Shown here in pieces: positions 1 to 64,000 of a DNA stretch of 64,000 nucleotides. The DNA comes from an uncultured Rikenellaceae bacterium (GTDB lineage: Bacteria; Bacteroidota; Bacteroidia; Bacteroidales; Rikenellaceae): assembly GCA_949287525.1 (NCBI GenBank), contig CASEGL010000001.1, positions 1 to 64,000 of the forward strand. Direction: 5' to 3'. The notes below the pieces were generated by a model. It saw only the letters and a program-made list of their open reading frames with translations. It was not told the origin of the DNA and searched no databases. Position 1 is the stretch's first letter. The number at the start of each line of letters is the position of its first letter. The position numbers and the translations under genes are program-made.

Positions 1-519
1 AGGAAGAACTATGAACTGATACGCGACCTCTTCATCTTCTGCTGCTTCACCGGTTTGAGCTGGCGTGACATGGCGAACCTCACGGAAGAGAACCTGCAAG
101 TTTCCTTCGACGGGCATCTGTGGATAAAGACGAGCCGCCAGAAAACGGGAGTGGAAACGAACATCCGCCTGCTGGATGTGGCGAAGCACATCATCGACAA
201 ATACAAAGGCGTTTCCAAGGACGGCAAACTGCTGCCTGTCCCATGCTATAACATCTGTAAATACGGCATCAAACAGGTAGCCAAACAATGCGGGATAAAC
301 AAAAACGTGACGTGGCACCAAAGCCGCCATAGCTATGCCACGACAATATGTCTTTCCAACGGCGTACCCATTGAAACACTGTCGAAACTGATGGGGCATA
401 CAAGCATCCGTTCGACCCAAATCTATGCGAAAATCACGGCTGAGAAGATGAGCCTGGACATGGAACTGCTCTCACAAAAGCTCGCCCCGATGGAACAATT
501 CATCTGCCAAGCCATTTAG
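1..519 (+). CDS. Tyrosine recombinase (integrase), C-terminal part, truncated by window edge
   Basis: The reading frame is open from base 1, so the N-terminal arm-binding and core-binding domains lie outside the window. What remains is a tyrosine recombinase catalytic domain. The H-x-x-R box reads HQSRHSYAT, and the C-terminal box LMGHTSIRSTQIYAKI carries the second His and the nucleophile Tyr. The first catalytic Arg, normally in TGLRxxD/E, is replaced: the sequence is FTGLSWRDM. A Ser at this position is known from IntDOT-type integrases of Bacteroides conjugative transposons, so this belongs to that class rather than XerC/D. It would integrate and excise a conjugative or mobilizable element extending left of the window. 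GC is visibly lower than in the neighbouring chromosome, consistent with transfer. Confidence 0.9.
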   Translation, partial: RKNYELIRDLFIFCCFTGLSWRDMANLTEENLQVSFDGHLWIKTSRQKTGVETNIRLLDVAKHIIDKYKGVSKDGKLLPVPCYNICKYGIKQVAKQCGINKNVTWHQSRHSYATTICLSNGVPIETLSKLMGHTSIRSTQIYAKITAEKMSLDMELLSQKLAPMEQFICQAI

Positions 520-546
520 AAGTTGAACCTGAAAACGAAAAGAAAC

Positions 547-909
547 ATGGAAACGAGAGGCATCATAACAATAAAAGAAAAGGCGGTAGTCCTGCCAGAC
601 GCCGAAGTGTGGATGACGACCGGGGAAATCGCAAGCCTGTTCTATGTGCGCGGTGTGTCGGTGGAAGCCGCCATAAGGAAACTGAAAAAGGACGGCATCG
701 CGGACAGCGGTTCATGCCGGCGCATACGGCTACAGGAAGCAAAAGGTTATACGGACATTTACGGCATGGAAACGGTCATAGCCCTGTCGTTCCGGTTCGA
801 CACGGGGCAGGCGGTACTGTTCCGCAAATGGATAGCCCGGACGGTGGCGCGTTCCAAGAAAGAGCCTACGGTCTTGTTCCTGCATCATCCGCATGGGGCA
901 TACTGCTGA
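547..909 (+). CDS. RhuM/KilA-like small protein on the integrated element
   Basis: Encodes about 120 residues starting METRGIITIKEKAVV; the ATG at 547 is preferred over an in-frame TTG at 523. The pattern of a winged-helix-like VWMTTGEIASLF segment, then AIRKLKKDG, then YGMETVIALSFRF with FRKWI resembles the N-terminal domain of RhuM (virulence protein) and related KilA-N/Bro-like DNA-binding proteins. RhuM proteins are normally much longer, and the last 20 residues here do not match the family, so this may be a stand-alone or truncated copy. It lies 27 nt after the integrase and shares its lower GC, so it is probably element cargo or an accessory regulator. The family call is tentative. Confidence 0.5.
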   Translation: METRGIITIKEKAVVLPDAEVWMTTGEIASLFYVRGVSVEAAIRKLKKDGIADSGSCRRIRLQEAKGYTDIYGMETVIALSFRFDTGQAVLFRKWIARTVARSKKEPTVLFLHHPHGAYC

Positions 910-1045
910 ACGGCACAGGCACGGCCTGAAATGAACTGTAATAGTCAAGACTTGTTCTGACATTTTCTATACTATCGGACAAAACAAAAATACAATTCTC
1001 GTACCAACCCGACTTGTTTCCGCACAACTCACAAACAAGAATGAC
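910..1045. other. Probable end of integrated element / chromosome junction
   Basis: No gene is visible. The chromosome must begin before the terminator of the convergent polyprenyl synthase gene (1046-1084), so the element boundary falls here. GACTTGTT occurs twice (949-956 and 1011-1018) and AACAAG follows near 1034; such short repeats could be integrase arm sites or an att remnant. CAAAAATA at 985-992 is a minus-strand TATTTTTG box that would fire into the element. The att core cannot be fixed without the other end. Confidence 0.35.
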
Positions 1046-1084
1046 AAAAAAAGAAAACCGGCGGAGAACTGCTCTCCACCGGTT
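1046..1084 (-). terminator. Terminator of polyprenyl synthase gene
   Basis: Twelve-base-pair stem (1056-1067 with 1073-1084, one G-U pair when read on the minus strand) followed on the minus strand by a T-rich run at 1046-1055. Confidence 0.85.
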
Positions 1085-1107
1085 CATACATATGCCGCAC
1101 CGATGCC

Positions 1108-2088
1108 TCAATAGTTCCGCGCACCGATGTAATCGCAAAGCATTTCGAGTGAACGGCGGTACTCCGATTCGGGATAGGTCAGGATAATGCTCCGCGCCCG
1201 ATCGAGGTAGTCGTTCATCACCGTCTCGGCCGCTTCGATACCTCCTTCGCGACGCACGAAGGCCGACAGCTCTTCGATCAGCGCCGGATCGTCGGCGGCA
1301 CGCTCCACCTTGGCCAGGACGGCAGCCCGCTCCGTTTCGCTGCACCGCTCCAGAATGGCGATCAGCGGCAACGTGATCTTCCCCTCGCGCAGATCGGCAC
1401 AGGAGGACTTGCCGGTCTGTTCCGAGGGGGCATAGTCGAGCATATCGTCTTTGACCTGAAACGCCATGCCCAGATCGAGACCGATCTGACGCGCCAGTCC
1501 GACCCGCGTGGCATCCGCACCGGAAGCCATTGCACCCGCACCGCTGCTGACCCCCATCAGAATGGCGGTTTTCTTATAGATAATATCCAGATAACTCTCG
1601 CGCGTCACATCCCGTTTTTCGGCATGGTCGCTCTGAATCAGTTCTCCCTCGACCAGCTCGGCAATACCCGCCGTGACATACGACACGATATCGAACTGCG
1701 CACTCTGCACGCCGACCGAATAGGCGCGCGCCAGAATATAGTCGCCGGAAAGCACCGACACACGGGCATTCCAGCGGCTGTGTACCGTCGGTTTTCCGTG
1801 CCGCGTATCGGAGTTGTCCACCACATCGTCGTGAACGAGCGAAGCGTTGTGGATCATCTCCACCATCATGGCCGCCAGATAGGCGCGCTTGCCGATGCCG
1901 TATTCGGAATGGATGCCCGCCAGCAGGAAGACGAGCATCGGACGGATTCCTTTGCCGCGCGAGGAGATGATGTAGTCCATGACCGACACCACAAACGGGT
2001 TGTCGCTGCCCAGCGCACGTCGCATGAACGTATCGTATTCGTCGAAATGCTTGACGAGCGGGCGTTTTATCTCCTCCAGTCTGTCCAT
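1108..2088 (-). CDS. Polyprenyl diphosphate synthase (octaprenyl-type)
   Basis: Trans-isoprenyl diphosphate synthase that adds C5 units to an allylic diphosphate, giving the side chain of menaquinone or another long prenyl carrier. Both aspartate-rich motifs are present: HDDVVD after the helix MMVEMIHNASLV (FARM) and KDDMLDY (SARM). RGKGIRP near the N-terminus is the usual IPP-binding Lys/Arg patch. Length from the ATG at 2088 (MDRLEEIKRP) is 326 residues, normal for the family; another ATG at 2097 is in frame. A TACCTTTG box at 2108-2115 lies just upstream, so the transcript leader is very short. It is transcribed divergently from the YfhO gene and ends at its own terminator beside the mobile element. 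Exact chain length cannot be read from sequence. Confidence 0.92.
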   Translation of the reverse strand: MDRLEEIKRPLVKHFDEYDTFMRRALGSDNPFVVSVMDYIISSRGKGIRPMLVFLLAGIHSEYGIGKRAYLAAMMVEMIHNASLVHDDVVDNSDTRHGKPTVHSRWNARVSVLSGDYILARAYSVGVQSAQFDIVSYVTAGIAELVEGELIQSDHAEKRDVTRESYLDIIYKKTAILMGVSSGAGAMASGADATRVGLARQIGLDLGMAFQVKDDMLDYAPSEQTGKSSCADLREGKITLPLIAILERCSETERAAVLAKVERAADDPALIEELSAFVRREGGIEAAETVMNDYLDRARSIILTYPESEYRRSLEMLCDYIGARNY

Positions 2089-2107
2089 AAAAGGCATTGT
2101 GAATACG

Positions 2108-2115
2108 CAAAGGTA
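2108..2115 (-). promoter_or_regulatory. -7 box TACCTTTG for polyprenyl synthase
   Basis: Matches the Bacteroidetes TAnnTTTG consensus, about 10-20 nt before the candidate starts; no clear -33 element. Confidence 0.6.
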
Positions 2116-2222
2116 GTGCAATTCCTCCTTTTTTTCCTGTTCGTCTCCGCTTTTTTTTAGCTGCGGGCGGCAAACCGGCTCCGGCAGGCCGCATGGACGA
2201 TCGTTTCTCAACGATTTTTCGC

Positions 2223-2230
2223 TACATTTG
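2223..2230 (+). promoter_or_regulatory. -7 box TACATTTG for YfhO gene
   Basis: Matches TAnnTTTG, 24 nt before the ATG at 2255. Confidence 0.6.
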
Positions 2231-2254
2231 CAGAATGCGCAAAACAAGATTGCC

Positions 2255-4747
2255 ATGAACGTTTCGACCCGAAAATACCGCTGGACGGCCTATGTCGCCG
2301 CCCCCGTCATCTTCCTGCTGGTTTCCATGTTCTATTTCGCCCCGCAGTTCCGGGGCGACAAGCTCCCCATGCACGATGTGACGCAATACGTCGGCTCCAG
2401 CGCCGACATCGAACGGCACGTCGCCCAGTACGGCGAAGACCCCCAGTGGACGGGCAGCTCCTTCAGCGGCATGCCCTCCTACATGATCGACTTCAAGGTA
2501 CCCTCGTGGATCATCCGCCACGCCTCCAAACTGCCCCTGCAAGTGATGGGCGAACCGGCGGCGCTGATCTTCACGGCCATGCTCTGCTTCTGGCTGATGA
2601 CCCTGCTGTGGAAGGTCGATCCCTGGGTAGGCATCATACCGGCGCTGGCCTACGGATTCTCGACCTACACGATCCTCATCATCGGGGCGGGACACATATC
2701 CAAGGTGTGGGCAATGGCCTACGTGCCGCTGCTCGTGGGCGCGGTCGTCTACACCTATCGGGGGCGCCACCTGTGGTTCGGCGCGGCACTGGCCGCACTG
2801 GCCGCTTCGCTCGAAATCTCGGCCAACCACCCCCAGATCACCTACTACTTCCTGCTGGTACTCGCCGCCTTCGTCATCAACGAACTCGTGCGCGCCGTCC
2901 GCAGGCACGCCCTGCCCCGCTTCTGGAAGGCGACGGGCGTACTGGCGCTGGCTGCCGTACTGGCCGTGGGATCGAACTTCGCCCCGCTCTACTACACCAT
3001 GCAGCACACGGGCGACACCACGCGCGGCGGATCGGAACTGACCGCCGGCAGCGCTGCCGACCGCAGCGAACAGCGCGGCCTCGACCTGGCATACGCCACG
3101 GCCTGGAGCTACGGCAAAGCCGAGAGTTTCAACCTGCTGATTCCCGACCTGGCGGGCGGATCGTCGGCCAACCCCTTCTCCAACAACGGCCCCGTGGCCG
3201 ATGCGCTGGCCGAATACGGCGCCCGCCCCGCCGACCTGCCGCTGGGTACCTACTGGGGCGACCAGCCCGGCACGGCCGGTCCCACCTACCTGGGAGCCGT
3301 GACCGTCTTCCTCGCCGTACTGGGACTCTTCGTGCTGCGCGGCAATCAGAAATGGTGGCTGCTGATCGTCAGCGTGCTGGCGCTGTTCCTCTCCTGGGGC
3401 AGCAACATGATGTGGTTCACGCGCCTGTGCTTCGACATCCTGCCCGGCTACAACAAGTTCCGCGCCGTCTCCACCGCGCTGGTCATCGTCCAGTGGACCT
3501 TCCCCGTGCTGGCCATGCTGGTACTCATGGCGCTGTGGCGCGACGACATCCCCCAGCAGCGCTTCCGCAAGGGCATGCTCTGGTCGGTCGGCATCGTCGG
3601 GGGACTCTCCCTCTTCTTCGCCCTCTTCGGACCCAAACTGTTCGCCTTCACCTCGCCGAACGACTACCCCTACCTGTACAGCCTCGCCCTGCATTCGGGC
3701 TTCGACGAGTCGGGAGCCGGCCAGTTCGCCGACTACATCTGCTACTCGATGGGGGCCGAACGCGCCCGCATGCTGCGCATGGACGCCTGGCGCTCGCTGC
3801 TGTTCGTGCTGGTGTCGGCCGGCTTCGTGCTGCTCTACCACCGCCGGCGCATCGGACGCGGCGCGCTGATCGCCGTGCTGGGCGTCCTGATGTGCCTCGA
3901 CCTGATTCCGGTCGACATGCGCTACCTGCCCCACGAGGCCTTCGTGCCGGCACGCCGCACCCAGATCTACCCCACCGAGGCCGACAAGGAGATCCTGCAG
4001 GACACCACCCCCGGCTACCGCGTGGCCAACCTCTCGCTCAGCACCTTCAATGACGCGACGACCTCCTACTTCCACCGCTCGGTGGGCGGCTACCACGGCG
4101 CCAAGCTGGGCCGCTACCAGGATCTGATCGACCGCCACCTGAGCCAGATGAATCCGGAGGCATACGACATGCTCAACACGCGCTACTTCATCATCCCCGA
4201 CCAGACCACCGGACGGCTGACCGCCCAGTACAACCCCGAAGCGAACGGGGCGGCCTGGTTCGTGCGCACCGCCACCCTCGTCGAATCGCCCGAAGAGGAG
4301 ATCGACGCCCTGAACACGATCGACACGAAGCGCGAAGCGGTGGTCGACAGCCGCTTTGCCGACCGGCTTACGGTGACAGGCACGGCCGACACGACGGCGA
4401 CCATCACGCTGACCGACTACCGGGTGAACCGGCTGACCTACGAGTACGATTCGGCCACCGAGGGCGTGGCGGTCTTCTCCGAAATCTATTACGACAAGGG
4501 CTGGAAGGCCTTCATCGACGGCGAAGAGGCACCCTACTTCCGTGCCGACTACGTCCTGCGGGCCATGGTGCTGCCTGCCGGACACCACACGGTGGTCTTC
4601 TCGTTCCGCGCGCCCCATTTCCGCGAGGCGTCGGCCGTCACGCTGATCTGCTCGCTCGTCATCCTGGCCGGCTTCGCGGCCGGCATCGTGTGGATCGCAA
4701 TCGACCGGCGGAAGCGAAAACAGACCGCCGAAGGAGACGAAGCATGA
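2255..4747 (+). CDS. YfhO family multipass membrane protein
   Basis: A 830-residue integral membrane protein of the YfhO family (GT-C-like fold). In Firmicutes YfhO decorates lipoteichoic acid with sugar; its role in Bacteroidetes is not established, but a lipid-linked sugar transferase acting outside the inner membrane is the usual expectation. One helix lies near residues 13-30, followed by about a dozen further hydrophobic segments to about residue 560. A soluble beta-rich region then follows (IYYDKGWKAFIDGEEAPYF), and a last helix near the C-terminus precedes a basic tail. The start MNVSTRKYRW is chosen because it follows the -7 box at 2223-2230; an upstream TTG at 2228 overlaps that box. 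It appears monocistronic, since ftsX has its own promoter. Confidence 0.88.
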   Translation: MNVSTRKYRWTAYVAAPVIFLLVSMFYFAPQFRGDKLPMHDVTQYVGSSADIERHVAQYGEDPQWTGSSFSGMPSYMIDFKVPSWIIRHASKLPLQVMGEPAALIFTAMLCFWLMTLLWKVDPWVGIIPALAYGFSTYTILIIGAGHISKVWAMAYVPLLVGAVVYTYRGRHLWFGAALAALAASLEISANHPQITYYFLLVLAAFVINELVRAVRRHALPRFWKATGVLALAAVLAVGSNFAPLYYTMQHTGDTTRGGSELTAGSAADRSEQRGLDLAYATAWSYGKAESFNLLIPDLAGGSSANPFSNNGPVADALAEYGARPADLPLGTYWGDQPGTAGPTYLGAVTVFLAVLGLFVLRGNQKWWLLIVSVLALFLSWGSNMMWFTRLCFDILPGYNKFRAVSTALVIVQWTFPVLAMLVLMALWRDDIPQQRFRKGMLWSVGIVGGLSLFFALFGPKLFAFTSPNDYPYLYSLALHSGFDESGAGQFADYICYSMGAERARMLRMDAWRSLLFVLVSAGFVLLYHRRRIGRGALIAVLGVLMCLDLIPVDMRYLPHEAFVPARRTQIYPTEADKEILQDTTPGYRVANLSLSTFNDATTSYFHRSVGGYHGAKLGRYQDLIDRHLSQMNPEAYDMLNTRYFIIPDQTTGRLTAQYNPEANGAAWFVRTATLVESPEEEIDALNTIDTKREAVVDSRFADRLTVTGTADTTATITLTDYRVNRLTYEYDSATEGVAVFSEIYYDKGWKAFIDGEEAPYFRADYVLRAMVLPAGHHTVVFSFRAPHFREASAVTLICSLVILAGFAAGIVWIAIDRRKRKQTAEGDEA

Positions 4748-4758
4748 GGATCGTTCCG

Positions 4759-4766
4759 TATATTTG
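4759..4766 (+). promoter_or_regulatory. -7 box TATATTTG for ftsX operon
   Basis: TAnnTTTG match 43 nt before the ftsX ATG. With its flanks it reads GTATATTTGC (4758-4767). Confidence 0.65.
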
Positions 4767-4808
4767 CACCTGCTAACAGACAACGCATTCCATAAGTACG
4801 AAAATATC

Positions 4809-5693
4809 ATGGCAAAAGCCGAAAACAACCAAAGCCTCCGACGCAAAGTCCGCAACTCCTACATCATCTCCACGATCAGCATCGCCCTGGTGCTGTTCCT
4901 GCTGGGCAGCGTCGGCTATCTGATCTTCAACGCCGTGCGCGCCACCGATCTGATGAAGGAGAACTTCGCCATCCACCTGATGCTGAAAAAGGATACCAGC
5001 GCCGAACGGATCGCCGAGATCGGCCGCCAGCTGAGCGAACACGAGGCAATCAAGGAGGTCAAGTTCACCTCGAAGGAGGTGGCTGCCGAGAACTTCGCGG
5101 CACAGATCGGCGACGACTTCACGGAGTTCCTCGAATTCAACCCCCTGCCCGACTCCTACGAGGTGCGCCTGCACGCCGACTACTCGAACAAGGACTACGT
5201 GAAAGCCTTTGAAAAAGAGGTGGCCGCGTGGGACGGCATCGAGGAGGTGGTCTACCAGAAGGCCGTCATGGAACAGATCGGCGACAACATCACCAAATTC
5301 AACCTGGTGCTGCTGCTCTTCGGCGGCGCGCTGCTGGTGATCGCCCTGATCCTGCTCAACAACACGATCCGGCTGACCATCTACTCCAAGCGCTACCTCA
5401 TCAACACCATGAAGCTCGTGGGCGCCTCGCAGTGGTTCATCACCAAACCGTTCCTGCTGCGCAGCCTGCTGCACGGCCTCTATGCGTGGATCATCGCCGC
5501 CGCCATGTTCCTGGCGCTGGTTGCCGGACTGGGCGAAGGCCTGCCGGAGGTGACCCTGCTGGCCGAGAGCCGTCCGATCTACTGCGTGCTGGCAGGCATG
5601 CTGCTGCTGGGCCTGCTCATCTCGGCGCTCTTCACCGTCTTCGCCGTCAATAAGTTCGTCCGGATGAACTCCACGAAGATCAACCTGTACTAA
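4809..5693 (+). CDS. ftsX: Cell division protein FtsX (permease-like)
   Basis: Encodes 294 residues with the FtsX layout: a cytoplasmic basic N-terminus (LRRKVRN), TM1 near 20-42, a large periplasmic domain (about 43-165), then three C-terminal helices. In characterised bacteria FtsEX couples ATP hydrolysis to activation of peptidoglycan hydrolases at the septum. FtsE is not adjacent, so the ATPase partner must lie elsewhere. The start at MAKAENNQ is preferred over an upstream in-frame ATG at 4764, which sits inside or next to the promoter. It is the first gene of a run with DUF3098, uppP and truB, with gaps of 12-18 nt suggesting one transcript. Confidence 0.93.
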   Translation: MAKAENNQSLRRKVRNSYIISTISIALVLFLLGSVGYLIFNAVRATDLMKENFAIHLMLKKDTSAERIAEIGRQLSEHEAIKEVKFTSKEVAAENFAAQIGDDFTEFLEFNPLPDSYEVRLHADYSNKDYVKAFEKEVAAWDGIEEVVYQKAVMEQIGDNITKFNLVLLLFGGALLVIALILLNNTIRLTIYSKRYLINTMKLVGASQWFITKPFLLRSLLHGLYAWIIAAAMFLALVAGLGEGLPEVTLLAESRPIYCVLAGMLLLGLLISALFTVFAVNKFVRMNSTKINLY

Positions 5694-5709
5694 ACGGTTC
5701 CGCATAGCT

Positions 5710-5982
5710 ATGAAAAGAGACAACCGACCCCATCGCCTCTCCGAAACGGACAGGGAGAACGACGCCAGGATGCCCCTCGGCCGCAAGAACTACCTGCTGA
5801 TCCTCATCGGTCTGGGAATCATCATCCTCGGCTTCATCCTGATGGCAGGCGGCGGCAACGACGATCCCGACGTCTTCGACTACGCCATGTTCAACTTCCG
5901 GCGGATCACCCTCGCCCCCATCGTGGTGCTGGCCGGTTTCGGCTTCGAGATCTACGCCATCATGAAACGTTTTGACAAATAA
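5710..5982 (+). CDS. DUF3098 small membrane protein
   Basis: Encodes 90 residues with two hydrophobic helices (about 29-46 and 67-85) joined by a short loop (GGNDDPDVFDYAMFNFRR). The N-terminus is charged and the C-terminus is MKRFDK. This matches DUF3098, a small Bacteroidetes family found next to ftsX. No function is established. Its position between FtsX and UppP, 16 nt and 12 nt away, suggests a role in division or envelope assembly, which is inference only. Confidence 0.85.
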   Translation: MKRDNRPHRLSETDRENDARMPLGRKNYLLILIGLGIIILGFILMAGGGNDDPDVFDYAMFNFRRITLAPIVVLAGFGFEIYAIMKRFDK

Positions 5983-5994
5983 TCCCCCACCGCC

Positions 5995-6780
5995 ATGTCC
6001 GTACTGGAAGCGATCATCATGGGCATCCTGCAAGGACTCACCGAGTTCCTGCCCGTAAGCAGCAGCGGTCACCTCGAACTGGCCAACGTCCTGTTCGGCA
6101 TCGAGGGCGAAAGCAACCTCCAATTCACCATGGCCGTCCACTTCGCGACGGTTCTCAGCACGATCACCGTTTTCTGGAAACCCATCGGCGAACTGCTGCG
6201 CGGCGTGTTCCGGTTCCGCATGAACGACGAGACGCGCTACATCATCAACATCATCGTCTCGATGATCCCCATCGGGCTGGTCGGCCTCTTTTTCAAGGAT
6301 GAGATCGAGAGCCTCTTCACCGGCAACCTGCTGCTGGTCGGCTCCATGCTGCTGCTGACCGCCTGCCTGCTCTTCTTCGCCGACCGCGCCAAACTGCGCA
6401 CCGGCAAGATCACCGCAGGCCGCGCCTTCGTCATCGGCATCGCCCAGGCCTGCGCCGCCATGCCGGGTCTCTCCCGCTCCGGCGCCACCATCTCGACCGG
6501 CCTGCTGCTGGGCGTACAGCGCAGCGAGTTGTCGAAGTTCTCGTTCCTCATGGTGCTGATCCCCATCATCGGCATGAACCTGCTGGAACTGTTCGACCTG
6601 CCCGCTGCGGGCAGCCCCGTCGGCACCTGGCAGCTCATCTGCGGCTTTCTGGCCGCCTATGTAACCGGCACGCTGGCCTGCCGCTGGATGATCGGCATCG
6701 TCAATCGCGGCAAACTGAAGTGGTTTGCCCTCTACTGCGCCATCGTCGGACTCGTCTCCGTCATCACCTCCTTCTGCTAA
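5995..6780 (+). CDS. uppP: Undecaprenyl-diphosphatase (BacA/UppP)
   Basis: Integral membrane phosphatase that recycles undecaprenyl diphosphate to the monophosphate used for peptidoglycan and O-antigen precursors. Both signature motifs are present: [10 protein letters not shown] near residue 17 with the catalytic Glu/Ser/His, and [11 protein letters not shown] near residue 160. The 261-residue length and about eight helices fit the family. It lies 12 nt after DUF3098 and 18 nt before truB in the ftsX run. Confidence 0.97.
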
Positions 6781-6798
6781 CCCACCGACCGCGCTCCC

Positions 6799-7497
6799 GT
6801 GAAACAGCCTTTTACCAAAGAGACCGATTTCCGCAACGGCTACGTGCTGGTCGTGGACAAGCCGCTGGGATGGACCTCGACCGATGTGGTGCGCCGCATC
6901 AAGTTCATGCTCCGCCGCGACGGATTCAAGAACCTCAAGGTAGGCCACGCCGGCACGCTCGACCCGCTGGCCACAGGGGTTCTGATCGTCTGCCTCGGCA
7001 AGGCCACCAAACAGGTCGAGACCCTGCAGGCCGAGGAGAAAGAGTACATCGCCGACATCCGGCTCGGCGCCACGACGGCCAGCTTCGACCTCGAACACCC
7101 GATCGACGCCACCTACCCGTGGGAACATGTCACCCGCCAGGCGGTGGAGCAGGCGCTCGCCGGTCTGGGCGGCGAACGGCTCCAGATGCCCCCCCTCTAC
7201 TCGGCCAAAAAGATCGACGGCCAGCGCGCCTACGAATACGCCCGCGACGGCGAGGAGGTGAAACTGCGCGCCGCACTCATCGAGATCTACGAGATGGAGC
7301 TGCTCTCCTGCGAGCTGCCCGACCTGCGCATCCGCGTGCGGTGCAGCAAAGGCACCTACATCCGTTCGCTCGCCCGCGAAATCGGCGAAGCGGTCGGCAG
7401 CGGCGCCCACCTGACGGCTCTGCGACGCACCCGCAGCGGCGGTTTCCGCGTCGAGGACGGCTTCTCGATGGAGGAGATCACCGCCATTCTGAAATAA
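6799..7497 (+). CDS. truB: tRNA pseudouridine-55 synthase TruB
   Basis: Converts U55 in the T-loop of tRNAs to pseudouridine. The catalytic Asp is in GHAGTLDPLATGVL, followed by the family Tyr in the YSAKKIDGQRAYEYAR segment and RCSKGTYIRSLARE. At 232 residues it is a short TruB lacking a long C-terminal PUA extension. The start is GTG at 6799, directly after uppP; no upstream ATG fits. It is the last gene before a strong terminator shared with dps on the other strand. Confidence 0.96.
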   Translation: MKQPFTKETDFRNGYVLVVDKPLGWTSTDVVRRIKFMLRRDGFKNLKVGHAGTLDPLATGVLIVCLGKATKQVETLQAEEKEYIADIRLGATTASFDLEHPIDATYPWEHVTRQAVEQALAGLGGERLQMPPLYSAKKIDGQRAYEYARDGEEVKLRAALIEIYEMELLSCELPDLRIRVRCSKGTYIRSLAREIGEAVGSGAHLTALRRTRSGGFRVEDGFSMEEITAILK

Positions 7498-7539
7498 CGG
7501 CGGAATCGCCGGCTCCCCGTCCGGCACCCCCGCAAAACA

Positions 7540-7577
7540 GGAAAGCCTCCGGAGCGACATGGCTCCGGAGGCTTTCC
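7540..7577. terminator. Bidirectional terminator between truB and dps
   Basis: Perfect 16-bp stem (7540-7555 with 7562-7577) around a 6-nt loop, between convergent genes. Confidence 0.8.
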
Positions 7578-7598
7578 GTATCCGGCTGTTCCGCGGAA

Positions 7599-8090
7599 CT
7601 ACTTCTTCTCGCAGCACCCTTCGGCAGCCGCCGCCAGCATCCAGACGGTCTTCTCCTGCTCCTTGAGGTAATCGTTCATCATGGCAGCAGTCGTGTCGTC
7701 TCCCGCCGCCGATGCCTCGGCCAGCAGTTTGCGCTCCTCGCCGATCAGGTGGCTGTAGCTGTCGAGAACCAGGCGGATCGCCTCGTCCGCACAGGAGATG
7801 CCCGAACGTTCGGTCAGACGCGCCTGCTTGAGATACTCGCTGAACCGGTTCTCCGGCACACCGCCGAGCATCAGGATGCGTTCGGCCAGTTCATCGACCT
7901 TCGTGGCGGCATCTTCGTAATACTCCTCGAACTTGGCGTGCAGTACGAAGAAGGCTCGTCCCTTGATGTTCCAGTGCAGACCGCGCAGATTCGTGTAGAA
8001 TACCTGGTAATCGGCCAGAAGCTGTTGCAACGATGCGATCACGTTCTCCATTCCCTGTGCATTCAGATGCAGATAATCCAATGTTTTCAT
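7599..8090 (-). CDS. dps: Dps family ferritin-like DNA-protection protein
   Basis: Dodecameric mini-ferritin that oxidises Fe(II) with peroxide and stores it, protecting DNA in oxidative stress. The Dps ferroxidase pattern is present: LHWNIKG with the His near residue 39, then H-x2-FE-x6-D-x3-DELAER about 12 residues later. The 163-residue length is typical. The C-terminus ends EGCCEKK; a Cys pair there is not a standard Dps feature and could bind metal or form a disulfide. It sits alone and inverted between truB and queA, with a well-formed promoter at 8146-8177 and a long AT-rich upstream region. AhpC and OxyR are in the same window, so peroxide control is plausible. Confidence 0.94.
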   Translation of the reverse strand: MKTLDYLHLNAQGMENVIASLQQLLADYQVFYTNLRGLHWNIKGRAFFVLHAKFEEYYEDAATKVDELAERILMLGGVPENRFSEYLKQARLTERSGISCADEAIRLVLDSYSHLIGEERKLLAEASAAGDDTTAAMMNDYLKEQEKTVWMLAAAAEGCCEKK

Positions 8091-8145
8091 AGCTGTACTT
8101 ATTTAAATTATTTAATGGCTCTATTTTGTTTTCTTTTTTCATAGG

Positions 8146-8177
8146 CAAAAATAATACACCAAACACTATTTGTCAAA
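8146..8177 (-). promoter_or_regulatory. dps promoter (-33 TTTG, 20 nt, -7 TATTTTTG)
   Basis: On the minus strand TTTG (8174-8177) is followed after 20 nt by TATTTTTG (8146-8153), an exact Bacteroidetes promoter. It lies about 55 nt before the dps start. Confidence 0.75.
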
Positions 8178-8407
8178 TTGATAATTTTTATGCAAGTATC
8201 GACAAAAACTATCTGCAAAACAATCCCCAGAAACAGGTAAAAATCCGGCCGGCCCTCCCCACAGCCGGCCGGCGACAAAAAAACGACAGACAATGAAACA
8301 AATCCGCCGTTTTTGCGTATAATGATTATATTTTGGTCTCTCCGAAACGGCTTCCCGAGTCGGAATCCGATCACGCATCGCAAACTACAACATAATACGC
8401 TGAAAGT
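8178..8407. other. Gene-free AT-rich region upstream of dps and queA
   Basis: I see no credible gene. The 91-codon minus ORF across it runs through a terminator hairpin. The region holds a minus-strand hairpin at 8239-8272 and no perfect TAnnTTTG box for queA; TATATTTTG near 8327-8336 is the nearest match. Confidence 0.5.
8239..8272 (-). terminator. Orphan minus-strand terminator
   Basis: CCGGCCGGC (8245-8253) pairs with GCCGGCCGG (8264-8272), followed on the minus strand by ATTTTTACC. No minus-strand gene lies upstream before queA. Confidence 0.6.
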
Positions 8408-9457
8408 ATGAAACTTTCACAATACAACTACAATTTCTCGCCCGATCTGCTGGCAAAGTACCCGACGGAAAACCGCGACGAATCGCGTCTGATGGTCGTC
8501 GATCGCAAAACGGGCAAGATCGAACACCGCATTTTCAAGGAGATCATCGACTATTTCGATGAAAAGGACGTCATGATCTTCAACAACACGAAGGTATTTC
8601 CCGCCCGCCTGTACGGCAACAAGGAGAAAACCGGTGCCGAAATCGAGATCTTCCTGCTCCGCGAACTGAACAAGGAGCTGCGCCTGTGGGACGTGCTGGT
8701 CGATCCGGCCCGCAAGATCCGCATCGGCAACAAGCTCTACTTCGGTGACGACGACCTGCTGGTAGCCGAGGTGATCGACAATACGACCTCGCGCGGACGC
8801 ACCCTCCGCTTCCTGTTCGACGGCACTTACGAGGAATTCCGCGCCGCACTCTACAAACTGGGCGAAACGCCGCTGCCGCGCTGGATCCGCGACAAGGTGG
8901 AACCGATCGACGCGGAACGCTACCAGACCATATTTGCCACCGAAGAGGGTGCCGTCGCCGCACCGACAGCCGGCCTGCACTTCAGCAAACACCTGCTCAA
9001 ACGACTGGAGGTCAAAGGAATAGACTCTGCCATGCTGACCCTGCACGTCGGTCTGGGCAACTTCCGCACGGTCGATGTGGAAGATCTCACCAAACACAAG
9101 ATGGACTCCGAACAGGTGCGTATTTCGGAAGAAACGGCCGAAATCGTCAACCGCGCCAAACGGGAGGGACACCGCATCTGCGCCGTCGGCACGACCGTAC
9201 AGCGCGCCATCGAGAGCAGCGTCTCCACCGGCGGCATGCTCAAACCGTTCGACGGATGGACGAACAAGTTCATCTTCTGCCCCTACGATTTCAGCGTGGC
9301 CGACTGCATGATCTCCAACTTCCATCTGCCCTGCTCCACGCAGCTGATGCTCGTTGCGGCATTCGGCGGCTACGATACCGTCATGAACGCCTACAAGGTG
9401 GCCATCGAAGAGAAATACCGCTTCGGCACCTACGGCGACGCCATGCTGATCCTGTAG
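8408..9457 (+). CDS. queA: S-adenosylmethionine:tRNA ribosyltransferase-isomerase
   Basis: Transfers and isomerises the ribosyl group of SAM onto 7-aminomethyl-7-deazaguanine in tRNA to make epoxyqueuosine. The 349-residue length fits the family. Visible motifs are [15 protein letters not shown], the long central [10 protein letters not shown] segment and [11 protein letters not shown], then [18 protein letters not shown] near the C-terminus, all conserved in QueA. It is separated from truB by the inverted dps gene and ends in a strong terminator at 9482. Confidence 0.97.
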
Positions 9458-9481
9458 GAGACAGCACACTTCCGATCCATA

Positions 9482-9515
9482 CCCCGTCCGCCCCGCCGGA
9501 CGGGGTTTCTTTTTG
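9482..9515 (+). terminator. queA terminator
   Basis: Nine-bp GC stem (9482-9490 with 9497-9505) followed by TTTCTTTTT. Confidence 0.9.
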
Positions 9516-9548
9516 GGATGGGCTGCGGAGGATTGGAAATAAAATCAT

Positions 9549-9556
9549 TATCTTTG
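9549..9556 (+). promoter_or_regulatory. -7 box TATCTTTG
   Basis: TAnnTTTG match 26 nt before the GT5-like gene. Confidence 0.65.
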
Positions 9557-9582
9557 TAAATATTTTTAAGTTTCCCGTATTC

Positions 9583-10392
9583 ATGGCTGGTTCCAAAATA
9601 CTATACGTCTGCCAGGAGATCACCCCTTACCTCCCGCCGACGGCCATTGCCTCCGAATGTCGTCTGCTGGCGCAGGCCATGCAGGAACGCGGCAACGAAA
9701 CCCGAACTTTCATGCCCCGCTACGGTTCGATCAACGAACGGCGCAACCAACTCCACGAAGTGATCCGCCTGTCGGGCATGAACCTCATCATCGACGACAA
9801 CGACCATCAGCTCATCATCAAGGTAGCCTCCATCCCTTCCGCAAGGGTGCAGATCTACTTCATCGACAATGACGACTATTTTGCCCGCAAGGCCGTGCTG
9901 ACCGACGCGGATGCAACGCCGTTCCCCGACAACGACGAACGGGCCATCTTCTTTGCCCGCGGCGTGCTGGAAACGGTACGCAAGCTCCGCTGGCAGCCCT
10001 CCATCGTCCACTGCCACGGCTGGTTCTCGTCGGTCGTTCCGATCTATCTGAAACACACCTTCGCCGACGACCCGCTGTTCCAGGATCTCAAGATCGTCGT
10101 ATCGCTCTACGACGACGCCTTTCCGGGTTCGCTCGACAGCGCCTTCCGCAAGAAGATCGAAAGCGAGGGCATCGCAGACCCGCAGCTATCCCTTCTCGAC
10201 GACCCTTCATACGAAAATCTCATGAAATTCGTTATTGGTTATACAGACGGCGTGGTGATCCGCACGGAACACCTCGATCCCCGCATTGCGGCCGCTTTTG
10301 AAGGAACGGACAAAAAAGTGCTTCCGTGGCAGCCCGCCGACGCACCCGATTATCTCGACAACTACCAGAAATTCTATGAGGAACTCGCTTAA
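9583..10392 (+). CDS. Starch/glycogen synthase N-terminal (GT5) domain protein
   Basis: Encodes 269 residues resembling only the N-terminal Rossmann half of GT5 glycogen synthase: KILYVCQEITPYL, ERGNETRTFMPRYG, a YFIDNDDYFAR segment, and SIVHCHGWFSS, equivalent to the family HxHDW. True glycogen synthases are about 480 residues and carry KTGGL near the N-terminus; here that loop reads PYLPPTAIASE, with no Lys-Gly-Gly. The C-terminal nucleotide-sugar domain is absent. Normal glycogen synthase activity is therefore unlikely; a carbohydrate-binding, regulatory or novel transferase role is possible. Its last 17 nt overlap the DUF4270 gene, so the two are translationally coupled. Confidence 0.8.
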   Translation: MAGSKILYVCQEITPYLPPTAIASECRLLAQAMQERGNETRTFMPRYGSINERRNQLHEVIRLSGMNLIIDDNDHQLIIKVASIPSARVQIYFIDNDDYFARKAVLTDADATPFPDNDERAIFFARGVLETVRKLRWQPSIVHCHGWFSSVVPIYLKHTFADDPLFQDLKIVVSLYDDAFPGSLDSAFRKKIESEGIADPQLSLLDDPSYENLMKFVIGYTDGVVIRTEHLDPRIAAAFEGTDKKVLPWQPADAPDYLDNYQKFYEELA

Positions 10393-11860
10393 AGGCCTCC
10401 TTTGTTGCATAATGGCCGTCGGCACCTTTGTCCTCTCGGCCGTCTCCGCGTGTACGAAAGTGGACGATACGCTGGGTCAGGGCTTCATTCCGGGCGGCAA
10501 CGACAAGCTCACGCTCCACATCGACACGCTGGGGCTGGGCGAAGGAGAAGCCATCACGGCCTGTCAGGTCTATTACGACTCCATCGGCCTGGCCGGTTCC
10601 ACCCGCCACACGCGCGGCGCCATGAACCTGCACATCGCCTACATGGGCCGGTCGAGCGATCCTGTGTTCGGCAAGATCACCGGCGCTTCCATCGCCACCT
10701 GCCTGCCGTCTGAACCGATACGCCCCTATTTCTACAAGGGACGCCACGATTCGTTCGATTCGGTAAAGCTGACCCTGAACATGAAACTCGTCAGCGGCGA
10801 CCCCTCCGTGCGCCAGACCTTCAACGTCTACCGGCTGCGCGATACGCTCGCCTACTCGACCGATTCGATCTACTACCAGTCGTTCCCCTACGAAAAGTAT
10901 ATCGAGTCCTCGCCGGCATTCAGTTTCGAGTATTCGGGTACGCCCTCGGACATCGAAGAGATCAAACTCAAGGTGCTGCCGGACGGCGAGGCGTTTCTGG
11001 CCGAAATGCTGGCCGTCGACACGACCCTGTTCTACAGCGACCGATACTACGAATACCTGCGCCAGTTCAAGGGCTTTGCCATCGTTCCGGATGCCGCCAC
11101 GCCCGAGAACGCCGCCCTCTATGTCAATTATCTGCCCAACACGTATCTGAACCTCTACTACCAGCGCGACCGCGACGATTGGGAGATCGAGTTGGATGAC
11201 GAGAACAAGGAGCGGGAAATCACCGCCTACATGCAGCTGGCCTTCTCCGACAGCGACTCGCGCGACAACACCTCGATCGCCAGCATCCGGCGCGACTATT
11301 CCGGAACGCCCTATGCCGCGCTCAACGACGGCGAACAGATCGAGACCACGGACGGCATCGCCTACGTGCAGGGCATCGGCGGCATGGCGGCCATGCTGAA
11401 GTTCCCCGACAGTTTCTTCGAGGCGCTGGAGGCAAAAAAACCGTCACCCGACTACACGCTCTTCATCAATCAGGCGCAGATGTTCGTCTGGGTGCCGGAG
11501 CATACGGCCGAGGCCTACGACCGGGCTTTCCAGATGCTGGGCAGCTATGCCGACTACGGCAAGATGTCGATCATCGCCGACTACTACATATCCGATGCCG
11601 AGACGACCATCGACGTCCCCTACGACGGTACGCTGAACCGCAACCCCGGCAAGGGCTACTACCGCATGGACATCACCTCGTTCCTGCAGCACGCCCTGCT
11701 CAACGATGACGACACGAGCCGGAGTCTGACGCTCGGAGGCACCTACACGCCTTACGAACCGTTCTCGGATTATTTCTCCACGTTACAGGTGGCGGGCAGC
11801 GAACGCCCCATCCAGGTACGCATCGCCTACACGCTCATCAAGCCGGACGGCGAACAATAG
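10376..11860 (+). CDS. DUF4270 lipoprotein
   Basis: A 494-residue protein with a lipoprotein signal ending SAVSAC (Cys26), so it is probably anchored in the outer membrane. The remainder is beta-rich and matches DUF4270, beginning KVDDTLGQGFIPG, with HIDTLG and repeated strands to ERPIQVRIAYTLIKPDGE. Function is unknown. The ATG at 10376 gives the signal peptide and overlaps the preceding GT5-like gene by 17 nt, so the products are probably made together. Longer upstream in-frame starts would lose the signal. Confidence 0.85.
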   Translation: MRNSLKGLLCCIMAVGTFVLSAVSACTKVDDTLGQGFIPGGNDKLTLHIDTLGLGEGEAITACQVYYDSIGLAGSTRHTRGAMNLHIAYMGRSSDPVFGKITGASIATCLPSEPIRPYFYKGRHDSFDSVKLTLNMKLVSGDPSVRQTFNVYRLRDTLAYSTDSIYYQSFPYEKYIESSPAFSFEYSGTPSDIEEIKLKVLPDGEAFLAEMLAVDTTLFYSDRYYEYLRQFKGFAIVPDAATPENAALYVNYLPNTYLNLYYQRDRDDWEIELDDENKEREITAYMQLAFSDSDSRDNTSIASIRRDYSGTPYAALNDGEQIETTDGIAYVQGIGGMAAMLKFPDSFFEALEAKKPSPDYTLFINQAQMFVWVPEHTAEAYDRAFQMLGSYADYGKMSIIADYYISDAETTIDVPYDGTLNRNPGKGYYRMDITSFLQHALLNDDDTSRSLTLGGTYTPYEPFSDYFSTLQVAGSERPIQVRIAYTLIKPDGEQ

Positions 11861-11874
11861 ACGCATACTGACGA

Positions 11875-11911
11875 GGAACCCGAAGATTCGGCTTTGGGTT
11901 CCTTCGTTTTT
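11875..11911 (+). terminator. Terminator after DUF4270 gene
   Basis: GGAACCCGAAG pairs with CTTTGGGTTCC (one G-U) and is followed by TTCGTTTTT. Confidence 0.85.
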
Positions 11912-11964
11912 ACATGTTCTCAAGATAACTTTTCACCATACCCCAACACAACGACGGCATTTTC

Positions 11965-14283
11965 ATGGCAACGAAAAAAGAAATGCACGAAAACCTCGTT
12001 ATCGTCGAGTCTCCCGCCAAAGCCAAAACCATCGAAAAATTTCTCGGCAAGGACTACACCGTCATGTCGAGTTACGGCCACATCCGTGACCTCTCCAAGA
12101 AAGAGCTGGGAATCGACCTGAAAGACAACTTCAAACCGGACTACGAAATATCGCCCGACAAGAAAAAGCTCGTCGAGTCCCTGTCCAAAAGCGCCCAGGA
12201 ATCCAAAACCGTCTGGCTCGCATCCGATGAAGACCGCGAAGGAGAAGCCATCGCATGGCACCTGACACAGGTACTCGGTCTGCCCGTGGATCAGACCAAG
12301 CGCATCGTCTTCCACGAAATCACCAAGAACGCTATTCTGGAGGCCATCGAACATCCGCGCACGATCGACATGAACCTCGTAAACGCCCAGCAGGCGCGCC
12401 GTCTGCTCGACCGTCTGGTCGGTTTCGAGCTGTCGCCCGTGCTGTGGAAGAAGGTGAAACCCTCCCTCTCGGCCGGCCGCGTGCAGAGTGTGGCCGTGCG
12501 GCTGATCGTGGAGCGCGAGCGGGAGATCATCGATTTCCGGAGCGTCTCCTACTACCGCATCACGGCCCGTTTCTACCGTTCGGACGATCCGGAGAAGACG
12601 CTGTTCCGCGCCGAACTCGACCGCCGCTTTGACACGGCCGCCGAGGCCGAAGCCTTTCTGCATACCTGCTCCGCAGCGTCGTTCAACGTGCTGGGCAGCG
12701 AGAGCAAACCGGCCGAGCGCAACCCTGCCGGCCCGTTCACGACCTCCACGCTCCAGCAGGAGGCCGGCCGCAAACTGGGCATGTCGGTCTCCCAGACGAT
12801 GACCATCGCCCAGCGGCTCTATGAAAACGGTTACATCACCTACATGCGTACCGACTCGCAGAACCTCTCCTCGCAGGCCATTGCCGCCGCGCACGAGGAG
12901 ATCGTCAAGCTGTTCGGCGAGGAGTACAGCCGTGTCCGCAAATACAAGACCAAAAGCAAGGGGGCCCAGGAGGCGCACGAAGCCATCCGCCCCTCGTACC
13001 TCAACCGCCGCGAGATCGAAGGTTCGGCCGAGGAGATGAAACTCTACGACCTGATCTGGAAACGCACGGTCGCCTCGCAGATGGCCTCCGCCAAACTCGA
13101 AAAGACGGTGGTCACGATCGGCGCCGACAACACCCCGCAGCGTTTCGTCGCTACGGGCGAAGTGATCCTCTTCGACGGTTTCATGAAGCTCTACTCGGAG
13201 ACGGTGGAGGACGAGACCGAGGAGGGACAGGAGAACCGCCTGCCGGAACTCCGCGCCGGCGATGCGCTCTCCTATCAGGACATTGCCGCCACGGAGCGCT
13301 TCACGCAGCCCCCGTTCCGCTACAGCGAGGCTTCGCTGGTACGCAAGCTGGAGGAGCTGGGCATCGGACGTCCTTCGACCTATGCCCCGACCATCTCGAC
13401 GATCATCAACCGCGGCTACGTCATCAAGCAGAACCGGCCGGGTTCCAAACGCGCCTACAACCAGATCAAGCTGGAGAAGGGCAAAATCTCCGCCCGGGAA
13501 CTCACCGAAACGGTGGGCCGCGAGAAGGCGAAGCTGTCGCCCACCGACATCGGCATGATCGTCACGGACTACCTCGACACCCATTTCGCCAAGATCCTCG
13601 ACTACAACTTCACGGCCAACGTTGAGAAGGAGTTCGACGAGATCGCCGAAGGAACGAAGGAGTGGACGCAGATGCTGCACGACTTCTATGCCGGCTTCCA
13701 CCCGACCGTGGAGCAGGCACTCGAGGAGCAGGTGGACCGCAGCAACAAGAGCCGCGTGCTGGGCATCGACCCGCAGAGCGGCCATCAGGTTTCGGCCCGC
13801 ATCGGCCGCTACGGCCCAATCGTACAGATCGACGGAGCCGAAGGCGAAAAACCGCGCTATGCGAGCATGAAGAAGGACCAGCTGATCGCCACCATTACGC
13901 TGGAAGAGGCGCTGGATCTCTTAAAGCTGCCGCGCACGCTGGGCGAACTTGACGGCAAGGAGGTCATCGTATCGACCGGCCGCTACGGCCCCTATGCCCG
14001 CTACGACGGCAAGTTCACCTCCCTGTCGCGCAAAGACGACCCGTACAGCATCACGCTCGAACGCGCCGTCGAACTGATCCGCGAAAAGGAACAGGCCGAC
14101 AAGACGGCGAAGGAGCCGATCAAGACCTTTGCCGAGGACGCCGACCTGAAGGTACTCAACGGCCGTTACGGCCCCTACATCGCCTGCAAAGGCAAGAACT
14201 ACCGCATTCCGAAGGGTACCGAGCCGACCGAACTGACCTATGAGGAGGCTCGCAAGATCATCGAAACGTCAAAGAAGAAATAG
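11965..14283 (+). CDS. topA: DNA topoisomerase I
   Basis: Type IA topoisomerase that relaxes negative supercoils. The Toprim domain is N-terminal (IVESPAKAKTIEKFLG; acidic triad in SDEDREGEAIAWHL). The catalytic Tyr is residue 293 in YMRTDSQ, and EAHEAIRP and GIGRPSTYAPTI follow. After about residue 590 come three glycine-rich C-terminal repeats (RIGRYGPIVQ, STGRYGPYARY, NGRYGPYIACKG) of the cysteine-free TopA C-terminal type instead of four-Cys zinc ribbons. The 772-residue length is normal for Bacteroidetes. It appears monocistronic. Confidence 0.97.
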   Translation: MATKKEMHENLVIVESPAKAKTIEKFLGKDYTVMSSYGHIRDLSKKELGIDLKDNFKPDYEISPDKKKLVESLSKSAQESKTVWLASDEDREGEAIAWHLTQVLGLPVDQTKRIVFHEITKNAILEAIEHPRTIDMNLVNAQQARRLLDRLVGFELSPVLWKKVKPSLSAGRVQSVAVRLIVEREREIIDFRSVSYYRITARFYRSDDPEKTLFRAELDRRFDTAAEAEAFLHTCSAASFNVLGSESKPAERNPAGPFTTSTLQQEAGRKLGMSVSQTMTIAQRLYENGYITYMRTDSQNLSSQAIAAAHEEIVKLFGEEYSRVRKYKTKSKGAQEAHEAIRPSYLNRREIEGSAEEMKLYDLIWKRTVASQMASAKLEKTVVTIGADNTPQRFVATGEVILFDGFMKLYSETVEDETEEGQENRLPELRAGDALSYQDIAATERFTQPPFRYSEASLVRKLEELGIGRPSTYAPTISTIINRGYVIKQNRPGSKRAYNQIKLEKGKISARELTETVGREKAKLSPTDIGMIVTDYLDTHFAKILDYNFTANVEKEFDEIAEGTKEWTQMLHDFYAGFHPTVEQALEEQVDRSNKSRVLGIDPQSGHQVSARIGRYGPIVQIDGAEGEKPRYASMKKDQLIATITLEEALDLLKLPRTLGELDGKEVIVSTGRYGPYARYDGKFTSLSRKDDPYSITLERAVELIREKEQADKTAKEPIKTFAEDADLKVLNGRYGPYIACKGKNYRIPKGTEPTELTYEEARKIIETSKKK

Positions 14284-14304
14284 GCACTCGCACCACGTAT
14301 ACCG

Positions 14305-14343
14305 ATCAGGGGCATCCGGATGGCCGGATGCCCCTGATATTTT
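14305..14343 (+). terminator. topA terminator
   Basis: Perfect 15-bp stem (14305-14319 with 14324-14338) and a short T run. Confidence 0.8.
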
Positions 14344-14375
14344 ACCGGCAGCAAAGAGACCGGCGACTCCCCCGC

Positions 14376-14415
14376 AAAAAAAGGCAGGGAGAACGACCCT
14401 GCCGCACTCCCTGCC
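14376..14415 (-). terminator. Terminator of the ahpC / structured RNA transcript
   Basis: On the minus strand GGCAGGGAG (14407-14415) pairs with CTCCCTGCC (14383-14391), followed by a seven-T run (14376-14382). Confidence 0.9.
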
Positions 14416-14445
14416 AGAAACAATTAACCTATTTTGCGTAACCTC

Positions 14446-14511
14446 CGGTCATGAGGGGAATACTCCCCTGTCAGGCGAGAGGGCCTCACGGATCTCCCTC
14501 TGTCACGACCG
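14446..14511 (-). ncRNA. Candidate structured RNA (three-way junction) downstream of ahpC
   Basis: Read on the minus strand, an outer 8-bp helix (14503-14510 with 14447-14454) encloses two hairpins: AGAGGG/CCCTCT (14496-14501 with 14478-14483, 12-nt loop) and AGGGGA/TCCCCT (14464-14469 with 14454-14459, 4-nt loop). The outer helix has a G-U pair on the minus strand that becomes an A-C mismatch on the plus strand, which favours minus-strand RNA. A strong minus terminator follows. It is not SRP, 6S, RNase P or tmRNA by any motif I recognise. No TAnnTTTG box precedes it, so it may be a processed ahpC 3' UTR. Confidence 0.4.
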
Positions 14512-14550
14512 CTAACTATCCTATGAAAAACCTTTTGTCCTTATCGTGAA

Positions 14551-15183
14551 TCAATGTTTGCTCAAATATTCGGAGACGCCCGCATCCGTTGCGCTCATGG
14601 CCTCGCGACCCTTGGCCCAGTTGGCGGGGCAGACCTCGCCGAACTCCTCGAAGTGCTGCAGGGCGTCCACCATGCGCAGCACCTCGTCCACATTGCGGCC
14701 GAGCGGCAGATCGTTGATGACCATGTGACGGACAATGCCGCTGCGGTCGATCAGGAACAGGCCGCGGTAGGCCACCGGCGCACCGTCGAAGAGCAGTTCG
14801 TCCTCATCGCCGGCCATGTACTCGCCGGCCAGCACGCCGTAATTCTCCGAAATCGTCTTCGTCGTATCGGCGATGATCGGATAGGTCACGCCCTGAATGC
14901 CCCCCTTGTTCTTCGGCTGGTTGAGCCATGCCAGGTGGGAATATTCCGAATCCACCGAGCAGCCCACTACCTGCACGTTGCGCGCTTCGAATTCGGGCAG
15001 TTTTTCCTGAAAGGCATGCAGCTCGGTCGGGCAGACGAACGTGAAATCCATCGGATAGAAGAACAGCACAACATATTTCTGTCCTTCGTAACGGTCGAGC
15101 GAAAATCCGTTCTCGATCCGATTGCCGTCCATAACGGCCGTTGCCTTGATGGCGGGCGCTTTTTTACCGATCAACGATCTCAT
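14551..15183 (-). CDS. ahpC: Alkyl hydroperoxide reductase subunit C (2-Cys peroxiredoxin)
   Basis: Reduces hydrogen peroxide and organic peroxides in the cytoplasm. The peroxidatic Cys51 is in FTFVCPTEL and the resolving Cys185 in EVCPANW, giving a typical 2-Cys AhpC/Prx1 of 210 residues. The C-terminus EYLSKH is of the Prx type. AhpF, the usual reductase, is not adjacent. A TATCTTTG box lies 51 nt upstream. The 3' side holds a structured RNA candidate and a terminator. OxyR in the same window is the likely regulator, which is inference. Confidence 0.96.
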   Translation of the reverse strand: MRSLIGKKAPAIKATAVMDGNRIENGFSLDRYEGQKYVVLFFYPMDFTFVCPTELHAFQEKLPEFEARNVQVVGCSVDSEYSHLAWLNQPKNKGGIQGVTYPIIADTTKTISENYGVLAGEYMAGDEDELLFDGAPVAYRGLFLIDRSGIVRHMVINDLPLGRNVDEVLRMVDALQHFEEFGEVCPANWAKGREAMSATDAGVSEYLSKH

Positions 15184-15234
15184 AATTGGAATGTTTTTAA
15201 GAGTTTGTATTACCGAGCCATTTCTTTACGGAGG

Positions 15235-15242
15235 CAAAGATA
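15235..15242 (-). promoter_or_regulatory. -7 box TATCTTTG for ahpC
   Basis: TAnnTTTG match 51 nt upstream of the ahpC ATG; no clear -33 box. Confidence 0.65.
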
Positions 15243-15318
15243 ACACCCGTCATTCATAATCTGAAAAAATCAAGACAAAATTCCCCATCACTATTTTTTA
15301 TATAGTTATAACCAAAAG

Positions 15319-15368
15319 AAATGCAGTGTCTCCTCCGGAACAGCAATACCCTGGGAAACACTGCATTT
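15319..15368 (-). terminator. Terminator of mutS2-murF/alr-rsmI operon
   Basis: AAATGCAGTGT (15319-15329) pairs with ACACTGCATTT (15358-15368), followed on the minus strand by TCTTTTGG. Confidence 0.7.
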
Positions 15369-15392
15369 GATTGGATTGACCGCCATGCCGCG

Positions 15393-16118
15393 CTACCGGC
15401 CGACGATGAAGATGGCCGGCCGCTTATGCAGCGCCGGACGGGTCTGCCGGCGCCATTCCGCCACCGACAGCGTGCGGATGTACTCCTCCGCACCGGTCAC
15501 ATCGACCGCCACCGTCAGCCGCGTGGCCGGAGCCAGGGCTGCGAGCAGGTCGGCCAGCAGCCTGTCGTTCCGGTAGGGCGCCTCGATGAAGAGCTGCGAC
15601 TGCCCCTCGGCAAGGGCGCGCCGCTCCAGTGTACGGATCGCCTTGTTCCGCTCGGCAGGCTTTACGGGCAGGTAGCCGTTGAAGGCGAACGACTGGCCGT
15701 TCTGTCCCGACGCCATCAGCGCCAGCAGGATGGACGACGGCCCCACCAGCGGCACGACCCGCACCCCGCGGGCATGGCACAGCGCCGCCACCTCCGCACC
15801 GGGATCGGCCACGCCGGGTACACCCGCCTCGGAGATGAAGCCGGCATCGCGCCCCGCCAGCAGGGGGGCGATCATCCGGCCGAGTTCGTCGGGACGGGTA
15901 TGCTCGTTGCACTCCACGAAGGTGAGCTCGTCGATCGGCCGTCCGATGGCCGCCCGGCTCAGAAAACGGCGTGCCGTGCGGGCATTCTCGACGATGAAAT
16001 AGTCGATCGACGCCATCCGCCGGCGGTTCGCTTCGGGCAGCACGTCGTACACCTCCCCGTCGCCGATCGGACAAGGGATCATGTAGAGGGTGCCGTATTT
16101 TGTCGCGTTGTTTTCCAT
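15393..16118 (-). CDS. SAM-dependent methyltransferase, RsmI/tetrapyrrole methylase family
   Basis: A 241-residue protein of the tetrapyrrole methylase superfamily, related to RsmI, which 2'-O-methylates C1402 of 16S rRNA. Motifs are YMIPCPIGDG at the N-terminus, ISEAGVPGVADPG (the family GxPxxxDPG) and PLVGPSSILLALMASG, then RRALAEGQSQLFIEAPYRN. It is shorter and more divergent than canonical RsmI (about 280 residues), so the exact RNA target is uncertain. It starts 9 nt after the murF-alr stop codon and is the last gene of that operon. Confidence 0.85.
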   Translation of the reverse strand: MENNATKYGTLYMIPCPIGDGEVYDVLPEANRRRMASIDYFIVENARTARRFLSRAAIGRPIDELTFVECNEHTRPDELGRMIAPLLAGRDAGFISEAGVPGVADPGAEVAALCHARGVRVVPLVGPSSILLALMASGQNGQSFAFNGYLPVKPAERNKAIRTLERRALAEGQSQLFIEAPYRNDRLLADLLAALAPATRLTVAVDVTGAEEYIRTLSVAEWRRQTRPALHKRPAIFIVGR

Positions 16119-16127
16119 GACGCAGGC

Positions 16128-18521
16128 CTACTCTTTCAGATAGATGCGTTTGACACGCCCCGACACCGAGGTCATGATCTCGTAGGGGATCGTTCCCAGC
16201 ACGGCCGCCATGTCGGAGACGGTATTGCCCGCCTCGGAGCCGAAGATGGTCACCTCGTCGCCCTCCTCGGCACGGAGTCCGGTCACATCGACCATGCAGC
16301 TGTCCATGCACACCCGGCCTACGATGGGAGCGGGACGGCCGTTCACCAGCACGCTCCAGGCTCCGTTGCCGAGCCGGCGGTCCAGTCCGTCGGCATAGCC
16401 GATCGGTATGGTAGCCAGCCGCGAGGGACGCGCCAACCGGCCGCAGCGGCCGTAGCCGACCGTCTGCGAGGGATCAAGCTCGCGGATCTGCACGATGCGG
16501 GTGGCCAGCCGGCTGACCGGACGCAGCGCGCAGGCGTTCGTGGCACTGACGCCGTAGAGTCCGATACCCAGGCGGCACATCTCGAAACGGGCCTCCGGAA
16601 AACGCTCCATGCCCACCGTATTCAGTATGTGGCGCAGCGGACGGTATCCGATTCCCTCGATCAGGGCATCGGTCGTCCGGCGGAAATAGTCGATCTGACC
16701 GCGTGTGAAGTCATCCTCCTCCGGCATGTCGGCCGTTGCCAGATGGGAGAACACCGAACGGACCACCACCGCTCCCGCCTCACGCCGCAATGCGGCCACC
16801 AGCTGCGGCATATCCTCCAGCCTGAAGCCGAGACGGTGCATGCCGGTATCGATCTTGATGTGGATCGGCCACGACGCCTCGCCCGCATCGCGCACGGCGG
16901 CAACGAACTGCTCCAGCGAGCGGAAACTGTAGATCTCCGGCTCCAGCCGGTTGGCCACCATCAGGGCAAAGCTGTCGGCATCGGCATTCAGCACCACGAT
17001 CGGCATCGTGATCCCCTTCTCGCGCAGACGCACGCCCTCATCGGCAAAGGCCACCGCCAGGTAATTGACCCCCTGGCGCTGCAGCATGTCGGCCACCTCG
17101 AAGTCGCCGCTGCCGTACGAGGAGGCCTTCACCATGGCCACCAGCTTGGTACCCTCGCCGATCAGCGAGCGGTAGTGGTCGAGGTTGTGGCGCATGGCAT
17201 CCAGATCGACCTCCAGCACGGTAGTGTGGCTGCGCCGGTCGAGCAGGTGCAGGATGCGCATGAAGCCCGTGTCGGCATTGCCGCGCAGCAGCACGGCACG
17301 TCCGGCCACGTCGGCCTGCGTACAGTGGGTGGTAAAGTCTTCGGCCGAGGCGAAAAAGCGGCTCCCCTGCGGGAAGGCGTCCCGACAGGCCATGATCCGC
17401 TCGCCGATGCCCACGAACTGGCCGATGCCGGCCGTGCGCACCATGCGCGCCACCTGGCCGTAAAGTTCCCAGGCAGGCATCGAACTGAACGGCACGTCGG
17501 CCATAATCAGCATGGTGGGCCGTTCGCCGGCCACGCCGCGCAGGTAGTCGAGCGCCATCGGCAGCGCATTCACGTCCATATTGTTCATGTCGGTCACCAG
17601 CACCGATCCGGCGATACCCTCGCGGATGCCCAGCCGGACAGCCACCGGACGGAGCTGTTTCAGCCGCTTCTCCAGCACCTCGCCGCCGACGCCCAGCACG
17701 CCGAAGAAGGCAGCCGTCAGCGCTACGTTCCGGCGCGTGGCCTCGTCGTCGGCCATGCCGGCCGGTACGGGCAGTGTACCGCTCTGCTGCGAGGCATCGA
17801 CCAGCACCGCTTCGGAGGCGCGGCTGCGCAGCGTCTCACTCTCGAACGGCTGGCCGCCGTAATAGACAATCGTCCGGCACGAGGCGAACAGCTGCGCCTT
17901 CTCGCGCATCTTCTGCCGGTCGGACTGGAAGTTCTCGCCGTGTTCGGGGCCGAGTCCGGTGAAGATGCCGACGTCGGGACGCACGACAGCGGCCAGACGC
18001 TCCATCTCTCCCGGACGCGAAATGCCCACCTCGATCAGCGCCACCTCCTCGTCACCCGTCATCATCAGGATCGAGAGCGGCACGCCGAGCTGCGAATTGT
18101 AGCTGCGCGGGCTGCGGAACAGGTTCATCCCCTCGGGTGCGGCCTGCGCGATCCACTCCTTGACGGTCGTCTTGCCGCTCGACCCCGTGATGCCGACCAC
18201 CGTACCCCGGAACGAAGCCCGATAGTGGGCAGCCAGCGCCTGCAGCCCGGCCAGCGACTTGGTCACGCGCACGAAACCGGCCTCAGGATATTGTGCAACG
18301 TCGATCTCGCGCTCCACCAGAAACGCCCTCACTCCCCGCCGGTAGAGGTCGTCGATAAAATCGTGACCGTCGTGGTTGCGGCCGCGGATGGCCACGAACA
18401 GCGGAGCCTCGTCGCTTCCGATACTGCGCCGGCTGTCGGCAATCACACTGCGTGCGGTTACGTCCGCACCCGAAAACTCGCCGCCGCACACGGCAGCGAT
18501 CTCTCGCATCGAATAGTTCAT
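16128..18521 (-). CDS. Bifunctional MurF ligase / alanine racemase
   Basis: A fusion of UDP-MurNAc-tripeptide:D-Ala-D-Ala ligase (MurF, about residues 1-430) and PLP-dependent alanine racemase (about 440-797), an arrangement known in Bacteroidetes. MurF part: ATP-binding GITGSSGKTTVKEW and the FRSPRSYNSQLGVP segment. Racemase part: EVDLDAMRHNLDHYRS, then VAMVKASSYGSGDFEV carrying the PLP lysine, and KIDTGMHRLGF with the catalytic Tyr further on. The protein would both make D-Ala and use D-Ala-D-Ala for the pentapeptide precursor. The start MNYSMREIAAVCGG is preferred to an upstream ATG at 18572 that gives an unrelated N-terminus. Confidence 0.96.
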   Translation of the reverse strand: MNYSMREIAAVCGGEFSGADVTARSVIADSRRSIGSDEAPLFVAIRGRNHDGHDFIDDLYRRGVRAFLVEREIDVAQYPEAGFVRVTKSLAGLQALAAHYRASFRGTVVGITGSSGKTTVKEWIAQAAPEGMNLFRSPRSYNSQLGVPLSILMMTGDEEVALIEVGISRPGEMERLAAVVRPDVGIFTGLGPEHGENFQSDRQKMREKAQLFASCRTIVYYGGQPFESETLRSRASEAVLVDASQQSGTLPVPAGMADDEATRRNVALTAAFFGVLGVGGEVLEKRLKQLRPVAVRLGIREGIAGSVLVTDMNNMDVNALPMALDYLRGVAGERPTMLIMADVPFSSMPAWELYGQVARMVRTAGIGQFVGIGERIMACRDAFPQGSRFFASAEDFTTHCTQADVAGRAVLLRGNADTGFMRILHLLDRRSHTTVLEVDLDAMRHNLDHYRSLIGEGTKLVAMVKASSYGSGDFEVADMLQRQGVNYLAVAFADEGVRLREKGITMPIVVLNADADSFALMVANRLEPEIYSFRSLEQFVAAVRDAGEASWPIHIKIDTGMHRLGFRLEDMPQLVAALRREAGAVVVRSVFSHLATADMPEEDDFTRGQIDYFRRTTDALIEGIGYRPLRHILNTVGMERFPEARFEMCRLGIGLYGVSATNACALRPVSRLATRIVQIRELDPSQTVGYGRCGRLARPSRLATIPIGYADGLDRRLGNGAWSVLVNGRPAPIVGRVCMDSCMVDVTGLRAEEGDEVTIFGSEAGNTVSDMAAVLGTIPYEIMTSVSGRVKRIYLKE

Positions 18522-18572
18522 ATCCGTTATCTCTTTACGTCCGGGACGGCCGAAACCGCTGCCGGACAACAC

Positions 18573-18929
18573 CTATTTCGTTTTTACAAAAATCTGTTCG
18601 CCGCCACGGCACGCCACAACCAGCGAATCGGCCGACAGGCGCACGATCCGCAGCGTGTCGGCAAACGGAATCGTCTGTCCGTTGCCGATGCTGCACCCCG
18701 TCAGCACCAGTTCGTCGCGCTCCCGGCTCCACGACTCGTACTGCAGCGTCGCCATGCCCACCGACCCGGCCTTGCCGCCGGCCTGCAGGCGGAATCCCTG
18801 CTGCAACGCCGCCATGCCCGGCACGGGCTGCAGCCACTCGCCCTCCAGCGGGGCCTCCCCGTGCGACACGCAGCCGGCCAGCAGAACCGCGCCTGCCGCC
18901 AGCACTCCTTTCCAATCAATCGCTCTCAT
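18573..18929 (-). CDS. Small lipocalin-like lipoprotein
   Basis: A 118-residue secreted lipoprotein: MRAIDWKG, a hydrophobic stretch, and the lipobox LLAGC (Cys20). The mature part begins EGEWLQPVPGM and has alternating strands ending QIFVKTK, as in the short lipocalin-like proteins common in Bacteroidetes. Function is unknown. It lies between mutS2 and murF-alr on the same strand with small gaps, so it is probably in their operon. An alternative start seven codons upstream (18950) is possible. Confidence 0.7.
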   Translation of the reverse strand: MRAIDWKGVLAAGAVLLAGCVSHGEAPLEGEWLQPVPGMAALQQGFRLQAGGKAGSVGMATLQYESWSRERDELVLTGCSIGNGQTIPFADTLRIVRLSADSLVVACRGGEQIFVKTK

Positions 18930-18964
18930 GCTGCTGTTCCGTGTTTTCATGACAAGATCCGCTC

Positions 18965-21460
18965 CTACGACTTGAAGGTCACCACCGTGATGCCCGCCCC
19001 GCCGCGATCGGCGTGGTCGTCGGTCGCCGAGGCCACCTCGCTGACCGTGCGCAGGTAACGGCGGATCTCCTCCTTCAGTGCGCCCGTACCCTTGCCGTGC
19101 AGGATGCGCACCTCCGAGACACCCACCATCAGCGCGTCGTCGATCAGGTCCTCGACCGCCTCCAGCGCCTCCGACGCCCGCATGCCGCGCACGTCGATGT
19201 TGTCGCGGAAGTTCAGCCGCCGCGAAGCAATGTCCACGCTGACCACCGTCCGCGCCCGTTCGGGCCGCGTCTGCCGCTTGTACTCGGCATTTGAAATGGC
19301 CTCCAGCCGCTCAACGGCCACCGTCGTGAGGATGTGGCCGAAGGCCACGGTCGCCTTCTTGCCCTTGATTTCGGTCACCTCGCCGACACCGTCCTGCTCC
19401 TTGATGCGCACCTTGCTGCCCGCCTTGATCTCCAGCGGTTCGGGTGCCTTGGGCGCCTCCGACTCGGCTGGTGCTTCGCCGCGGCGCGCCTTGCGTTCCT
19501 GACGCTGCTGCTGGCGGCGCTCCACCTTGGCCATCTCGCGGTCGATGCGCGCCTGTTCCTCGGGCGAGACGCCCTTCTGCTCGACGTTCTCCTTGAACTC
19601 GTCCAGCTCGCGGCGGGCGAAACGGGTCATCTCCTTCTCGGCCTGCGCCTCCTTGATCGTGCGGATCGTATTCTCGATCTGCTTGTTGGCCTCGGCAATC
19701 AGCGTCCTGGCCTCCTCCTTGGCCGCCGAAAGGATGCGGTTGCGCTCCTGCCGGATGTCGGCCAGCTGCCGGGCATAGGTCTGCTCCAGCTCCTCGACCT
19801 TGCGGTCGGTGACACGGATCCGGTCGCGCTTCTGCTCCCAGTAGCGACGGTCGCGGGCAATGTCGCGCAGCTGTTTCTCCAGATTGATGTGGTCGCTGCC
19901 CGCCTTCTCGGCCGCCGCGTCGATGATCTGCGCCGGAAGGCCGATCTTGCGGGCGATCTCGATGGCGAACGAACTGCCCGGCTCGCCCATCTGCAGCCGG
20001 AACAGCGGCCGGATGTGCTGCACGTCGAACATCATCGCACCATTGGCCACGCCGTCGTGGTTGGCCGCGAAATATTTGATATTGGAGTAGTGGGTCGTAA
20101 TGACGCCGTAGGTACCCGTCTCCACGAAACGTTCCAGAATGGCCTCGGCAATCGCACCGCCGATGACCGGCTCGGTACCCGATCCGAACTCGTCGATCAG
20201 CACCAGCGACTGGTCGTCCGCATGCGCCAGCATGTTCTTCATGTTGAGCAGGTGCGAGGAGTAGGTACTCAGGTCGTTGTCGATCGACTGCTCGTCGCCG
20301 ATGTCGATGAAGAGCCCCCGGAAGACGGGAAACTCGGAATTCTCGGCCGCCGGCACCAGGAAACCGCACTGGAGCATGTACTGCAACAGACCCACCGTCT
20401 TCAGGCAGACCGACTTGCCGCCGGCGTTGGGGCCGGAGATCACCAGCATGTGGCGCTGGCTGTCGAGCTTCATGTCGAGCGGCACGATCTGCCGCCCCTC
20501 GCGGGCAAGGGTCTGGTTGAGCAGCGGGTGGCGGGCCGTGCGGAGCCACAGCGTGCCGTCCTCCGACAGGATCGGCCGCACGCACTCGTTCTCCGACGCC
20601 CAGCGCGCCTTGGCACGCACCATGTCCATCAGGATGAGGAACTCGCCCGCCTGCGCGATTCCCGGCGCATCGGGCCGGAGCGTAGCCGTAAAGTCGGTGA
20701 GGATGCGGATCACCTCCCGCCGCTCGGCATACTCCAGCTCCTTGAGTTCGTTGTTGATCTCGACGATCTCCACCGGCTCGATGTAGAAGGTCTTTCCGGT
20801 GGCCGACTCGTCATGGATAAATCCGTTGATCTTGCGCTTGTTCACCGCCGGCACGGGGATCACCGCCCGACCGTCGCGGATCGACACCGTCGCGTCGGCA
20901 TCGGCATAGCCGTCCCGCTGGGCCTGCACCAGAATGGCCTGCAGCCGTTTGGAGATCTGCCCCTCGCGGTCGCGTATCGTGCGCCTGATGGAGTACAGCT
21001 CCGGCGAGGCGCTGTCCTTGATCTTGCCGAATCGGTCGAGGATCGTATCGATATGGTTGGCAATGGCGGGGAAACCGTCGATGCCCGTCGCCGCCCCCCG
21101 CAGCGCCGGGTAGGCGCTGCTGTCGCGGGACTCGAAAAAGCGGAGAATCTCGTTCACCGCCCCCAGCCCCTCGCGCAGGGCGATCAGCTCCTCCACATCG
21201 AGGAAACCGCCCTCCACCTCGATCTTGCGGGCGATGGGCCCCATGTCGGTGTACTCCTGCGTCGGGAATCCCGACTCCATCATCAGGATCGTACGCAGCT
21301 CGTCGCACAGCGCCAGCCGGCGGTCGATCTCCATCGCCGAAGCCGAGAAGCCCTGCCGGTCGAGCAGCATGCGCCCTCCTTCCGTGGTGCATTTCTCCCG
21401 CACTTGCGTCCGGATGCGGTCGAAGCCGATCTTCGCTTCGTAATCTACCGGATATATCAT
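18965..21460 (-). CDS. mutS2: Endonuclease MutS2
   Basis: MutS-family ATPase without the mismatch-recognition domain; MutS2 proteins act on recombination intermediates, and in Bacillus also in ribosome-collision rescue. The Walker A is SGPNAGGKSVCLKT, Walker B follows at LVLIDEFGSGTEP, then GVITTHYSNIK. A charged coiled coil spans about residues 515-650 (many Glu/Lys/Arg/Gln). A C-terminal Smr nuclease domain carries NIDVRGMRASEALE and VRILHGKGTGAL. Length is 831 residues. The start MIYPVDYEAKIGF is preferred to an ATG 12 codons upstream. It heads the minus-strand operon ending with the RsmI-like gene. Confidence 0.95.
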   Translation of the reverse strand: MIYPVDYEAKIGFDRIRTQVREKCTTEGGRMLLDRQGFSASAMEIDRRLALCDELRTILMMESGFPTQEYTDMGPIARKIEVEGGFLDVEELIALREGLGAVNEILRFFESRDSSAYPALRGAATGIDGFPAIANHIDTILDRFGKIKDSASPELYSIRRTIRDREGQISKRLQAILVQAQRDGYADADATVSIRDGRAVIPVPAVNKRKINGFIHDESATGKTFYIEPVEIVEINNELKELEYAERREVIRILTDFTATLRPDAPGIAQAGEFLILMDMVRAKARWASENECVRPILSEDGTLWLRTARHPLLNQTLAREGRQIVPLDMKLDSQRHMLVISGPNAGGKSVCLKTVGLLQYMLQCGFLVPAAENSEFPVFRGLFIDIGDEQSIDNDLSTYSSHLLNMKNMLAHADDQSLVLIDEFGSGTEPVIGGAIAEAILERFVETGTYGVITTHYSNIKYFAANHDGVANGAMMFDVQHIRPLFRLQMGEPGSSFAIEIARKIGLPAQIIDAAAEKAGSDHINLEKQLRDIARDRRYWEQKRDRIRVTDRKVEELEQTYARQLADIRQERNRILSAAKEEARTLIAEANKQIENTIRTIKEAQAEKEMTRFARRELDEFKENVEQKGVSPEEQARIDREMAKVERRQQQRQERKARRGEAPAESEAPKAPEPLEIKAGSKVRIKEQDGVGEVTEIKGKKATVAFGHILTTVAVERLEAISNAEYKRQTRPERARTVVSVDIASRRLNFRDNIDVRGMRASEALEAVEDLIDDALMVGVSEVRILHGKGTGALKEEIRRYLRTVSEVASATDDHADRGGAGITVVTFKS

Positions 21461-21525
21461 TGTTTCTTCATTTTTGTCTTTTCCCTGCCGCCGCACTGTG
21501 TGCCGCGACCTCCATAAAAGGCGAA

Positions 21526-21547
21526 GTCCCGCAGGCTACCGCGGGAC
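21526..21547 (-). terminator. Probable terminator after MCE gene
   Basis: GTCCCGC (21526-21532) pairs with GCGGGAC (21541-21547); the minus strand continues TTCGCCTTTTATGG. A modest hairpin. Confidence 0.5.
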
Positions 21548-21609
21548 CCGACCGTTCCGTTCCGGATGCGCATCATCAGCGTTCGCCATCCCTATGCATC
21601 CGCCCGGCG

Positions 21610-22536
21610 CTATTTGTTCTTGCCCCCGAACACGGAGATATGCACATACCGCTGGGGATTCTCCTTCACGTCACGCAGCAGCGCCGACAGGTTCGAGCTG
21701 GCCTGTGTCAGCGAATCGTACAGCGCTCCGTCGGACAGGAGTTTGTTCAGCGTGCCTTCCGGCGAATTGGCCGCAGCCAACAGCCGGTCGAGTTCCGCCA
21801 CCGCACGGTCGAGCCGCTCCAGGGTCTGTCCCAGCTCGGCGCCGGCCAGTTCGCCGGAAACCTGTTCGAGATTGGTCAGCGTCGAATCGATCCGGCCGGA
21901 ACCGTCGGCCAACGTGGCCGTCACCGTATCGAGATGTTCGATGATCCGTCCGATCTCCTCCCCCTTGCGTGCAAACGACTCGGCACCCTTGCGCAGGCCG
22001 ACGAATGCACCTGCAATCTGATCGCTGTTTTCGCTAAGCAGCTTGTTGATACTCGACAAGGTCATATCGAGCGAATTGATGAGCGAACCGACCTGTTCCT
22101 TGTAGTAGTCGATTTCCGATCCGTCGATCTCGAACAGGCCGGGGCTGTTCTCCGCACGGATCGTCGCCCCGTCGGGCAATGCTTCGGACGAATCGCCCAG
22201 TTCGATCTCGAACGCCTTGCCGCCCATCAGTCCGTTGGTATAAAGGCGCACGACGGAATTGTCCGGAATGCGGTACTCCGCCTTCACATCGAAACGCACC
22301 TCGACCCGGTTGTCGAGGTCGGGACGGAACGTGATGCCGGTCACCTGACCGACGCTGATGCCCTTGATGATGATCGGCGAAGAGAGCTGCAGGCCGCCGA
22401 CATTGTCGAAATAGGCATAATAAGTCATGTTGCGGTTCCACAGATCGCGCCCCTTCAGAAAGTTCACGCCGCAATAAAGCAGCAACAGGATCAATACCGA
22501 AAACAGTCCGATTCTGACTTCTTTTCTAATCTTCAT
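21610..22536 (-). CDS. MCE (MlaD-like) family protein
   Basis: A 308-residue lipid-transport protein: one N-terminal membrane anchor (residues 8-25, IGLFSVLILLLLYCGVNF), then an MCE domain (about 36-115; FDNVGGLQLSSPIIIKGISV, VRLYTNGLMGGKAFEIELG). A long helical C-terminal region follows with repeated LDxxxxxL patterns. Such proteins form hexameric rings that move phospholipids between the membranes. The partner MlaE/F permease and ATPase are not adjacent. It lies 89 nt downstream of the amidase on the same strand and probably shares its transcript. The start MKIRKEVRIGLF places the anchor at the N-terminus. Confidence 0.9.
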   Translation of the reverse strand: MKIRKEVRIGLFSVLILLLLYCGVNFLKGRDLWNRNMTYYAYFDNVGGLQLSSPIIIKGISVGQVTGITFRPDLDNRVEVRFDVKAEYRIPDNSVVRLYTNGLMGGKAFEIELGDSSEALPDGATIRAENSPGLFEIDGSEIDYYKEQVGSLINSLDMTLSSINKLLSENSDQIAGAFVGLRKGAESFARKGEEIGRIIEHLDTVTATLADGSGRIDSTLTNLEQVSGELAGAELGQTLERLDRAVAELDRLLAAANSPEGTLNKLLSDGALYDSLTQASSNLSALLRDVKENPQRYVHISVFGGKNK

Positions 22537-22625
22537 GATATCTTGCAATCTTCTTTTTTCGATTCGACATTCCGGGGCGGCCACAGCCGTCCCGTTCCTA
22601 CGCCACCGGCTCCGGCACCGGAACG

Positions 22626-23762
22626 CTATTGTCCCGTCTGCTGGCGGGCGGTCTTCACGCTCAGCTGCCGATCGCCTTCATACGCTACCACGAAGGCATC
22701 TGGGAACTCCTTGCGCGCCTCGCGCTGGAGCTGCAGCGCCTGCTGGTAATCCGCTACGCCGCCGATCAGGTAGCGGTAACCCTTGCCGGCCACGCGACGC
22801 TCGATCACCTTACCCCGATAGGAGCCGAACTTGCGGCTGTTGGCAGGCAGGCTGCGGTCGAGGAAACTGAGCTGCACATAGAACAGAATACCCTCCTGGT
22901 CATGCTGATCGGCCAGCTGGGCGGCCTTCTCCTGGGTCACGACATTGGCGCGGCTCTCCACCTGGCGCTTGTATTCGCCGAACGCCTCGCACAACGCCTC
23001 GGCCGCCTCGGTCTGCCCCTTGTCGGAGGTCACATACGTGCGGTCGGTGGCATTGGACAGGAAGCCGATTTCGGTCAGCACGCTGGGCATCGACGTCCGC
23101 CACAGCACGAGGAAAGGTTCCTGCGTCGTGCCGCGATCGGGCATCGGCAGATCCTGCTTGTAGTGTTTCTGTACGATTTCGGCAAACTTCATGCTCTGAT
23201 CCTGATAGGCATACTGCATCAGCGAGAACATGATGTAGCTGGTCGGGTCGCCGGCATTGTATCCCTCGTAACGGGTCGTATAGTCGTCCTCATAGACCAC
23301 CACGTCGTTCTCACGCATGGCCACTTCGAGATTCTTGCCCTGCTTGTCCATACCCATGACGTGCGTCGAGGTTCCCCGCGCATTCTGATTGGTAGCCGCA
23401 TTGATATGGATCGAAATGAACAGGTCGGCTCCCGCCTTGTTGGCGATGATGCCGCGTTCGGCCAGCGGCACATACACGTCGGTCGAACGCGTATAGATCA
23501 CCTCCACGTCGGGATATTTCTTTTGGATCATCGCTCCGAGTTTCTTGGCGATGCTCAGCGTCACGTCCTTTTCCAGACAATTCTTATAGACACATCCCGG
23601 ATCCTTTCCGCCGTGACCGGCATCCAGCACCACTTTGCTCACTTTGCCGCGATCCGCATTGTCCGTACCGTCCGCATTGCGGCCGTACAGGCCGGCCGCA
23701 GCGGCAAAAAGAAGTACGGGCAAAGCCGCCGCAAACCGCACGATGCGCGAAGACATGCTCAT
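22626..23762 (-). CDS. N-acetylmuramoyl-L-alanine amidase with SPOR domain
   Basis: Secreted zinc amidase that removes peptides from peptidoglycan glycan strands. Signal peptide at residues 1-28 (MSMSSRIVRF then a hydrophobic stretch). Amidase_3 domain from about residue 40: VVLDAGHGGKDPG with the first zinc His, EKDVTLSIAKKLG with the Glu, FISIHINAAT with the second His, and TEIGFLSN with the catalytic Glu. A C-terminal SPOR domain from about residue 290 (GILFYVQLSF ... FPDAFVVAY) should target it to septal denuded glycan. The frame is open far upstream with no signal-like sequence, so the ATG at 23762 (or 23756) is chosen. A minus-strand TAACTTTG box is at 23910. Confidence 0.92.
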   Translation of the reverse strand: MSMSSRIVRFAAALPVLLFAAAAGLYGRNADGTDNADRGKVSKVVLDAGHGGKDPGCVYKNCLEKDVTLSIAKKLGAMIQKKYPDVEVIYTRSTDVYVPLAERGIIANKAGADLFISIHINAATNQNARGTSTHVMGMDKQGKNLEVAMRENDVVVYEDDYTTRYEGYNAGDPTSYIMFSLMQYAYQDQSMKFAEIVQKHYKQDLPMPDRGTTQEPFLVLWRTSMPSVLTEIGFLSNATDRTYVTSDKGQTEAAEALCEAFGEYKRQVESRANVVTQEKAAQLADQHDQEGILFYVQLSFLDRSLPANSRKFGSYRGKVIERRVAGKGYRYLIGGVADYQQALQLQREARKEFPDAFVVAYEGDRQLSVKTARQQTGQ

Positions 23763-23837
23763 GCTCTCACTTTTTGATTCGTTCACGTTCCCCGTCATTA
23801 ACATGGGTACGCATTCGAGAAACTGCGTTTTTTTACC

Positions 23838-23845
23838 TATTTTTG
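23838..23845 (+). promoter_or_regulatory. -7 box TATTTTTG for LptD gene
   Basis: TAnnTTTG match 90 nt before the proposed start. Confidence 0.55.
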
Positions 23846-23909
23846 TACGGCAAATATTTTTCGGCTGCGGGGAGAAGCCTCTCCGGAGCGTTTTTGCCGA
23901 CTTTGTCGG

Positions 23910-23917
23910 CAAAGTTA
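23910..23917 (-). promoter_or_regulatory. -7 box TAACTTTG for amidase
   Basis: TAnnTTTG match about 148 nt before the amidase start, divergent from the LptD promoter. Confidence 0.45.
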
Positions 23918-23934
23918 CCATTTTTAACGGAATT

Positions 23935-26715
23935 TTGGCCAAGCGAACACCAAAATATATCGGTTCACTGATCGCAGCGGTGCTGGCGATCCAAATGGTT
24001 TTCGGCACGGGACTCCCCTCCGCGAGCCGTTTTCCGTCCCGCAATACCCTTTTGCGAACCGGGAACGACTCGATCGCCGAAACCCTGTCCGGCCGCAGCG
24101 ACTCCGCACAGGCACCGCTCGGCCGCCTGGCGGAACGTCCCGTTGCATCCGACTCCACCCGTCGCACGGACCCCCTGCCCGCAGTCCGGAACGACTCGAT
24201 CGCCGGCGCCGACTCGACGGCCCGGCAGGGCGACTCCATCCTGATCAAGAACTTTCTGGACGCGGTCATCAGCGGCAAGAACACCGACTCGCTGGTCTAT
24301 CTGCCCAAAGACAAGATGGTCTATATCTACCAGGAGGGCGACGTCACCTACGGCAACATGAACCTGAAGGCCGACATGATGCGGGTCGAACTGGGCAGCA
24401 AGCAGATCTACGCCACGGGCATCAGCGACACGGCGGGTACCAAGACCCGCCCCGTCTTCACGGAGGGCGCCTCGTCCTACACGATGGACACCATCCTCTA
24501 CAACATCGAGTCGGGCAAGGCCAAGATCAAGGGTGTGGCCACGCAGGAGGGCGAAGGCTTCCTACTGGGTCGGGATGTCAAGAAGATGCCCGACAACACG
24601 ATCAACATCATGCACGGCAAATACACCACCTGCGACCAGACCGACCACCCCCACTTCTACCTCGCCCTGCACAAGGCCAAGGTGATCCCGCAGAAGAAGG
24701 TCATCACGGGCTGGGCCTACATGGTCATGGAGGACGTGCCGCTGCCGATCGGCGTACCGGAGGCCTTCTTCCCCCTCACGCAGGGACGCAGTTCGGGTAT
24801 CATCATCCCCAGCTACGGCGAGGAGAGCGCCCGCGGTTTCTACCTGCGCAACGCCGGCTACTACTGGGCCATCAACGACTACGTCGACCTGCAGCTGACC
24901 GGAAGCCTCTACTCCTACGGCTCGTGGGAGCTGCGCGCCGAGAGCAGCTACGCCAAGCGCTACCGCTACAACGGCCGCATCTCGGCTTCCTACGCCAAGA
25001 CCATCATCGGCCAGAAGGGGGATGCCGACTACGTCAATTCGCCGAGCATGCAGCTGCTCTGGAGCCACTCGCAGGACCCGAAGGCCAATCCCGGAACCAC
25101 CTTCTCGGCTTCGGTGAACTTCACCACCAGCGGCTACAGCCAGTACGTGTCGAATAACATCAACGACATCGTCTCCACCACGACGGCTTCCACCATCAGC
25201 TATGCCCGCAACTGGACGGGACTGCCCATCCACTTCTCGGCCACGCTGACCGGTTCGGTCAATTCGCGCGACACGACCATCACGCTGACACCGACCATCC
25301 GCTTCAACACGGACAAACTCTACCCCTTCCGCCGCAAAAACCCCGTCGGCAAGCAGCGCTGGTATGAGAAGATCTCCTTCTCCTACACCACCTCGCTCAA
25401 CGCCGACCTGACGGCCAAGGAAAACGAGTTTTCCTCGCTGAACAGCAACCTGCTCGACAAACTGAACACGGGCATCACCCATTCGATCCCCGTATCGACG
25501 TCGTTCAACCTGCTCAACTACATCAACGTAACGCCGAGCTTCAACTACAACGCGCTGTGGGCCTTCCGCGACGTGCGCCGCACCTACGACCCCGAGGCGG
25601 AGGATCACGAGCGGCGGGACACGACCTACGGTTTCCACCACCTCAACAGCTACGACTTCAACGTGAGCGCCTCGACCAAGGTGTACGGCATGTACGATTT
25701 CACGCGCCATCCGAAATCGCCGCTGAAGTACCTGCGCCACACGCTGACGCCGAGTATCGGCTTCAACTATACGCCGGACTTCGGCAACCCGATCTACGGC
25801 TACTACCTGCCCTACCAGACCTCGGAGGACGGTACGATCGACTACTACTCGCCCTATTCGGCCAACAAGGGAACCGTCCCCAGCCGGACGAGCCATGCGG
25901 CCGCCCTGACCTTCAGTCTCTCCCAAACGCTGGAGGCCAAGGTGGCCAGCAAGACCGACACCTCGGGCATGAAGAAGATCAGCATCATCGACAACTTCTC
26001 CTTCAGCGGCTCCTACAACTTCCTGAACAAGGAGTTCCCCCTCTCGACGATCCCGCTATCGCTCCGCATGTCGATTCCGGGCATCGAGAACTTCAACATC
26101 CAGTTCACCGGAACCCTCGACCCGTATGACATCGCCCAGAACGAAAACGGCACCTACGAGCGCGTCAGCCGGCTGATGATCGCCAACGGCAAGGGACTGG
26201 GCCGACTGACCAACGTCTCCACGACGCTGGGCTACACGTTCAATTCGGGACAGTCCAACCAGCCCGCCATCAACAACCAGGCCGCCATCGTCGATCCGTT
26301 CTATTTCGACCCGAGCAACCCGATCGACCCCATGCTGCGCCGGCAGATGATGGCGGCCACCTACTACGACTTCTCGATCCCGTGGAACCTGTCGTTCAGC
26401 TACTCGCTCTCGTACAACAACCCCGGAGGACCGTCCCAGCGCAGCATCACCCAGACCCTGTCGTTCAACACGAGCGTAACCCTGACGCCCAAATGGGGCA
26501 TCACCTTCAACGGCGGCTTCGACTTCATGACCGGCGAGATGACCATGGGTACCTTCACGCTGACCCGTGACCTGCACTGCTGGCAGATGAGCTTCAGCTG
26601 GATTCCCGTGGGCAGCCGCAAGAGCTGGCAGTTCAACATCAACGTGAAGGCCTCCGCCCTGCAGGACCTGAAATACGAGAAATCGAGTTCCTACCTCGAC
26701 AACATCGACTGGTAG
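23935..26715 (+). CDS. LptD-like LPS-assembly outer membrane protein
   Basis: A large beta-barrel protein (about 926 residues) of the Bacteroidetes LptD/OstA type, which inserts lipopolysaccharide into the outer leaflet. A jellyroll OstA-like region starts near residue 115 (KMVYIYQEGDVTYGNMNLKA ... DMMRVELGSKQIYATG), followed by ITGWAYMVMEDVPLP and SGIIIPSYGEESARGFYLR, then a long series of amphipathic strands to the C-terminus. No ATG gives a signal peptide; a TTG at 23935 yields LAKRTPK followed by a hydrophobic stretch ending FGTG, a good signal. A linker rich in RNDSIA repeats (about residues 40-100) joins signal and OstA domain. The start is inferred. Confidence 0.85.
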   Translation: MAKRTPKYIGSLIAAVLAIQMVFGTGLPSASRFPSRNTLLRTGNDSIAETLSGRSDSAQAPLGRLAERPVASDSTRRTDPLPAVRNDSIAGADSTARQGDSILIKNFLDAVISGKNTDSLVYLPKDKMVYIYQEGDVTYGNMNLKADMMRVELGSKQIYATGISDTAGTKTRPVFTEGASSYTMDTILYNIESGKAKIKGVATQEGEGFLLGRDVKKMPDNTINIMHGKYTTCDQTDHPHFYLALHKAKVIPQKKVITGWAYMVMEDVPLPIGVPEAFFPLTQGRSSGIIIPSYGEESARGFYLRNAGYYWAINDYVDLQLTGSLYSYGSWELRAESSYAKRYRYNGRISASYAKTIIGQKGDADYVNSPSMQLLWSHSQDPKANPGTTFSASVNFTTSGYSQYVSNNINDIVSTTTASTISYARNWTGLPIHFSATLTGSVNSRDTTITLTPTIRFNTDKLYPFRRKNPVGKQRWYEKISFSYTTSLNADLTAKENEFSSLNSNLLDKLNTGITHSIPVSTSFNLLNYINVTPSFNYNALWAFRDVRRTYDPEAEDHERRDTTYGFHHLNSYDFNVSASTKVYGMYDFTRHPKSPLKYLRHTLTPSIGFNYTPDFGNPIYGYYLPYQTSEDGTIDYYSPYSANKGTVPSRTSHAAALTFSLSQTLEAKVASKTDTSGMKKISIIDNFSFSGSYNFLNKEFPLSTIPLSLRMSIPGIENFNIQFTGTLDPYDIAQNENGTYERVSRLMIANGKGLGRLTNVSTTLGYTFNSGQSNQPAINNQAAIVDPFYFDPSNPIDPMLRRQMMAATYYDFSIPWNLSFSYSLSYNNPGGPSQRSITQTLSFNTSVTLTPKWGITFNGGFDFMTGEMTMGTFTLTRDLHCWQMSFSWIPVGSRKSWQFNINVKASALQDLKYEKSSSYLDNIDW

Positions 26716-26784
26716 TCCGACCGCCAGGTTCTCGCCGCCGTTTTTCGGATTGCACCGGATCACCGTTTACGATAACCGATTGCC

Positions 26785-28857
26785 ATGACAGAACATTCCA
26801 AGCATTCCGCTCCGGAGCGGAATCCGCTGACCGCACCCGCAGGCACCCCGCACGGCCTGCCTCCGTTCGACCGCATCCGCATCGCCGACTACGAACCCGC
26901 CATCGACGACGCACTCGCCGAGGCCCGCCGGGAGGTGGCCGCCATCACCGGCAACCCGGAGGCGCCCACCTTTGCGAATACCGTCGTCGCCCTCGAACGC
27001 AGCGGCACGGCGCTCGACAACATCGCCGAAATCTTCTTCGCCCTCCACTCGGCCGAAACCTCGCCCGAAATGGACGAAGCGGCCGAACGCATCGAGGCCA
27101 AACTGGTGGCCTACGCCAACGACGTGAACCTCGATCCGGCGCTCTTCGCCCGCATCGAGGCCGTCTACCGCAACCGCGACTCCTACGGACTGGACGCCAA
27201 GGATGCCATGCTGCTCGAACGCACCTACCGCGGCTTCGTGCGCGGAGGAGCCGGGCTGGCCGACGACGCCAAGGCGCGCTACCGCGACCTCACGCAGGAA
27301 CTCTCCGCCCTCTCGCTCCGCTTCGACCGCAACGTACTGGATGCCACCAACGCCTTCACGCTTCACATCGCCCCCGAGGAGGCCGACCGGCTGGCCGGCC
27401 TGCCCGACTTTGTACTCGAAAGCATGCAGGCTGAGGCGGCCGCCCGCGGCGAGGAGGGATGGACGGTCACGCTCCACGCCGCCAACTACATCCCCTTCCT
27501 CACCTATTCCGCCGACCGCGAACTGAAGGAGCGGCTGTGGCGAGCCTACAACACCCGCTGCATCGGCAACCACGACAACCGGCAGACCGTACTGCGGATG
27601 GTGGAGCTACGGCGGAAACTGGCCCGTCTGTTCGGCTACCGCGACTATGCCTCCTATGTACTGGAGGAACGGATGGCCGGTTCGGAGGAGACGGTGCAGG
27701 CCTTTCTCACCCGCCTGCTCGACGCCACCCGCCAGCGGGCGCTCGACGAGGTGGCCATGCTCGAACGTTATGCCCGCGAACAGCTCTACGATGCCGACTT
27801 CCGGCTGATGCCCTGGGACTGGGCCTACGTGGCCGAACGCTACAAACAGTCCCACTATGCCCTGAGCAACGAGGAGATCAAGCCCTTCCTCGAACTCGAA
27901 AGCGTCAAGCAGGGCATCTTCCGGCTGGCGGAGCGGCTCTACGGACTCCGTTTCGAGGCCAACCCCGCCATTCCGGTCTATCATCCCGACGTGACGGCCT
28001 ACGAAGCCTACGAGGCCGACGGTCGGTTCCTCGGCGTACTCTACATGGATTTCTTCCCGCGCGCCACCAAGAAGGGCGGCGCCTGGATGACCAACTACCG
28101 CCCCATGTACACGACGGCCGACGGCCAGGAGATCCGCCCCGCCGTGACGCTCTGCGGCAACTTCACCAAACCGACGCCCTCCACCCCCTCGCTGCTGACC
28201 TTCGACGAACTGGAGACCTTCCTCCACGAGTTCGGCCACTGCCTCCACGGCCTACTGGCCGAGGGACGCTACGCCTCGCAGACGGGTACTTCGGTCTATC
28301 GCGACTTCGTCGAGCTGCCCTCGCAGCTGATGGAAAACTGGGCCTCCGAAAAAGAGTTCCTCGATCTCTTCGCCCGCCACTACCGCACGGGCGAGAAGAT
28401 GCCGCAGAAGCTGATCGACAAGATCGCCGCCGCACGCAACTACCTGGCCGCCTACGCCAATGTCCGGCAGCTGGGCTTCGGCATGACCGACATGGCCTGG
28501 CACACGCTCACGGCCGACGACACCCTGCCCGACGATGTCATCACCTTCGAGCAGGCGGCCGCCGAACCGGCCCGCGTCCTGCCCCTCATCGACGGCACGG
28601 CCATGTCGCCCGCCTTCACCCACATCTTTGCGGGAGGCTATGCGGCCGGCTACTACGGCTACAAATGGGCCGAGGTGCTGGAGGCGGATGCCTTCGCCCT
28701 CTTCCGCGAGCGGGGCATCTTCAACCGCGAAGTGGCTGCCTCGTTCCGGCGCAATATCCTCGCCAAGGGCGGCAGCGAACACCCCATGACCCTCTACGTG
28801 CGTTTCCGCGGCCATCGTCCCGACCCGCAGGCTCTGATCGACAAGATCCTGAAGTAA
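26785..28857 (+). CDS. M3 family peptidyl-dipeptidase (Dcp/oligopeptidase type)
   Basis: A 690-residue zinc metallopeptidase of family M3, which cleaves oligopeptides or removes C-terminal dipeptides. The zinc motif HEFGHCLHG (residues about 482-490) has the HExxH pattern, with a downstream Glu ligand in ELPSQLMENW. TGTSVYRDFVELPSQLMENW and GGYAAGYYGYKWAEVL are typical of Dcp. There is no signal peptide, so it is probably cytoplasmic. It follows the LptD gene after 69 nt and ends in a strong terminator. Confidence 0.95.
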   Translation: MTEHSKHSAPERNPLTAPAGTPHGLPPFDRIRIADYEPAIDDALAEARREVAAITGNPEAPTFANTVVALERSGTALDNIAEIFFALHSAETSPEMDEAAERIEAKLVAYANDVNLDPALFARIEAVYRNRDSYGLDAKDAMLLERTYRGFVRGGAGLADDAKARYRDLTQELSALSLRFDRNVLDATNAFTLHIAPEEADRLAGLPDFVLESMQAEAAARGEEGWTVTLHAANYIPFLTYSADRELKERLWRAYNTRCIGNHDNRQTVLRMVELRRKLARLFGYRDYASYVLEERMAGSEETVQAFLTRLLDATRQRALDEVAMLERYAREQLYDADFRLMPWDWAYVAERYKQSHYALSNEEIKPFLELESVKQGIFRLAERLYGLRFEANPAIPVYHPDVTAYEAYEADGRFLGVLYMDFFPRATKKGGAWMTNYRPMYTTADGQEIRPAVTLCGNFTKPTPSTPSLLTFDELETFLHEFGHCLHGLLAEGRYASQTGTSVYRDFVELPSQLMENWASEKEFLDLFARHYRTGEKMPQKLIDKIAAARNYLAAYANVRQLGFGMTDMAWHTLTADDTLPDDVITFEQAAAEPARVLPLIDGTAMSPAFTHIFAGGYAAGYYGYKWAEVLEADAFALFRERGIFNREVAASFRRNILAKGGSEHPMTLYVRFRGHRPDPQALIDKILK

Positions 28858-28879
28858 ACCGCACGCCGCACACGACAAA

Positions 28880-28921
28880 GGCGGGGAGTACCGGACCTAT
28901 CCGGTACTCCCCGCCTTCTTA
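28880..28921 (+). terminator. Terminator after M3 peptidase
   Basis: Perfect 15-bp stem (28880-28894 with 28901-28915) followed by TTCTTAT. Confidence 0.85.
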
Positions 28922-29171
28922 TATCCCCCCCCCGCCACACAGACGTTTCCACACGCATGGCGTGCCTCTCCGTCCCGTACAGCCGACGGCTCTCCGCAAC
29001 GGCCCATCCGACCGGTTTTACACACGAACGCCCGCACCGGCTGCACCGCAGACAGGCGCTTTTCCGACCGCAACCACCAGACGCAACCGGCCGTGCAGCC
29101 GCGCCGCCTGCCTCTCTCGCCGACGTTTACTCTTTTCTCATCCATGCCGCGGAAACGCCGCAGACAGGCAC
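28922..29171. other. Gene-free spacer with C9 tract
   Basis: No supported gene. A run of nine C (28925-28933) follows the terminator. Small ORFs on either strand here run into the tRNA or its terminator and have no recognisable composition. Confidence 0.5.
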
Positions 29172-29202
29172 AAAAAAAGAGGTCACCTTTTGGGTAACCT
29201 CT
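29172..29202 (-). terminator. tRNA-Glu(CUC) terminator
   Basis: AGAGGTTACC pairs with GGTGACCTCT (one G-U) on the minus strand and is followed by a T run at 29172-29177. Confidence 0.9.
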
Positions 29203-29206
29203 GCCT

Positions 29207-29281
29207 TGGTACTCCATACGAGAATCGAACTCGTATTTGCAGATTGAGAATCTGCTGTCCTAACCGTTAGACGAATGGAGC
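29207..29281 (-). tRNA. tRNA-Glu (anticodon CUC)
   Basis: Full cloverleaf on the minus strand: acceptor GCTCCAT with ATGGAGT (terminal G-U), D arm GTCTAACGGTTAGGAC, anticodon stem GCAGA/TCTGC with loop TTCTCAA (anticodon CTC, reading GAG), T arm ACGAG-TTCGATT-CTCGT, and an encoded 3' ACCA. It has its own promoter (29324-29355) and terminator. Confidence 0.95.
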
Positions 29282-29446
29282 GGTTATCAACCTTCCGGAA
29301 CCGTGTTGTTCTGAAAGACGGTGCAAATGTAAGTCGATTTCCATCTCCGTGCAAATTATTCGACAACTTTTTTCGTCTAAACTGTAATTTTTCCGCAACT
29401 ACGGGACAGCAGTCCCCTCAAATGATGCCGCAAGCTATGCTCCGGC
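29282..29446. other. Intergenic region between tRNA-Glu and Ig-like lipoprotein genes
   Basis: Holds the tRNA promoter and a weak GGGAC/GTCCC hairpin at 29403-29416 that could end the lipoprotein transcript. No gene seen. Confidence 0.5.
29324..29355 (-). promoter_or_regulatory. tRNA-Glu(CUC) promoter
   Basis: TTTG (29352-29355), 20 nt, then TACATTTG (29324-29331) on the minus strand: an exact Bacteroidetes -33/-7 pair. Confidence 0.8.
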
Positions 29447-30100
29447 CTAAAAATTCATCTCCGTAGAGGCCGTATATTGCACCACGAAGTGTTTGCCATC
29501 TTCCGAGGTCGCCTCGTTGCCAAACCAGAGGACAACCGGCACCGCGTGCATTTCGTAGGCCATTCCCTCGGCAGGTGATGCGTCATACGAGTCATAACGT
29601 TCGCCAAAGAACGCCTGCATCTCCTCTTGCACGGCCACATCCAAGGTCACGATTGCACTCGTCACCGCCCCGCCCGGCGCTCCGAGCTGATAACGTACCT
29701 CGACAACCGGCGCCGCACCCGCATAGATTACAGCCTGCTCCTCCTCTCGGATCAACTGCTGCGTCTCCACAGCCTTCAAGGTTTCGACAGACCGACCGAA
29801 CGCCTCTACACATGGCTCCGCAAAGGTCTCATAACGAGGCTTTACCGCAACCGTACACGTAGCACGGCCGCCGTCGACTCCCTGCGCGACAATCGTCGTC
29901 GTGTCTACATGTTGGGCAAGTACCTCTCCCTCCGCACTCACGCTGGCATAAAACGCATCGTCCGACATCCAGTCCACCGGCGCATTGGCCTCCAATGCCA
30001 CCTTCTCGCCGACATACAGCGAGACCTGCGTCTTGCTCAGCGTAACCTCCTGTGCCGTCTCCTTGCAGTTCCAAGTACACAAGCCACACAGCAACCTCAC
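29447..30100 (-). pseudogene. Ig-like (BIG2) lipoprotein paralogue with frameshifted signal peptide
   Basis: The body encodes a BIG2-like Ig domain (EVTLSKTQVSLYVGEKVALE ... VDGGRATCTVAVKP) and a C-terminal domain ending ASTEMNF. It is a close paralogue of the gene at 30138-30797. An ATG at 30120 (ATGAAACGC, as in the paralogue) runs into a stop after seven codons because one base is missing between 30061 and 30120. The open frame must otherwise use GTG at 30100, leaving a very short signal (RLLCGLCTWNC). The gene is therefore broken at the signal, uses a poor start, or contains a sequencing error. It lies 37 nt after its paralogue. Function of the domain set is unknown. Confidence 0.7.
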
Positions 30101-30137
30101 AACAGATAAACGCGTTTCATAACTTTACGACAGACAC

Positions 30138-30797
30138 TTAATCTACGACCAGCTGATAGGTGATTCCAAACGTTTCAAAATCAGAATCGATAAACTGACA
30201 ACGAATGAAAACTTTACCATCAGGCGTGTAAAATTCCCAAAGGTTACGGCTCGGCTGCCAACGTTCCGCATACCGTTCTTTAATGGCAGCAACCACCTCC
30301 GTACAATACTCTGCCTGCATAGTAAAAGTCGCCATAAGGACACCATCCCGTTGATTCACGGCATAAGCCATATCGGACAAATACGGTTCTTGAGTCTGAT
30401 AAACCAAACGTTCCGCAGTCTCACTGATCAATTCACGCCCTTCCATCGCTTTCAATACCGAAGCCGGCTGGCCGAACGCCTCCAGGCAAGGCTCCGTAAA
30501 CGTATTGAAATAAGGTTTTACCGTCACCGTACACGTAGCACGGCCACCGTCGGCTCCTTGTGCGACAATCGTCGTCGTGCCGACATGCTGGGCGAGTACT
30601 TCGCCCTCCGTACTCACGCTGGCATAAAACGTATCGTCTGACATCCAGTCCACCGGCACATTGGCCTCCAATGCCACTTTCTCGCCGACATACAGTGAAA
30701 CCTGCGTCTCGCTCAGCGTAATTTCCTGTGCCGTCTCCTTACAACTCCAAACACATAAGATGCCAAGTAACATCAAAAACAAACGTCCTCGTTTCAT
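30138..30797 (-). CDS. Ig-like (BIG2) domain lipoprotein
   Basis: A 219-residue exported protein. The N-terminus MKRGRLFLMLLGILCVWSC gives a lipoprotein signal with Cys19. Residues about 24-90 form a BIG2-type Ig-like domain with the usual order of LYVGEKVALEA, SDDTFYASVSTEGEVLA, and GTTTIVAQGADGGRATCTV. The C-terminal half (EPCLEAFGQPASVL ... YQLVVD) is unrecognised and differs strongly from the downstream paralogue. It is AT-richer at its 5' side and has a -7 box TATATTTG at 30823-30830. It is probably surface-exposed or periplasmic; function unknown. Confidence 0.8.
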   Translation of the reverse strand: MKRGRLFLMLLGILCVWSCKETAQEITLSETQVSLYVGEKVALEANVPVDWMSDDTFYASVSTEGEVLAQHVGTTTIVAQGADGGRATCTVTVKPYFNTFTEPCLEAFGQPASVLKAMEGRELISETAERLVYQTQEPYLSDMAYAVNQRDGVLMATFTMQAEYCTEVVAAIKERYAERWQPSRNLWEFYTPDGKVFIRCQFIDSDFETFGITYQLVVD

Positions 30798-30822
30798 ATA
30801 AACTTATTTTAAAGTAATATTA

Positions 30823-30830
30823 CAAATATA
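30823..30830 (-). promoter_or_regulatory. -7 box TATATTTG for Ig-like lipoproteins
   Basis: TAnnTTTG match 25 nt before the start at 30797, in a very AT-rich stretch. Confidence 0.6.
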
Positions 30831-30904
30831 TATATTCACATAATAAATATCAATAAGAAAGAAAGAAAGTCCTTTGTATTACACAAATCAGAAATTAACC
30901 GGCA

Positions 30905-30941
30905 CAAAAAAAGACGGCCACCCGACAATCGGGTGGCCGTC
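30905..30941 (-). terminator. rplU-rpmA terminator
   Basis: Perfect 13-bp stem (30913-30925 with 30929-30941) and an eight-base T run on the minus strand. Confidence 0.95.
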
Positions 30942-30969
30942 CGTATCTGCGCGATACCGGTGAACGAGA

Positions 30970-31230
30970 CTACTCGGTCACGGGGGTTACGCTGACATAA
31001 GATCTGCCATTGGTCTTCTTGGCGAACGAAACGGTTCCGTCAACCAGAGCGAAGAGCGTGTGGTCTTTACCCATACCCACATTCTCGCCAGGATTATGCA
31101 CCGTACCCCTCTGACGGACGATGATGTTGCCCGCCTTGGCAAATTCGCCGCCGAACAATTTCACGCCGAGTCGTTTGCTCTCCGACTCACGGCCGTTCTT
31201 GGAGCTACCTACACCTTTTTTGTGTGCCAT
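30970..31230 (-). CDS. rpmA: 50S ribosomal protein L27
   Basis: Encodes 86 residues starting [16 protein letters not shown], the L27 signature, with the conserved IIVRQRGT near residue 36. There is no Firmicutes-type cleavable N-terminal extension; the mature MAHKKG end is encoded directly. It follows rplU by 23 nt and ends in a strong terminator. Confidence 0.98.
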
Positions 31231-31253
31231 TTTCTGCGAATTTTAAGGGTTTG

Positions 31254-31565
31254 TTAAGCGATGATGTCTTCGATGAGGATCTGGGTCAGGAACTGACGGT
31301 GGCCGTTCTGAACCTGATATCCTTTTCTGCGTTTCTTCTTGAACACGATCACCTTGTCGTCTTTCAGATGACGGAGGATTTTCGCATTCACCGAGGCGCC
31401 TTCTACAACAGGTGCGCCCACCTTGACCTGACCGTCGTTGTCTGCGAGCAGGACTTTGTCGAAACTCACGGAGGTACCTTCGTCCCCCTGAAGACGGTTA
31501 ACATAGAGTTTCCGACCTTTCTCAGCCTTAAACTGTTTGCCTGCGATTTCTACAATTACGTACAT
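31254..31565 (-). CDS. rplU: 50S ribosomal protein L21
   Basis: Encodes 103 residues: MYVIVEIAGKQFKAEKG at the N-terminus, VSFDKVLLADNDG, and the C-terminal KKRRKGYQVQNGHRQ that contacts 23S rRNA. It is the first gene of the rplU-rpmA operon, with TATCTTTG at 31601-31608. Confidence 0.98.
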   Translation of the reverse strand: MYVIVEIAGKQFKAEKGRKLYVNRLQGDEGTSVSFDKVLLADNDGQVKVGAPVVEGASVNAKILRHLKDDKVIVFKKKRRKGYQVQNGHRQFLTQILIEDIIA

Positions 31566-31600
31566 ATATTCTTTGTGAAGAATTTGCTAAAATCAGCGGC

Positions 31601-31608
31601 CAAAGATA
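31601..31608 (-). promoter_or_regulatory. -7 box TATCTTTG for rplU-rpmA
   Basis: TAnnTTTG match 35 nt before the rplU ATG. Confidence 0.7.
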
Positions 31609-31745
31609 GCAATTCCATTCGTAACAAACAAATAAACATATCTTTTTTATTCCGCCCAGCCCCTGCAGCCCCTCCGAAGGCCGGCTGCCGGAAAGGAATA
31701 CCGCGAAAATGGGGCGCGACAAATGGTAATCCGGAGCTTTTCGCT

Positions 31746-31753
31746 TATTTTTG
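31746..31753 (+). promoter_or_regulatory. -7 box TATTTTTG
   Basis: TAnnTTTG match 16 nt before the GH31-like start. Confidence 0.6.
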
Positions 31754-31769
31754 TAAGAAATACCATGAC

Positions 31770-33212
31770 ATGACCAACATGCGCCGCTATCTGTCTCTGC
31801 TGATCGCCACGGCAGCCACCCTCGCCGCAGCCGCAGCGCCGCCTGCCCATACCGTCCGCATCGAACCGCAACGCAACGAACGGTGGTGGGGATGCAATGC
31901 GGACGGACAACGCATCCAGCCGCTCTCCGGACCGATGTCCGCCGAGGAAGGCCGGATCGCCGACACGACCGAATTCCTGCTCTCCAGCGCAGGCCGCTAC
32001 ATCTGGAGCGCCCGCCCCTTCGCCGTAGCCATAGACGAAGAGGGTACCTTCACCGTCACCTCCGACTACGAGGAGGTCAATGCCCTCAAGGGAGGCCGCA
32101 CCCTGCGCGAGGCTTATCTGTACTGCATCCACAAACATATCCGGCCGCAGGTCTCCGCCAGCGAGTCGCTGCCTTTTGAAACTCCGCTGTTCGACGCCGG
32201 CACGCCGCCCCTTTCGACCACGCTGACGCAACGGGGTACCCTCCTGCTGCCCAACGGCTGGCAGGCCATGCACACCATTCCCGACTCGACCCTGCTGACC
32301 GTGACGCCCTACATTCCGGCAGCCGGATGGGACTATACCGCCATGCGGCGCGCAGGCGATCTGCTGCGCGGCTCCGACGGACGCCATCCGCTCATCGTCC
32401 ACCTGCCGGAAGGCTACTTCGCCTGCCTGAACATTGCCGACGAGGAGGTGGCTGCGCTCTTTGCCGAACAGCTCGACCAACTCGCCCGATCCGTTCCCGT
32501 CGGCAACGGCATCCTGCTCTGTTTCGACTGCGGGCAGGTTCTTTCCCGCATCCACGACACGGCACAGCGGGAAGCCTTCTCGCGCAACTGGCGCACCCTG
32601 GCCGAACGTTTCAACGCCGTCATCCTGCCTCCGCTGCACGGCACACCGCCCCAGTGGCGCCCCTTTGCCGTCGCTCCGGAGAACCTGTCGCCCGAAACCC
32701 TGCGCAGTACCGTGACCCGCATGCTGAACCTCGGCCTGACAGGACGCATCTACCCCTTCATGACCCTTTACGAAACGGAAGGCACGCACGACGATGCCGC
32801 CCTGCTGCGCGCCGTACAGCTGGCCGCCTTCCTTCCCATATCGGTCATCTCCACGGATACGACCCGCTTTGCGGACGAGATGCACCTGCGTACCCTGCAT
32901 CGCACGCTGGAACGCCGCCGGCAGCTGAACGGCTACATTGAAACCCTGCTGCATGAATCGCTCGTCACCCACGAACCGATCATCCGGCTGATGGAATACC
33001 AATACCCCGGACAGGGCTTCGCCGACTGCACCGACCAGTTCATGCTGGGTTCCGACTGCCTCGTAGCCCCGCTGTTCGACGATGCCGTTCAGCGTACCGT
33101 ACGCCTGCCGCGAGGCACCTGGATCGCCACGGACGGCACGAAGTACCGCGGTCCGCGCGTCATCCGCATTGACGTGAGCGACGGCCATATGCCCGTTTTC
33201 GTAAAACAATAA
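31770..33212 (+). CDS. GH31-like glycoside hydrolase family protein, divergent
   Basis: A 480-residue secreted protein with a signal at residues 1-24 (MTNMRRYLSLLIATAATLAA). The C-terminal third resembles the end of the GH31 TIM barrel and its first beta-sandwich: HEPIIRLMEYQYPG, then TDQFMLGSDCLVAPLF and RTVRLPRGTWIATDG. The GH31 nucleophile motif (WxDMNE-like) is not recognisable; the corresponding strand reads GRIYPFMTLYETEGTHDD. It may be inactive or use a shifted acid pair. A TATTTTTG box lies just upstream. The start at 31770 is chosen because the ATG at 31765 stops after two codons and the long upstream frame crosses rplU. Confidence 0.7.
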   Translation: MTNMRRYLSLLIATAATLAAAAAPPAHTVRIEPQRNERWWGCNADGQRIQPLSGPMSAEEGRIADTTEFLLSSAGRYIWSARPFAVAIDEEGTFTVTSDYEEVNALKGGRTLREAYLYCIHKHIRPQVSASESLPFETPLFDAGTPPLSTTLTQRGTLLLPNGWQAMHTIPDSTLLTVTPYIPAAGWDYTAMRRAGDLLRGSDGRHPLIVHLPEGYFACLNIADEEVAALFAEQLDQLARSVPVGNGILLCFDCGQVLSRIHDTAQREAFSRNWRTLAERFNAVILPPLHGTPPQWRPFAVAPENLSPETLRSTVTRMLNLGLTGRIYPFMTLYETEGTHDDAALLRAVQLAAFLPISVISTDTTRFADEMHLRTLHRTLERRRQLNGYIETLLHESLVTHEPIIRLMEYQYPGQGFADCTDQFMLGSDCLVAPLFDDAVQRTVRLPRGTWIATDGTKYRGPRVIRIDVSDGHMPVFVKQ

Positions 33213-33333
33213 CCAACGCGCAATAGGACGCGCCGATTTCCGTTAATAAGGTAACGCAGCCCCCTGCCTCACGAACAGCGCAGACAACGACACGAACAAA
33301 CAACCACCACTCGCAACCAACGACATACGCGCC

Positions 33334-34179
33334 ATGATTACCAAAACGCAAAAGGAATACCTCCTGCCGAAAGCCTACGACGCCGCCATACGTGCCGGCG
33401 CGGCCATTCTGGAGATCTACAACAGCAATACGCCGAAAGACATCACCCTCAAAAGCGACCATTCGCCGCTGACGCAGGCCGACCGCACGGCACACGCCTC
33501 GATCCGCGAATACCTCGGCCAGACCCGCATCCCGCTGCTGAGCGAAGAAGGGCGCGAAATGCTCTATACCGAACGCAAGGACTGGGATCTGTTCTGGATG
33601 GTGGATCCGCTCGACGGCACGGTGGAGTTCCTGAAAGGAAACGGCGAATTCACCGTCAACATCGCCCTGATGTGCGACAACAAGCCCGTCTTCGGCGTCA
33701 TCTACGTTCCCTACAAAGAGGTAATCTATTTCTCGGACGACGAACGGGGAGCCTTCCGCTCCCGCAGCATCCTGGCCGATCCGGCCGCTTCGCACACCTA
33801 CGAACAGCTCTTCGAGGGTGCCGAGCCGCTGCCGCTGCAGGCATCGTGCAACCAGCCGCTGCGTATCGCCGTCAGCCGGTCGCACCGCAACGCCGAAACC
33901 GAACGGCTCGTCGCCAACATCTTGAGCCGCTATCCGGATGCCGAGATTATCGAACAGGGCAGTTCCTACAAGCTCTGCCTGCTGGCCGAAGGGTCGATCG
34001 ACTTCTATCCCCGCACCACCGACACCTACGAATGGGATACGGCGGCCGGTGAAGCCATCCTGCGCAAGGCTGGCGGCATCATCTGCCGTGCCGACGACCG
34101 CACCGACCTGCAGTACAACAAGGAATCGCTCGTCAATCCCCATTTCGTGTGCCGGAGCAAAGGGCTGCTCGAACGCTGA
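33334..34179 (+). CDS. cysQ: 3'(2'),5'-bisphosphate nucleotidase CysQ-type
   Basis: A Mg-dependent, lithium-sensitive phosphatase of the inositol monophosphatase superfamily that clears PAP formed in sulfate metabolism. The metal motif is VDPLDGTVEFLKGNGEFT, with upstream LLSEEGRE holding the Glu ligand and the C-terminal EWDTAAGEAILRKAGG holding the second Asp. At 281 residues it fits CysQ better than SuhB. It ends in a long GC-rich terminator. Confidence 0.92.
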   Translation: MITKTQKEYLLPKAYDAAIRAGAAILEIYNSNTPKDITLKSDHSPLTQADRTAHASIREYLGQTRIPLLSEEGREMLYTERKDWDLFWMVDPLDGTVEFLKGNGEFTVNIALMCDNKPVFGVIYVPYKEVIYFSDDERGAFRSRSILADPAASHTYEQLFEGAEPLPLQASCNQPLRIAVSRSHRNAETERLVANILSRYPDAEIIEQGSSYKLCLLAEGSIDFYPRTTDTYEWDTAAGEAILRKAGGIICRADDRTDLQYNKESLVNPHFVCRSKGLLER

Positions 34180-34200
34180 TCCCCGCACACACCGCTATGC

Positions 34201-34241
34201 GCAGGGGCTGCGCCATCGCTGGCGCAGCCCCTGCCTTTTTT
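34201..34241 (+). terminator. cysQ terminator
   Basis: Perfect 15-bp stem (34201-34215 with 34220-34234) and a six-T run. Confidence 0.95.
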
Positions 34242-34259
34242 GTCCCGTTCCGGCACGAA

Positions 34260-35420
34260 TCACTCCAGCGGCACAATCGCCTCGTCGAGCAGCGTCAGCT
34301 TCTCGACACCGCTCCCCGTCACCAGATAGGTATTCTCGATGCCCACCGCACCGACCTGCGGGATCACGAACTTGGGTTCAAAAGCAAAGGTCATCCCCTC
34401 CTGCAGCACATCCTGCGAACGGGGCGTCAGCACCGGCAGTTCATTGACATCCAACCCGATGCCGTGTCCGACAAACCTGGCCTGCAGCCGCGTTCCCATA
34501 AAGCAGCCGCCCAACCCTTCGCGACCGGCCCGCTCCAGGGCGTCGCGATACAGCTGCGCGCAGGAGACACCGGGACGCGCCGTCCGTTCCATCTGCGCCG
34601 CCATGTCACACGACACCCGATGGGCGCGGAGAGCCTCTTCGGGCAGCCGGCCGACAGCAAACACCCGCGTCATGTCGCTCTGATAGGCGGTGTAGTTGCC
34701 CGACATGTCCACCATGACCGCCATGCCCGACGTCAGACGGGTGCCGTTCGCCCCCAGCGGCGAACACGCATGCATCCCCGCCCCGCCGAGGGCGAAGTCG
34801 AAAGGCGACGGCACCTCGGCATTGGGTCCGGCCAGTACGCTGCCCATGAAAATCTCCATATTGGCGCCGTCCGCATGAAAGGTTCCGAACGAGCCGTGCA
34901 GGCGCATCAGCCGTTCGATCTCGATCTGCAACTCCAAGTCGGTCATACCGGCTCGATAGCAGGACGGGATCAGCCGGTACACCTCAACCTGGCGGCGCGC
35001 CGACTGACGCATCTGGTCGATTTCCCACGGCGTCTTAATCATTCGCAGCCGGCGCAGGGCCTGCGATCCGCCCACCGTTTCGGCGGTCGCAAAAACACGC
35101 TGCAGCCGCACACAGTCGGCATAGGAGAGCGCTTCATCCTCCAGCAGCAGCCGGCGCGGCATGGGAAGCCCCGCCTGAGCCAGGGCTTCAGGCAGTTGTT
35201 CGGGCTTCCGGATCGCCGTACAGGCAATCCGGTCCAATGCTGCCGGACGCTTCAGAAAAACATGCGGCTCCCCGCAGAGAGACAGATAGAAATACCCGCC
35301 GACAACCCGCCCCGTCAGCCAATAAAGATTGCGGTTGGATGCCACCAGACAGCCGTCGGCCCGCATGTCGGCCATCGCCTGGCGAAGCCGCTCCCACTTC
35401 CATTCCAATTCGTTCGTCAT
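34260..35420 (-). CDS. M24 family metallopeptidase (Xaa-Pro peptidase-like)
   Basis: Encodes 386 residues. The N-terminal creatinase-like domain (GCLVASNRNLYWLTG) is followed by a pita-bread domain. The five metal ligands are visible: Asp in MVMVDMSGN, Asp in YQSDMTRVF, His in FVGHGIGLD, Glu in FAFEPKF and Glu in GIENTYLV. This fits Xaa-Pro aminopeptidase or prolidase; the exact cleavage cannot be read off. No signal peptide is present, so it is cytoplasmic. The start MTNELEWKWER follows a TATCTTTG box at 35455. Confidence 0.92.
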   Translation of the reverse strand: MTNELEWKWERLRQAMADMRADGCLVASNRNLYWLTGRVVGGYFYLSLCGEPHVFLKRPAALDRIACTAIRKPEQLPEALAQAGLPMPRRLLLEDEALSYADCVRLQRVFATAETVGGSQALRRLRMIKTPWEIDQMRQSARRQVEVYRLIPSCYRAGMTDLELQIEIERLMRLHGSFGTFHADGANMEIFMGSVLAGPNAEVPSPFDFALGGAGMHACSPLGANGTRLTSGMAVMVDMSGNYTAYQSDMTRVFAVGRLPEEALRAHRVSCDMAAQMERTARPGVSCAQLYRDALERAGREGLGGCFMGTRLQARFVGHGIGLDVNELPVLTPRSQDVLQEGMTFAFEPKFVIPQVGAVGIENTYLVTGSGVEKLTLLDEAIVPLE

Positions 35421-35454
35421 ACACTCCTCGCTTATGCTACGGTTTCCTGCAGTG

Positions 35455-35462
35455 CAAAGATA
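35455..35462 (-). promoter_or_regulatory. -7 box TATCTTTG for M24 peptidase
   Basis: TAnnTTTG match 34 nt before the start. Confidence 0.6.
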
Positions 35463-35593
35463 GCCGCCGAACGGCAACCTCACACATCCTTCCCCGACAG
35501 AACGGCATGCAGCCCCGCCCTTCCCGCATGTCGGGACAGCCGTTCCTCACCGCACCCGCTCCCGTGGACAGAACAAGATCTACCGAAAAGCCA

Positions 35594-35623
35594 TTGACAG
35601 ATACGGAAATTTTATTAATTTTG
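35594..35623 (+). promoter_or_regulatory. Promoter of BACON lipoprotein
   Basis: TTG (35594-35596), 19 nt, then TAATTTTG (35616-35623). A 75-nt AT-rich leader separates it from the ATG. Confidence 0.7.
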
Positions 35624-35698
35624 ACATTTGGCTGGATATTCGTATCATCTATCCCATACCCATCCATCCACAAATTAACCAAACACACCTTCAATCCT

Positions 35699-37138
35699 AT
35701 GAAACAGCAGTTCTTTTTGCTGGGCAGCATGCTTTCATTGGCATTGCTGACAATCGTCGGATGTACCAAACAGAATTCCTCCGACTACATCAACCTGAGC
35801 CAACAAGCCGGCACCCTGGCCGCAACGGTCGACACTCCGCTGACGATCACAATCGAAGCCTCCCAAAGCTGGACAGCCACTTCCAGCGACACCTGGCTGA
35901 TTCCCGAAAAAGTGGACGAAAACACACTCAGCATCACCGCCAATGACAATACGGATGCCAATGAACGCGAAGGCATCATCTCTGTTACCGCAGGACAGGC
36001 GCTCGTCTATATCATCATCAACCAGCTGGGCTACGACTCGCCCATCCACTTCCGCGAACTGAGCTGCTTCCAGTACGATGCAGCCGTATCGCCTGACGGC
36101 ACCTACGTCGGCGGTTTCATCTATTCGGTAGACGAAATGTCGAACGGTTTCTTCCAGCCGGTCATCATCGAAACGGCTACGGATACGTGGCATTATCTGG
36201 ACACCTATCCCCAGAGCAAATACGACCTTACCCGCACCAGCGTCATCACCAATGACGGTCTGCTGTTCATCGAGAACAACAACGGCGGCGGCCAGATCAT
36301 CTTCTCGCTGACCGAAGAACCGCTCATTCCGGATGCCAGCTCGGCCGGCTTCTCGACGCTTCCCGTCATCCAGGGTACCGCATCCGACGGTACGACCTGG
36401 GTAGGATACTGCATGAAAGACGGCTTCTACTGCCCCGTCATCTGGCGCGCCGGCGTTGCCGAGGAGCTTCCCTGGCCCGAAAAGAACTTCCGTGACGAAC
36501 CGTTCCTGAACGGCATCATCGCCCGCGGCATCTCGGCTGACGGTACGGTCGCTTACGGCTCGACATGGGACAACTACGACTTCGGCATGGTCTATTGGAA
36601 AGACGGCGAAGTACACTATGTCGGCGAGGATGTACGCGAAGTGACTGAAATTACGGTAGACACCGTAACGGGTCCCGTACAGACGCACATGGCCAGCGGC
36701 ATGACCTGCACGTCGGAGATGTACAAAGTCTGCCCGAACGGCGAATGGATCGCCGGCACCTACCGTTCCGAGATCCAGCCCGGCGAAGGCGAAGCTCCGG
36801 TAACCTCCGACTACAAAGCCGCCTTCTACAACACGGTTGAGAAGAAGACCTACTTCGCAGACGGCTTCGCAACCGCCATCGGCGTGACCAACGAAGGCAT
36901 CGGCTTTGTCAGCGCAAGCAACCTGGCCATCTCCACCTGCAACGTGTACGACATCAAGAACGGCACGGATCTGGGCAGCATCAACGACTGGGTACTCCGC
37001 GAATACGGCTACATCCTGCCGCAGGGTTACGCCCAGTACGCTTCGGAGGACAAAAAGACCCTGTTCGGCAGCTTCATGGTTATGGACGACGGCCTGACCA
37101 CCACCCACAGCTGGTACCTCCACAACACAGAGAACTAA
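35699..37138 (+). CDS. BACON-domain lipoprotein with beta-propeller-like repeats
   Basis: A 479-residue exported lipoprotein: MKQQFFLLGSMLSLALLTIVGC, with the lipid Cys at 22. Residues about 28-105 fit a BACON domain (LTITIEASQSWTATSSDTW, LSITANDNTDANEREGIISV), a carbohydrate- or mucin-associated fold of Bacteroidetes surface proteins. The rest has repeated blocks of a Gly-aromatic turn followed by a 'xPVIW/xxVYWKDGE' strand (YVGGFIYS, WVGYCMKDGFYCPVIW, AYGSTWDNYDFGMVYW, IAGTYRS), suggesting a blade-like repeat fold. No enzyme motif is seen. It stands alone between a promoter and a terminator. Confidence 0.78.
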   Translation: MKQQFFLLGSMLSLALLTIVGCTKQNSSDYINLSQQAGTLAATVDTPLTITIEASQSWTATSSDTWLIPEKVDENTLSITANDNTDANEREGIISVTAGQALVYIIINQLGYDSPIHFRELSCFQYDAAVSPDGTYVGGFIYSVDEMSNGFFQPVIIETATDTWHYLDTYPQSKYDLTRTSVITNDGLLFIENNNGGGQIIFSLTEEPLIPDASSAGFSTLPVIQGTASDGTTWVGYCMKDGFYCPVIWRAGVAEELPWPEKNFRDEPFLNGIIARGISADGTVAYGSTWDNYDFGMVYWKDGEVHYVGEDVREVTEITVDTVTGPVQTHMASGMTCTSEMYKVCPNGEWIAGTYRSEIQPGEGEAPVTSDYKAAFYNTVEKKTYFADGFATAIGVTNEGIGFVSASNLAISTCNVYDIKNGTDLGSINDWVLREYGYILPQGYAQYASEDKKTLFGSFMVMDDGLTTTHSWYLHNTEN

Positions 37139-37166
37139 CCACTCTCCCTGCGTACAAATCCGCACA

Positions 37167-37203
37167 AAGCGGGACGGAGCATTCGGGTTCCGTCCCGCTT
37201 TTC
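37167..37203 (+). terminator. Terminator after BACON lipoprotein
   Basis: Twelve-bp stem (37167-37178 with 37189-37200) followed by TTCCTTT. Confidence 0.8.
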
Positions 37204-37270
37204 CTTTCCGTCCGTTCACGCTTTCTCCACCCAACCGGCCCTAAAAAGCGGAATGACTGCAGAAAAATGA

Positions 37271-37278
37271 TAAATTTG
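37271..37278 (+). promoter_or_regulatory. -7 box TAAATTTG for cation efflux gene
   Basis: TAnnTTTG match 45 nt before the ATG. Confidence 0.6.
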
Positions 37279-37323
37279 CAGATCGGCATATGCCGATGCA
37301 CAACTCTTTTGCACCGACACCCA

Positions 37324-38253
37324 ATGGAAGCACCCATCCAATCCCGCGAAAAAGTGCTGATCCAGACCTCATGGATCAGCACCATCGGCAACGCCATCCT
37401 CTCCGCAGCCAAGATCGGCATCGGTTTCATGGCAGGCAGCCTGGCCGTACTGAGCGACGGTATCGATTCGGCGACGGATGTCATCATCTCGATCGTCATA
37501 ATCCTGGCCGCCCGCATCATCAGCAAACCGCCGTCGAAGAAATACCCCTACGGATACGAAAAGGCGGAGACGATCGCCACGAAGATACTCTCGCTGGTCA
37601 TTTTCTATGCCGGCGTCCAGATGCTCATCTCGTCCATCTCCAACCTCGTCTCGCCCGAACCGAAAGAGATGCCCGCAGCAATCGCCATCTACGTCACCCT
37701 CTTCTCCATCGTCGGCAAACTGCTGCTGGCGCTGTACCAGTACCGGGCGGGGCGCCGCATCGGCAGCTCGCTGCTGACCGCCAATGCCGTGAACATGCGC
37801 AACGACGTCATCATCTCGTGTGGCGTTCTCGTCGGCCTGGCCTTCACCTTCCTGTTGAAGCTGCCGATTCTGGACACCATCACGGGTCTGGTCATCAGCC
37901 TCTTCATCATCCGCTCCTCCATCAAGATCTTTATGGATTCCAACGTGGAGCTGATGGACGGCGTAAAAGACGAGTCGATCTACCGCCGCATCTTCGAGGC
38001 CGTCGAAGCCGTGGACGGCGCCCACAACCCCCATCGCGTCCGCTCGCGCCAGATCGGCAACCTGTACATGGTGGTGCTGGACATCGAGGTGGACGGCTCG
38101 ATTACGGTCACCGCGGCACACCGGATCGCCAATGAAGTGGAACACAGCATCAAGGCACGCATCGACAACATCTACGACATCGTGGTGCATGTGGAACCCG
38201 AAGGGGTGCATCACGACACTGAAAAGTTCGGCATCGACCGCGGCATGGTATAA
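37324..38253 (+). CDS. Cation diffusion facilitator (divalent metal exporter)
   Basis: A 309-residue CDF transporter: six predicted helices, then a C-terminal cytoplasmic ferredoxin-like domain (AVDGAHNPHRVRSRQIGN ... VHVEPEGVH). The transport site is visible: TM2 carries D48-x3-D52 (DSATD) and TM5 has N157-x3-D161 (NMRND). Zinc exporters usually have His in TM5 (HxxxD), so Asn here points to a different metal, possibly manganese. It probably exports metal from the cytoplasm by proton antiport. It is monocistronic, between a -7 box and a terminator. Confidence 0.92.
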   Translation: MEAPIQSREKVLIQTSWISTIGNAILSAAKIGIGFMAGSLAVLSDGIDSATDVIISIVIILAARIISKPPSKKYPYGYEKAETIATKILSLVIFYAGVQMLISSISNLVSPEPKEMPAAIAIYVTLFSIVGKLLLALYQYRAGRRIGSSLLTANAVNMRNDVIISCGVLVGLAFTFLLKLPILDTITGLVISLFIIRSSIKIFMDSNVELMDGVKDESIYRRIFEAVEAVDGAHNPHRVRSRQIGNLYMVVLDIEVDGSITVTAAHRIANEVEHSIKARIDNIYDIVVHVEPEGVHHDTEKFGIDRGMV

Positions 38254-38284
38254 TCCGACACCTACCCGTGCCGTCATGCAAACC

Positions 38285-38318
38285 GAAGGCAGGGAGCGGT
38301 TCCCTGCCTTCCTCATTT
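38285..38318 (+). terminator. Terminator after cation efflux gene
   Basis: Perfect 11-bp stem (38285-38295 with 38301-38311) followed by CTCATTT. Confidence 0.8.
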
Positions 38319-38378
38319 ACAGAAACACTGAACATCCGGCAATTCGCACCGTATGAGAATGAATGTGTGTCGGATAGA

Positions 38379-38744
38379 CTAACTCACCGTCCGTACTTTC
38401 GCCTTGCGGGTGCAGAAACGGCGGCACTGCAGCCGGATATCGTAACCGAGCATCGCCCCCAGCATGAAATCTTCCTCCGGCGTCAATTCGTTCAGCGGCT
38501 TCCCGACAAAGGCCGCCACCGCATCGAGACAAATCCGTTCACCGAAAAAAAGATTGACATTGCGGTTGCCAAGCTCCTGCGCCAGATAGGCAATTCCCTG
38601 CCGGTCAAGCCGTTCCTTGAGCAGTGCGGCACACGTAGGACATACCGTACACAAAGCCAGGCTGCGCACCCCTTTCTTATATTCATAAATGAGGTGCAAG
38701 GCCATCTGCATCTTGCCCGCACGAGCATAATCCTGAGGTGTCAT
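38379..38744 (-). CDS. DUF2023 protein, cysteine-rich
   Basis: A 121-residue protein matching DUF2023, a small family found beside flavodoxin in Bacteroidetes. The core has a YEYKKGVRSLALCT strand, RLDRQGIAYLAQEL, NRNVNLFFGE and the C-terminal TPEEDFMLGAMLGYD. Cysteines lie at 32, 35 and 38 (CTVCPTC), at 72, and at 107 and 111; such a set could bind a metal or an Fe-S cluster. Function is unknown. The start MTPQDYARAGK, 5 nt after the flavodoxin stop, is chosen; a longer frame would begin inside flavodoxin. Confidence 0.8.
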   Translation of the reverse strand: MTPQDYARAGKMQMALHLIYEYKKGVRSLALCTVCPTCAALLKERLDRQGIAYLAQELGNRNVNLFFGERICLDAVAAFVGKPLNELTPEEDFMLGAMLGYDIRLQCRRFCTRKAKVRTVS

Positions 38745-38749
38745 ACCGG

Positions 38750-39241
38750 CTACGCATTTTGAACAGCCAGCACCCACGCCTCCATCCGTTCTTCCGTCTT
38801 GTCGGGTTCGTCATCATCGGCCACCAGACCGAGTACCCGATCGCCGTCGAACGCCCTCGATTCGGCCACCGCATAACCGTCGGCTGCCATCGCGCCAACG
38901 AACACACAACCCGATCCGAACAATTCCTCGTGCAGAATGCCCAGCGCATCACAGAACGTATCGGGAAACGAACCGCTGTTGCCACAACCGAAAAAGCCGA
39001 CCTTTTTCCCTGTCAGATCCTCTTTTTTGAGTGCTTCCACGAATGCATACCAGTCATCCTGCAGGTCACCGGCACCCCATGTCGAAGAACCGAGCAACAA
39101 GAGGTCGTATCCTTTCACCGCATCGGCGGACACATCGGCTACGTTGTGTATATCGGAGGTCCCTACCCCCAGTTTTGCCGCAATCTCATTGGCCAGCGAC
39201 TCGGTATTGCCGGTCGAACTGCCATAAAAAATGCCTGTCAT
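38750..39241 (-). CDS. fldA: Flavodoxin (FldA-type)
   Basis: Encodes 163 residues. A small FMN electron carrier used in place of ferredoxin, often under iron limitation. The phosphate loop is GSSTGNTESLA near the N-terminus; the FMN-flanking aromatic loops are GSSTWGAGDLQDDWYAF and FGCGNSGSFPDTFCDALG. At this length it is a long-chain flavodoxin. It overlaps the upstream DUF4491 gene by an ATGA start/stop and is followed at once by DUF2023, so the three are probably co-translated. Confidence 0.96.
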   Translation of the reverse strand: MTGIFYGSSTGNTESLANEIAAKLGVGTSDIHNVADVSADAVKGYDLLLLGSSTWGAGDLQDDWYAFVEALKKEDLTGKKVGFFGCGNSGSFPDTFCDALGILHEELFGSGCVFVGAMAADGYAVAESRAFDGDRVLGLVADDDEPDKTEERMEAWVLAVQNA

Positions 39242-39582
39242 AGCTGTACTTTTTTGGATTTATGAAAACTGTGATCTCTTCTTCGTTTCGGATTCTCCGG
39301 AAACCAGCCTTTCTCCACCCGTTTGCGCTGCTGGAACACCTCCAGAATACTCCAGAACGACGAAAATGCCGTCACCCCCAACAACACCGATACGATCAGG
39401 CTATCTACTGACAGCGAGGCGACAGCCGTCACGACGCCAAGCAGCAGAAACCCCCACCACACACGCACGCCGAACCAGTACTCTCCCTTGACGACGAGCG
39501 GATGAAAAATGCCGATAATCAAAAAGGTGCAAAAGCCGATCACCAGGCCGGCAAAACGATCCATTTCAAACCATGCACCCAT
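39238..39582 (-). CDS. DUF4491 membrane protein
   Basis: A 114-residue protein with three hydrophobic helices (about 9-27, 42-58 and 60-83) and a basic tail (RKRVEKGWFPENPKRRR). It fits DUF4491: FAGLVIGFCTFLIIGIFHPL, then KGEYWFGVRVWWGFLLLG. Function is unknown. A later in-frame Met (MDRFAG, 39564) could be the true start. It opens the flavodoxin operon. Confidence 0.75.
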   Translation of the reverse strand: MGAWFEMDRFAGLVIGFCTFLIIGIFHPLVVKGEYWFGVRVWWGFLLLGVVTAVASLSVDSLIVSVLLGVTAFSSFWSILEVFQQRKRVEKGWFPENPKRRRDHSFHKSKKVQL

Positions 39583-39736
39583 ATATCATTGATTGTAGAG
39601 TCCGTTATTCCCTTGTTGCGGATGCCGGCAGCATGGTCCGGCACCCTCCGCCCCCCTTGTTTCCCAGCAGAATCGAAGATTGGCTTCCATGACAAAAGTA
39701 CCCTGCCGGTCACAAAACCGCAATCCCAAGATGTAA

Positions 39737-39767
39737 TGAAAAAAGGCGTTCGAATCGAACGCCTTTT
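39737..39767 (-). terminator. Terminator of AI-2E family gene
   Basis: AAAAGGCGTTCG (39741-39752) pairs with CGAACGCCTTTT (39756-39767); a T run follows on the minus strand. Confidence 0.85.
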
Positions 39768-39796
39768 CGCTTTGTGTCGGCAACATCCGCAGCCGG

Positions 39797-40921
39797 CTAC
39801 ATCTTTTCCGTCAATTTGCGGACAATCTTGAAATGGTTGAAAAACTCCTTGCCGATCACGCGCAGCACCGTATAGGTCGGTATGGCAAGCAGCATGCCCA
39901 CCACGCCGGCAAAATGGCCTGCCATCAGGATGACGATGAAGATTTCGAGCGGATGGGCATTCACGCTGTTGGAATAGAACAACGGCTGCAGGACGAGGTT
40001 GTCGATCAGCTGGGCAATGCCGATGGTCCCTGCCAGCGAAACCACAATGAACAGCAACGTCGTCCCCTCGTCCACGAAAGCAATGCTGACCAACAGGCTG
40101 ATGCCGAAACCGAGCCACGGCCCCACATAAGGGATTACGTTCAATATGCCGACAATCAGACCGATAAAAATGGCATTCTGCGGCAAATAGCCGCAACAGA
40201 TCAATGCAATGGAGACGAGCAGCATCATGATGGTCGATTCGGCGAGAATACCGAGGAAATAACGCGACAACAACGCCGAGACCGACCCCAGCGCATGACG
40301 CACGTTGGCCTCATACCGCGTCGGCGTCACCGCCAGAATGATGCGCAGAAACATGTCATCGTCTTTCAGGAAGAAAAACGTGATGAACGTGATGGAAAAA
40401 AGAGCGACCACGGCATTGGCCACGCCCGATACCAGGGAGCCGAAGAACCGGTTGAGCAAATCGACATTGAACAGCCTTCCCACCTGCTGGCTGATCGTAT
40501 CGGAAATGGAGAGCGTAGAGGTCGTAAACGAGAAATACTGCTCCAGAAAATGCTGGAAACGCGACAGCGCATCATCAAAAGAGGAGAGCAGCGATGAAAG
40601 ATCGACTGAGGCCAGAGCAGTCAGCTTACTGAAAATCAGCGGGATGAAAATGGCAAACACTGTAACGCCCACCCCCCACAGCACAAGCAGCACGAGCAGT
40701 GCGGCCGCCCAGTTCGGAACCGAACGTCCGCGCACGCGCAACCGCTTGATGCTGCGCACCAGCGGTGCGCCGATAATAGCCAGCACAGCGGATATGATCA
40801 CATAGCCGACGATCTCCCGAAAATACCACAACAGGGCGAGTACGACGAGTGTCGCCACTACCCCGACCACATAGCCTGTCGTCCGGCGGCCGGACTTCAA
40901 CTCGCCGTTGTCCTGTGCCAT
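39797..40921 (-). CDS. AI-2E family transporter (PerM/TqsA-like permease)
   Basis: A 374-residue membrane protein with the AI-2E/UPF0118 layout: paired helices at about 15-60, a mid-protein extramembrane region (TALASVDLSSLLSSF to VGRLFN), then five or six further helices with the family motif GLIVGILNVIPYVGPWLG. Known members transport AI-2 or act in Na+/H+ exchange; the substrate cannot be read here. The start MAQDNGELKSG is chosen; the longer frame overlaps psd. It is 7 nt downstream of psd. Confidence 0.88.
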   Translation of the reverse strand: MAQDNGELKSGRRTTGYVVGVVATLVVLALLWYFREIVGYVIISAVLAIIGAPLVRSIKRLRVRGRSVPNWAAALLVLLVLWGVGVTVFAIFIPLIFSKLTALASVDLSSLLSSFDDALSRFQHFLEQYFSFTTSTLSISDTISQQVGRLFNVDLLNRFFGSLVSGVANAVVALFSITFITFFFLKDDDMFLRIILAVTPTRYEANVRHALGSVSALLSRYFLGILAESTIMMLLVSIALICCGYLPQNAIFIGLIVGILNVIPYVGPWLGFGISLLVSIAFVDEGTTLLFIVVSLAGTIGIAQLIDNLVLQPLFYSNSVNAHPLEIFIVILMAGHFAGVVGMLLAIPTYTVLRVIGKEFFNHFKIVRKLTEKM

Positions 40922-40928
40922 ACGTTCC

Positions 40929-41597
40929 TCAACGTTTGAGCCGCGCCAGCGGTGTCTGGCCACCGACCACTTTGTCTCCCAACCCTACCAGCACTTCACT
41001 GCCGAGGGGCAGGAAAATGTCGATGCGCGAACCGAACTTGATGAAGCCGTATTTGGCGGTCTGCTCCGCCTGGTGGCCGACTTCGGCATAGTTCACGATG
41101 CGACGCGCCACCAGACCGGCAATCTGCCGGAACAGGATCTGTTCGTGTCCGGTATCGACCACTGTCGTCGTCCGTTCATTCTCCTCGGAGGATTTGGGAT
41201 GCCAGGCGACAAAGAAGCGTCCCTCGTGTTTGTTGCGATAGACGACGCGCCCGCCGACGGGATACCAGTTGGCATGCACGTTGGTCAGCGACATGAAGAC
41301 CGAGACCTGAATGCAGCGGCACTTCAGGTATTCCCCCTCGTATACCTCCTCGACAACGACCACCTTGCCGTCGGCACTGGAGAAGACCAGATCGGGATCC
41401 TGCAGGCGCCTGCGGCGCGTAGGCTCCCGGAAAAAGAGCATCACGCAGAACAGCAGCCCCCAGCAAATCACAACGAGCAGCCATGCCACCCAGTCGGGCA
41501 TGCCGCGATGCGCCTCGTACGATGCGACAGCCGTCACCAGCACCGCTATCGCGAGTGTATATAAAATAATCGATCGACCTTCGTTAGCCAGTTTCAT
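40929..41597 (-). CDS. psd: Phosphatidylserine decarboxylase family protein
   Basis: Makes phosphatidylethanolamine from phosphatidylserine. It is the short bacterial form (222 residues) that self-cleaves to a pyruvoyl enzyme; the cleavage site is Gly-Ser in YGFIKFGSRIDIFLP near the C-terminus. A hydrophobic pair of helices (about 9-26 and 36-54) anchors it; NVHANWYPVGGRVVY is the usual substrate region. It lies downstream of cdsA, which supplies CDP-diacylglycerol, the precursor pathway. Confidence 0.93.
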   Translation of the reverse strand: MKLANEGRSIILYTLAIAVLVTAVASYEAHRGMPDWVAWLLVVICWGLLFCVMLFFREPTRRRRLQDPDLVFSSADGKVVVVEEVYEGEYLKCRCIQVSVFMSLTNVHANWYPVGGRVVYRNKHEGRFFVAWHPKSSEENERTTTVVDTGHEQILFRQIAGLVARRIVNYAEVGHQAEQTAKYGFIKFGSRIDIFLPLGSEVLVGLGDKVVGGQTPLARLKR

Positions 41598-41640
41598 GAC
41601 CGGAATTCAAATCTATATTTCCGCTGCACCACAAATGCGC

Positions 41641-42462
41641 TCAGCGGGCAAAAATAACAAAATAAGCAAAAACGAACGGTACGGAGAAGATGAGTGCATC
41701 GAAACGGTCCATGAACCCTCCGTGTCCGGGCAGTATCGCACCGGAATCCTTCACACCGGCCGAGCGCTTGAACATCGACTCGACCAGATCGCCCAGTACA
41801 CCGCTCACCACCACTACAAGAGCCAGGCCGCCCCACCAAAAGAGGCTCTCGCCGCGAAGCCACCCGCACAGCACGCCGAAGGCTACGGCAAAAACAAGAC
41901 CGCCGCAGAATCCTTCCCACGATTTTTTGGGCGACACCCTCTCAAACATGTGGTGCCGTCCCAGGGTCACGCCGGTCAGGTAGGCAAAAATATCGTTTAC
42001 CCACACCGTAAAGATGTAGCACAGCACCAGCCTGGCATCGTAAAAGCCTTCGGAGAAGGCCACAAAACACATCAACGCCATCGGCAGCGCGGCATACATG
42101 ATGCCGCCTACGGCCACCGAAATGTTCAGGAACGGCTCCGGCTGACGGTGCATCAACTCGCGGGCAAAGATAATGAAGATCAGCGGGAAGAAAAGCGACA
42201 GCCATTCGATTGCCAGCGTACCGCGGGCTACCAGAAAACTCATCGCCACCCCTACGGCGCCCACAACGACCGGATACATCCGTTCGATCCGAATCTCTTT
42301 CCGAGCCGCCATCCGGTAGAACTCCCACATGCTGCCGACGCAGATCGTCAGCAGCAACGCCACAAAACCGTACTCGGAGACGAACACAGCCCCCGTCACG
42401 ATCAGCAACAACGCGGCGCCGGTCAGCGTTCTCACGGCCAGTTCTTTGCCAAATTTTGCCAT
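41641..42462 (-). CDS. cdsA: Phosphatidate cytidylyltransferase
   Basis: Makes CDP-diacylglycerol from phosphatidic acid and CTP at the inner membrane. It has 273 residues and about eight helices. The family signature is near the C-terminus: SGVLGDLVESMFKRSAGVKD, then PGHGGFMDRFDAL with the metal-binding Asp residues. SPKKSWEGFCGGL precedes it. It has its own TACATTTG box at 42531 downstream of the ftsH terminator, and psd follows after 43 nt. Confidence 0.95.
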   Translation of the reverse strand: MAKFGKELAVRTLTGAALLLIVTGAVFVSEYGFVALLLTICVGSMWEFYRMAARKEIRIERMYPVVVGAVGVAMSFLVARGTLAIEWLSLFFPLIFIIFARELMHRQPEPFLNISVAVGGIMYAALPMALMCFVAFSEGFYDARLVLCYIFTVWVNDIFAYLTGVTLGRHHMFERVSPKKSWEGFCGGLVFAVAFGVLCGWLRGESLFWWGGLALVVVVSGVLGDLVESMFKRSAGVKDSGAILPGHGGFMDRFDALIFSVPFVFAYFVIFAR

Positions 42463-42530
42463 AATCTCGTTGTTCTTCTCTCAGATTGTCTGCACGGTAC
42501 GCGACAGCACCGTCTTTCCCCGTAAATGGA

Positions 42531-42538
42531 CAAATGTA
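42531..42538 (-). promoter_or_regulatory. -7 box TACATTTG for cdsA
   Basis: TAnnTTTG match 68 nt before the cdsA ATG. Confidence 0.6.
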
Positions 42539-42663
42539 GGCAATAAAATCGGAACGTCCGCCATTGCACTCCGAAAAAACCTCCTGCGGTTCGAAAACAC
42601 ATGTCTCTTTCGCCCGATCGTGGCATTCCGGCGCCTGTTCGGCCGGTTTCCGCCGGACAAACG

Positions 42664-42704
42664 AAACGGGAGACTGCGCACCCTTCGATGCGCAATCTCC
42701 CGTA
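42664..42704 (-). terminator. ftsH terminator
   Basis: Fourteen-bp stem (42669-42682 with 42691-42704; one G-U pair on the minus strand) followed by TTTCGTTT. Confidence 0.8.
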
Positions 42705-42731
42705 TTCTCTCGGCTTCCGCCGGCAAACACC

Positions 42732-44801
<2,070 letters not shown>

Positions 44802-44873
44802 CTATATTCGGTTACATGTTTCTGCGCCGTCTCTCCGGCGCGAGATAATAACGCATTCGCCGACGATTTAGTA

Positions 44874-45227
44874 TCATGCCTCCCACTCGCCGTGCCGCGT
44901 CGAGGGCGCATCGGCCCACAGCTCCTCAAGCCGGTAGAACTCGCGAGCCTGGGTCTGGAAGATATGGACCATCACATCCATGTAATCCACCACAACCCAC
45001 ACGGCGTTCTGCATGCCTTCGATCCGGCGGGGCTTTTCGCCCAGCGTTTCCAGCACTTTCTCCTCGATGCCGTCGGCAATGGCGGCCACCTGCGTGGTCG
45101 ATTCGGCGCTGCATACCACGAAAGCGTCCGTCACCGCGCCGTCGATGCCGGTCAGGTCGATCGACAGTATGTTGTTTCCTTTCTTGTCTTCGATCGCCGA
45201 GACGATCGTTTCCAGTAATTTGCTCAT
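44874..45227 (-). CDS. rsfS: Ribosomal silencing factor RsfS
   Basis: Encodes 117 residues. RsfS/Iojap binds L14 and blocks subunit joining when nutrients are low. Motifs are DAFVVCSAESTTQVAAIAD, then KPRRIEGMQNAVWVVVDYMDVMVHIF and FYRLEELWADAP, as in the family. A TACCTTTG box is at 45295-45302. ftsH follows on the same strand. Confidence 0.96.
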   Translation of the reverse strand: MSKLLETIVSAIEDKKGNNILSIDLTGIDGAVTDAFVVCSAESTTQVAAIADGIEEKVLETLGEKPRRIEGMQNAVWVVVDYMDVMVHIFQTQAREFYRLEELWADAPSTRHGEWEA

Positions 45228-45294
45228 AGATTTCTATTCAAAAACTTGTTTCGTCCCCTCGTCCGCCGGGTCGGAAGGCCCGTCACGAAGCGGA

Positions 45295-45302
45295 CAAAGG
45301 TA
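45295..45302 (-). promoter_or_regulatory. -7 box TACCTTTG for rsfS-ftsH
   Basis: TAnnTTTG match 67 nt before rsfS. Confidence 0.6.
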
Positions 45303-45341
45303 CGTTTTTTTCGTCACATACACACAACGCGCAGCCCGCCG

Positions 45342-46241
45342 CTACGACTCCAGTTTCGAGGCGACCGAAGCGACCGATTCGCGCAGCTTGCGCACGATCG
45401 AGTCCTTCACATAGGTGCGCCGCACGGCGATGGCTATTTTGCGCGACACGGCGCCCTTGGCCAGCGGCTTCACCTGGCTGCGGTGTTCCTGCGGCACATA
45501 GGGTACGGCCATGGCGGGGATGATCGTCATGAACTCGGTGCTGTCCACAATGCGCATGAGCGTCTCCAGCGATCCGCTCTCGAAATAGTACGATCCGTGT
45601 CCGGCACCGCGCGAGGGACACAGGTCGAGGATCTGGTCACGGAAGCAGTGTCCCTCGGACAGGAGCAGCATCTCCTTCAGGTCGAGGTCTTCGAGGCGCA
45701 CGTTGGCCCGTTCGTAGAGACGGTGTTCGGGCGACACGTAGGCATAGAAACGGTCGTCGAACACGCAGTCCTCGCTGATGCCTTCGGGACAGGTTCCTCC
45801 GGCGAGGATGGCGGCGTCGATCTCGTCGTGTTCCATGGCGCGGATGATCTGCGGCGTAATCATCTCCTTGATTTCGAGATGGACATCGGGACACCGCTGC
45901 GCAAAGTCCTGCACCATGCAGGGCAGCAGGTAGGGCGCAATGGTGGGGATGACCCCCAAGCGCAGCACGCCCGACACGGTTCCCTTCAGCACGGCCACAT
46001 CCTCGTACACCGAGTTGAACACCTTGACCACGTCGCGCGCCCGCGCAACGACGGCCTCGCCGGCCTGCGTCAGCACGACGGGTTTCTTGGAGCGGTCGAG
46101 CAGCACGACGCCCAGTTCCTCCTCCAGATTCTTGATCTGCATGCTCAACGACGGCTGCGTCACGAAGCAGCGTTCGGCCGCCTGCGAGAAACTGCCGAAA
46201 TTGGCAACGGCCAACAAATATTCCAGTTGAACGATGGTCAT
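45342..46241 (-). CDS. oxyR: Peroxide-sensing LysR-type regulator OxyR
   Basis: A 299-residue LysR regulator: N-terminal winged helix (TIVQLEYLLAVANFGSFSQAAERCFVTQPSLSMQI), then a periplasmic-binding-protein-like sensor. The redox cysteines fall exactly at 199 and 208 (GHCFRDQILDLC), as in Escherichia coli OxyR, so it should sense hydrogen peroxide by disulfide formation. AhpC and Dps in this window are likely targets. A TATATTTG box lies 28 nt upstream. An extra Cys151 (GGTCPEG) and Cys159 are also present. Confidence 0.96.
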   Translation of the reverse strand: MTIVQLEYLLAVANFGSFSQAAERCFVTQPSLSMQIKNLEEELGVVLLDRSKKPVVLTQAGEAVVARARDVVKVFNSVYEDVAVLKGTVSGVLRLGVIPTIAPYLLPCMVQDFAQRCPDVHLEIKEMITPQIIRAMEHDEIDAAILAGGTCPEGISEDCVFDDRFYAYVSPEHRLYERANVRLEDLDLKEMLLLSEGHCFRDQILDLCPSRGAGHGSYYFESGSLETLMRIVDSTEFMTIIPAMAVPYVPQEHRSQVKPLAKGAVSRKIAIAVRRTYVKDSIVRKLRESVASVASKLES

Positions 46242-46269
46242 ATCTACTCTTCAAACTTATCAGGAAATG

Positions 46270-46277
46270 CAAATATA
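46270..46277 (-). promoter_or_regulatory. -7 box TATATTTG for oxyR
   Basis: TAnnTTTG match 28 nt before the ATG. Confidence 0.6.
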
Positions 46278-46349
46278 TCAAATTTCCCTATAAACAACGT
46301 CATCCGCCCCTTTTTCCGTATCCGCCTTCCCGACAAACCGTCTCCGGAA

Positions 46350-46970
46350 TCACAGCAGCCCCGCCGCCTCGAACAGGCGGCGGTAGACGGCCGCCTTCTC
46401 CTCCAGCGGTTTGGGATAGGCGCGCGAGGAGGAGGGCATCCGCCAGAATTGCACGGTGCGTCCCGCCAGCGTCACCTCCACGCAGCCACCCACCGGAGGC
46501 TGCGCGCAACCGACCGCCTCGGCAAACGTATCGGCCGCCTTCTGTCCCGTGACGGCCACCGCGCGGCACGCCGGCAGCCGGCCGAGCAGCGCGGCCGGAT
46601 CGACCGGCCGCACCACCTCCAGGAACTTGTCCGACGCATTGTCCCGGGTGCGAATCACCTCCTCCGCCGTGTCGTAGAGGGCGATGCCCCGCTCGGTGCA
46701 GAAGGCGACGATCCGTTCGCGGTCAAACCGGCGGCTGCCCGGCACGACAAAGCGGTCGCGGTCGCCGAAAAATACCGTTCCCACAATCCGCCACATGTCG
46801 TTCTGGAAGTTGGGGTAAAAGAACTCCATCGACCACCGCTCCCGCTTGGGCGGAAAACTGCCCAGCATCAGCAGCCGCGCTCCCTCGGGCAGAAAGGGCG
46901 GCAGCGGATGGCTCTCCGCCCCGCATTCCGCCGCTCCGCCGTCCGGACGGCGGCACTCCTTTTTCTCCAT
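46350..46970 (-). CDS. Uracil-DNA glycosylase family protein
   Basis: A 206-residue protein with the UDG-superfamily layout: first motif LLMLGSFPPKRERWSMEFFY, internal YDTAEEVIRTRDNASDKF, and a final MPSSSRAYPKPLEEKAAVY corresponding to the DNA-intercalating loop. The usual catalytic Asn or Asp of motif A is not at the standard spot (LGSFPP), so the base specificity is open. It probably excises a damaged or modified base. The DUF1848 gene ends 16 nt upstream on the same strand, so the two probably form an operon. Confidence 0.8.
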   Translation of the reverse strand: MEKKECRRPDGGAAECGAESHPLPPFLPEGARLLMLGSFPPKRERWSMEFFYPNFQNDMWRIVGTVFFGDRDRFVVPGSRRFDRERIVAFCTERGIALYDTAEEVIRTRDNASDKFLEVVRPVDPAALLGRLPACRAVAVTGQKAADTFAEAVGCAQPPVGGCVEVTLAGRTVQFWRMPSSSRAYPKPLEEKAAVYRRLFEAAGLL

Positions 46971-46986
46971 ATCGCTATGCTTTATT

Positions 46987-48087
46987 TTAATGTTTCATTC
47001 CGCCGCACGCCGCATCGGGAAAGGACTCCTCGCCGGTGAGGGTTCCGCCCTCCGGACATCCGGCATGGCGCAGCCGGTTGGCCGCCACCCGTTCGGCCGA
47101 CGAGGTGGCATAACAGTAGGCACACCCGTGGGGACAGGTATCGTAGGCTCCCACATCGACGCTGGCCGCACAGCCGCAGCCGGTGCGCTGCCCCGAAGCC
47201 GCCGGACGGCGCACCCGACGCACCCGCACGCCGTCGCCCGCCCAGACGGTCTCGCCCACCGCGGCGGAAGTCCCGCCGAACAGCTCCGCACCGTCGCACT
47301 CCACAGCCAGCCCCAGCGCCGCCATCAGCGGCGCGTCGTCATGAGCCAGCCGCGCAATCAGCCGGTCGTCCACGCAACGGCCGTGTTCGATGCCCCACGC
47401 GGAGAGATCGACCGCCTCGGCACAGGTCATCAAACGATACCCCCACCGGCCGTTCAGCGCGGCAAGCTCCCGTGCGAAACAACGCATTTCGGGAAGCGTC
47501 CACTCGCGCCAGCCGCCACCCGATGCGGCGAGCCGACGGCGCACCTTGCCATAGGCCGCAATGTCGGCAAAGCTGAAAACCAGCCGCTCGGTGGCTCCGT
47601 GCAGCCGATCGCCGATACGGGCCACGCGCTCCAGCAGTTCGTCCGCCCCAAGCCGGTCGGAGATCATCAGCGGATCGACGCGCCACACGACCCGTTCCGG
47701 CCCCAGCCGGTCGGCCAGCCGGAGAAAGGTGTCGAGGCGCTGCTCCAGCGGCGGCACGCCGCCCTCCAGCCCCTCGCGTCCGTAATCGTTCAGCGTGTAT
47801 TGGATGTAACAGCCGATGCCGCGTTCGCGCAGCTCATCCAGATGCGCCAGCAGCGGCGCCGGATTCTTCGACCAGAAAACGATGAACCGTGTGGCCGCAT
47901 ACGAAACACAACTCCAGCGCCCGTTGAAAGGGTTGCGGCAGGCCGAACAGCCCGCCCGCAGCCGGGCGAAAAACCAGTCGGCATAAAACGCCGGAATGTC
48001 GCACCGGCGGCTGGCCGACACGACAACCGGCTGCCGCACCGCCACCGCACGCCCACACGGCATCCCGCTCTGCGCCCTCTCTTTCAT
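46987..48087 (-). CDS. DUF1848 protein with C-terminal CxxxCxxC cluster
   Basis: A 366-residue protein of DUF1848. The N-terminal part has VVVSASRRCDIPAFYADWF, then WSKNPAPLLAHLDEL and ERVVWRVDPLMISDRLG, which look like TIM-barrel strands; the C-terminus has GCGCAASVDVGAYDTCPHGC with Cys318, 322 and 325 (C-x3-C-x2-C). That spacing is the radical-SAM [4Fe-4S] motif, but it lies at the end rather than the start of the barrel, which suggests a permuted fold. Function is unknown. The start MKERAQSGM is preferred; an ATG at 48174 is also in frame. It lies upstream of a UDG-like gene in the same direction. Confidence 0.75.
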   Translation of the reverse strand: MKERAQSGMPCGRAVAVRQPVVVSASRRCDIPAFYADWFFARLRAGCSACRNPFNGRWSCVSYAATRFIVFWSKNPAPLLAHLDELRERGIGCYIQYTLNDYGREGLEGGVPPLEQRLDTFLRLADRLGPERVVWRVDPLMISDRLGADELLERVARIGDRLHGATERLVFSFADIAAYGKVRRRLAASGGGWREWTLPEMRCFARELAALNGRWGYRLMTCAEAVDLSAWGIEHGRCVDDRLIARLAHDDAPLMAALGLAVECDGAELFGGTSAAVGETVWAGDGVRVRRVRRPAASGQRTGCGCAASVDVGAYDTCPHGCAYCYATSSAERVAANRLRHAGCPEGGTLTGEESFPDAACGGMKH

Positions 48088-48113
48088 GTCCGTTCTCCCC
48101 GTTCCGCAAACGA

Positions 48114-48152
48114 CCGCTCCGCCTGCGACGGTCGGTCGGACAGGCGGAGCGG
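48114..48152 (-). terminator. Terminator after iron alcohol dehydrogenase
   Basis: Perfect 12-bp stem (48114-48125 with 48141-48152) downstream of the dehydrogenase on the minus strand; the T run is weak. Confidence 0.6.
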
Positions 48153-48186
48153 ACATTCGGATGACGGAAGGCATTGCCTTCGGATA

Positions 48187-49332
48187 TTATTTTACGGCTT
48201 CGAGAATCCGGCGTGCGATCGTACCGTTCACGTTGCGTCCCTCGCCGAAGGCGACGCCGCGCTCGTTGAAACGGCGTTCGATCTCCAGAATGATATCCTC
48301 GCCGATGCCCACCTCGTGCAGGCGGGTCTGCAGGCCGAGCGAACGGAAGAAATTCTCCGTGGCGTCGATCGTCCGCGCGGCGCGCTCCTCGGGCGTACCG
48401 TCGTGGATGCCCCACACCCGCTCGCCGTACTGCAGGATCTTGGCCATCTTCTGGTCGCGCAGCACTTTCAGCAGGCCGGGGAAGACGATGGCCAGCGTAT
48501 GGCCGTGCGTGAGGCCGTTGATGGCCGTCAGTTCGTGGCCGATCTGATGGGTGGACCAGTCCTCCGTCACGCCCATCGCGATAAAGCCGTTCAGACCCGT
48601 CGTCGCGCACAACATGTAGTTGGCCATGCTGTCGTAGTCGTTTTCATTCTCCAGCACCGACGGGGCGATCTCCACCAGGGTCTGCAGGATGCCTTCGCTC
48701 CAGCGGTCCATCAGAGGCGACTCGCCCGCCACGGTCATGTACTGCTCCATCACGTGGATGAAGGTGTCGGCCATGCCGGCCGCACGCTGGTATTTGGGCA
48801 GCGAGAAGGTCGTCTGCGGGTCGAGTATCGAGAAACGCGGGTAATCGACCTTCATGCCGAACTTCTCCTTGGTCTCGATGCTCGAAATGACCGCATTGCG
48901 GTTCATCTCCGAGGCCGTGGCCGGCAGGGTCATCACGTCGCCGAAGGGCAGGATCTCGCCGATCAGCGCATTGTTGCGAACCAGATCCCACGCATCGCCG
49001 TTATACTTCACGGCCGCAGCGATCAGCTTCGTGCCGTCCAGCACGCTGCCTCCTCCAACCGCCAGCAGGTAATCGACGCCCCAGCGGCGGCACTGCTCAA
49101 CGGCCTTGCGCAGCGTCTCGATCTTCGGGTTCGGCTCGATGCCCCAGAACTCGATATAGTCGCGCCCCTTGAGGGCGGCCGTCACCTGGTCGTACACGCC
49201 GTTCTTCTTCACACTGCCGCCGCCGAAGGTTACCATCAGTTTACAGCCGGCCGGAATCTCCTCGGCCAGACGTGCGATCGTTCCCTTGCCGAAGATCAGC
49301 TTCGTGGGATTCCTGAACACAAAATTATTCAT
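48187..49332 (-). CDS. Iron-containing alcohol dehydrogenase (YqhD/BDH type)
   Basis: A 381-residue family III alcohol dehydrogenase. The NAD(P)-binding GGGSVLDGTKLIAA and the dehydroquinate-synthase-like iron site (ADTFIHVMEQYM, THQIGHELTAINGLTHGHTLAIV) with three His are present. YqhD-type enzymes reduce short aldehydes with NADPH. The N-terminus MNNFVFRNPTKLIFGKGTI is standard. It lies 68 nt downstream of the flavin reductase gene; whether they share a transcript is unclear. Confidence 0.93.
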   Translation of the reverse strand: MNNFVFRNPTKLIFGKGTIARLAEEIPAGCKLMVTFGGGSVKKNGVYDQVTAALKGRDYIEFWGIEPNPKIETLRKAVEQCRRWGVDYLLAVGGGSVLDGTKLIAAAVKYNGDAWDLVRNNALIGEILPFGDVMTLPATASEMNRNAVISSIETKEKFGMKVDYPRFSILDPQTTFSLPKYQRAAGMADTFIHVMEQYMTVAGESPLMDRWSEGILQTLVEIAPSVLENENDYDSMANYMLCATTGLNGFIAMGVTEDWSTHQIGHELTAINGLTHGHTLAIVFPGLLKVLRDQKMAKILQYGERVWGIHDGTPEERAARTIDATENFFRSLGLQTRLHEVGIGEDIILEIERRFNERGVAFGEGRNVNGTIARRILEAVK

Positions 49333-49400
49333 CGTTTTCTTCTCCTATTGTTTCGTTTGGTTTGGCTTGTTTCCGTAACACCGCCGCGCATCCTGCCGCC

Positions 49401-49919
49401 CTATTCGGGAATCCGGACATAGATCCGCTCGATGGCGCAAATGTAGATGTAATGGAAATCCTGTTCGGGATACCACACATCGATCAGGGTCTTGTCGATG
49501 AACTCGGCAGGCCCGAAACGGTCGCGATACAGCTTGCGGCACTCCATCACCAGTTCGGCGCCCTCAATGAAGGGTGTTCCTTCGGGAGTCCGCCCCACCG
49601 TCAATCCGGCATTGGCGATTTTATCCTCGTCGCGACCGCTGTGCGAACCGCAATAGGTCAGCGCGGCGCGGTACTCCTCTCCCATAAAGGAGAGTGTCAG
49701 CCGCTCCTGCGCATCGACGAACTCGCGCGTGTAACGCTGCGGCCGGATATAAACGGTTGCGGCAGGTGTACCCCAAACGAAGCCTATGCCGCCCCAACTG
49801 GCCGTCATCGTATCGCACTTTTCGCGGTTACCGGCCGTCACCAGCATCCACTGATTGCTGATCCTGTCGACCACATTGCCTTCCATCTTATCGACAGGCA
49901 CTACGCTATACCCTTTCAT
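49401..49919 (-). CDS. Flavin reductase family protein
   Basis: A 172-residue FMN-binding split-barrel protein. It shows NQWMLVTAGNREKCDTMTASWGG (FMN phosphate loop), VYIRPQRYTREF, and LTLSFMGEEYRAALTYCGSHSGRDEDK, typical of the family, with a C-terminal strand IYICAIERIYVRI. Substrate and partner are unknown; it may be a flavoredoxin-like electron carrier. Confidence 0.85.
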   Translation of the reverse strand: MKGYSVVPVDKMEGNVVDRISNQWMLVTAGNREKCDTMTASWGGIGFVWGTPAATVYIRPQRYTREFVDAQERLTLSFMGEEYRAALTYCGSHSGRDEDKIANAGLTVGRTPEGTPFIEGAELVMECRKLYRDRFGPAEFIDKTLIDVWYPEQDFHYIYICAIERIYVRIPE

Positions 49920-50113
49920 ATACGTTCGTTTTTACGGTTCGACAATGTCCCTGCCCCGTCAGGAGCTTTCTCGGACACACGGGCGACGACGCGTGCATTT
50001 CCGATCCGCACCGGCTTTTCCGCAGCCAGACGTCGCTACCTTTATGTAAAGATAGCATTTTTCCCGTTGCAAGACGCCCTTCCCCATTTTCTTCATATTT
50101 TTTTTACGGAAAA

Positions 50114-50144
50114 TTTGCAGATCCATTTTTTTCATATACCTTTG
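50114..50144 (+). promoter_or_regulatory. tRNA-Glu(UUC)-rpsT promoter
   Basis: TTTG (50114-50117), 19 nt, then TACCTTTG (50137-50144): one of the best promoter matches in the window. Confidence 0.85.
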
Positions 50145-50176
50145 CACCGCGAAAGTTCCCAAGGAACGATCCTGAT

Positions 50177-50248
50177 GGCCCATTCGTCTATCGGCTAGGA
50201 CGCAAGATTTTCATTCTTGAAAGAGGAGTTCGATTCTCCTATGGGCTA
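50177..50248 (+). tRNA. tRNA-Glu (anticodon UUC)
   Basis: Cloverleaf: acceptor GGCCCAT with ATGGGCT, D arm GTCTATCGGCTAGGAC, anticodon stem CAAGA/TCTTG with loop TTTTCAT (anticodon TTC, reading GAA), T arm GGAG-TTCGATT-CTCC. The discriminator is A at 50248; CCA is not encoded, unlike the tRNA-Glu at 29207. rpsT begins 29 nt later with no terminator between. Confidence 0.95.
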
Positions 50249-50277
50249 CAAACGATTTCAATAAGGAAAACAAAGAT

Positions 50278-50529
50278 ATGGCAAACTGCAAATCTGCACT
50301 CAAGAGGATTCGTCAGACTGAGGCTCATCGCCTTCAGAACAAATATTATCACAAGACTGCCCGCAACGCTGTGAAAGCTCTGCGCAACACGACGGACAAA
50401 GCGGCTGCAGAAGCATTGCTTCCGAAAGTAACGGCTATGCTCGACAAACTCGCCAAGAAGAACGTGATCCACGCAAACAAGGCGGGCAACCTGAAGGGCA
50501 GCATTCAGAAGCACGTAAACAACTTGTAA
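50278..50529 (+). CDS. rpsT: 30S ribosomal protein S20
   Basis: Encodes 83 residues: [26 protein letters not shown], followed by the helical [21 protein letters not shown], the S20 signature. It lies 29 nt after tRNA-Glu and has no separate promoter, so it is probably cotranscribed with that tRNA and released by processing. Confidence 0.97.
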
Positions 50530-50560
50530 TTGTACGGCTTACGCCGTTCCGACTATACGA

Positions 50561-50586
50561 GGGTATGCGCATAGCATACCCTTTTT
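50561..50586 (+). terminator. rpsT terminator
   Basis: Eight-bp stem GGGTATGC/GCATACCC (50561-50568 with 50574-50581) and TTTTT. Confidence 0.95.
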
Positions 50587-50715
50587 GCATGATACCCTGC
50601 GAGCGGCCGCTCCGCAGGGTTCTCCATGCAGCAAGACACGGGAAACAACATCTGCAGACAGGCCGACCTGTGCGGGAACCTCACCGGCGGCACCGGTTGT
50701 CCCATCTCCGAAACG

Positions 50716-50756
50716 GCAGCGCGCCGCATCCGGTCATCGGATGCGGCGCGCTGCCC
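50716..50756 (-). terminator. nfo terminator
   Basis: Perfect 18-bp GC-rich stem (50716-50733 with 50739-50756) downstream of nfo; the following T run is poor. Confidence 0.7.
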
Positions 50757-50804
50757 TGTGTATTGATCGGATTACCGGATCGGATTCCTCTTTCCGGCCG
50801 CACG

Positions 50805-51659
50805 CTACCGCGGCTGAGCGGCAAAGTCGTACAGCATGGCTATCTCGGCCGGCCAGCGATCGGGATCGGGCGTTTCGAGGATAAGCGGAATATTGTCGAA
50901 GCGGGCATCCGACGCAATGTAGCGGAACACCTCCAGGCCGATATGCCCCTCGCCCAGCGGCATGTGGCGGTCTACATGACTGCCGAGCGTCTTCATGGCA
51001 TCGTTCAGGTGCATGCCGCGCAGGTAACTCAGCGGCACGATGCTGTCCAGACGGGCAAAGGCCGCTTCGCACGCCGCGGCTGTCGAAAGGTCGTAACCGG
51101 CGGCAAAGGCGTGGCACGTATCGATGCAGTAGCCGACCCGCGACTTGTCCTCCACCTTGTCGATGATGTAGGCCAGATGCTCGAACGCAAAGCCCACATT
51201 GGATCCCTGCCCCGCCGTATTCTCGATGACGGCCGTCACGCCGCGGGTCCGGTCGAGGGCGATGTTGATGCTCTCGGCCACCCGATCCAGACACTGTTCG
51301 ACCGTAATTTTCCCCAGATGGCTGCCCGGATGGAAATTGAGCCTATCCAGGCCGAGCTGTTCGCACCGGCTCATCTCCTCGACAAACGCCTCGCGCGACT
51401 TCTGCAGGCCGTCCGCCTCGGGATGGCCGAGGTTGATCAGATAGCTGTCGTGGGGCAGAATGGCCTGCGGAGCATAGCCGCACTCGGTGCATGCACGGCG
51501 GAAGGCCTCGACGGTTTGCGGGTCGAGCGGGGCGGCATGCCACTGGCGCTGGTTCTTCGTGAAGAGGGCGAACGCTCCGGCACCGATGGCGCGGGCATTC
51601 AGCGGAGCGTTCTGCACGCCGCCCGATGCGCTGACATGGGCTCCAAAAAACTTTTTCAT
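50805..51659 (-). CDS. nfo: Endonuclease IV (AP endonuclease)
   Basis: A 284-residue zinc-dependent AP endonuclease. Three zinc motifs are visible: [26 protein letters not shown] equivalent at [13 protein letters not shown], and [18 protein letters not shown]; the N-terminus is [12 protein letters not shown] and the C-terminus has [12 protein letters not shown]. It repairs abasic sites and 3' blocks, fitting a strain that also carries AhpC, Dps and OxyR. The start is MKKFFGAH at 51659; the TATTTTTG box at 51680-51687 overlaps any longer start. Confidence 0.96.
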
Positions 51660-51679
51660 ACGCAATGAGTAAGGTTGCA

Positions 51680-51687
51680 CAAAAATA
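51680..51687 (-). promoter_or_regulatory. -7 box TATTTTTG for nfo
   Basis: TAnnTTTG match 20 nt before the nfo ATG. Confidence 0.65.
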
Positions 51688-51769
51688 TCTTTTTTTCCGC
51701 AAATCGGATCGGGCAGCCGGTCTTTCCCCTTTTTGCCGTTCCGTTTCCCCAGTTTTTACTACTTTTGTT

Positions 51770-51777
51770 TCGGCCAA
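51770..51777 (+). promoter_or_regulatory. -7 box TACTTTTG for DUF3078 operon
   Basis: TAnnTTTG match 10 nt before the ATG at 51788, giving a very short leader. Confidence 0.65.
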
Positions 51778-51787
51778 CCGACAAACC

Positions 51788-52813
51788 ATGAACGATCGAC
51801 ATCTTCCTTTTTTCTGCGGTTTTCCCTTCCGCAGCCTGCTGGTCGCCGCTTTCCTGCTGCTGTGCGGGACAGGAACGGCACATGCACAGTTCACGATCCG
51901 AAAACCGGCTGAAACCATGCGCCAGCGTCCCGAAATACTGGAAAGCATGCCGCAGGGATCGTTGAAACACGACTACTTCGACCCGGCCGCCGAACGCGCC
52001 CGCAAACTCCGCATCCGCAAGGAGCGCAACACGGTCGAGTTCGACTTCTCGCTGGAAGGATCCACCCAGCAGTTCATCAACTGGCAGAGCAGCGGCGACA
52101 ACACGATCTACGGACTGGCCAACCTCTTTTTCCGCCATCAGTACAAACGCGACAAGCTCTCCTCCGACACCCGTGTGGAGGCTACCTACGGCATGAACTA
52201 CACGGACGGCATCCTGTTCAAGAACAAGGACGAGTTCAAGATCAGCTGGCAGCTGGGATGGAACATGAAAGGCAGCTGGTCCTATTCGGCCTCGGTCAAT
52301 ATCCGCAGCCAGTTCTCGATCGGTTACGAATCGCAGGACGACCACACGCTGGTATCCGATTTTCTGGCGCCCGGCTACTTCGATGTCGGTGGCGGTTTTA
52401 CCTATGCCCCCTCCGCTTTCCCCATCAAGATCACCCTGGCGCCGGTCAGCTGCAACATCGTCACGGTACTCAACGAAACGCTCGCCGCCCAGGGGAAATA
52501 CGGCGTCAAAGCCGGCCAGAAGGTCAAGGGGCTACCCGGCTATTCGGCCGACATTTTTTTCGACAAGGCGTTCGGCAAGAGCGGCTGGTTCCGGTACCGG
52601 ACAAGCCTCTACACGTTCGTCCCCTACATCGCCCCCAAAGATGTCACGGTGCGCTGGGAAAACACGATCGAATTCCGCATCTCGAAATACTTTTCGACCA
52701 AACTCTACGGCCAGCTCTACTACCGTCCGGAAGATTTCCGGCCGAATCCGCCCGAGCTGCAATACCAATACGCCCTCATGATCGGACTGAAATATACGTT
52801 CCGCAACAAATAA
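51788..52813 (+). CDS. DUF3078 outer-membrane-like protein
   Basis: A 341-residue protein with a signal peptide (about 1-33, ending AHAQ) and an aromatic-rich beta pattern (RVEATYGMNYTDGILFKNKDEF, SASVNIRSQFSIGY, SLYTFVPYIAPKDVTVRWEN, LKYTFRNK C-terminus), matching DUF3078. The terminal Phe-containing strand suggests an outer membrane barrel. Function is unknown. It is followed after 16 nt by the S41 protease. Confidence 0.85.
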   Translation: MNDRHLPFFCGFPFRSLLVAAFLLLCGTGTAHAQFTIRKPAETMRQRPEILESMPQGSLKHDYFDPAAERARKLRIRKERNTVEFDFSLEGSTQQFINWQSSGDNTIYGLANLFFRHQYKRDKLSSDTRVEATYGMNYTDGILFKNKDEFKISWQLGWNMKGSWSYSASVNIRSQFSIGYESQDDHTLVSDFLAPGYFDVGGGFTYAPSAFPIKITLAPVSCNIVTVLNETLAAQGKYGVKAGQKVKGLPGYSADIFFDKAFGKSGWFRYRTSLYTFVPYIAPKDVTVRWENTIEFRISKYFSTKLYGQLYYRPEDFRPNPPELQYQYALMIGLKYTFRNK

Positions 52814-52829
52814 CCGTTCCTTTCATATC

Positions 52830-54461
52830 ATGGACCAACAATCTAAACACAGCATATCCTCTTCGGTTTTGATTACGATCGCGCTGCTGGTCGGCATCGT
52901 GGTCGGACTCATCATCTCCTACAACTACAGCCAGGCACGCCTGTTCCGGCTGACCGAGAACTTCCAGATGCGGAACAACAAGATCGACATGGCACTGGCG
53001 CTCATCGACCGGTACTATGTCGATTCGGTGGAAACGGACTCGCTGGTCGAGCAACTGCTGCCCGACCTGATGTGGTATCTCGACCCCCACTCGATCTACA
53101 TCCCCGCTTCGGAGCTGACCGCCCTCAACGAACCGCTGGACGGCGAGTTCGACGGCATCGGCGTGACATTCAACATGGCCACCGACACGATTGTGGTGCT
53201 GAACGTCATACCCCAAGGGCCCAGCCAGAAAGCGGGCATCCAGAACGGCGACCGGATTATCCGGATCAACGACTCGCTCGTGGCCGGACAGCAGCTCCCG
53301 ATCGACGAGGTCATGAAGATGCTGCGGGGCAAACGCGGCACAAAGGTGACGCTGTCGATCCAGCGGCAGCACGCCTCCGAGTTGCTTCCGATCACCGTCA
53401 CGCGCGACAAGATCCCGATGAAGAGCGTGAACGCGGCCTGCATGCTGACGCCCGACGTGGGCTTCCTGCGGATCACCTCCTTCTCGCAGCACACCTACGA
53501 CGAGATGACGGCCGCACTGGCCGAATTGAAAAAACGGGGCATGACCAAACTGATCCTCGACCTGCGCGGCAATTCGGGCGGCTACCTCGGCCAGTCAATC
53601 CTCATGGCCAACGAATTCCTGCCGGCCGAGCGGCTGATCGTCTATACGGAAGACCGTGACGGCAACCGCATGGAGGAGTACAGCGACGGAAGGGGACGCT
53701 ACCGGGATGTGGAGCTGGCCGTGCTGATCGACGAGCAGAGCGCCTCCTCGAGCGAAATCTTCGCCGGCGCCCTGCAGGACAACGACCGCGCCACAATCGT
53801 CGGCCGCCGCTCGTTCGGCAAGGGACTGGTCCAGCAGCAGATCCCCTTCCCCGACGGCTCGGCCATCCGGCTGACCACGGCACGCTACTACACTCCCACC
53901 GGACGCTCCATCCAGAAACCCTATACGGGTGCCGACGAGGAATACGACTATGACCTCTACAACCGCTATCTGCACAACGAACTCTTCTCGGCCGACAGCA
54001 TCCGGTTCGACGACAGCCTGCGTTACGTCACCCCCGGCGGCCGCATCGTGTACGGCGGCGGAGGCATCATGCCCGACGAGTTCGTGCCGCTCGACACGAC
54101 GGCCGTGTCGGACTACTACCTCGACGTGGCCGGACAAAACCTCATCTACAGCTATGCAATGGACTATTCCGACCGGCACCGGAAGGCCATCAATGCCGTC
54201 CGCGACATCAAGGATCTGAACGCCCTGCTCGACCGCGGCGACCTGCTGGCCGACTTCGTCGCATTCGCCGACCGCCACGGCGTGGCGCCCATACCGGACC
54301 AGATCCGTCAGTCCGAAACCCTGCTGCGCGCCATCCTGCGCGGACTCATCGGCCGGAACACCCCGCTGGAGGAGTCCGGCTTCTACGCCAACTACTACGT
54401 CGCCGATCCGACGATCCTGCGGGCGCTCGCCGTATTCGGCGAACAGGCGGCGGCCGACTGA
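52830..54461 (+). CDS. S41 family C-terminal processing peptidase
   Basis: A 543-residue periplasmic protease anchored by one N-terminal helix (about 11-30). A PDZ domain (about 95-170, FDGIGVTFNMATDTIVVLNV) precedes the catalytic domain. The Ser nucleophile lies in DEQSASSSEIFAGAL and the Lys in RRSFGKGLVQ. It would process exported proteins from their C-termini. A C-terminal extension of about 130 residues follows the core. It lies between DUF3078 and the ABC importer, in the same direction. Confidence 0.94.
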   Translation: MDQQSKHSISSSVLITIALLVGIVVGLIISYNYSQARLFRLTENFQMRNNKIDMALALIDRYYVDSVETDSLVEQLLPDLMWYLDPHSIYIPASELTALNEPLDGEFDGIGVTFNMATDTIVVLNVIPQGPSQKAGIQNGDRIIRINDSLVAGQQLPIDEVMKMLRGKRGTKVTLSIQRQHASELLPITVTRDKIPMKSVNAACMLTPDVGFLRITSFSQHTYDEMTAALAELKKRGMTKLILDLRGNSGGYLGQSILMANEFLPAERLIVYTEDRDGNRMEEYSDGRGRYRDVELAVLIDEQSASSSEIFAGALQDNDRATIVGRRSFGKGLVQQQIPFPDGSAIRLTTARYYTPTGRSIQKPYTGADEEYDYDLYNRYLHNELFSADSIRFDDSLRYVTPGGRIVYGGGGIMPDEFVPLDTTAVSDYYLDVAGQNLIYSYAMDYSDRHRKAINAVRDIKDLNALLDRGDLLADFVAFADRHGVAPIPDQIRQSETLLRAILRGLIGRNTPLEESGFYANYYVADPTILRALAVFGEQAAAD

Positions 54462-54531
54462 CCCCGTCCCGCCCGCCGCAGGGCGCCCTGACCATTTTCC
54501 AACCGACGCTCCCCCGAGTCAAACGAAACGA

Positions 54532-55710
54532 ATGCTGAACATGCACACGATCCGAACCCTCCTCTGCATCCTCACGGCAGGATGCGCCCTGCTGACGGGC
54601 TGCCGCCCGAAGGCCTCCGTCCGGCTGTCGGGCGAGGCCGTCTATACCCCCCAATCGGCAACGGGCTACACAATTCTGGCCACCGACGGCGCCTCGACCG
54701 TCATCGAGGTGCGCAACCCGTGGCAGCAGAACGGCGACGCGGCCACCCAGCTCTTCGTCTCGCGCAACGGCGAGTGTCCGCCCGAAGGCTTTGCCGGAGA
54801 GGTTGTCGAGGCGCCCGTCACCAGTGCCGTCTGCTTCTCGGCCACCCACGTGGCCTTCCTCGACGCACTGGGCCGCAGCGAGGTCATCCGGGGCGTATCG
54901 GGTGCCGAATACCTCTCCAGCGAACCGGTCCGCGAGGCCTGTGCCGCCGGACGGGTGCGCGACATCGGCTTCGACGCCAACATCAACTACGAACTGCTGG
55001 CCGCCCTGCAGCCCGACGTGGTCTTCATCTACGGCGTGGGCGGCGAGGCGAATACGGCCGTCACCGACAAGCTCCGCGAGCTGCACATTCCCTACCTCTA
55101 CGTGGGTGAATATGTCGAGCAGACCCCGCTGGGCAAGGCGGAGTGGATCGTCCCGTTCGGCGAGCTGACCGACCGCCGCGCGGAGAGCATCGCCCTTTTC
55201 GACGGCATCGCCGCGCGCTACGACACGCTGCGCGCCCGCGCCGCCCGGCTGCCGGAACGTCCGGTGGTCATGATCAACGCCCCCTTCCGCGACGTGTGGT
55301 TCGCGCCGGGCGACCGCAGCTACATGGTGCGCTACATCAAGGATGCGGGAGGCGACTACGCCTTCAAGGGGACGGACGACGCCGGCAGCCGTCCGATCAG
55401 CAACGAGGCGGCCTACCTGGCCGCACGCGAGGCGGACGTATGGCTCAACCCCAACATGGCCTACTCGATGGCCGACCTGAAGAGCCAGAATCCGAAATTC
55501 GCCGACATCCGCTGCGTACGGCAGGGGCGCGTCTACAACTGCACCCGCCGCAGAACGGCCGGCGGAGGCAGCGACTTCTGGGAGTCGGGCGCCCTGCGCG
55601 CCGACCGCGTACTGCTCGACCTGATCCTCTGCCTGCACCCCGAAGCCGCCGGAACCATGCAGATCGACGGCCTCGACCCCGACCTGTATTACTACGAACA
55701 ACTGCAATAA
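54532..55710 (+). CDS. Periplasmic substrate-binding lipoprotein of iron/cobalamin-type ABC importer
   Basis: A 392-residue lipoprotein (lipid Cys near 24, LLTGC) of the BtuF/FepB fold. VRDIGFDANINYELLAALQPDVVFIYG is the family binding region, followed by PYLYVGEYVEQTPLGKAEWI and DAGGDYAFKGT. The cargo may be heme, a siderophore or cobalamin; sequence alone does not choose. It is followed by the permease and the ATPase genes, making a complete importer. Confidence 0.9.
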   Translation: MLNMHTIRTLLCILTAGCALLTGCRPKASVRLSGEAVYTPQSATGYTILATDGASTVIEVRNPWQQNGDAATQLFVSRNGECPPEGFAGEVVEAPVTSAVCFSATHVAFLDALGRSEVIRGVSGAEYLSSEPVREACAAGRVRDIGFDANINYELLAALQPDVVFIYGVGGEANTAVTDKLRELHIPYLYVGEYVEQTPLGKAEWIVPFGELTDRRAESIALFDGIAARYDTLRARAARLPERPVVMINAPFRDVWFAPGDRSYMVRYIKDAGGDYAFKGTDDAGSRPISNEAAYLAAREADVWLNPNMAYSMADLKSQNPKFADIRCVRQGRVYNCTRRRTAGGGSDFWESGALRADRVLLDLILCLHPEAAGTMQIDGLDPDLYYYEQLQ

Positions 55711-55723
55711 GCCCTGCCCCTCC

Positions 55724-56746
55724 GTGCCGAAATCCCGCAACTCCATACTGCTCGCCGCCGCTTCCGCACTGACCGCCGCGCTGTTCCTGGCCGACCTTAC
55801 GGTCGGTTCAGCCGATCTGTCGCTGCGGGATGTCTGGAGAGGACTTTTCGGAGGTGCGGCGGACGACACGCTCCGTTACATCGTACTGAACTTCCGCCTG
55901 CCGAAAGCGGTCACGGCGCTCTTTGCCGGCGCCGCCCTCTCGGCCGTCGGCTTGCAGATGCAGACCCTCTTCCGCAACCCGCTCGCCGGCCCCTACGTGC
56001 TGGGAGTCAGCTCGGGAGCCAGCCTCGGCGTCGCCCTCTTCACGCTGGGCATGCCCCTGCTGGGCATCGCCCCCTCGACCGTATGGTGGGGCAGCCTCGG
56101 CATCGTCGGCTCGGCCTGGATCGGGGCCGCCGTCATCCTGCTGGTCATCATGGCCGTCACGGCCCGGCTGAAAGACATCATGACCGTGCTGATTATCGGC
56201 ATGATGTTCGGCAGCGCCGCCACGGCCGTCGTCGAGATCCTGCAATACATGAGTCCCGAGGGAGCCGTCAAATCCTACGTCGTATGGACCATGGGCAGCC
56301 TCGGCGGCGTGATGCTCTCGGAACTGTGGCTGCTGGTTCCCATCCTGTCGGCCGGACTGATTATCTCCGTCGCCCTCATCAAGCCGCTCAACATGCTGCT
56401 GCTGGGCGAAAACTACGCCCGCACGATGGGACTGAACGTCCGCGCCACACGCCTGTGGATCTTTCTGGCCACCATCCTGCTGGCCGGTACGACAACCGCC
56501 TACTGCGGCCCCATCAGCTTCCTGGGACTGGCCGTACCCCACATCGTGCGCATGCTCTTCCGCGAAGCCGACCACCGCACGCTGATGCCCGCCTCGATGA
56601 TTTGCGGCGGCGGCATCATGCTGCTGTGCGACATGGCCACCCAGCTGCCGCCCAACGACCTGACCCTGCCGGTCAATACGGTGATGGCGCTGATCGGCAT
56701 TCCGGTCGTCATCATCGTCCTGCTGCGTACCCGCAAATCCGCTTGA
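55724..56746 (+). CDS. FecCD-family ABC permease
   Basis: A 340-residue permease with ten predicted helices. It has the FecCD signature LPKAVTALFAGAALSAVGLQMQ split across two helices, RNPLAGPYVLGVSSGA, and the C-terminal GPISFLGLAVPHIVRML that contacts the ATPase. The start is GTG at 55724, 13 nt after the binding-protein gene. It forms the membrane part of the importer. Confidence 0.94.
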   Translation: MPKSRNSILLAAASALTAALFLADLTVGSADLSLRDVWRGLFGGAADDTLRYIVLNFRLPKAVTALFAGAALSAVGLQMQTLFRNPLAGPYVLGVSSGASLGVALFTLGMPLLGIAPSTVWWGSLGIVGSAWIGAAVILLVIMAVTARLKDIMTVLIIGMMFGSAATAVVEILQYMSPEGAVKSYVVWTMGSLGGVMLSELWLLVPILSAGLIISVALIKPLNMLLLGENYARTMGLNVRATRLWIFLATILLAGTTTAYCGPISFLGLAVPHIVRMLFREADHRTLMPASMICGGGIMLLCDMATQLPPNDLTLPVNTVMALIGIPVVIIVLLRTRKSA

Positions 56747-56751
56747 GCGCC

Positions 56752-57537
56752 ATGACCCACGAACGCATCAACACCATCCAGCTCCACGACGTCACGCTCG
56801 GCTACGGACGCCGCATCCTCTTCGCCCACGCCGACATCGGCTTCGGCTGGGGCGAGTTCACCGCGCTGATCGGACGCAACGGCACGGGCAAAAGCACCCT
56901 GCTGCGCACCGTCGCCGGACTGGCTCATCCGATGGAAGGGTACATCACCGTAAACGGACGCCGCATCGACCGCCTCTCCCGCCGCGAAGTGGCCTCGCTG
57001 ATCGCCTTCGTATCGACCGACGAAGTGCGCATCGAGAACCTGAAGGTGGGCGACGTGGTGGCGCTCGGCCGCGCCCCCTACACCAACTGGGTGGGTACGC
57101 TCACCGAGGCCGACCGGAGCAAGGTCAGCCACGCCCTGCGGCTGGTGGGCATGGAGGATTTCACCGACAAGGGGGTCGATACGCTCAGCGACGGCGAACG
57201 CCAGCGGGTGATGATCGCCCGCGCCCTGGCTCAGGACACCCCCATCATCCTGCTCGACGAGCCGACCGCCTTCCTCGACCTGCCCAACAAGTACGAGATC
57301 GGCCTGCTGCTGCGCGAACTGGCTCACAAGGAGGGCAAGAGCATCCTCTTCTCGACCCACGACCTGAACGTGGCGCTGGAGCTGTGCGACACGATCGCCA
57401 TGATCGACGAGGGGCGCTTTCTCTACGGCACGACCGACATGCTGATCGCCAACGGCGATCTGGAGCGGCTCTTCCGCGGCTCGTCCCTCGCCTTCGACCC
57501 CGCCACGCGCACCGTGCGCCTGCGCGAGGAGGCCTGA
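56752..57537 (+). CDS. ABC transporter ATP-binding protein (FecE/BtuD type)
   Basis: A 261-residue ATPase. Walker A is GRNGTGKST, the signature is LSDGERQRVMIARAL (in place of LSGGQ), Walker B is IILLDEPTAFLD, and the switch His is in STHDLN. The Q-loop position, usually PQ, reads FVSTDEV, so the Gln is replaced. The ATG at 56752 lies 5 nt after the permease stop; the frame stays open far upstream across the permease but that part is a shadow. It powers the importer encoded by the two preceding genes. Confidence 0.94.
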   Translation: MTHERINTIQLHDVTLGYGRRILFAHADIGFGWGEFTALIGRNGTGKSTLLRTVAGLAHPMEGYITVNGRRIDRLSRREVASLIAFVSTDEVRIENLKVGDVVALGRAPYTNWVGTLTEADRSKVSHALRLVGMEDFTDKGVDTLSDGERQRVMIARALAQDTPIILLDEPTAFLDLPNKYEIGLLLRELAHKEGKSILFSTHDLNVALELCDTIAMIDEGRFLYGTTDMLIANGDLERLFRGSSLAFDPATRTVRLREEA

Positions 57538-57582
57538 CGGAGGAGGCGCCGCGCCCCCTTATGCAATTTGCCGAGAAATCAT

Positions 57583-57590
57583 TACCTTTG
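57583..57590 (+). promoter_or_regulatory. -7 box TACCTTTG for ffh
   Basis: TAnnTTTG match 44 nt before the ffh ATG. Confidence 0.65.
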
Positions 57591-57634
57591 CACGGCGTAA
57601 CGTAACGCCACAACCACACAACCACAACACGGAT

Positions 57635-58960
57635 ATGTTCGAGAACTTAACCGACAGACTGGAGAGGTCTTTCAAGATACTCAAGGGCGAAGGCCGCATC
57701 ACGGAGATCAACGTCGCCGAAACGCTCAAGGAGATCCGCCGCGCGCTGATCGACGCCGACGTAAACTACAAGGTAGCCAAGACCTTCACCGACGAGGTGA
57801 AGCAGAAGGCGCTGGGCGCCAACGTGCTGACGGCCGTCAAGCCGGGCCAGATGATGACCAAGATCGTCCGCGACGAACTGGCGCTACTCATGGGCGGCAC
57901 GGCAACGGACATCAACCTCGACGGCCGTCCGGCCGTGATCCTCATCGCCGGTCTCCAGGGTTCGGGTAAGACGACCTTCTCGGGCAAGCTGGCCAACCTG
58001 CTCAAGAGCAAGCGCGGACGCAGCGTGCTGCTCGTTGCCGGCGACGTCTACCGTCCCGCGGCCATCGAACAGCTGAAGGTGCTGGGCAGCCAGATCGGCG
58101 TGGAGGTCTACACCGAGGAGGGCAACAAGAATCCGGTGGAGATCGCCGAGAACGCCATCAAATACGCCCGCAGCAAGAACATCAACACGGTGATCGTCGA
58201 TACGGCCGGCCGTCTGGCCGTGGACGAGGCGATGATGGAGGAGATCGCGGCCGTCAAGAAGGCGATCAAGCCGACCGAAACGCTCTTCGTGGTGGACGCC
58301 ATGACCGGCCAGGATGCCGTGAACACGGCGCGCGAGTTCAACGACCGCATCGACTACGACGGCGTGGTACTCACCAAGCTCGACGGCGACACCCGCGGCG
58401 GTGCGGCCATCTCGATCCGCTCGGTGGTAAACAAGCCGCTGAAGTTCATCTCCTCGGGCGAGAAGATGGATGCCCTGCAGGTGTTCCACCCCGAACGCAT
58501 GGCCGACCGTATCCTCGGCATGGGCGACGTGGTTTCGCTCGTCGAGCGCGCCCAGGAGCAGTACAACGAGGAGGATGCCCGCCGGCTGAAGAAGAAGATC
58601 GTCAAGGACCAGTTCAACTTCAACGACTTCCTCGACCAGATCGAGCAGATCAAGAAGATGGGCAACATGAAGGACCTGATGGGCATGATCCCCGGTCTGG
58701 GCAAGGCCGTGAAAGATATCGACATTTCGGACGACATGTTCAAGCAGACCGAGGCGATCATCCACTCGATGACCCCCGCCGAGCGCGAGAATCCGGAGAT
58801 CATCAACCCCAGCCGCAAGGAGCGCATCGCCAAGGGCAGCGGCACGACGCTGGTCGAGGTGAACAAACTGCTCAAGCAGTTCGACCAGACGCGCAAGATG
58901 ATGAAGACCGTCGCCACGATGAAGCCCATGATGGGCATGGGTCGCGGCCGTCGCCGGTAA
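57635..58960 (+). CDS. ffh: Signal recognition particle protein Ffh
   Basis: A 441-residue SRP GTPase that targets nascent membrane proteins. N and G domains: GLQGSGKTTFSGKLAN (G1), DTAGRLAVDE (G3), TKLDGDTRGGAA (G4), then a methionine-rich M domain from about residue 320 (MGNMKDLMGMIPGLGKAV, SMTPAERENPEIINPSRKERIA), ending MMGMGRGRRR. The SRP RNA gene is not in this window. Confidence 0.98.
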   Translation: MFENLTDRLERSFKILKGEGRITEINVAETLKEIRRALIDADVNYKVAKTFTDEVKQKALGANVLTAVKPGQMMTKIVRDELALLMGGTATDINLDGRPAVILIAGLQGSGKTTFSGKLANLLKSKRGRSVLLVAGDVYRPAAIEQLKVLGSQIGVEVYTEEGNKNPVEIAENAIKYARSKNINTVIVDTAGRLAVDEAMMEEIAAVKKAIKPTETLFVVDAMTGQDAVNTAREFNDRIDYDGVVLTKLDGDTRGGAAISIRSVVNKPLKFISSGEKMDALQVFHPERMADRILGMGDVVSLVERAQEQYNEEDARRLKKKIVKDQFNFNDFLDQIEQIKKMGNMKDLMGMIPGLGKAVKDIDISDDMFKQTEAIIHSMTPAERENPEIINPSRKERIAKGSGTTLVEVNKLLKQFDQTRKMMKTVATMKPMMGMGRGRRR

Positions 58961-58992
58961 TTCCACCGCACACGACACCAAACAACATAACG

Positions 58993-59030
58993 GAGCCAGA
59001 CGACCGACGGTCGTCTGGCTCTCATTGTTT
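58993..59030 (+). terminator. ffh terminator
   Basis: Perfect 13-bp stem (58993-59005 with 59009-59021) followed by ATTGTTTT. Confidence 0.85.
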
Positions 59031-59080
59031 TAACGCCACACGCCATGCACTCCTCCGCCGACTGTCGGTCGCTCCGATAA

Positions 59081-59120
59081 GAAAGCGAGCTATCGTCTCT
59101 TAAGACGATAGCTCGCTTTC
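59081..59120 (-). terminator. dusB terminator
   Basis: Perfect 18-bp stem (59081-59098 with 59103-59120) downstream of dusB on the minus strand. Confidence 0.8.
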
Positions 59121-59144
59121 ACTTCCCGACCGCTGCCTCGGGGA

Positions 59145-60167
59145 TCACACTTCGTGCGAGAGGGGCGGCGGCACGGCACCCGAAAGGTCGCAGTCGCCCC
59201 ATCCGGCCGCCACTTCGTCGAGTGCGGCATTGATCTCGGCCACGTCCGTGAGCGTCACCAGCCGCAGGCGCATCGGCTTGAAGTTGGGCAACCCCTTGAA
59301 ATAGTTGGAGAGGTGGCGGCGCATCTCCAGCACGCCGACGCGGTCACCCTTCACCTCAACCGACTTGGCCAGGTGGCGCTTGGCGATCTCCACCCGCTCC
59401 AGCACGGTCGGCTGGGGCAGCAGTTCGCCCGTATCGAGGTAATGGCGCACCTCGCGGAAGATCCACGGACGGCCATACGTGGCACGGCCGATCATCACGC
59501 CGTCCACCCCGTAGTCGCGAAAGGCCCGCTCGGCCTTCTGCGGCGAGTCGATGTCGCCGTTGCCGATGATCGGGATGTGGATCAGCGGGTTGTCCTTCAC
59601 CCGCCCGATCAGCGTCCAGTCGGCATCGCCGGTGTACATCTGCGCCCGCGTGCGGCCGTGGATGGTCAGCGCGGCGATGCCCACGTCCTGCAGGCGCAGA
59701 GCGATCTCCTCGATGTTCTTGTGTTCGTCGTCCCACCCCAGGCGGGTCTTGACCGTCACGGGGATCTTCACGGCCTCGACGATGCGGCGCGTCATCTCCA
59801 CCATGAGGGGTACGTCGCGCATCATGCCGCTGCCAGCGCCCCGTCCGGCAATCTTGCGCACAGGACAGCCGAAGTTGATGTCGATCACGTCGGGGTGAGC
59901 CGCCTCGGCAATGCAGGCCGACTCGACCATCGGCTCGATCAGGTGGCCGTAGATCTGGATGCCCACCGGCCGCTCCTCGTCGGAAATGTTGAGCTTGGCG
60001 ACCGACTTGGCGCCGTCGCGGATCAGCCCGTCGGAGGAGATGAACTCCGTATAGACCATGTCGGCGCCGAAGCCCTTGCACATGTAGCGGAACGAAGGAT
60101 CGGTCACATCCTCCATCGGGGCGAGGAACAGCGGCTTGTCGCCGAGGTCGATATTGGCAATTTTCAT
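59145..60167 (-). CDS. dusB: tRNA-dihydrouridine synthase (DusB type)
   Basis: A 340-residue FMN enzyme that reduces uridines in tRNA to dihydrouridine. Motifs: LFLAPMEDVTDPSFR, then DINFGCPVRKIAGRGAGSGM with the catalytic Cys, VTVKTRLGWD, and IPIIGNGDIDSPQKA followed by GVMIGRATYGRPW. A C-terminal helical domain ends in LSHEV. The start MKIANIDLGDKP is preferred over MTTMKIA (60176). A TATCTTTG box is at 60194. Confidence 0.95.
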   Translation of the reverse strand: MKIANIDLGDKPLFLAPMEDVTDPSFRYMCKGFGADMVYTEFISSDGLIRDGAKSVAKLNISDEERPVGIQIYGHLIEPMVESACIAEAAHPDVIDINFGCPVRKIAGRGAGSGMMRDVPLMVEMTRRIVEAVKIPVTVKTRLGWDDEHKNIEEIALRLQDVGIAALTIHGRTRAQMYTGDADWTLIGRVKDNPLIHIPIIGNGDIDSPQKAERAFRDYGVDGVMIGRATYGRPWIFREVRHYLDTGELLPQPTVLERVEIAKRHLAKSVEVKGDRVGVLEMRRHLSNYFKGLPNFKPMRLRLVTLTDVAEINAALDEVAAGWGDCDLSGAVPPPLSHEV

Positions 60168-60193
60168 GGTTGTCACACTGCGATTCTACGGCG

Positions 60194-60201
60194 CAAAGAT
60201 A
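60194..60201 (-). promoter_or_regulatory. -7 box TATCTTTG for dusB
   Basis: TAnnTTTG match 26 nt before dusB; divergent from argS. Confidence 0.65.
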
Positions 60202-60231
60202 GCCCATCGGAACCGAAAACGGAAAAATCGC

Positions 60232-60239
60232 TATATTTG
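60232..60239 (+). promoter_or_regulatory. -7 box TATATTTG for argS
   Basis: TAnnTTTG match 44 nt before argS. Confidence 0.65.
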
Positions 60240-60283
60240 TAAGTTGAACGGAATTTGCATCGAAACGAAAAATATTCAAGATC

Positions 60284-62068
60284 ATGAATATCGAGACCTA
60301 TCTTACCCAACATATAGGCGCCGTGGTCGAGCAGCTCTATCCGCAGGCCGCAGGTGTTCCGCTCCAGATCCAGCGCACCCGCCGCGAATTCGAGGGCGAC
60401 TACACGCTGGTGGTCTTCCCGCTGCTGAAGGCCAGCCGCAAATCGCCCGAAGCCACCGCCACAGAGATCGGCGACGCCCTGGTTGCCGGCAGCGAAATCG
60501 CCGCCTACAACGTGGTGAAAGGCTTTCTGAACCTCTCGCTGCGCCGCGACTTCTGGAACGAAAAGCTGGCCGAAATCGCCGCCGACGAGCGCTACGGCTT
60601 CGGCGAGCCGACCGGCCGCACGATCATGGTGGAATACTCGTCGCCCAACACGAACAAGCCGCTCCACCTGGGTCACATCCGCAACAACCTGCTGGGCTAC
60701 TCGGTAGCCGAGATCCTCAAGGCCAACGGCAACACGGTCATCAAGGCCAACCTCGTGAACGACCGCGGCATCCACATCTGCAAGAGCATGCTCGCCTGGC
60801 AGAAGTACGGCAACGGCGAAACGCCTGCCAGCAGCGGCATGAAGGGCGACCTCCTCGTGGGCAAATACTATGTCGAGTTCGACAAGCACTACAAGGCCGA
60901 GGTGAAACAGCTCGTCGAGGAGCAGCACATGAGCGAGGAGGAGGCCAAACGCCAGGCTCCCATCATGCTGGAAGCTCAGGAGATGCTGCGCCGCTGGGAG
61001 GCACGCGACCCGGAGGTCTATACCCTGTGGCAGACGATGAACGGCTGGGTGTACGAAGGCTTCGACACCACCTACGCCGCGCTGGGCATCAATTTCGACA
61101 AGGTATATTACGAATCGCAGACCTACCTGCTGGGCAAGGAACTCGTCGAGGAGGGTCTGAAAAAGGGCGTCTTCTACCGCCGCTCCGACAACTCGGTGTG
61201 GATCGACCTGACGGCCGACGGACTGGACGAGAAGCTGCTGCTCCGCGGCGACGGCACGTCGGTCTACATGACGCAGGACCTCGGCACCGCCTTCCGCCGC
61301 TTTGAGGACAACAAGCTCGACGCCATGATCTACGTGGTGGGCAACGAGCAGAACTACCACTTCCAGGTGCTGAAGCTCGTCCTCAAGAAGTTGGGTTATG
61401 CCGACTGGAGCGACCACATCTTCCACCTCTCCTACGGCATGGTGGAACTGCCCGAAGGCAAGATGAAGTCGCGCGAGGGTACGGTGGTCGATGCCGACGA
61501 CCTGATCGAAGACATGGTGACGACCGCCCGCGACATGTCGCGCGAGCTGGGCAAACTGGACGGCGTGTCGGCCGAGGAGGCCGATGCCGTCAGCCGTATG
61601 GTGGGTCTGGGCGCGCTGAAATATTTCATCCTGAAGGTCGATCCGAAGAAGACGATGCTCTTCGACCCGCGCGAGTCGATCGATTTCAACGGCAACACGG
61701 GTCCCTTCATCCAGTACACCCACGCCCGCATCTGCTCCGTGCTGCGCAAGGCCGACAAGGCGGGCATCGACTACGCAACGGCCGACCCGAACGTGGAACT
61801 GGTACCGGAGGAGGTGGAACTCATCAAGTCGCTCAACGAGTTCCCCGCCATCATCCGTCAGGCGGGCGACACCTACTCGCCTTCGGTGATCGCCAACTAT
61901 GTGTACGATCTGGCCAAGAGCTACAACAGCTACTACCACGACCACTCTATCCTGCGCGAGGAGAATGCCGCCGTGCGAGGCATGCGCCTGCGGCTGAGCC
62001 GCGAGGTGGCCCGCATTATCCGCAGCGGCATGCGCCTGCTGGGCATCGACGTACCGGAGCGGATGTAA
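60284..62068 (+). CDS. argS: Arginyl-tRNA synthetase
   Basis: A 594-residue class I synthetase. It has the N-terminal Add-1 domain, the HIGH-like motif SSPNTNKPLHLGHIRNN, and GKMKSREGTVV in place of KMSKS, followed by the DALR anticodon-binding domain (YDLAKSYNSYYHDHSILREE) and a C-terminus ending DVPERM. It has its own promoter and a very strong terminator. Confidence 0.98.
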   Translation: MNIETYLTQHIGAVVEQLYPQAAGVPLQIQRTRREFEGDYTLVVFPLLKASRKSPEATATEIGDALVAGSEIAAYNVVKGFLNLSLRRDFWNEKLAEIAADERYGFGEPTGRTIMVEYSSPNTNKPLHLGHIRNNLLGYSVAEILKANGNTVIKANLVNDRGIHICKSMLAWQKYGNGETPASSGMKGDLLVGKYYVEFDKHYKAEVKQLVEEQHMSEEEAKRQAPIMLEAQEMLRRWEARDPEVYTLWQTMNGWVYEGFDTTYAALGINFDKVYYESQTYLLGKELVEEGLKKGVFYRRSDNSVWIDLTADGLDEKLLLRGDGTSVYMTQDLGTAFRRFEDNKLDAMIYVVGNEQNYHFQVLKLVLKKLGYADWSDHIFHLSYGMVELPEGKMKSREGTVVDADDLIEDMVTTARDMSRELGKLDGVSAEEADAVSRMVGLGALKYFILKVDPKKTMLFDPRESIDFNGNTGPFIQYTHARICSVLRKADKAGIDYATADPNVELVPEEVELIKSLNEFPAIIRQAGDTYSPSVIANYVYDLAKSYNSYYHDHSILREENAAVRGMRLRLSREVARIIRSGMRLLGIDVPERM

Positions 62069-62085
62069 CCGCCAACAACCAACAG

Positions 62086-62136
62086 AAAAATCTCGGGGTC
62101 GGAAAATCACAAGATTTTCCGACCCCGAGATTTTTT
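62086..62136. terminator. Bidirectional terminator of argS and SRPBCC gene
   Basis: Perfect 23-bp stem (62086-62108 with 62113-62135) with A/T runs at both ends. Confidence 0.95.
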
Positions 62137-62278
62137 GCGCCATCTGCCCGACGACATCCGCAGGCGCATGCCCGCCTTCGATGCACCCTCTGCATGCGGA
62201 CAGAGCCACACCGGCCGACGGATCGCTGCAACTACGTTTACGGGCTTTCCCGCTCCGCCTGCCGCCCGATGCCGTCCC
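62137..62278. other. Gene-free spacer between argS terminator and SRPBCC gene
   Basis: No gene or clear element seen. Confidence 0.4.
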
Positions 62279-62698
62279 TTAGAAATTGCCCGGCAGCTCG
62301 CCGTTGAAGGCCGCCGCCATCTGTCCGGCCATCTGGTCGAGACCGCTCTGGAGCTTGGAGCCGAGCATCATGCGCATCACCATATTCAGCTTGGCGTGCA
62401 GCACGAGCCGGATGCGCGTATCGTAGGCCTCGACCTGCTTCATCTGCACCCAGAAGGTGAACTCAACGGGCGAGAGGTCGTCTCCGGCGATCTTGATGTA
62501 GTTTTCGGGGTCCTTGTCGATGATCTGCAGGCGCACGCTCATCCCCTTGAAGCGGAACGAGCAGCTCGTTTCGTCGGCCTCCCAGCCCTCCACGCGCCCC
62601 TGCACGATGGGGGTGAAGTTGCGGAAATCGCTCAGCACGGCATAGATTTGCGCAGCCGGCCGACGGATCTGATACTGTTTGCTTTCGTATTTTTCCAT
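62279..62698 (-). CDS. SRPBCC (START-like) family protein
   Basis: A 139-residue SRPBCC-fold protein: IRRPAAQIYAVLSDFRNF, a central VRLQIIDKDPENYIKIA strand, and a C-terminal long helix (LQSGLDQMAGQMAAAFNG). Such proteins bind hydrophobic ligands; the ligand is unknown. It is divergent from the NUDIX gene. Confidence 0.8.
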   Translation of the reverse strand: MEKYESKQYQIRRPAAQIYAVLSDFRNFTPIVQGRVEGWEADETSCSFRFKGMSVRLQIIDKDPENYIKIAGDDLSPVEFTFWVQMKQVEAYDTRIRLVLHAKLNMVMRMMLGSKLQSGLDQMAGQMAAAFNGELPGNF

Positions 62699-62702
62699 AG
62701 TC

Positions 62703-62710
62703 TAAATTTG
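62703..62710 (+). promoter_or_regulatory. -7 box TAAATTTG for NUDIX gene
   Basis: TAnnTTTG match 16 nt before the first ATG. Confidence 0.6.
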
Positions 62711-62725
62711 CACTATTGCGCTCGA

Positions 62726-63358
62726 ATGCCTTATTTTGTAACGAATTATCAAGCCATGCAGACAGTCTGGTACGAAAATAAGGCTCTGGTGTTCGTCTCC
62801 GCGAACCCCGATCCCGATGCGCCGAGCATCAAGGCCGGCGAAGGCAGCGAATTGAACCCTGCAAAGTTGCTCCAAAAATTCGATAATCGCAATATCCTCT
62901 ACGCAGTCTGCGACGATCCCGAACGGACTCTCGAAGCGTTCTGCGACACGTTCCGCCGTGTGGAGGCGGCCGGGGGCGTCGTGGAGAACACTTCGGGCGA
63001 GGTGCTGATGATGATGCGCCGCGGCTGGTGGGACCTGCCCAAGGGTCACGTCGAGGCCGGCGAGAGCCATCCCCAGACCGCCCTGCGCGAGGTGGAGGAG
63101 GAGACCGGGCTGCACGGCGTGCGGCTGGGCGAGCCGCTGGGAACGACCCAGCATTTCTACCGGATGCACGGCCGCTGGGAGATGAAGCGCACCTGGTGGT
63201 ACGCCATGCGCTACGACGGGCAGGCGGCGCCGGTTCCGCAGACCGAGGAGGACATCACCGAGATCCGCTGGATGCACGGCGAGGCGCTGTGGCGTGCGGT
63301 GGCCGCCAGCTACGGCACGATCCGCGAAGTTTTCGACGCCTACGTGCGCACCAAATAA
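62726..63358 (+). CDS. NUDIX hydrolase
   Basis: A 210-residue protein. The Nudix box is complete: GHVEAGESHPQTALREVEEETGL, split as G-x5-E then RE-x2-EE-x-G. The N-terminal 75 residues (VTNYQAMQTVWYENKALVF ... TFRRVEAAGGVVENTSGEV) form an extra domain typical of Bacteroidetes members, and the substrate is unknown. The start is ATG at 62726, just after the -7 box; an internal ATG at 62756 is possible. Confidence 0.9.
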   Translation: MPYFVTNYQAMQTVWYENKALVFVSANPDPDAPSIKAGEGSELNPAKLLQKFDNRNILYAVCDDPERTLEAFCDTFRRVEAAGGVVENTSGEVLMMMRRGWWDLPKGHVEAGESHPQTALREVEEETGLHGVRLGEPLGTTQHFYRMHGRWEMKRTWWYAMRYDGQAAPVPQTEEDITEIRWMHGEALWRAVAASYGTIREVFDAYVRTK

Positions 63359-63399
63359 TCGACACGGACAAATCAATTCCTTTTATAATCATCAACAAC

Positions 63400-64000
63400 A
63401 TGAATCTCAAAACGAAGACAATCGCGTTACTTATGGCAGCAGCGGTAACAGCATCGTGTTCGGGTGACGGCGCCCGCAAAGGCAGCGAGCCGCTGGTCAT
63501 CGACAACAGCCTCACCGAAGCGGAAATCGCGGCAGGCATCCTCACCCCCGAGGTGATGTGGAAAATGGGCCGCGTCGGCGAAAGCACCCTCTCGCCCGAC
63601 GGCAAGACCGTGCTGTACAGCGTAACCTGGTACAACATGGCCGAAAACCGCGGCGTCACCAACCTCTTCACCGTACCCTCGGCCGGCGGCGACCCCAAAC
63701 AGCTGACCGACAACGGCGGCAGCGACTTCTCGCCCAAGTGGAGCGCCGACGGCAAGACCATCTACTTCCTGAGCGACCGCAGCGGCGACAGCCAGCTCTG
63801 GTGCATGAATGCCGACGGCAGCAAGATGCGCCAGCTATCGAAGATCGAAGGCGGCCTGGAGGGCTTCGGCGTATCCCCGAAAGGCGACCGCTTCTTCTAC
63901 GTGCAGAGCGTACACGCGGCCGACACGCAGGGCAAGGACATCTATCCCGACATGGACAAATCGGGCGTGCTGATCTACAGCGACCTGATGGCTCGCCACT
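63400..64000 (+). CDS. S9 family peptidase (prolyl oligopeptidase-like), N-terminal part
   Basis: Runs off the right edge; 200 codons are seen. The N-terminus is a signal (MNLKTKTIALLMAAAVTASC) with a possible lipid Cys20. The following segments are beta-propeller repeats of the TolB/DPP-IV type: STLSPDGKTVLYSVTWYN, SDFSPKWSADGKTIYFLS, DRSGDSQLWCMNADGSK. The catalytic alpha/beta-hydrolase domain would follow outside the window. It is probably an exported dipeptidyl-peptidase. Confidence 0.85.
   Translation, partial: MNLKTKTIALLMAAAVTASCSGDGARKGSEPLVIDNSLTEAEIAAGILTPEVMWKMGRVGESTLSPDGKTVLYSVTWYNMAENRGVTNLFTVPSAGGDPKQLTDNGGSDFSPKWSADGKTIYFLSDRSGDSQLWCMNADGSKMRQLSKIEGGLEGFGVSPKGDRFFYVQSVHAADTQGKDIYPDMDKSGVLIYSDLMARH

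Follow-up and report, generated by a model that had tools for sequence, protein, structure and literature searches.

On the minus strand, a gene for a 210-amino-acid 2-Cys peroxiredoxin is followed by ~170 nt of untranslated sequence and a terminator, and topA converges on it from the opposite strand. The locus lies in the analysed window, a 64,000-nucleotide stretch of DNA from a genome of 1.68 Mb in 40 contigs. The named closest relatives of the peroxiredoxin point to Tidjanibacter (Rikenellaceae) as the host genus, rather than Alistipes, the genus given in the initial annotation: the protein of Candidatus T. faecipullorum, hereafter the sister species, is closest (95% identical), followed by those of Ca. 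T. gallistercoris and other Tidjanibacter. The features of the locus are as follows.

15235–15242, minus strand: Bacteroidota-type −7 box of the peroxiredoxin gene, TATCTTTG (TATATTTG in the same position in the sister)
14551–15183, minus strand: 2-Cys peroxiredoxin (AhpC/Prx1-type), the parent gene, from its open reading frame and NCBIfam profiles
14418–14522, minus strand: conserved 3′-UTR element, comprising the core fold and conserved single-stranded flanks, matched by covariance model R1
14504–14511, minus strand: 5′ arm of closing helix P1, CGGUCGUG, kept in the sister (pair probability 0.81–1.0 here)
14446–14453, minus strand: 3′ arm of P1, CAUGACCG, pairing with 14504–14511 and kept in the sister
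14472–14502, minus strand: P2 arm, formed by CAG/CUG, GGGAG/CUCUC and CC-GUGA-GG, with a GNRA tetraloop (GUGA here, GCGA in the sister)
14454–14469, minus strand: P3 hairpin, AGGGGA-GUAU-UCCCCU, not conserved in register
14418–14444, minus strand: single-stranded GAGGUUACGCAAAAUAGGUUAAUUGUUU, ~27 nt, identical in the sister bar a 2-nt indel
14376–14415, minus strand: intrinsic terminator of the peroxiredoxin transcript, conserved in the sister
14306–14345, plus strand: separate terminator of topA, a long GC-rich stem (−33 kcal/mol)
11965–14283, plus strand: topA, the convergent neighbour (TIGR01051 above cut-off)

Parent gene and transcript

The gene had been labelled ahpC, which holds in so far as it encodes a 2-Cys peroxiredoxin, with PRK15000 peroxiredoxin C as its top NCBIfam match (219 bits). 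However, the protein scores 130 bits against the AhpC equivalog TIGR03137, for which 272 are needed, and no AhpF was detected above cut-off in the genome, the best candidate being a 314-aa frame with 229 of the required 502.9 bits. The locus thus has neither the AhpC equivalog nor the AhpF partner of an AhpC/AhpF operon. The UTR may be tied to the peroxide response, a connection whose sole basis is the neighbouring gene. We note that at E 1e-40 the peroxiredoxin has no match in 17 of the 23 genus genomes (G004–G019, G022), several of which are >90% complete.

A perfect TAnnTTTG −7 box lies ~60 nt upstream of the peroxiredoxin start codon in both species, and a comparison of the two revealed neither a full nor a shared promoter-like box between the stop codon and the element. 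With a −7 box upstream of the gene and none in the intervening stretch, co-transcription of the element with the peroxiredoxin gene is the likeliest arrangement. The strong T-rich terminator reported previously at the end of this transcript was recovered (−26.0 kcal/mol, z −3.6); it consists of a 9-bp outer stem (14407–14415 with 14383–14391), an inner stem and a tract of 7 T's at 14376–14382.

Fold of the 3′ UTR in the window genome

The best core fold on the minus strand (−30.8 kcal/mol) is built from P1, a P2 interrupted by internal loops and capped by a GUGA tetraloop, and P3. The closing helix had been placed correctly: 14447–14454 (GGTCATGA on the plus strand) pairs with 14503–14510 (TCACGACC on the plus strand) over 8 bp, and its sole odd pair is G-U on the minus strand and A-C on the plus strand. 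At its ends, A14503 is able to pair with U14454, and a C-G pair (14446/14511) lengthens the helix. Two 6-bp hairpins had been drawn inside it. The one at 14454–14469 (AGGGGA/TCCCCT) is present, but the first (AGAGGG/CCCTCT) has a pairing probability of ~0.05 and is, under the folding model, a minor alternative in the wrong register; the earlier fold as a whole reaches −27.4 kcal/mol and is thereby 3.4 kcal/mol less stable than the best fold, in which CAG/CTG, GGGAG/CTCTC and CC-GUGA-GG pair instead. Pairing probabilities in P2 are 0.36–0.61 here and 0.86–0.98 for its inner part in the sister. The claimed preference for the minus strand exists but is slight (−30.8 on the minus versus −27.7 on the plus strand). 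A plus-strand reading was rejected, as topA is terminated by a hairpin of its own ahead of the element and folding is weaker on the plus strand. So was a small open reading frame in the UTR (with an ATG within P1), because a frameshift separates the versions of the two species.

The fold signal in this genome alone is marginal. The 66-nt core differs from shuffled sequences with z −2.4 (p 0.02), 14% of shuffled UTRs contain a helix of 8 bp that encloses 30–70 nt and has no more than one G-U pair, and among 557 intergenic windows from both species combined the core takes 64th place, behind many that bear terminators. The 135-nt UTR minus its terminator is no more stable than its shuffles (p 0.33). 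One genome alone would not support a structure claim. The sister's core was more clearly separated from shuffles (z −3.0, p 0.004).

Conservation in one sister species and absence elsewhere in the genomes searched

The same gene order of peroxiredoxin, element, terminator and convergent topA is found in Ca. T. faecipullorum (G001), which R1, a covariance model made from the window sequence alone, matches with 46.9 bits (E 1.8e-10). Identity between the two species at four-fold degenerate sites is 66% in the peroxiredoxin gene and 72–73% in topA. The single-stranded GAGGTTACGC(AA)AATAGGTTAATTGTTT is identical in both except for a 2-nt indel, the GGTTTTTCA-AGG-TAGTTA stretch preceding the fold is nearly identical, and inside the fold the two sequences differ at about half of the positions. 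The initial annotation had named a lack of stem conservation as grounds against its own proposal; in the sister P1 and P2 are kept without a broken pair. In a structure-fitted alignment of the two sequences, two pairs of P1 are changed on one side only and P2 shows three two-sided and two one-sided changes, whereas three of the six P3 pairs are broken; 3′-letter shuffles attain the observed values in 9 of 500 cases. Because this first alignment was fitted to the structure, we also used a structure-aware aligner and a null that keeps identical sites and permutes differing letters, which gave a structural gain with p 0.03 for P1 and P2 and p 0.06 for the whole fold, again from two sequences. RNAalifold on a MAFFT alignment puts the helices in the wrong place, since the stems have diverged. 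The proposed check for covariation therefore came out in part: the sister keeps the closing helix and the P2 hairpin with some compensatory change, but the signal is weak (p ~0.03–0.06) and P3 is not in register. As a two-sequence comparison, it is suggestive of compensatory change, not proof.

A search for the same fold downstream of ahpC in other Alistipes genomes had been suggested; the fold turned up in the sister species only and in none of the other ahpC genes searched in the genus and family. Across 268 family genomes R1 matched only the window and the sister species, and no further copy was found in an order-level sample of 393 genomes searched with stricter filters. R2, run over genus and family, likewise matched only the two sister species and, with filters off, yielded nothing below E 0.16 at 15 other ahpC loci. 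Other genus members with the peroxiredoxin gene (G002, G003, G020 and G021) have different 3′ UTRs and terminators. The element would thus be either new in this species pair or diverged past recognition elsewhere. In G020 (L029 1500–2256), an unrelated hairpin (TGTCATA/TATGACA) follows the peroxiredoxin stop codon ahead of the terminator. Folding may thus recur in 3′ UTRs of this gene even where they have no sequence in common.

No Rfam family matched at its gathering score, in agreement with the initial annotation, and relaxed limits gave only chance-level matches. One of these, PrrB/RsmZ (RF00166), covers 14375–14510 on the same strand and has several hairpins and a terminator in common with the element, but it was rejected because its 13.7 bits (E 0.55) fall short of the gathering score, 44. 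A 131-nt query against its own genome returned, besides itself, a single 14-nt match at chance level; without a second copy in the genome, the element is not a dispersed or REP-like repeat. A mobile-element or phage origin was also discarded: plasmids gave 0 matches, phages gave two chance-level tRNA matches, and viral contigs gave no exact pattern match.

Possible roles of the peroxiredoxin 3′ UTR

We lean, with modest confidence, towards a lineage-specific structured 3′ UTR of the peroxiredoxin mRNA that protects and ends the message. A monocistronic mRNA would start at the gene's own Bacteroidota-type promoter and read through the stop codon; its ~170-nt UTR would make a closed, junction-like fold of P1, GNRA-capped P2 and a variable second hairpin, and the ~27 nt downstream of the fold would stay single-stranded before the intrinsic terminator ends the mRNA. 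The role would most likely be passive, with termination before convergent topA, and we infer that the fold shields the 3′ end of an abundant message against 3′-to-5′ decay. Of the initial proposal of an undescribed RNA, a structured minus-strand 3′ UTR outside Rfam is retained, but one of its hairpins was in the wrong register and the other is unconserved in register. Bacterial 3′ UTRs carry intrinsic terminators with stabilizing upstream hairpins, which the element resembles in its stable stem-loops, both at the end of the transcript and ahead of it, and from which it differs in its three-arm fold and conserved 27-nt single-stranded stretch. This conserved unstructured stretch exceeds the needs of a purely protective UTR, and a base-pairing or protein-binding role would fit it. 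A structured 3′ UTR and nothing further would, if true, be a routine finding.

A more active function can be envisaged, in which cleavage of the mRNA frees P1/P2, the single-stranded GAGGUUACGCAAAAUAGGUUAAUUGUUU as a pairing region and the terminator, and the resulting 3′-UTR-derived regulatory sRNA acts on other mRNAs upon induction of the gene. The layout of a structured 5′ part, a conserved single-stranded stretch and a terminator fits this possibility, conservation is highest in the single-stranded part, and the terminator at 14376–14415, kept in the sister, is shared with the parent mRNA as in sRNAs of this class. Such sRNAs are established in Bacteroides thetaiotaomicron, for example BTnc028 (PMC7366714, PMC10994844), where 21 UTR-derived candidates were reported and Northern blotting verified one of the 3′ type (PMC7366714). 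Like those sRNAs, the element belongs to a Bacteroidales mRNA 3′ UTR and ends at the mRNA's own terminator; unlike the element, which is known from sequence alone, they are backed by Northern blots and by mapping of their processing or start sites. The search of its own genome with the 131-nt query turned up no conspicuous complementarity, only the chance-level 14-nt match, which counts against such an sRNA, and we consider one unlikely. Its more specific form, a regulatory RNA of recent origin, limited to two Tidjanibacter species and coupling peroxiredoxin induction to control of other messages via GAGGUUACGCAAAAUAGGUUAAUUGUUU, is more doubtful still. Should the sRNA reading hold, a stress-gene 3′ UTR of a little-studied gut lineage would have given rise to a young, lineage-specific sRNA, a useful case for the origin of such RNAs.

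It is also improbable, in our assessment, that the fold arises by chance in a GC-rich UTR and is shared through close kinship, with selection only on the terminator and a few sequence motifs. The frequency of the helix in shuffled UTRs, the ordinary stability of the UTR minus its terminator, the loss of P3 in the sister and the absence of the element from other ahpC genes of the genus would all be expected, as would the degree of conservation, given that the best 60-column identity of the UTR region (0.78) is like that of several others among the 31 intergenic regions compared in the window. Against this reading, P1 and P2 can both still form, through three two-sided changes, although about half of the fold sites differ, and the fold of the sister sequence is more stable than chance would give. 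We regard as very improbable a separate sRNA gene in the intergenic region, read from a promoter of its own downstream of the peroxiredoxin stop: a terminator is present and the position between convergent genes is that of many sRNA genes, but no TAnnTTTG-like box with a −33 TTG is common to both species, either in the UTR or over the final 150 nt of the gene. A comparable setting has been described in Porphyromonas gingivalis, also of the Bacteroidales, where the small PG_RS02100 transcript is likewise intergenic between two converging genes and its loss alters ahpC expression and oxidative-stress tolerance (PMC6231650). In the available part of that report, PG_RS02100 is supported by Northern and mutant data, in contrast to the sequence-based element here, and is not described as part of ahpC (PMC6231650).

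Two other intergenic regions of the window were recorded. The first, 58961–59144, shares a 95-nt identical run with Ca. T. faecipullorum and is 93% identical overall, compared with 50–75% for most intergenic regions. It is flanked by convergent genes, 57635–58960 on the plus strand (ffh-like) and 59145–60176 on the minus strand (dus-type-like), has a strong terminator-like hairpin on each strand and matches no Rfam family. The four-fold identity of the flanking genes is higher too (0.85–0.87), so recent exchange is possible there. The second, 50530–50804, is a long convergent intergenic region poorly conserved in sequence in the sister; its very strong hairpins (z ~ −8), including a GC-rich stem GGCAGCGCGCCGCATCCG near 50720–50765, are probably two terminators.
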